A DNA stretch of 21,139 nt. Source: a virus. The notes under the pieces were generated by a model. The model worked only from the letters and a program-made list of their open reading frames with translations. It was not told the origin of the DNA and did not search any database. Numbering within the stretch: the stretch's first letter is position 1; every line of letters starts with the position of its first letter. Where the stretch lies: the IMG/VR virus record IMGVR_UViG_3300043219_000196, positions 1 through 21,139 of that record; one strand, given 5' to 3'. This document shows positions 1-21,139 of the stretch, piece by piece. The position numbers were made by a program, and so were the translations under genes.

Positions 1-58
1 GGTTGCTAGCCCGCAGAAAACGCACCCATAAGAATTTGAAAAATTTCGCGAATTTGGT

Positions 59-106
59 CTTTACCGTAAAACGTTGACCTTTACCGGTCTTCGGGGTACT
101 TTACCG
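59..106. repeat. Three phased 8-bp iterons upstream of the small terminase gene
   Basis: The octamer CTTTACCG occurs at 59-66, 79-86 and 99-106, giving an exact 20-bp period, close to two helical turns. The last copy abuts the ATG at 108. The inverted 7-mer GGTAAAG recurs at 658-664 just after the gene. A second short repeat, CGGGGTAC, occurs at 92-99 and 119-126. Small terminases of lambda-like phages bind repeated sites near the start of their own gene (the R sites of lambda cosB), so a packaging-recognition role is inferred. An operator role is the alternative. The same octamer occurs singly at 17684-17691, so one copy alone means nothing; the phasing is the evidence. AT-rich DNA at 31-58 contains AATTT three times at a 9-bp spacing and might be a bendable segment. 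Confidence 0.55.
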
Positions 107-107
107 C

Positions 108-650
108 ATGGCTGACGACGGGGTACATTTCGCAACTAGAAAAGCTGCGCTGAAATACGCGACGGGGCGGGGCTACCGCCTCGGCTACACACGATTCTGT
201 GAGCACGTCAAAGCGGGGCTGGTGCCTAACTTCAAAAAGGGCGATAAGATCCGCGTCGAGGACATGGTCGCGTACCTGGCGTCGCACGGTGACGCGAGCG
301 AGATGGCCGACACCGTCACGGGGAAAGAGTGCAGCGCCGAGCTCGACCGCCTGTTCAAAATCAAGAAGAATAAAAAAGCGGATCTCGATATCGAATCGAA
401 GGAGCTGGAGAACCGGCGCGAAGATTCGAAGTGGATCAGCCGCGGCGACGCCGACCGAAACTTGATATCGTTTGCGGTACTCCTCGACGCACAATTCGAC
501 CAGATGATAAACACCAGATCGCAAGAACTCGTCGCGCTCGTTGGGGGAGACGATGCAAAGCGCGGCGAGTTTGTGGCTATGCTGCGCGAGATCAAAGACG
601 CGGTATTTAACAACGTTGCCGAGGGCGACGAGACAGAGGTGGATTTGTAG
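108..650 (+). CDS. Phage terminase small subunit (Nu1-like)
   Basis: This 180-residue protein is the likely DNA-recognition subunit of the packaging motor. Residues about 8-65 look like a winged helix-turn-helix (a helix pair around YTRFCEHVKAGLVPNF, then IRVEDMVAYL). Residues about 75-110 are a highly charged Lys/Glu-rich helix suited to oligomerisation, and the rest is helical with an acidic tail. This layout and the position directly before a GpA-type large subunit match the gpNu1 family. The ATG at 108 has no good Shine-Dalgarno sequence because an iteron occupies that place; GGGG at 93-96 is too far away to be convincing. Translation may therefore be weak, or regulated if a protein binds the site. 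Sequence identity to gpNu1 is not obvious by eye, so the assignment rests on architecture and context. Confidence 0.75.
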   Translation: MADDGVHFATRKAALKYATGRGYRLGYTRFCEHVKAGLVPNFKKGDKIRVEDMVAYLASHGDASEMADTVTGKECSAELDRLFKIKKNKKADLDIESKELENRREDSKWISRGDADRNLISFAVLLDAQFDQMINTRSQELVALVGGDDAKRGEFVAMLREIKDAVFNNVAEGDETEVDL

Positions 651-700
651 CGGCTTAGGTAAAGAGCACGAGTTTAGCGAGAGTCTTTTTGACCGACAGT

Positions 701-720
701 TATAATAGCAATACGGAGGT
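701..720 (+). promoter_or_regulatory. Promoter-like -10 box and strong RBS for the Cys-rich gene
   Basis: A perfect TATAAT lies at 701-706 and GGAGGT at 715-720, five bases before the ATG at 726. No hexamer resembling TTGACA sits at the usual 16-18 bp; the only near match, TTGACC at 689-694, is far too close. The surrounding 651-725 stretch is AT-rich compared with the flanking genes. A transcription start close to 712 would give a very short leader that still carries the RBS. The promoter call is tentative; the RBS is clear. Confidence 0.45.
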
Positions 721-725
721 AGAAT

Positions 726-992
726 ATGTGCAAACATAAAGGACATGGAAGAGACTGTGACTGCCCTTATTGCAGTGGTCAATACAGCGAAAGCAAAAAG
801 AAGGCAGCGCCCCCGACCGCAGAAGACTTAATGTGTTGCGGTAATGCAATGGATAAGCGTTGGAGATTGGGGCGCGGTGAAAATCTTTACCACCATATTT
901 GTAATTACCACGCTTGTAATTTGTGCGGTAAGACGAAGAATGTTTGTACGGCGGATGGATGCGATGCCGTTGGCAGCCTTTGCACCCCTTAA
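726..992 (+). CDS. Small cysteine-rich, probably metal-binding protein (moron candidate)
   Basis: This 88-residue protein is not recognised. It holds 12 cysteines (2, 11, 13, 16, 37, 38, 59, 64, 67, 74, 79, 86) and five histidines (4, 7, 56, 57, 62). The clusters CDCPYC and C-x4-C-x2-C-x6-C-x4-C-x6-C resemble zinc-ribbon or zinc-knuckle ligands, and there is no signal peptide or membrane segment. A hand count gives about 48% GC, visibly lower than the terminase genes on either side. It splits the usual TerS-TerL pair and has its own TATAAT and strong RBS, with a small hairpin behind it. These are the marks of a moron, a separately expressed gene inserted into a late operon. A role such as binding host or phage nucleic acid or protein is possible but cannot be read from the sequence. 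Confidence 0.7.
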   Translation: MCKHKGHGRDCDCPYCSGQYSESKKKAAPPTAEDLMCCGNAMDKRWRLGRGENLYHHICNYHACNLCGKTKNVCTADGCDAVGSLCTP

Positions 993-1011
993 GCCTTTAT
1001 AACAGATCGAT

Positions 1012-1031
1012 AAGCGGCGGAACGTCCGCTT
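1012..1031 (+). other. Short hairpin between the Cys-rich gene and the large terminase
   Basis: AAGCGG at 1012-1017 pairs with CCGCTT at 1026-1031 across an 8-base loop. No T-tract follows, so it is not a typical intrinsic terminator. It may be a weak terminator relic of the inserted gene or may protect the transcript end. Confidence 0.3.
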
Positions 1032-1063
1032 GATTGACAGTTACGCACACACACAAGGAACGA

Positions 1064-3028
1064 ATGACACTACGCGCGCCCGAGCATATCAAGAAACTTT
1101 TCCCGCAGTCGGTACAAGCGAGCTGCGAGGGGTTGTACCGGTTTGATTTGCCCGCGGCGGTGCGCAGCACGATAAAGCGGCGGCCGCTGATTGACTGTTG
1201 CGAGTGGACTCACCGACACCGTCGACTGCGTGACGACACCCACAACGCCGTCCCTTGGTCGAAAGACTCTACCCCCTACCTCGACGGGTTAATGTTCGCG
1301 GTGTCGCAACCGTGGGTACAGGACGTCGTGTTCGTGGGGTGCCCGCAGTCAGGGAAGAGCGAGTTTGGGCACAACGTCGTCGGATGGTCCACAGAGCATC
1401 ACGCCGGCCCCGTGCTTTATGTCTACCCGGACGAGTTGACCAGCAAGGAGAACAGCACCGAGCGGGTGCTGCCGATGTTCAAAGACTCGCCTGCACTACG
1501 GCGGCACATGACGGGGCACGACGACGACGAGACGACCAACCTCATACGGCTCAAACACCTAAACATTTATTTTGGCTGGTCTTCATCGGTGCGCCGCCTG
1601 GCAAACAAAGCAATCAAAATCCTGATACTTGACGAAGAAGCCAAGTTCGACGAGAGCGCCGGCTCGAAAGAGGGTAACTCGTCACTGCTCGCGCTCAAGC
1701 GTCTCACTAAGTTCGGGGACCGGTACAAGTGTGTCCGCACCTCCACCTGCACCGTCGAGTCGTGTACTATATGGGTCGCGTATCTCGAAAGCCTCTACCA
1801 CTTCGAGTACCACGCACGGTGCCCCGACTGCGACACGCTACAGGCGATGGACTTCGTCGCTCAATCGACTTTCATCTTTCCCGAAGGTGACACAGCGCAG
1901 GAGATCCGCGAAGCACAGAGCGCACGGTATGTGTGCCGGTGCTGCGGCGAACAGTGGAACGATTACAAGCGCGACGTAGCGGTGCGTGCGGGCGAGTGGA
2001 TCTGTAGCGCACCCCCAGGCGTTGAGAATTTCAGCAGTGAAGCTATCGGCGAGAATCTGCACACGGTGGTAATGACGCGGAAGCCGCGCAAGATCGCCGC
2101 GCGCCTGCCGTCGTGGTACAGCGCTTTTGTGTCACTGTCCGAAGTTGTGGCGAACTACATACAGTCGGAGGAGTCCGGTAAGCAGAAAGACAAGCAGGTC
2201 TTTAGAAACCAGGATGAGGCGCTGCCATACGAGAATATCGCGCAGGATCGGCAGATAGAATTTATGCAGCGGCTACGGCGGCCCGATATGCCGAAGGGTG
2301 TAGCGCCTAACGGCACCGTGCTCGTAATGACCGTCGACACACAGCAGAGCTTTTTCTGGTTCGAGGTGCGCGCGTTCGACCCCGAGACAGGACTGCGGGG
2401 GCACTGCCTCGACGCGGGCCGCCTCGTCTCCTTCGAAGATATCGAGAGACACTGGGGCGAGGCGGTCTACGTGAACGTGTCGGGCGAGATCGTACGACCC
2501 CGCATTGGTCTAATCGATTCAGGCGGTACGCGTAAAGAGGGGGAGGAGCACAGCCGCACGAGGCAGGTGTACCAATTTTGTCGCCAAAACCCGCAATTTA
2601 TCCCCTACAAAGGCCGTCCGCAGCAGATAGCGCCGTGGAGAATCTCGAATATTGACTTTTGGCCGGGCACAAATGAGCAAATCCCCGGCGGACTGCAGCT
2701 GTTTATCTGCGATACCAGCTTTTACAAGGACGACTTGGCCGCACGGATCAGCAACGACCCCGAGAGTGAGAGCGCGTGGACATTCTACAGCGAGTACCCC
2801 GACGAGTATTTGAAGCACTACACCGCGGAGTACCGCGACGACAACGGCAAGTGGGCTCATAATAAAAAAATACGCAATGACCTATGGGACTGCGGGCACA
2901 TGTCCCTCTCTGCCGCCGACATTTTAAAAATCGCAGACCTCGGAAAGATTAAGAAGAGGCCGCCGAAAACGATAAAGCCGAAGCACAGAAAAAAACCAAA
3001 ACAGAGCGCATCGAAGTCGATGTGGTAA
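1064..3028 (+). CDS. Phage terminase large subunit, GpA family
   Basis: This 654-residue protein is the ATPase-nuclease that cuts and packages phage DNA. From the ATG at 1064, a Walker A motif GCPQSGKS lies at residues 92-99 and a Walker B-like ILILDE at 186-191. Paired cysteines CPDC (253, 256) and CRCC (291-294) form the zinc-like insertion common in GpA proteins. The C-terminal nuclease half carries the acidic positions MTVDTQ (Asp425) and LIDSGG (Asp485). The last 30 residues are very Lys/Arg-rich. Size matches lambda gpA (641 residues). I chose ATG 1064 because AAGGA at 1055-1059 precedes it; the in-frame TTG at 1034 has no comparable RBS. It belongs to the packaging operon and would dock on the portal at 3633. 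Confidence 0.95.
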   Translation: MTLRAPEHIKKLFPQSVQASCEGLYRFDLPAAVRSTIKRRPLIDCCEWTHRHRRLRDDTHNAVPWSKDSTPYLDGLMFAVSQPWVQDVVFVGCPQSGKSEFGHNVVGWSTEHHAGPVLYVYPDELTSKENSTERVLPMFKDSPALRRHMTGHDDDETTNLIRLKHLNIYFGWSSSVRRLANKAIKILILDEEAKFDESAGSKEGNSSLLALKRLTKFGDRYKCVRTSTCTVESCTIWVAYLESLYHFEYHARCPDCDTLQAMDFVAQSTFIFPEGDTAQEIREAQSARYVCRCCGEQWNDYKRDVAVRAGEWICSAPPGVENFSSEAIGENLHTVVMTRKPRKIAARLPSWYSAFVSLSEVVANYIQSEESGKQKDKQVFRNQDEALPYENIAQDRQIEFMQRLRRPDMPKGVAPNGTVLVMTVDTQQSFFWFEVRAFDPETGLRGHCLDAGRLVSFEDIERHWGEAVYVNVSGEIVRPRIGLIDSGGTRKEGEEHSRTRQVYQFCRQNPQFIPYKGRPQQIAPWRISNIDFWPGTNEQIPGGLQLFICDTSFYKDDLAARISNDPESESAWTFYSEYPDEYLKHYTAEYRDDNGKWAHNKKIRNDLWDCGHMSLSAADILKIADLGKIKKRPPKTIKPKHRKKPKQSASKSMW

Positions 3029-3038
3029 AGGGGGCGAC

Positions 3039-3386
3039 ATGAGCGACGACATTTTGAACGGTATGAAGGAAATCGCGCAGTACGTGAAGCGCAGCGAGTC
3101 GACAGTTCTGGCGATGCACAGAGGGCAAGACCTACCGATGGTCAAAGTTAAAGGCACGGGCGTGTGGACCAGCACAAAGAAAAGCATTGACGCGTGGCTG
3201 GAAAAACTGTTAAATGGCAAAAGCCCGTTGACCGACAGCGACGAGACGGTCGTTACGGACTCGATCGAGATCGCCGTGAAGGGTAACAAACCTGCGATTG
3301 ATGGCTATCTCGAAGCGGGGTACGCCAAAACAGGCAACAGGGTAGCAGACGGTGCGCAGTTCATCACGCTAACGCTCAAACCGTAA
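3039..3386 (+). CDS. Small winged-HTH DNA-binding protein of the packaging module
   Basis: This 115-residue protein has an N-terminal helix-turn-helix (residues about 8-30, with KEIAQYVKRSESTVLAMHR) followed by a wing-like strand (VKVKGTGVWTS) and a helix (IDAWLEKLL). This is the layout of AlpA/excisionase-like proteins and of the gpNu1 N-terminal domain. Residues 60-115 have no recognised domain. It sits ten bases after the large terminase with AGGGGG at 3029-3034 as RBS, and before the gpW-like gene, where lambda has nothing comparable. A second DNA-binding packaging factor or a late regulator are both reasonable; the sequence does not decide between them. Exact family unknown. Confidence 0.7.
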   Translation: MSDDILNGMKEIAQYVKRSESTVLAMHRGQDLPMVKVKGTGVWTSTKKSIDAWLEKLLNGKSPLTDSDETVVTDSIEIAVKGNKPAIDGYLEAGYAKTGNRVADGAQFITLTLKP

Positions 3387-3396
3387 CCGAGGCACT

Positions 3397-3633
3397 ATGG
3401 CGACAGAGTTTACCACATGGACAGCGCTCTACAAGGCTATGCTCGACCAGATCGCGTCGGGGAGCCTTACCGTCAAAAGCCACGCGCTCAACACCGGCAC
3501 GACCATTCGCAACATCGAGTACCAATCTCTCGACGATATACGTAGCAACCTGGAGTGGGTGAAGCTGATGGCTGACACCGAGGCGGGAGCGTGGTCGCCG
3601 CGCGTCCGCACGTACAACGTGAGGCACCGATAA
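3397..3633 (+). CDS. gpW-like head-tail joining protein
   Basis: This 78-residue protein has the size and position of lambda gpW, between the large terminase and the portal. It has an alpha-beta-beta-alpha pattern: a first helix (TALYKAMLDQIASG), a hairpin-like stretch, then a second helix (SLDDIRSNLEWVKLMAD) and a basic tail rich in Arg and His. gpW adds to the head after DNA packaging and lets the tail-joining factors bind. The ATG at 3397 has GAGG at 3389-3392. The stop overlaps the portal start as TAATG, pointing to translational coupling. The assignment comes mainly from synteny and secondary-structure pattern. Confidence 0.75.
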   Translation: MATEFTTWTALYKAMLDQIASGSLTVKSHALNTGTTIRNIEYQSLDDIRSNLEWVKLMADTEAGAWSPRVRTYNVRHR

Positions 3634-5198
3634 TGGCGACCATAGGGAAGCGATACCCCGTGCCAGGTGCAGGGATAAGCAACGCGGAAGCAAAACGCCG
3701 CTTGAAAGACCGCGGCAAATACGCAGCCACACGCAACAGCAGACTAATAGGCAACTGGAACCCTGCCGACCAATCCATAAATGACATACTGCGCGGGGAC
3801 AACCCCGTCATACTCGCCCGCGTCAAGCAATTAGTGCGGGACTTTCCGCCGTTCAAGCGGGCATCGGACGCGATAAAGAATTTTTACGTGGGCGACGGCA
3901 TGAAGTTTCAAGCGCGGGTGCTAAACCCCCTTTGGACAGAGGGCAGCGCCGAGTCTCGCTTCGATCGTAAAATTAACAGAGAGATCGAGGCGGTCATAAC
4001 GGCGTGGCACGACGAGTCAGACTACCAAGGCATAATGTGCTTCGGCGAAATGGAGCGTTTGGCCATAGCCGACGAGCAGGTACTCGGCGAGTTCTACGCA
4101 CTGAAACGCCTTGACCGCGAAGATCGCAACCGGTTTTTACCTTTCGCCTTGCAGATGTACGCACCCGAGTGGCTAACCGATAACGGTGCGAAGCCCCTCG
4201 GCACCAACATGGTCGACCAGGGCGTCGAGTTTACAAAACAGGGCAAAATTGTCGCGACGCATCTAGCCGACCCAACCGACATGCAAACATTCAGAGGCGG
4301 CGCAACTTCCCGCATCGTAAAGGCCGACTCTCTACGTGGGTATGAAGTTCTCGAAGGGGGGCAGCTTCGCGGCGTCTCCGCTTTCGTGGTAGGCGTACTC
4401 GCTGCGCAAAGCCTCGGCGACTACATAGGCGCCACGATGGACACGGCGAAGATGGCGGCGAAGTATCTAGCCTTTATCAAAACGCCCGACCCCGCCGGCC
4501 GTCAAAAACTCATACTGCAGGACGGAGTCGAAAACCCGTACGAGGATCTCGAACAGATCGAAGAAATGGAAAACGCGATCATTGAGTACCTGCGGCCCAA
4601 TGAAGAGGCGGAGCTCGCGGCACCGAACACCGTGTCGGATATGTTCGACCCCGTGACGAAGTTTATTTTAAGATTTGTGGCAATATCCACCAACACCCCG
4701 TACTCGATCCTAACAGGCGACTACAACGGCCTGAACTACACCGTAAGCCGCACCGAGCGCCAAGACTACACGAAGATGCGCCGACCGGGCCAAACGCGCC
4801 TTGTAAAGAACTTCTCAGCGCCCGCAACGTGGGAAGCGCTCGACTGGGCGGTATTGGCGGGGAGAATTGATCTACCAGGCTACGAGCTCAACCCGTGGCG
4901 ATACAGGCGAGGTATTTTTCTACCACCTGGCGACGCGCCAATCGACCCTTTAAAAGAAGCAAAGGCCAATGCGGACAACATCGACAACGGCCTCGACTCA
5001 CAGATACGAATACTCGCAGCGAAAGGGCTGGACGCCGAAGAAGTGCTCGACGAACTTGCAGAATTTCAAGCGATGGCCGCAGAAAAGGGCGTCGAACTCG
5101 GAGACACGGACACACCTCTCGCGGGCAACCCCGCGTCAATTATGCGAATGGTCGAAAACGTGCTCGATAGACAGGAGATGCTAAAAGATGAGGATTAA
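3633..5198 (+). CDS. Portal protein, lambda gpB family
   Basis: This 521-residue protein forms the dodecameric DNA gate at one head vertex. Family features include GEFYALKR and the LQMYAPEWL segment in the first half. The second half carries the characteristic PYSILTGDYNGLNYTVSR, followed by the region around WRYRRGIFLPPGDAPIDPLK, and the C-terminal pattern of a DNIDNGL segment, an alanine-rich helix and an AEFQAMAAEKG helix. Length agrees with gpB (533). The start at 3633 overlaps the gpW-like stop. Reading further upstream is possible in this frame but would run into the gpW gene without an RBS. The end overlaps the next gene by 11 bases, so portal and protease-capsid are probably coupled. 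Very likely correct. Confidence 0.95.
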   Translation: MATIGKRYPVPGAGISNAEAKRRLKDRGKYAATRNSRLIGNWNPADQSINDILRGDNPVILARVKQLVRDFPPFKRASDAIKNFYVGDGMKFQARVLNPLWTEGSAESRFDRKINREIEAVITAWHDESDYQGIMCFGEMERLAIADEQVLGEFYALKRLDREDRNRFLPFALQMYAPEWLTDNGAKPLGTNMVDQGVEFTKQGKIVATHLADPTDMQTFRGGATSRIVKADSLRGYEVLEGGQLRGVSAFVVGVLAAQSLGDYIGATMDTAKMAAKYLAFIKTPDPAGRQKLILQDGVENPYEDLEQIEEMENAIIEYLRPNEEAELAAPNTVSDMFDPVTKFILRFVAISTNTPYSILTGDYNGLNYTVSRTERQDYTKMRRPGQTRLVKNFSAPATWEALDWAVLAGRIDLPGYELNPWRYRRGIFLPPGDAPIDPLKEAKANADNIDNGLDSQIRILAAKGLDAEEVLDELAEFQAMAAEKGVELGDTDTPLAGNPASIMRMVENVLDRQEMLKDED

Positions 5199-7290
5199 AA
5201 TTGCCCTACGAGGCGAGATAGGCTGGAGCGAAACCGCAACGCCGGATTACCTGCAAGGCGAGTTCGCCACCGCCACCGGCCGCGACGTAGATTTAGAGAT
5301 AGCAAGCCCCGGCGGTTACGTCTCGGACGGAATAGAGATGGCCAATATGGTGCGCAACTACAGCGGGCACGTAGAGGCACTCTTAACAGGCTTTGCGGCG
5401 TCTATGGCCTCATACATACCCATGTTCGCTAACAACGTCGCGGCAGAAGATAACGCCGTGTTTATGATCCACAATGTCTCCACGGGGACGTGGGGCGACC
5501 ACCGCGACCTGCAAAAAGCAGCAGACCGCGCCGAACGCTTGACGGCCTTGCTCGCCATGGCGTACGTGAAAAAGACAGGCAAGCCGATAGAAGAGATCCG
5601 CGCCTTGATGGACGCGGAAACATTTTTCTATGGGCAGGAGATTGTCGACGAGGGCTTTGCTGACAGGCTGGTAGAGACAGGTGAGGACACCGACAAAGCC
5701 GCCGCCGTAGAGCTCGCAGCAGTCGCGTTCGCCTCTTGCGCAGAGCAGATGCTAATTAAGCCCGAAGAGTCGGACAGACTCGTGGCGATGTTAGACATAT
5801 CAGAAAGGGCCAATAAGGGCCACAGTGTAAACAATCCGAAAAAGGAGAAAAAGATGGACCCAAAACTCAGAGCATTTTTGGAGTCGAACTGTGGCCTCGC
5901 AAAAGACGCCACGGACGACGAAGCCAACGCCCTCGCGCTACAGCGACTCGGGCCACAAGCAGCCGTACCGGCGGTGCCCGGCGCAACTAGCACCGAGGTC
6001 GTCGCGCTGATACAGGCGGACCAGGAGCGGTGCCAAGCTATCGAGAGCCTCGGCGCTCGCGCGGGCATGACGCCCGAAGCGATCAACACGCACAAGTACA
6101 GCGGCTCGACCGTTGCCGTCGTGCAGGCCGAAGCGTGCGGCCTGATGGCTACAGCCCTCGACAAACGCACCGGCGACGTGCCATTCTCACCCGCAGCTAT
6201 CGCCGTCGGATCGTCAAGCCGCGACAAGTTCATAGTAGCAGCCGAAGAAGCCGTGATGATCCGCGCGGGCATTGCCGACTCGACCGTTGACGTCGGGGCC
6301 AACCCGCTCGCAGGGTACAGCATGGTCGAACTGGCGCGCCAAGCGCTGCACATTGCAGGGCATAAGTCTAACGGCGACGCACGCACCATGCTCGGTCAGG
6401 CGCTCACCACTTCGGACTTGCCGAACGTGCTCGCAAACGTGCTCAATAAATCTGTCTTTATGGGCTTCGACACCGCCGAGGAGAGCTGGTCGCAGTGGTG
6501 TTCGCAAGGCGAAGTGTCCGACTTCAAGCAAAACTCAAGCGTGCGCCTTTCCGAATTAGGCGACCTCGAAGAAATTGCAGAGGGCGGCGAATACAAGTTC
6601 GACAATCTCGCGGACGGGAAAGAGACCTTCCAGCTCGGCACATACGGCAAAATCTTGCGTATGTCTCGTCAAATGCTCATTAACGACGATCTCGACATTT
6701 TCAGCAAGATTGCCGTAGCACGGGGCGAAACCGCCGCGCGTAAGATTGGGGACCTTGCCTACAATGTGTTGATCGCCAACGCGGTAATGGGCGACAATGT
6801 GGCGCTGTTTCAGACCGCGACCCATAAGAATCTTAACATGGGTACAGCAGGGGCCGCAGCACCGTCTGTAACTTCCCTCGGCGAAGCGTTCGCAGCGATG
6901 CGACTGCAGAAAGATTTGAAGCAAAAGCGCCGTTTGCAAATCCGCCCTGAGTTCTGGCTCGGGCCCGTAGCGCTTGAAACCACGATGGACAAGGTGCTCG
7001 GCAGAGTTATCGGCACGCAAGCAGAACCGGCCATCGATGTCCCTGCTAGATTCCGCAGCTTGAAAGTTATCACCGAGGCCCGCCTTGACGACGACAGCGC
7101 GACCGCGTGGTATATTGCCGGCGCGAGAGGCAAGACGGTCGAGGTCAACTTCCTACGCGGCAGCGGACGTCGACCAATGCTGGAGCAAAAGACAGCGTGG
7201 AACACTGACGGCGCAGAGTTCAAAACTACCCTTGACGTAGAAGCTCACGCGATGGCTTTCGAGGCCCTACAAAAGAACAACGGCGCGTAA
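5188..7290 (+). CDS. ClpP-type prohead protease fused to major capsid protein
   Basis: This 700-residue polyprotein joins two head functions. Residues 1-200 are a ClpP-like (S14) serine protease: Ser72 in GFAASMAS, His95 in FMIHN, and Glu144 in MDAETFF where ClpP has its Asp, followed by the conserved GFADRLVE. Residues about 223-400 are a linker that could serve as scaffold. Residues about 405-700 look like an HK97-fold capsid subunit, with the LGTYGKILRMSRQMLINDDL segment typical of the protease/capsid fusion family and of gpT-like heads. Such fusions are known in phage annotation, so the fusion itself is not new. The start is ATG 5188, inside the portal end. A strong internal start at 5854 probably yields capsid protein separately. 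Confidence 0.9.
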   Translation: MRIKIALRGEIGWSETATPDYLQGEFATATGRDVDLEIASPGGYVSDGIEMANMVRNYSGHVEALLTGFAASMASYIPMFANNVAAEDNAVFMIHNVSTGTWGDHRDLQKAADRAERLTALLAMAYVKKTGKPIEEIRALMDAETFFYGQEIVDEGFADRLVETGEDTDKAAAVELAAVAFASCAEQMLIKPEESDRLVAMLDISERANKGHSVNNPKKEKKMDPKLRAFLESNCGLAKDATDDEANALALQRLGPQAAVPAVPGATSTEVVALIQADQERCQAIESLGARAGMTPEAINTHKYSGSTVAVVQAEACGLMATALDKRTGDVPFSPAAIAVGSSSRDKFIVAAEEAVMIRAGIADSTVDVGANPLAGYSMVELARQALHIAGHKSNGDARTMLGQALTTSDLPNVLANVLNKSVFMGFDTAEESWSQWCSQGEVSDFKQNSSVRLSELGDLEEIAEGGEYKFDNLADGKETFQLGTYGKILRMSRQMLINDDLDIFSKIAVARGETAARKIGDLAYNVLIANAVMGDNVALFQTATHKNLNMGTAGAAAPSVTSLGEAFAAMRLQKDLKQKRRLQIRPEFWLGPVALETTMDKVLGRVIGTQAEPAIDVPARFRSLKVITEARLDDDSATAWYIAGARGKTVEVNFLRGSGRRPMLEQKTAWNTDGAEFKTTLDVEAHAMAFEALQKNNGA
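5841..5847 (+). promoter_or_regulatory. Internal ribosome binding site for free capsid protein
   Basis: AAAGGAG at 5841-5847 lies six bases before an in-frame ATG at 5854, codon 223 of the fusion. It is as good as any RBS in the window. The surrounding codons encode a Lys-rich low-complexity linker (NNPKKEKKM), as expected of a former intergenic region that stayed in frame. Confidence 0.75.
5854..7290 (+). CDS. Major capsid protein from internal in-frame start (nested product)
   Basis: Starting at ATG 5854 the frame gives 478 residues: an N-terminal helical region of about 180 residues (scaffold or delta-domain-like) and the capsid fold. The arrangement recalls lambda C/Nu3, where an internal start inside the protease gene makes the scaffold in excess. 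Here the internal product would instead supply capsid subunits in large excess over protease. The strong RBS is direct evidence; that the nested product is the main capsid source is inference. Cleavage by the protease near residue 400 of the fusion would then release the mature subunit. Confidence 0.65.
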   Translation: MDPKLRAFLESNCGLAKDATDDEANALALQRLGPQAAVPAVPGATSTEVVALIQADQERCQAIESLGARAGMTPEAINTHKYSGSTVAVVQAEACGLMATALDKRTGDVPFSPAAIAVGSSSRDKFIVAAEEAVMIRAGIADSTVDVGANPLAGYSMVELARQALHIAGHKSNGDARTMLGQALTTSDLPNVLANVLNKSVFMGFDTAEESWSQWCSQGEVSDFKQNSSVRLSELGDLEEIAEGGEYKFDNLADGKETFQLGTYGKILRMSRQMLINDDLDIFSKIAVARGETAARKIGDLAYNVLIANAVMGDNVALFQTATHKNLNMGTAGAAAPSVTSLGEAFAAMRLQKDLKQKRRLQIRPEFWLGPVALETTMDKVLGRVIGTQAEPAIDVPARFRSLKVITEARLDDDSATAWYIAGARGKTVEVNFLRGSGRRPMLEQKTAWNTDGAEFKTTLDVEAHAMAFEALQKNNGA

Positions 7291-7305
7291 AGGAGGCGCT
7301 TCGAT

Positions 7306-7899
7306 ATGGCAGCAAACGAAGTAGAAAGAGGCGAATCGATTCGCTGGACCAACCCCGGCAGCGCAGTAGCGTCGGGCGACGTTGTTATCGTTCTGGGGCT
7401 CGCAGGTATCGCCCTCACCGATATCGCAGGCGGCGCGACAGGCGCGGTCGCGATCACCGAAGTTTACGACGTAACCAAAGAGGCAGGCGGCGCGGTAGTA
7501 TTCGCGCAGGGCGCAAGCGTCTATTGGGACGCGACAGCCGTAGAGGCGACAGCAGACAGCGCCGACGGCGTTAACGCGATGATCGGTATTTGCCACATTG
7601 CCGCAGTCGATGCCGACGACGTTGTAGCCGTGAAGCTGAACACCAAAGCGATCAGCCCAGCGCCGCAGGTGTTGGTACTCGAGGGCGAAGTAACCTGGAG
7701 CGGATCAGGCGCAACACTCGCCGAAGCCGTAGCAGGTGTACTCGCCACCGACAACATCGTTGCGGTGATTAAAACCGTACCGACTCAAGCCGCATTTCTC
7801 GCCGCTGTACGCGCAAGCGACGCCGACGAGATCACCTTCACCCTGTCCGCTGCTAACACCAGCGACGACGCGGTAATTTATTATCAGGTTTGGCGGTAG
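7306..7899 (+). CDS. DUF2190-type capsid decoration/stabilisation protein
   Basis: This 197-residue, Ala/Val/Asp-rich beta protein follows the capsid gene with a full AAGGAGG at 7290-7296. Residues about 5-115 show the DUF2190 pattern (RGESIRWTNPGSAVASGDVV, then AVAITEVYDVTKE and GASVYWDA), which is found in head-decorating proteins. Residues about 125-197 form a second beta unit (TWSGSGATLAEAVAGVLATD, ending with VIYYQVWR) seen in many phage surface proteins. It would coat and stabilise the expanded capsid and is expected to be abundant, in line with its strong RBS. The family call is by pattern recall. Confidence 0.8.
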   Translation: MAANEVERGESIRWTNPGSAVASGDVVIVLGLAGIALTDIAGGATGAVAITEVYDVTKEAGGAVVFAQGASVYWDATAVEATADSADGVNAMIGICHIAAVDADDVVAVKLNTKAISPAPQVLVLEGEVTWSGSGATLAEAVAGVLATDNIVAVIKTVPTQAAFLAAVRASDADEITFTLSAANTSDDAVIYYQVWR

Positions 7900-7903
7900 A
7901 TGA

Positions 7904-8194
7904 ATGTCGCTTTTTACGGATGATCTAGACATATTTTTCGCAGAAGATGGCGAAGATGTGATTATCGCCGGCGTGACCGTTACGGCCCTGTTCGACACAC
8001 CGTTCGAACTCGGCCAACAGGCACAAGAAACCGACGTACCACAGATCACCGTACAGAGCGCAGATATTGCCGGTATCGCTCGCCCCCTACAGGAAAAACC
8101 TGTAACGCGGGTCGATACCGGCGGTACTTTCCAAATCATCACAACTATCGACGACGGCAAGGGCCTGACCCGGATGGAGCTTAGACCGACATGA
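7904..8194 (+). CDS. Head-tail joining protein, gpFII-like
   Basis: This 96-residue protein starts with MSLFTDDLDIFFAEDGED and continues with short beta segments, a DVPQITVQSADI stretch and a C-terminal VTRVDTGGTFQI segment. This is the pattern of small joiners that form the head-tail interface after the decoration protein. Lambda gpFII has 117 residues and the same place in the order. The ATG at 7904 lies four bases after the previous stop with no strong RBS, so re-initiation is likely. Its stop overlaps the next start as ATGA. Confidence 0.65.
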   Translation: MSLFTDDLDIFFAEDGEDVIIAGVTVTALFDTPFELGQQAQETDVPQITVQSADIAGIARPLQEKPVTRVDTGGTFQIITTIDDGKGLTRMELRPT

Positions 8195-8364
8195 AAAAAT
8201 ATAAAGTTGTAGGGCAGTGTTTTACGCTGCAAGAGGGTGACAAGCTCGACGGCAAAGTCGTAACCAAGCCGCAAGTAATCCTCGCGGGTGACACGTTCGA
8301 AACCAAGCGCGACATGAGCGGCAAAGCCGTAACGGTCGAGGACAATGCCAGCACCGTGGAATAG
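8191..8364 (+). CDS. 57-residue hypothetical protein of the head-tail junction
   Basis: The frame opens with ATG at 8191 (ATGA overlap with the joiner) and closes with TAG at 8362-8364, inside the start of the next gene. It encodes a Lys-rich N-terminus (MKKYKVVGQCFTL), a middle strand segment (KPQVILAGDTFETKR) and an acidic tail. The protein could fold as a small beta barrel. It fills what would otherwise be a 150-base hole in a tightly packed operon and uses the same codon style as its neighbours, which is why I accept it. I do not recognise a family. A small head-completion or tail accessory role is only suggested by location. Confidence 0.7.
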   Translation: MKKYKVVGQCFTLQEGDKLDGKVVTKPQVILAGDTFETKRDMSGKAVTVEDNASTVE

Positions 8365-8791
8365 GGACATAATTGTCGGCAAGCTGAAAGAGCTTGTCGA
8401 AACCGCTTTCACCAGCGTCTACCTGTGGGGCTTTCCGACCACGCCCGCAGAGCTCGTCGACGTCGTACGCATCACCGACGCCACGCAGCAAAATTCGGGG
8501 CTTTACAAGAACGCCGAGAAAACCATACCGATCGTGATTACGATCACCAGCGCGCCGCAACTCAGCGAAGAACTCGCGAGGGCGTCGGCCGTTAACAATA
8601 TGGGCCTTTTACTCGACGCGCTTGGAGCCGACCGAACTCTCAAAAATATAAATGGAGGCACGCCCCTACTTGATGGTATGTTTCCTACGTCCGACCGGAT
8701 CGATGTTGACAATGTCGAAACGCAGCAACCGCTCGCGACCGTAACGATCAATATCGATCTAAATTATACAGCCAACGCATTTGACACATAA
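8345..8791 (+). CDS. Putative tail terminator / minor tail protein (gpU-like)
   Basis: This 148-residue protein lies between the joiners and the tail tube, the place of gpZ/gpU proteins that stop tube growth and bind the head. It has an early helix (IIVGKLKELVETAFTSVYLWG), a beta strand run (IPIVITITSAPQ), a helix (SEELARASAVNNMGLLLDALG) and a final strand (LATVTINIDLNY). This alpha/beta order fits a tail-terminator fold. Its ATG at 8345 overlaps the 57-residue gene by 20 bases, with GAGG at 8338-8341 close in front. Sequence similarity to gpU is not evident by eye, so the name is a contextual guess. Confidence 0.6.
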   Translation: MPAPWNRDIIVGKLKELVETAFTSVYLWGFPTTPAELVDVVRITDATQQNSGLYKNAEKTIPIVITITSAPQLSEELARASAVNNMGLLLDALGADRTLKNINGGTPLLDGMFPTSDRIDVDNVETQQPLATVTINIDLNYTANAFDT

Positions 8792-8809
8792 ATAGAAGGA
8801 GGCCTCAAG

Positions 8810-9853
8810 ATGGACTCAGGTAATGCCCTACTCGAAGCGGAGCAAGGCCGCGACGGCGACGGATCTTTCGAGGTGATGGTCGATTCAGGCGATCACCAAA
8901 CATTTAACATCACGGCCAAGCCGGTGTGGTCGGGGTACAAGACCAAGACCACCAGCTTTGCGCCGAGGATTCTCGCCGACGGCATTGTCGCAGGTGAAAA
9001 TCTCTTGACGCCGGACAGCGGGGCCGCTAACGACGCTATCGACTTCGCCGCCATGGCGGTCAACTTGCAGGGCGCAAAATACAGCATTGCAGCGGGCGAC
9101 CTCGCTGTAACATTCCCGGTAACTGACCCTAACAAGGTCGTATCGATTTGCGCCTTTCTCAGCACCGGCACACCAACGATTGTAGAGGTAGAGGGCACAG
9201 AGAACGCGGGAGCCAGCACCGTGCGCGGCGCAGCAGGCGGCCCGCCGTTTATCCCGGCGCTGTACGTCGAGATTGGTCAGGTTGTTTACACCGCTACCGG
9301 CACGCAGGTCGTAACGGCTGCGATGATCCAGCAAACCGCGGGCGTTCACACCGAGCTCGCAACCTCGCCGGAGATTAAGCTCGTAAACAACGTCGGCGAA
9401 GGACTCAAAGCCGACACGCCGGTAAAAGCAAACGCTTTTGTGGAGTTCACGAGCGCGATGGACTTGCGGCACACCGCATCGACCGCAAAGGGTGTTTACG
9501 CCCGCGTGTACGAGCCTCTTTTCTCGGAGATCCCGAAAGCGAACAATTTTAAAGGCGCGTTTATCAGCGTCTCAGGTAGCTCCGAACAGGTCTACCAACA
9601 GACCATATCGAGCAAGTCTTTCTCGCTCAGCGATGGCAGCTACGACCGCAAGCTCAACGACGGCGTAACCGACTTCGAGTTGAAGGAGAACGGCCGCACC
9701 CTGACGTACCGATTCTACCCGGACGGCGCGGAAGATCCGCACCAGCTCGTACAAGCCGCAATCGGCATCGACCCCTCGTACGCAGCCGACGCGAATATCG
9801 CGGTGACTGTCACGCTCGTATCGGAAGTTGAAACGGCACTTTTCGCCAGCTAG
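8810..9853 (+). CDS. Major tail tube protein
   Basis: This 347-residue protein is preceded by the strongest RBS type (GAAGGAGG at 8795-8802), as expected for an abundant structural protein. It precedes the chaperone-frameshift-tape measure block, which fixes its role as tube subunit. Residues about 190-347 look like the tube domain (KANAFVEFTSAMDLRH, FKGAFISVSGSSEQVYQQ, NGRTLTYRFYPDG, and an IAVTVTLVSE end). Residues 1-190 form an additional beta-rich region (TSFAPRILADGIVAGENLL and later GQVVYTATGTQVVTAAMIQQ) that may be an external decoration domain. Lambda gpV is 246 residues, so this one is about 100 longer. No sheath gene accompanies it, consistent with a siphovirus tail. Confidence 0.8.
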   Translation: MDSGNALLEAEQGRDGDGSFEVMVDSGDHQTFNITAKPVWSGYKTKTTSFAPRILADGIVAGENLLTPDSGAANDAIDFAAMAVNLQGAKYSIAAGDLAVTFPVTDPNKVVSICAFLSTGTPTIVEVEGTENAGASTVRGAAGGPPFIPALYVEIGQVVYTATGTQVVTAAMIQQTAGVHTELATSPEIKLVNNVGEGLKADTPVKANAFVEFTSAMDLRHTASTAKGVYARVYEPLFSEIPKANNFKGAFISVSGSSEQVYQQTISSKSFSLSDGSYDRKLNDGVTDFELKENGRTLTYRFYPDGAEDPHQLVQAAIGIDPSYAADANIAVTVTLVSEVETALFAS

Positions 9854-9859
9854 TAACCC

Positions 9860-9883
9860 GCGGGGCCGCTCACACGGCCCCGC
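9860..9883 (+). terminator. Perfect 9-bp GC hairpin after the tail tube gene
   Basis: GCGGGGCCG at 9860-9868 pairs without mismatch to CGGCCCCGC at 9875-9883 around the loop CTCACA. It starts seven bases after the tube stop and ends 19 bases before the chaperone start. No T-run follows, so it is not a textbook intrinsic terminator. It could act as a partial terminator, a pause site or a 3' end stabiliser that keeps tube messenger in excess of the chaperone and tape measure messengers. Confidence 0.55.
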
Positions 9884-9902
9884 TACACTGTAAAGGCCCG
9901 CT

Positions 9903-10349
9903 ATGTCTGACCTAACCGCAGAGTTTAAGAACGGCCAACTGATAAGGCAAACCAAAGAGCTGCCAATACCGCTTGCAATGTGCGGAGGCATGTTCAAAAA
10001 ATCCGTTAGAGAGCCCGTTTTTAAAATTCAAGGCTTAACAGGCCCCGAGTACTACAAAGTGACCGAGGCGGAGCGGAACGGCGAGAAGCTACGCACCGTA
10101 ATCGCGGCTGTAGCGGGGGACAACTCAAAACTCGCCGAGGCGGCAAAAGAGTTGGCGGGACAGGCTGAAAACACAACCGAGTACATAAAAGACAAAGAGC
10201 TCGTGAGGTTCGGACTCGTCGAGCCGGATCTCAGCGACACCAAAGTGCGTAACAATTTTGCGCGCGACTTCCCGGTGCTGCTCTCGATGCTCGCAAACGA
10301 GATACTGGAGCTGTCGGGAATGGGCGGAGTCTCAAAAAAAAAGCCCTGA
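9903..10349 (+). CDS. Tail assembly chaperone, gpG-like
   Basis: This 148-residue helical protein lies between tube and tape measure genes, the standard place of the tail chaperone that coats the tape measure before tube assembly. It is charged, has helices such as KLRTVIAAVAGDNSKLAEAAK, and ends with GGVSKKKP. The lysine codons at the end form the slippery run that joins it to the next frame. AAAGG at 9892-9896 is the RBS. The family is very divergent in sequence, so the call rests on gene order, size and the frameshift signal. Confidence 0.8.
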   Translation: MSDLTAEFKNGQLIRQTKELPIPLAMCGGMFKKSVREPVFKIQGLTGPEYYKVTEAERNGEKLRTVIAAVAGDNSKLAEAAKELAGQAENTTEYIKDKELVRFGLVEPDLSDTKVRNNFARDFPVLLSMLANEILELSGMGGVSKKKP

Positions 10350-10516
10350 TGTTGTGGCAGGATAACCACGACTTACAGTTCTCCGCGGTCCTCTCGCTGC
10401 GATCAGGCATACCGCTATTTATACGCCGCCCCGATGTTTGCCCGTGGGGCTTTGAAACTGACTTTGAACGCGAATTGCTCGCGCTAGCACATAAAAGGAC
10501 CGAACCGAATGGCTGA
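9903..10516 (+). CDS. gpGT-like chaperone extension by -1 frameshift
   Basis: If ribosomes slip back one base on AAAAAAG at 10337-10343, translation continues through ALMLWQDNHDLQFSAVL to a TGA at 10514-10516, giving about 204 residues (147 from the zero frame plus 57). The extension is helical, contains LRSGIPLFIRRPDVCPWG, and its stop overlaps the tape measure start. No other gene explains 10350-10508. In lambda the same arrangement makes gpG and gpGT, where the T part contacts tube protein. The T frame also has its own ATG at 10349 (TGATG overlap), so re-initiation is a second way of making it. Confidence 0.8.
10337..10372 (+). promoter_or_regulatory. Programmed -1 frameshift signal: slippery heptamer and hairpin
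   Basis: The heptamer AAAAAAG at 10337-10343 is in the correct phase (A AAA AAG) within a run of nine A. Seven bases later GUUGUGG (10351-10357) pairs with CCACGAC (10366-10372): seven pairs including one G-U, with an 8-base loop. The spacer length suits frameshift stimulation. An SD-like CGGAG at 10325-10329, upstream of the slip site, could add to it as in dnaX. Confidence 0.8.
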
Positions 10517-13064
10517 CACTGAGAAAGTGATAAAACTACTATTCAAGGGTGACGGCCGCAACCTATCCGCAACGACCAAAGCGCTGCAACGCGATTTCGC
10601 CAACTTCGAGCGATCCGCCGATGCAATAGCGCAACCCCTCAACAAAGCTTTCACGTCTGTGCTCAAACTCGACGCAGCCGCCGCAGCACTTACAGCGACG
10701 CTCATTACGCTCGCACTGAGAAGCGCGGGCCAGTTTGAAACAGCTTTCAATAAAACCGCCGCAATCATCGAGACCAGCGACGAGAACCTGAACAAATTCC
10801 GACAGGACCTACTAGAGTACGCGACCGACTCAACCGCCAGCCTCGAAAGCATCACTAACGCCACGTTTAACGCCGTATCGGCCGGCATAGCGTTCGAGGA
10901 CGTCATCGGGTCGCTCGGATCGGCGGAAAAATTAGCCACCGCGGGACAAGCGGACCTAAACGAAGTTCTGCAACTCGTGGCCAAGACGATCAACACGTAT
11001 GGCCTTGATGCATCGGAAGCGGGCCGCCTAACCGAGATATTCTTCGAGACGAACAAACTCGGCATTACGACAATCACCGAACTATCTAACACCTTGTCAG
11101 GCGTAACCAGCACCGCTGCCGTCGCAGGCGTATCGATTGAAGAGATAACCGCAGGCGTGGCCACGCTGACCGCAGCCGGTAAACCGACGAGCGAAGCCGT
11201 AACAGGTATCAACGCCGCACTGACTAACATCATCAAACCGTCGAAGCAAGCGCGAGAGGCCGCCGAGCAATTAGGCATCGACTTTAGCACCACCGCGTTA
11301 AAATCGAAGGGCCTGCAAGCCTTTTTGCTCGAACTGTTCGACGCCGCAGATGGCAACGTCGACGTATTGGCGCAGCTGTTCGGATCGGTGCAGGCGCTCG
11401 GCACGGTAGCAGTGCTCGGCGAAAACGCGAATAATAAATATGTGGATTCTCTCAAGGCTATCGAGAACAGTGCGGGCAACGTTGACCGCGCACTCGTAAA
11501 AGTGGGCGAATCATTCGACCAGACAAACCAAACGTTAATAAATAATATCGAAGTAACGCTCATCAAAGTTGGCGACCGCCTCGAACGCGGGTACGCCAAC
11601 GTCGCGAAAAGCATTACCGAGATATTCAAGCAACTCGGCGTATCGATTGACGACGGGGCATTCGACGAATTGTTCGGCGCGCTTGACGAGACGGCGGACC
11701 GCCTCTCTGCGTTCATCCGCCAGGTGGCGGCGTCCTTACCGGAGGCGCTCGCACAGGTCGATTTTGACAAGTTGACCGACGCCATAACGTCAAGCGGTGA
11801 CGCGATAGCCTCACTGATTGATGGATTCGACCCGAGCGACCCCGAAGACCTCGCCGACTCGATGCAGTTGGTCGTCGATTCGCTCGGGGCTCTGATTCAA
11901 GTATCGGTCGGATTCCTGCCAATATTCGAGCAGGTGTTCTCAGTTGTGAAAGAGGCGTCACGAGAATTTAGCAAGGCCGACGTAGACACGCAGCAGCTTG
12001 TCGGTACGGCCCTTGCCCTTGCGGCATCTTTTGTTGCGCTGGGGCCGGTGATAGGGGTGGTTGTGGCGGGTCTTGCAGCACTTGAAGGTGTGGGCATACA
12101 AACCGCGGGCGTATTCCAGCTACTTTTCGGCGCAATTACGCTGTCCTTTAACGTACTAAAATCGGGGGTACAGGCGGCGGAACTGGTCGTGCTTAAATCT
12201 ATCAGTTTCATGTTGGCGGGTTTTGAGCTCATACCGGGGAGCATCGGAGACAGTGTGCGCGCGGTACAGATTGAGCTAGAGACTATGACTAAAATAGTAG
12301 AGGCGGAGCTAGTAAAGTCAGGCGGAGCGATGGACGACGGGGCGGCGTCCATAGGGGCCGGCTTCGACAGGATTATAGACGGGGCGGATGGCGCGGCGAT
12401 AGCTATCACCGACTACACCGTCGAAACCGAAGAAGCCGCAGACGCTACAGAAGACACGAGCGTCGCCACCACTAAACTCGCCAAAGAGCTCGGGTTCATC
12501 AAGGACGAGAGCGAGGCCGTCGTCGTAGCGGAGAAGGAGCGCGGGAAGGTAACACGTGCCGTCACGACTGAAACAAAAGCCGCGGCCGAAGAGGTCGATA
12601 AGTTCGGCCTTGCGCTACGCAAGATAACGGCGACCGAGTTTAAAGCACAGCTGGAATTCGACGCCGCCAAAGTCAAAGCGCAAGCACAAGTCATATCAAG
12701 CGCTTTCGAAGCGACAGCAAGCGCGATTGATTCGGCGACTGTGGCCACCGTTGGGCTCGTTAACGCGCTAAAAGGTGCAGGCGGCTCCGACAGGTTGTTC
12801 ATACTGGACCAGATACGACTACAAAACGAATTCCAGCAGCGCGGGATAGATCAGCAGCAGGAACTACTCGACGCGATGCGGGAGAGGATAGCGCTACAGC
12901 GGGACTTTCTGACGGGCGACAACGCGCTCGAATTTTCGATCAGGGCACCCGATAATATAAACGGGATCCTTGAGCAGTTCTATCTTGAGCTACTGAAAGA
13001 TGCTAAATTCTTCTTGACCACCGAAGAGGGTGGCAAAGTCATAACGTCGGGGTTATTAGGATGA
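10509..13064 (+). CDS. Tape measure protein
   Basis: This 851-residue protein sets tail length and is the largest gene here. Residues about 70-330 resemble the TP901-type tape measure core (AGQFETAFNKTAAIIETSDE, TFNAVSAGIAFED, the ELSNTLSGVTSTAAVAGVSI segment, and LTAAGKPTSEAVTGINAAL). A hydrophobic region at about 497-560 (ALALAASFVALGPVIGVVVAG) fits the membrane-active part released during DNA entry. The remainder is long charged and alanine-rich helices. At roughly 0.15 nm per residue, tail length would be near 125-130 nm. AAAAGGA at 10493-10499 is the RBS. There is no visible lysozyme or peptidase domain. Confidence 0.92.
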   Translation: MADTEKVIKLLFKGDGRNLSATTKALQRDFANFERSADAIAQPLNKAFTSVLKLDAAAAALTATLITLALRSAGQFETAFNKTAAIIETSDENLNKFRQDLLEYATDSTASLESITNATFNAVSAGIAFEDVIGSLGSAEKLATAGQADLNEVLQLVAKTINTYGLDASEAGRLTEIFFETNKLGITTITELSNTLSGVTSTAAVAGVSIEEITAGVATLTAAGKPTSEAVTGINAALTNIIKPSKQAREAAEQLGIDFSTTALKSKGLQAFLLELFDAADGNVDVLAQLFGSVQALGTVAVLGENANNKYVDSLKAIENSAGNVDRALVKVGESFDQTNQTLINNIEVTLIKVGDRLERGYANVAKSITEIFKQLGVSIDDGAFDELFGALDETADRLSAFIRQVAASLPEALAQVDFDKLTDAITSSGDAIASLIDGFDPSDPEDLADSMQLVVDSLGALIQVSVGFLPIFEQVFSVVKEASREFSKADVDTQQLVGTALALAASFVALGPVIGVVVAGLAALEGVGIQTAGVFQLLFGAITLSFNVLKSGVQAAELVVLKSISFMLAGFELIPGSIGDSVRAVQIELETMTKIVEAELVKSGGAMDDGAASIGAGFDRIIDGADGAAIAITDYTVETEEAADATEDTSVATTKLAKELGFIKDESEAVVVAEKERGKVTRAVTTETKAAAEEVDKFGLALRKITATEFKAQLEFDAAKVKAQAQVISSAFEATASAIDSATVATVGLVNALKGAGGSDRLFILDQIRLQNEFQQRGIDQQQELLDAMRERIALQRDFLTGDNALEFSIRAPDNINGILEQFYLELLKDAKFFLTTEEGGKVITSGLLG

Positions 13065-13408
13065 TAACTTTAATCACTGAGACTTTTGACAGCCAGAGCG
13101 GGCTATCCCTACAGGAGAGCGCCGACAGTCAGATCGGCAACAGAGTACGCCGCATAAATAAACGGCGGCTACTCGATGGCACGGTTTTTGTCGACCCCCG
13201 CGGGTACTCTGCAGCCGACACCGATTTCGCTCTCACCATACAGAACATCACGGAGGCCGACGCGGAGCAAGTCGCGTACCTCATGGAGACGTACAGCAGC
13301 TTGATAATTACCACGCGGCGCGGCGTCTTTCGCGGGTCGCTACAGAACTACGCACCGAGCGGTGCGGATCTAAAATTCGCTTTCATAGTTAGCGAAGAAA
13401 TCACGTAA
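13061..13408 (+). CDS. Putative minor tail protein following the tape measure
   Basis: This 115-residue protein begins inside the tape measure stop (ATGA at 13061). It is beta-rich, with a central basic patch (RRINKRRLLDG), an AEQVAYLMETYSSLIITTRRG segment split across helix and strand, and an ending FAFIVSEEIT. The place matches distal tail or gpM-like proteins that cap the tube near the tape measure C-terminus. I do not recognise the family with certainty. The overlap implies coupling to tape measure translation, giving low and matched copy number, as expected of a tail-tip ring. Confidence 0.6.
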   Translation: MITLITETFDSQSGLSLQESADSQIGNRVRRINKRRLLDGTVFVDPRGYSAADTDFALTIQNITEADAEQVAYLMETYSSLIITTRRGVFRGSLQNYAPSGADLKFAFIVSEEIT

Positions 13409-13423
13409 ATACAGGGGGCCAAA

Positions 13424-13855
13424 ATGCCAGCACTAACGACACTATACGATAGCAGGGTCAAAGCGCTTTTAGCGGCTGCAGTAAAAATTGACGGTATCAA
13501 AGTTGCGCTAATCAGCAGCGCCTACACATTCAACGCGGCGCACACCTCGTTCACGGACGACGTAGAAGCGGACGAGATCTCTGGTACAAACTACGTGGCG
13601 GGAGGTGCGGCGGTCACCAATATCACACTATCCGACACAGCCCTCGACTTTGACGACGCCGTTTTCACAAATGTGACTTTCACGGCGCGGTACGCGGTGT
13701 TCTACATACCGACCACGATTGACGGGGTCGCAAAGCCGGTGCTGTGCGCGGTGCTGCTCGACGACACACCCGCCGACATAAACGTCACGGGGTCTAACTT
13801 CTCCATATCTATACCAGCCGCCGGATTCGACACGTACACACAGTCGGTAGTGTAA
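13424..13855 (+). CDS. Phage structural protein of a widespread small tail family
   Basis: This 143-residue beta-rich protein shows a pattern found in many tailed phages: an N-terminal helix TLYDSRVKALLAA, then IKVALISSAYTFNAAHTSF, a middle NYVAGGAAVTNITLSD and a strand-rich end with VLCAVLLDDTPADINVTG. The function in that family is poorly described; such proteins lie among tail-tip or fibre genes. It follows the minor tail gene with AGGGGG in front. It may be a ring or fibre-attachment protein. The family memory is mine; no domain name is claimed. Confidence 0.65.
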   Translation: MPALTTLYDSRVKALLAAAVKIDGIKVALISSAYTFNAAHTSFTDDVEADEISGTNYVAGGAAVTNITLSDTALDFDDAVFTNVTFTARYAVFYIPTTIDGVAKPVLCAVLLDDTPADINVTGSNFSISIPAAGFDTYTQSVV

Positions 13856-13864
13856 GGAACAGCC

Positions 13865-15124
13865 GTGGCCAGCATTGTACCAGAGCTAACAAGCAACACC
13901 ACCCCCGCACCCTGGGTATCCTCCGCGTCTCAGGACACGGTAAACCGTGAGGCGTGGCGGGCGTTCAATCTTGACGGCCTCCCATGGGTAGCTGGCGCCC
14001 CGTCAACCTTGCCCCTTATATTACAGATCCAGAAGGGCGGGGGGACGATGGACCCCGCCTCTTTTCGATTTAAAACAGCGAACACAACTTTTTACACATA
14101 CCCCGCGACATTCGACATGCAGCATTCGAGCGACGGGGTGATCTGGACGACCAGCGACAGTTACTCGATTCCTGAAACTGTGCCGAAAAATGATTGGTCG
14201 GACGTTTTCCCCATTCCTGCCTCTGGCGGGGAGGAGTACTGGCGGTTAAGGGTCAACACTCTGCACAAGATCGGGGGGGTCGACAACCTACAGATACAGC
14301 AGCTAGAGTTCGACGACACACCCGTGGTGGTTATACCGCTGGACAGCGCCGCCACGCCTCACGAAGCGGGCGCACTCAGCTACACCGCGTCGGGCACGGT
14401 CGAGGTGAGTAGCGCCGCCACGCCTCACGAAGCGGGCGCATTCACCACTAGATTATCTGTGCCCGTGCAGCAAGCCGCCACGCCCCACGAGGCGGGCGCA
14501 CTGAGTTACACCGCGTCGGGCACGGTCGAGGTGAGCAGCGCCGCCACTCCTCACGAAGCGGGGGTGTTTGACTCCTACGCCACGCCCACCCCCTCGGCGC
14601 AATCCTTCGAGATTTACCGCGCGATTCTTACGGGCGCGGAGGACGCGCTACCCGACATGGAGGTGCGTACCGACAATATCCAGATCAGGCGCAGAGAGGA
14701 CAACCCCACATTTGTGCAAGCTGTCGCCGCCGACCCGTCACAGTATGACGACATAGCGGCTCGGCCAAACGGCCAGCTCATTATAAAAGCGGGGCTGTTC
14801 TACCCCGAGACAGAGACGGAAACGCTCAACGAAATAGCACGGGGCGACGTAGACAGGGCGGACACGTCAAAAGGCGCGGCGAGAGAGTCGCTGGTGCTGG
14901 TAGCGTACGGCTCTATCCCTACAATATCCCCAAAAAGCGTAACGCTCACCACTATAGATTTTTACTCCAGCGGTACCAACGGCCAACGGGCGCGCGGCGG
15001 GATGGAGAGCACGATACGCCCAGGCGATACCGCCGTGGTACCGTCGGAGGGCGCGGCGTTTGTCGTTAACGAAATTGTGTACCAGATAGGCGCGGGCCTC
15101 GTATCGATGGAGGTGCAAGAGTAA
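13865..15124 (+). CDS. Tail adhesin with discoidin-like domain and AATPHEAG repeats
   Basis: This 419-residue protein begins at GTG 13865, with AAGGA at 13854-13858. Residues about 20-150 resemble an F5/8-type (discoidin-like) carbohydrate-binding domain: AWRAFNLDGLPW, ILQIQKGGG, FDMQHSSDGVIW, EYWRLRV. Residues 162-233 hold four AATPHEAG motifs. Residues about 240-419 are a beta-rich conserved-looking domain (FEIYRAILTGAEDALPDMEV, ending AAFVVNEIVYQIGAGLVSM) that probably anchors it to the tail tip. The repeats act as a linker between binding and anchor parts. Its stop overlaps the next start by one base. A receptor-binding or baseplate role is inferred from domains and position. Confidence 0.65.
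   Translation: MASIVPELTSNTTPAPWVSSASQDTVNREAWRAFNLDGLPWVAGAPSTLPLILQIQKGGGTMDPASFRFKTANTTFYTYPATFDMQHSSDGVIWTTSDSYSIPETVPKNDWSDVFPIPASGGEEYWRLRVNTLHKIGGVDNLQIQQLEFDDTPVVVIPLDSAATPHEAGALSYTASGTVEVSSAATPHEAGAFTTRLSVPVQQAATPHEAGALSYTASGTVEVSSAATPHEAGVFDSYATPTPSAQSFEIYRAILTGAEDALPDMEVRTDNIQIRRREDNPTFVQAVAADPSQYDDIAARPNGQLIIKAGLFYPETETETLNEIARGDVDRADTSKGAARESLVLVAYGSIPTISPKSVTLTTIDFYSSGTNGQRARGGMESTIRPGDTAVVPSEGAAFVVNEIVYQIGAGLVSMEVQE
14348..14563 (+). repeat. Tandem in-frame repeats encoding AATPHEAG units
   Basis: AATPHEAG begins at 14348, 14414, 14474 and 14540, spaced 66, 60 and 66 bases. The blocks 14348-14437 and 14474-14563 are two copies of a 90-base unit, 126 bases (42 codons) apart. 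They differ at seven bases, all third-codon positions and all synonymous. Confidence 0.9.
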
Positions 15125-16959
15125 TGGGGCGCGCGACGATCAATTCACATCTAGGCGACGGGCTGTACTCAGCGGACGTAGTAGCGGACAACACCGGCAT
15201 CGACGCGGGCATAGCTGCCGCAACGACCGAGATCGCAGTACAGACAACCACGATTGGCGCATTAGACGTAGAGCTCGCCGCGCTCGACTCGGAGCGCCTG
15301 ACAGCCGATGCAGGGCTCAACGCAGCCATATTGTCCGGCGATCAGGACGCCATCGACGCAGCCGTAGCAGAAGTGGCGCGAGTTGACACAGAAACAGCGA
15401 TAGCGACCCGCAAACGTAGCGGCGCAGTCGGCCGCAAATTCGCAGCGGTGAAAAATAGGCAGTATTACGAGTCGAACCGGATCGCCGACGAGACGCGGCA
15501 ATTGTGGGCGGCGGATCTCACCGAGAATCTAACAGGCGACGTCGGGCTGATAGAGTTAGGGCGCGACGGCAACGAGCCGTCGATAATACGCCCCGCGAGC
15601 AGCACAGGCGACGCGGCGGCCTACGACGACCAGCGCGACGGAACGAACCAGAGCCCGCTAAGCAATACCGGCGCGGCGGCGGTCTGGAATTATGGCGTGT
15701 CGTTAGGCGTGACCAAGTGGAAACCCCGGTACCGGACAGGCATTATATCAGCGCTAGAGAACGGCCTCGCAGATGTGTCACTCGATGCGTACGTGCGCGA
15801 GGGCGTCAATATGAACATCGAGACGGAATTGCTCGATGTACCCGTGTCGTATCTCGACTGTGACTCGCTCGCGTTTAGCCTCGCCGACCCTGTCGTTATA
15901 GAATTTACCGATCAGGATTGGCTGCAGCCGACTGTAATAGGATTTGTGAACAATCCGCAGCGCTGTAGCCCTCGGTACTACGTGTTTAAGGGGGGCTCTT
16001 ATTACACCGTTTGGGACATTCCGGCAGGTGTGGTCGCGTCGATAGTCGACCCGATAAGCACCAGCCCGATACCAATGCCGGCAACCGCGGCGGAGATGGC
16101 GAACTGGTTGGCGGACAATACCGTTGTTGCCCCAGATGGTCCGCTGTATGTGATAGACCCGCTGGAGGGAATACAGCTGGTTTTGATAAGCGCTGTGGAG
16201 GGTCCGCCGGTGTTCTGCCCGGAGGAGCCAGGGGACGGGCTCACTACGGCTGACGTGCTGTACGAAGGCAGCAGCCGCGCGGGGGCGTACGACGGCGTAA
16301 GAACCGGAACAAGGAGTATCGTAGACCCTTGCGACTCTCACGGGTATTTGATAGATCAGTCATACGATATAGAGGATTTAGGGCCTGATAATTTACTATC
16401 ACAAGTCGATGTGAACGCACAGAGCAACATGCAGCCGTACAGGTACACGGTAGCAGTTACCGCCAATAACGGTGCGGTGTATGACTTCCGCAGCGAGCTG
16501 GTAGGGTCGGTCGGCGGCAGATCGGACGGAGCCGGGGGCGTTGAGGATTGGAACGGCGCGCTGCTATCCACCGTCAAGACCCCCGTTGGCGACATGCCCC
16601 CCGTGGAGACATGGGAGTTCGACGATTACACGGCCCTTGTGTCAGGCGAGCCCGCGTCGGCGGGTTCAGAGAGATCCATAGACGCCTCGCGCCCTTTCCG
16701 CGACACCAGTTACGCAAGCGGGGCAGCGGCCCAGGTATTTGTGGAGACCTACAGATACAGCGCCAAATATGCGGGGGCCCCGCCGGTACTGCTAGAGCGC
16801 AGGGCTACCGGAGCGATTGATAACTACGGGGGGAGTGCTGACGACGTGGACCCGTTAACACAGGGGGTCAACGCAACTTTCACCGCGTCTCTTCAGGCGT
16901 GCATCGATGTGGGCGTCGCGAGCGTGGGTGACACTTTCACAGGTGCTTTTTATCGTTGA
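15124..16959 (+). CDS. Large tail-tip or baseplate-like protein
   Basis: This 611-residue protein opens with a strand pair (ATINSHLGDGLYSADVVAD), followed by a helical coiled-coil-like insertion at about 25-115 (LDVELAALDSERL, AVAEVARVDTETA). Residues about 202-278 look OB-like (GIISALENGLADVSLDAYV, LAFSLADPVVIEF, and a TVIGFVNNP strand). The C-terminal 330 residues are beta-rich without recognised domain; eight or so cysteines are scattered through it. Starting GDGLY and later OB-like strands occur in hub or baseplate proteins of siphoviruses, so a tip role is favoured. It is coupled to the preceding adhesin by TAATG. No catalytic motif is visible. Confidence 0.55.
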   Translation: MGRATINSHLGDGLYSADVVADNTGIDAGIAAATTEIAVQTTTIGALDVELAALDSERLTADAGLNAAILSGDQDAIDAAVAEVARVDTETAIATRKRSGAVGRKFAAVKNRQYYESNRIADETRQLWAADLTENLTGDVGLIELGRDGNEPSIIRPASSTGDAAAYDDQRDGTNQSPLSNTGAAAVWNYGVSLGVTKWKPRYRTGIISALENGLADVSLDAYVREGVNMNIETELLDVPVSYLDCDSLAFSLADPVVIEFTDQDWLQPTVIGFVNNPQRCSPRYYVFKGGSYYTVWDIPAGVVASIVDPISTSPIPMPATAAEMANWLADNTVVAPDGPLYVIDPLEGIQLVLISAVEGPPVFCPEEPGDGLTTADVLYEGSSRAGAYDGVRTGTRSIVDPCDSHGYLIDQSYDIEDLGPDNLLSQVDVNAQSNMQPYRYTVAVTANNGAVYDFRSELVGSVGGRSDGAGGVEDWNGALLSTVKTPVGDMPPVETWEFDDYTALVSGEPASAGSERSIDASRPFRDTSYASGAAAQVFVETYRYSAKYAGAPPVLLERRATGAIDNYGGSADDVDPLTQGVNATFTASLQACIDVGVASVGDTFTGAFYR

Positions 16960-17004
16960 GTGCATCGGGCGGCGGTGGTAGAGTAGCAAAGAGCGGAGGC
17001 AACT

Positions 17005-17373
17005 GTGGAAGAATGGGAACGCGAGCTCGTCGCGATGCAGACGGAGCGCAAGCACATATCTGACACACTCCGTGAAATAAAAGAGGGGCAAAAGGAGTAC
17101 AAGCGGTACGCCTCGCGGGGCTTTCGCGCGCTCAATGCGAACCTAAACAGAATCGAAAAAGAGCTCGCCGCAGTGTCCACCGTCACGAACCGTGTGGACG
17201 GACTAGAGCGGCGCGTAGGCACAATCGAAAAAGAGCTGAACGTCGTAGAGAACGCACCGGCAAAAGCTGCGCTCCGACGCCAGAACCGTATAGAGCTTAT
17301 GTTGATGGGGGGCGTTATTACCCTCATGTTCGGGATATTTAAATACATGCTCAGAGGCACAGGGGGGCCGTAA
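17005..17373 (+). CDS. XhlA-like coiled-coil membrane protein (holin-associated)
   Basis: This 122-residue protein has a charged coiled coil over residues 1-90 (LVAMQTERKHISDTLREIKE, later LERRVGTIEKELNVVE) and one C-terminal membrane segment at about 96-116 (IELMLMGGVITLMFGIF). This is the layout of XhlA/hemolysin-type proteins that act with holins in cell lysis. It starts with GTG at 17005 after GGAGG at 16995-16999. The position among fibre genes, about 3 kb before the holin, is unusual. Alternatives are a spanin-like or tail-membrane protein. There is no signal peptide. Confidence 0.7.
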   Translation: MEEWERELVAMQTERKHISDTLREIKEGQKEYKRYASRGFRALNANLNRIEKELAAVSTVTNRVDGLERRVGTIEKELNVVENAPAKAALRRQNRIELMLMGGVITLMFGIFKYMLRGTGGP

Positions 17374-17374
17374 C

Positions 17375-17713
17375 ATGGCGGTAATTGAGAAGATAAGGGC
17401 CATAGCGCTCGACCAGAACGGCGAAGCGATTCAAGGGCTACCGCTCGGGGTAGGCGCTACGCTTGCCCCTGTGACTATAGCGAATCAGGCGTTCCTCGAT
17501 TGGGACGTCTCAGCGCTTGCCGTCGCTCAATGGGATAGCTCAGAGCGTCTGCAGTACGGCGTCAACGAAGAGATGGCAGAGGCGGGTACGGGAGAGTATT
17601 ACGAGTCATACGCAGAGCGTTACCCCCTGACCGAGGGCGTTAACCAGATAAGATTTTTTAATAACAGCGGAACAGAGCTAAAACTTTACCGATCCGGCAG
17701 GGCTGCAAAATGA
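17375..17713 (+). CDS. Small structural protein, paralogue of the 19061 gene
   Basis: This 112-residue protein is not recognised. Near its start it carries DQNGEAIQGLPLG, which matches DQDGNAIQALPFR in the gene at 19061; both continue with a beta-rich body containing an S-x-L-x-W pattern and end in a Gly-Arg rich tip (YRSGRAAK against YGRRS). The pair flank the fibre gene 17710-19047. It begins one base after the previous stop with AGGGGGG at 17361-17367 and overlaps the fibre gene as ATGA. A small fibre-associated or capsid-surface protein is the best guess. Confidence 0.65.
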   Translation: MAVIEKIRAIALDQNGEAIQGLPLGVGATLAPVTIANQAFLDWDVSALAVAQWDSSERLQYGVNEEMAEAGTGEYYESYAERYPLTEGVNQIRFFNNSGTELKLYRSGRAAK

Positions 17714-19047
17714 GCGGCCTCGGGTGGCAGAGAGCGAGCGAAAATTTAGCGCGTAAAGTAGCGCGCGCGGAGGGCGGCGGATATGTCCCAATCAGAGCAA
17801 CGTATTTTGAACTACACACAGTTAGCGGAGGAAACAGCGGAACTGTCGCGGTCCCGACGGGATTTACAATCGCCCTTGACGCGTGGCCGGATGGAGTCGA
17901 CGCGCTTGTGGTTACGGTTGATGGTAACAACTTGCCGACTTATCAACAAGCGACCACCGCGCTCGGCGTACCGATTACGACTACCCTTGACCTTGCTGGC
18001 GATTATACTCTCTCTGCTACTCCTGGCGATGCAACCGTCGCAGTCATCTACATGGCTCGGGGCTTCTTTAAATTTTTTGACGAATCTAAGTCTGTAGAGC
18101 AATTTATCTTTGAACTACCCGAGTTCTACCCGTTCATAGCCTTCGACACCGCCCCCGTGGGTGTACCGGCGGCACCAGGCACGCTATCGTGGAACGCCGT
18201 TGACAACACGCTCGACCTGATTATAAACGCCGTGACACTGCAAATAGGGCAAGAGACGTACATCCGCGTCAAGAACGACACGGCCTCGCAACTCGACAAC
18301 GGATCAGGAGCGGGCTTCGCGGGCGTAGTGGGCGCAACGGGGCGCATCACAGCCAAGCCGTATCTAGCCGACGGCAGCGAACCGAATACATTTTTCGCGG
18401 GGGTTTTTACGGAGGATATCGCCGTCGGCGAAGAGGGCTTCATCTCTACGTTCGGAAACGTGCGCGGGTTCGATACGTCAGTATGGCCGGTAGGGACGAT
18501 CCTTTACGCGAGCGAGACAGTCGCAGGAGGGTACCAAACTACACCGAGCATAGTAGAGGCCGCCGTGGTCGTCAAACAGGACGCGCTAGAGGGGCAGATT
18601 CTCGTGCGGCCCACCTTCTTACCGGGCACGGCGGGGATATTGCTTACGGGCGAAACAGGCGTATCGCAGGGCGGCATCGACGGGACTTACACAAAAGTCG
18701 TCAACTGGCAAGGCTCAGCGTCCAGGGGTGCGATAGCAGACACGGTGCTGAGTCGCATCACCGCAAGCGTCGCAGGCCAATACACTGTCGCTCTGGAGTT
18801 TGGGTTCAGCGGTTCGCCGTCCACCTCTTTCATATTCTCAATTTTTAAAAACGGCGCCCAGTTGTCTATCGACGGCCAAGAACTGGTTGCACCGCGAACT
18901 ATCGGGGCGGGAGGCGACTCAGGAAAGACGACCATAGAGACGAGCATCTCGCTAGCTGCGGACGAGTACGTCGAGGTCTTCGTAAAATGCGATGGAGCGG
19001 CGAAGTCTATCACCCAGCTCGGCGCACAATTTACACTATCTAAATAA
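17710..19047 (+). CDS. Tail fibre / receptor-binding protein with C1q-like C-terminus
   Basis: This 445-residue protein has three regions. Residues about 25-145 are a beta-rich attachment-type module (VPTGFTIALDAWPDGVDALV). Residues about 155-310 carry a repeat-like phage surface module (GTLSWNAVDNTLDLIINAV, GQETYIRVKNDTA, ITAKPYLADGSE, GYQTTPS). Residues about 325-445 resemble a C1q/TNF-type jelly roll (SRITASVAGQYTVALEFGF, SFIFSIFKNGAQLSID, LAADEYVEVFVKCDG), a trimer-forming binding head in phage fibres. The beginning overlaps the preceding small gene and GGCAGG at 17697-17702 is the RBS. The receptor is unknown. Confidence 0.75.
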   Translation: MSGLGWQRASENLARKVARAEGGGYVPIRATYFELHTVSGGNSGTVAVPTGFTIALDAWPDGVDALVVTVDGNNLPTYQQATTALGVPITTTLDLAGDYTLSATPGDATVAVIYMARGFFKFFDESKSVEQFIFELPEFYPFIAFDTAPVGVPAAPGTLSWNAVDNTLDLIINAVTLQIGQETYIRVKNDTASQLDNGSGAGFAGVVGATGRITAKPYLADGSEPNTFFAGVFTEDIAVGEEGFISTFGNVRGFDTSVWPVGTILYASETVAGGYQTTPSIVEAAVVVKQDALEGQILVRPTFLPGTAGILLTGETGVSQGGIDGTYTKVVNWQGSASRGAIADTVLSRITASVAGQYTVALEFGFSGSPSTSFIFSIFKNGAQLSIDGQELVAPRTIGAGGDSGKTTIETSISLAADEYVEVFVKCDGAAKSITQLGAQFTLSK

Positions 19048-19060
19048 GAGGAGCGATAAC

Positions 19061-19426
19061 ATGACAGACCGCGCAACGATGGACCAGGACCAAGACGGCA
19101 ACGCGATTCAAGCGCTGCCCTTCCGCCCTGCAGGCATAACCACCGACGGTGCGTTCGAGCCGCTGGTACTCACCGCCGCAGGGGACAAGACCCTGACGAT
19201 TGACGTGTCAGACTCAGCACTTTTGCGTTGGGAAGCTCGCGACGCTGCGGGGCTGCTGCAGCCTATATTTGTGGGCATCGATGGTGAACTGACCGACGCG
19301 GCGGCACCGGCGGGGGGCGACAAGTACGAGTCGAAAGCGTTCGACGTGATAGGATGTGGTGCGATCGATACGGTGCGCTTCACTATTGGCCTCACCGATG
19401 TGACTATCTACGGGCGCAGGTCGTAG
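19061..19426 (+). CDS. Small structural protein, paralogue of the 17375 gene
   Basis: The start ATG at 19061 is chosen because GAGGAG at 19048-19053 is correctly spaced; a longer in-frame reading back to 18992 would overlap the fibre gene and lacks an RBS. The 121-residue product has DQDGNAIQALPF at residues 10-21, matching the 17375 gene, where 26 of 33 bases also match. The body is beta-rich (LTIDVSDSALLRWEARDAA) and ends VTIYGRRS. Function unknown; location suggests fibre decoration or assembly. Confidence 0.65.
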   Translation: MTDRATMDQDQDGNAIQALPFRPAGITTDGAFEPLVLTAAGDKTLTIDVSDSALLRWEARDAAGLLQPIFVGIDGELTDAAAPAGGDKYESKAFDVIGCGAIDTVRFTIGLTDVTIYGRRS

Positions 19427-19427
19427 C

Positions 19428-20183
19428 GTGCTAGCGCTGGACTTAGGCCTCGGTCGGGCTGACCCGAGATACGCAGCCGACGGCGATGTGCCGATACCCA
19501 AACAGATCAAAGATTTAAATCTTTGGCTCGATGCCTCGGCTATATCGCTATCAGATGGGGCGTTAGTTGGTGCCTGGCCCGACAAGGGGGGCAGTTCGTA
19601 CGACCTGACAGCTGCGGGTGCTGACCGGCCTGTATACAAGAAGCCTATTGTAAACGGGCTACCGGTAGTGCGGTACTCAGGCAGCCAAATAATGACCAGC
19701 TCCACTGTCACATGGGGCAACACAGGCATTACGGGTTTTGCGGTCATGGCTACAAACGGGGTGTCAGGCGTAGTTTACGAATCCTCCCCTAGTTTTAGCG
19801 CCAACGTTGGCTCGTTCACTCATCTCTGCGACGCGGGCCGCGTGGTTTCGGGGCACAATATATCAGGTTTTTTGTCCACCTTTAACTCGGACGTAGTCAT
19901 ACCTGACGGTCAGTTTGCGTCTGCATCCTCCCTACACGACACTACTTTACTAACTGACGAGACGACAGTGTGGCGCGACGGCGTGAAATCAGGGGCACAT
20001 GCGCCGACGAACAACAATACCTCCGGCACTTTCCAACCGTACAATATGTCAGTCGGTGGCAGAGAAGCGGGGGGGCTCGGGTTTAGCGGGGACATAGCTG
20101 AGATTATAATCTATAATAGGGCGTTGACAGATGTGGAGAGATTGCGAATAGAGGCGTACTTGAAAAGTAAATACGCACTTTAG
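19428..20183 (+). CDS. LamG/concanavalin-like lectin-type tail protein
   Basis: This 251-residue protein starts with GTG at 19428, two bases after the previous stop, with GCAGG at 19416-19420. From residue about 28 it shows the LamG-like jelly-roll pattern: LNLWLDASAISLSDGALVG and WPDKGG, then a long strand region, and the very typical ending FSGDIAEIIIYNRAL followed by VERLRIEAYLKSKY. This fold binds sugars in many phage and bacterial surface proteins, so a glycan-binding tail or capsid fibre is inferred. The first 25 residues probably attach it to the particle. No hydrolase motif is visible. Confidence 0.8.
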   Translation: MLALDLGLGRADPRYAADGDVPIPKQIKDLNLWLDASAISLSDGALVGAWPDKGGSSYDLTAAGADRPVYKKPIVNGLPVVRYSGSQIMTSSTVTWGNTGITGFAVMATNGVSGVVYESSPSFSANVGSFTHLCDAGRVVSGHNISGFLSTFNSDVVIPDGQFASASSLHDTTLLTDETTVWRDGVKSGAHAPTNNNTSGTFQPYNMSVGGREAGGLGFSGDIAEIIIYNRALTDVERLRIEAYLKSKYAL

Positions 20184-20196
20184 GGGGAGGCATGAT

Positions 20197-20730
20197 ATGA
20201 AGTGGGGCAAGGTTGGCGAGTGGATAAAAGGCAACGCAGGAAAAGGTGTGACGCTCGTTGGGTCGCTTCTGACGGGCAACGTACCGGGCGCAATTGCGGC
20301 CGGTGTATCGATGGTTTCATCGGCTACAGGCACCGACGACCCAGCGGAAGCGCTAAAGGTCTTACAGAGCAACCCCGAAGCGGCCTTGACTTTAAAGAAG
20401 CTGTACTATGAGAACGAGGAGAACGTCAGGTCGCACCTCGAAGAAATGACGCGGCTGCAGCTTGAAGACGATCAGAAGGCGCATGAGACAACTCAGAACA
20501 CCATACAGCGGGGGGACAGTTCGGCCGATTGGTTCGTGCGCAGGACCCGGCCGGCGCAAAGTTGGTGCAGCTTGATCGCCGCGTTCGTTTACGTGTTCAC
20601 GGCCACGGGGGTCGATTTTGCAATCCTTAGCATTCTGCTCGCCCTCCCCTTCTCTTACGCAGGATTACGCCAAGCAGGCAAGGCGGTCGACTCTATCTCG
20701 GCGATGAAGGTAGCGCGGGGAAAGTCATGA
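20197..20730 (+). CDS. Holin, three-TM GTA-type superfamily
   Basis: This 177-residue protein has an N-terminal amphipathic or membrane region (residues 17-42, VTLVGSLLTGNVPGAIAAGV), a long charged helix (about 50-105), then the conserved DWFVRRTRPAQSW at 111-123 leading into two membrane segments at about 124-140 and 142-158. This is the GTA_holin_3TM layout. Holins make the inner-membrane lesion that lets the endolysin out. GGGGGAGG at 20183-20190 is the RBS; ATG 20197 has a better spacing than ATG 20192, which is out of frame. The amidase overlaps its stop as ATGA, making a two-gene lysis cassette. Confidence 0.85.
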   Translation: MKWGKVGEWIKGNAGKGVTLVGSLLTGNVPGAIAAGVSMVSSATGTDDPAEALKVLQSNPEAALTLKKLYYENEENVRSHLEEMTRLQLEDDQKAHETTQNTIQRGDSSADWFVRRTRPAQSWCSLIAAFVYVFTATGVDFAILSILLALPFSYAGLRQAGKAVDSISAMKVARGKS

Positions 20731-21139
20731 AAAAGACGATGCTAGTGTGGCATTGCGCCGACACCCCACCACAGTTTGACGTCGATATCGAGGACGTGAG
20801 GCTGTGGCACCTTGCGAACGACTGGACCGACGTAGGCTATGCAGGGCTGATTAAGCGAGACGGCACGATCCAGAAAGGCCGCGACCTTGACGGTGACGGC
20901 GATGTGGCTGACGAGGTCGGCGCACACGCTGCGGGCTTCAACACTCAGTCGATAGGGTGGTGCTATGCGGGAGGGCGCGGGGCCAACGGTTCGCCGCAGT
21001 ACAACCCTACACCTGAACAGCTCGCATCGATGAAGTTTATCACCGACGAAACCGAGGTGCGCTTCCCCGGCATCGAGACGATAGGCCATTGTGACCTTCC
21101 CGGCGTCACGAAATCATGCCCCGTATTTGACGTGCGGGC
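20727..21139 (+). CDS. N-acetylmuramoyl-L-alanine amidase (T7-lysozyme-like), cut by the window end
   Basis: The visible 137 residues align with T7 lysozyme: VWHCADTP (zinc His9), the LWHLANDWTDVGYAGLIKRDG segment split around Tyr38, GAHAAGFNTQSIG, GHCDLPG (zinc His121) and KSCPVFDV (Lys129 and zinc Cys131). The enzyme cleaves the amide between muramic acid and the peptide stem. Residues 53-63 form an Asp-rich loop (DLDGDGDVADE) that is longer than in T7 and could bind calcium. No signal peptide is present, so export depends on the holin. About 10-20 C-terminal residues appear to lie beyond the window. It may also be the phage endolysin responsible for release. Confidence 0.92.
   Translation, partial: MKKTMLVWHCADTPPQFDVDIEDVRLWHLANDWTDVGYAGLIKRDGTIQKGRDLDGDGDVADEVGAHAAGFNTQSIGWCYAGGRGANGSPQYNPTPEQLASMKFITDETEVRFPGIETIGHCDLPGVTKSCPVFDVR

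Follow-up and report, generated by a model that had tools for sequence, protein, structure and literature searches.

There is still debate over how small terminases recognize DNA. In phage lambda, the small terminase (TerS) binds R3 at positions 50 to 65, with contacts at 55 to 63, as well as R2 and R1; the spacing from cosN to R3 is critical (PMC9026076; PMC4669245). N15 has a single R3, at positions 48 to 60 (PMC9026076; PMC4669245). The R sequences differ even among lambda, 21, and N15 (PMC4669245). The stretch of viral DNA analyzed here (21,139 bp, a whole IMG/VR record, hereafter the window) carries three exact copies of CTTTACCG leading up to its TerS gene. From sequence comparison, we consider this array to be probably the cosB, i.e., the TerS-docking part, of a lambda-type cos site, with the left cosN at bp 1 of the window or no more than a few bases from it. 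Three R-like sites in the same direction, set 20 bp apart and reaching the TerS start, are most likely a new layout of the site known from lambda. What is directly observed comprises the repeats, their spacing, the gene families, and the clustered, natural-looking contig ends of relatives.

The terminase genes belong to the Nu1 (TerS) and gpA (TerL) families, as a lambda-type cos site requires (features are listed in the table). The profile matched by TerS, phrog_57, also takes in lambda Nu1 (E 1e-76) and N15 gp1, and the TerS of the window belongs to a TerS profile matched in 209 loci. When this TerS family was compared by profile with four known phrog_57 members, 45 columns could be aligned, in the middle region only. 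The predicted structure of TerS has a pLDDT of 87. Neither the full protein nor its N-terminal domain had a clear match in fold searches, and lambda gpNu1 was absent among the matches listed, which included MerR, GlnR, and Xis winged-helix chains with low Z beside unrelated helical proteins. The terminase genes are followed by a lambda-family portal, a ClpP-like protease-capsid fusion, and tail genes. The record is classed as linear in IMG/VR, so that bp 1 is a contig end, and the right genome end is absent from it, the sequence stopping within an amidase gene. Between TerS and TerL lies an ORF for an 88-aa cysteine-rich (zinc-ribbon-like) protein with a strong Shine-Dalgarno sequence and a lower G+C of 0.48. 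TerS and TerL adjoin or overlap in the relatives inspected, with no such ORF between them, and it had no homologue in the fetched loci. A helix-turn-helix (HTH_17-like) protein is encoded between TerL and the portal. Its homologues occur in about 17 relatives, mostly directly after TerL, and it is a possible second DNA-binding partner in packaging.

Table. Positions of the sites and genes discussed in the text
Feature	Position	Strand	Evidence
Probable left cohesive end (cosN half), GGTTGCTAGCCC	1-12	+	contig end, GG[GT].{7,9}CC fit, alignments
A/T-rich spacer, cosN to iterons	28-58	+	sequence, alignments
Iteron 1, CTTTACCG	59-66	+	exact
Iteron 2, CTTTACCG	79-86	+	exact
CGGGGTAC, first copy	92-99	+	
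Iteron 3, CTTTACCG	99-106	+	exact
Small terminase (TerS), N-terminal helix-turn-helix region, 180 aa	108-650	+	phrog_57 E 6.5e-5
CGGGGTAC, second copy, within TerS	119-126	+	
Inverted 7-mer GGTAAAG, after the TerS stop (650)	658-664	-	
88-aa cysteine-rich ORF	726-992		
Large terminase (TerL), gpA type, ATPase and nuclease domains	1064-3028	+	PF05876 E 2e-50, PF20454 E 1e-37
Helix-turn-helix (HTH_17-like) protein	3039-3386		

The first-pass annotation had described three perfect copies at a 20-bp period before the TerS ATG, and this is exactly what is found. All three face the same direction, their start-to-start spacing is exactly 20 and 20 with 12 bp between copies, and C107 is the sole base between the third copy and the ATG. 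Iteron 1 starts 58 bp from the contig end. The phased exact triple is far above chance expectation: dinucleotide shuffling of positions 1 to 1200 produced no 8-mer in three copies with a constant period between 9 and 60 in 2000 rounds, and shuffling of the entire window produced one in 1 of 200 rounds. Outside the array, CTTTACCG occurs exactly once more in the 21,139 bp, at 17684 to 17691 within a coding ORF, which is about the number expected by chance. Because the only copy elsewhere in the 21 kb is this chance one, the repeats point to a function at a single site. A second repeat had been said to span the TerS start; both copies of CGGGGTAC do exist, but their spacing of 27 bp puts them out of phase with the 20-bp array. 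The inverted GGTAAAG reported behind the gene is present as well. Taken by themselves, the CGGGGTAC pair and the lone inverted 7-mer are each weak.

Rep-protein origins typically have iterons whose period is near-helical, and the period of the array would suit such an origin. It is also possible to see a functionless remnant here; the array is not conserved among relatives, as described below. Both ideas are very improbable in our judgment. There are only three copies, they head the packaging genes with no recognized replication gene adjoining, and the shuffles make chance very unlikely as the source of the array.

The likeness of the locus to lambda cosB (R3-I1-R2-R1) lies in repeated sites upstream of TerS, a homologous TerS family, and a gpA TerL. 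If bp 1 is the end, iteron 1 takes the place of R3 in lambda and N15, and the repeated candidate TerS sites start about 50 to 65 bp from bp 1, as expected of a cosB. CTTTACCG matches the lambda R3 core CGTTTCCG (lambda 53 to 60) at 6 of 8 bases, and TGAAAAATTT at positions 37 to 46 of the window is identical to N15 bp 32 to 41, the lambda counterpart being TGAAAATTTT. The layout differs from that of lambda, however, where R2 is inverted and an IHF site lies between R3 and R2. The order R3-I1-R2(inverted)-R1, which makes up the complex cosB of lambda, 21, and phi80, is not found in the window. The 12 bp between copies leave too little room for an IHF site, and the nearest IHF-like match, with 1 mismatch, is at 29 to 41, 5' of the array. 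N15 is similar in its compact cos, in the closeness of its TerS start (89 in N15 and 108 in the window), and in its left-end sequence. Whereas N15 has one R site and a dispensable inverted copy (rR2) within TerS, the window has three sites in tandem, and its weak inverted GGTAAAG may be compared with rR2. By analogy, the site of the window resembles a compact N15-like cos in which the single site has been multiplied.

The position of the left cohesive end is central to this comparison. For 81 relatives with a contig end upstream of TerL, the distance from that end to the TerS start was measured; distances below 50 bp were excluded, as some TerS genes there are truncated. Ends lying 50 to 150 bp upstream of TerS were seen 12 times, against 1.8 expected from the rest (P 5e-7). 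The contigs of relatives that end there start alike, with GGTAACGCGCGACC, GGTAACTCACAACC, GGTCGCGCATGCC, and GGGCGGAACCCC, as lambda does with GGGCGGCGACCT. The pattern GG[GT].{7,9}CC, which the window start also fits, is found at 12 of 107 contig starts of relatives (0.55 expected) and at 8 of the 18 contig ends 50 to 300 bp upstream of TerS, figures that should be read knowing that the pattern was devised after the data had been seen and that the contigs bearing it include near relatives (groups L035/L039/L042 and L118/L132). Isolate phages with PhageTerm-defined or otherwise known cohesive ends lend independent support, by analogy, to bp 1 as an end: HFM1 has an 11-nt PhageTerm end starting GGACCGAGGAC and TerS at 183, Mano a 7-nt end and TerS at 82, and N15 a 12-nt end and TerS at 89, while TerS (Nu1) of lambda starts at 191. 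The overhangs of these four phages range from 7 to 12 nt. In direct alignment, with eleven references tried, positions 1 to 66 of the window scored above 1994 of 2000 shuffles against the N15 left end and above 1971 of 2000 against that of lambda, and in each case they outscored all except 2 of the 2829 other 66-mers of the window. A summed 30-bp score against seven isolate left ends placed bp 1 only in the top 8% and did not single it out. Eight long relatives (L090, L037, L018, L050, L053, L035, L127, and L063) had no one short cohesive end common to both of their ends; their right ends are probably incomplete, and the ends of L018 overlap, as in a circular assembly. Judged from these sequences, it is likely, if not proven, that bp 1 is a cohesive end.

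A different possibility is that the repeats form a TerS site of the pac type, with headful packaging of a circularly permuted genome and no cohesive end at bp 1. The pac site of SPP1 consists of three sets of direct repeats across the TerS start (PMC4737164), and direct repeats across the start of a small terminase gene are what the window has; the failure of the 30-bp profile to pick out bp 1 would also fit. We nevertheless regard a pac site as improbable, given that a gpA-type TerL with a phrog_57 TerS is of lambda type, that contig ends of relatives cluster before TerS with cohesive-end-like starts, and that HFM1 and Mano, two phages with this type of terminase and a PhageTerm annotation, have cohesive ends. 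Headful packaging sets the SPP1 and SF6 pac sites apart from a cosB. In SF6, likewise of the pac type, binding by the TerS domain is not specific to the pac repeats (PMC4737164), which by analogy is a caution against a specific reading of the iterons by TerS in the window.

The first-pass annotation had proposed that related phages be compared for phased octamers before TerS, and this comparison did not bear the array out: the repeats are absent from relatives, all of them distant, with TerS mostly 17 to 29% identical. The 209 loci with a TerS homologue beside gpA, many of them from Desulfobacterota genomes, include no close one, and the TerL of the best viral matches is 33 to 36% identical over its full length. 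Single-protein searches with TerS, TerL, and the portal found no close relative, and TerS had no match among isolate phages. The exact CTTTACCG triple was not found in viral contigs, and a CTTTACCG pair at 20 bp occurs in 27 stretches, about the number expected by chance and none with a TerS-family gene. Among the upstream regions of other TerS-family genes, 194 of 194 lack such an array. In an exact test for phased 7-mer triples across 195 upstream regions, the window was joined only by L034, whose triple was rejected as low-complexity coding sequence. When degenerate copies were allowed (three 9-mers, period 15 to 32), the window ranked top of the 195 regions and above all 390 control regions, and the relatives resembled the controls. 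As far as collections reach, the array appears so far to be private to the lineage of this phage.

Among isolates, Mano-like phages, FoX, and HFM1 are gpA/phrog_57 phages in which TerS lies 74 to 183 bp from the end defined by PhageTerm or from the start of the record, and their cos sites lack a triple at 20 bp. In Mano, MQ-4, and FoX, CTTTAC or GTTTAC occurs once, at 21 to 52. Words similar to CTTTACCG near the ends (GGACTTTAC from 44 in Mano, GGCGTTTAC from 35 in MQ-4, and GGCTTTAC from 19 to 35 in FoX) are suggestive only. This lack of conservation takes away the strongest possible support for reading the array as a TerS site. It does not refute that reading, because the relatives are only distant ones and R sequences vary among lambda, 21, and N15, and a lineage-private array fits, by analogy with these three phages, a fast change of packaging specificity. 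The recognition site for TerS proposed in the first-pass annotation remains the best-supported reading, which the probable cohesive end sharpens to a cosB, even if the relatives lack the array. Against a cosB stand the distant relatives without the array, the absence of the lambda layout, and the 30-bp profile that does not single out bp 1.

The mechanism that we infer for this cosB takes in TerS binding, cutting, the position of cosN in this phage, and autoregulation. The helix-turn-helix domains of TerS would bind the three R-like sites, at 59, 79, and 99, side by side. As 20 bp is about two turns, the sites would face almost the same side of the helix, and several TerS subunits could dock one way as a short same-face array. 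Docked TerS would then anchor the gpA-type TerL over cosN, about 50 to 60 bp away, for nicking, and may keep TerL on the left end as packaging starts. Because the last site adjoins the TerS start codon, feedback is possible, and bound TerS may dampen its own expression. The array had been thought to take the place of a ribosome-binding site. The Shine-Dalgarno match of TerS is indeed just 3 nt, but so is that of four other genes of this phage; the weak match is compatible with autoregulation, yet not special in this genome. It is conceivable, though on balance doubtful, that the cosB consists of three identical same-face direct sites, with neither an inverted site nor a host bending protein, and is also an operator over the TerS start. 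If this operator reading were true, the terminase would sense its own level via its packaging site.

Alternatively, the array may be an operator of transcription or translation for a late operon starting with TerS, with TerS, the helix-turn-helix protein encoded after TerL, or a host protein as its binder. The overlap of the array with the TerS start, the weak Shine-Dalgarno match, and the conserved helix-turn-helix gene after TerL in many relatives are consistent with this. We think it improbable all the same, since positions 1 to 1200 contain no sigma-70-like promoter, no other gene start is preceded by an exact CTTTACCG, and a cosB accounts for where the array lies with respect to the probable cohesive end. 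As a cosB, three exact, evenly phased copies would offer a simple substrate for footprinting and structural work on cos-type TerS.

Natural cohesive ends in metagenome contigs with a gpA terminase may be recognizable by a stop shortly before TerS together with the common GG[GT]..CC start, and such contig ends may give candidate cos sites for uncultured phages that have no isolates. Several other repeats were seen in these collections. In L273, a contig without this TerS family, there are ACTTTACCGGCG repeats related to the iteron word; on its reverse complement, ACTTTACCGGCGCG occurs eight times over about 1.4 kb (3639 to 5073), several pairs being 18 to 20 bp apart, and looks like a separate multi-site signal. 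L271, a phage contig that also lacks this TerS family, has several near copies of GGTAAACTTTCTTTACCG at 842 to 923. CTAG is found about 21 to 29 bp from the end in L035, L039, L042, L043, L049, L052, L065, L073, and L090, all with cos-like starts, and is possibly a conserved cos element; in the window, it sits at 6 to 9 instead. In L043, a 20-bp direct repeat, AAAGCGCACTCAGTGCACCT, is present at 83 to 135 as copies 34 bp apart, less than 140 bp from a contig start of GGGCCTCAACCCC, and these repeats are candidate R sites of another cos.
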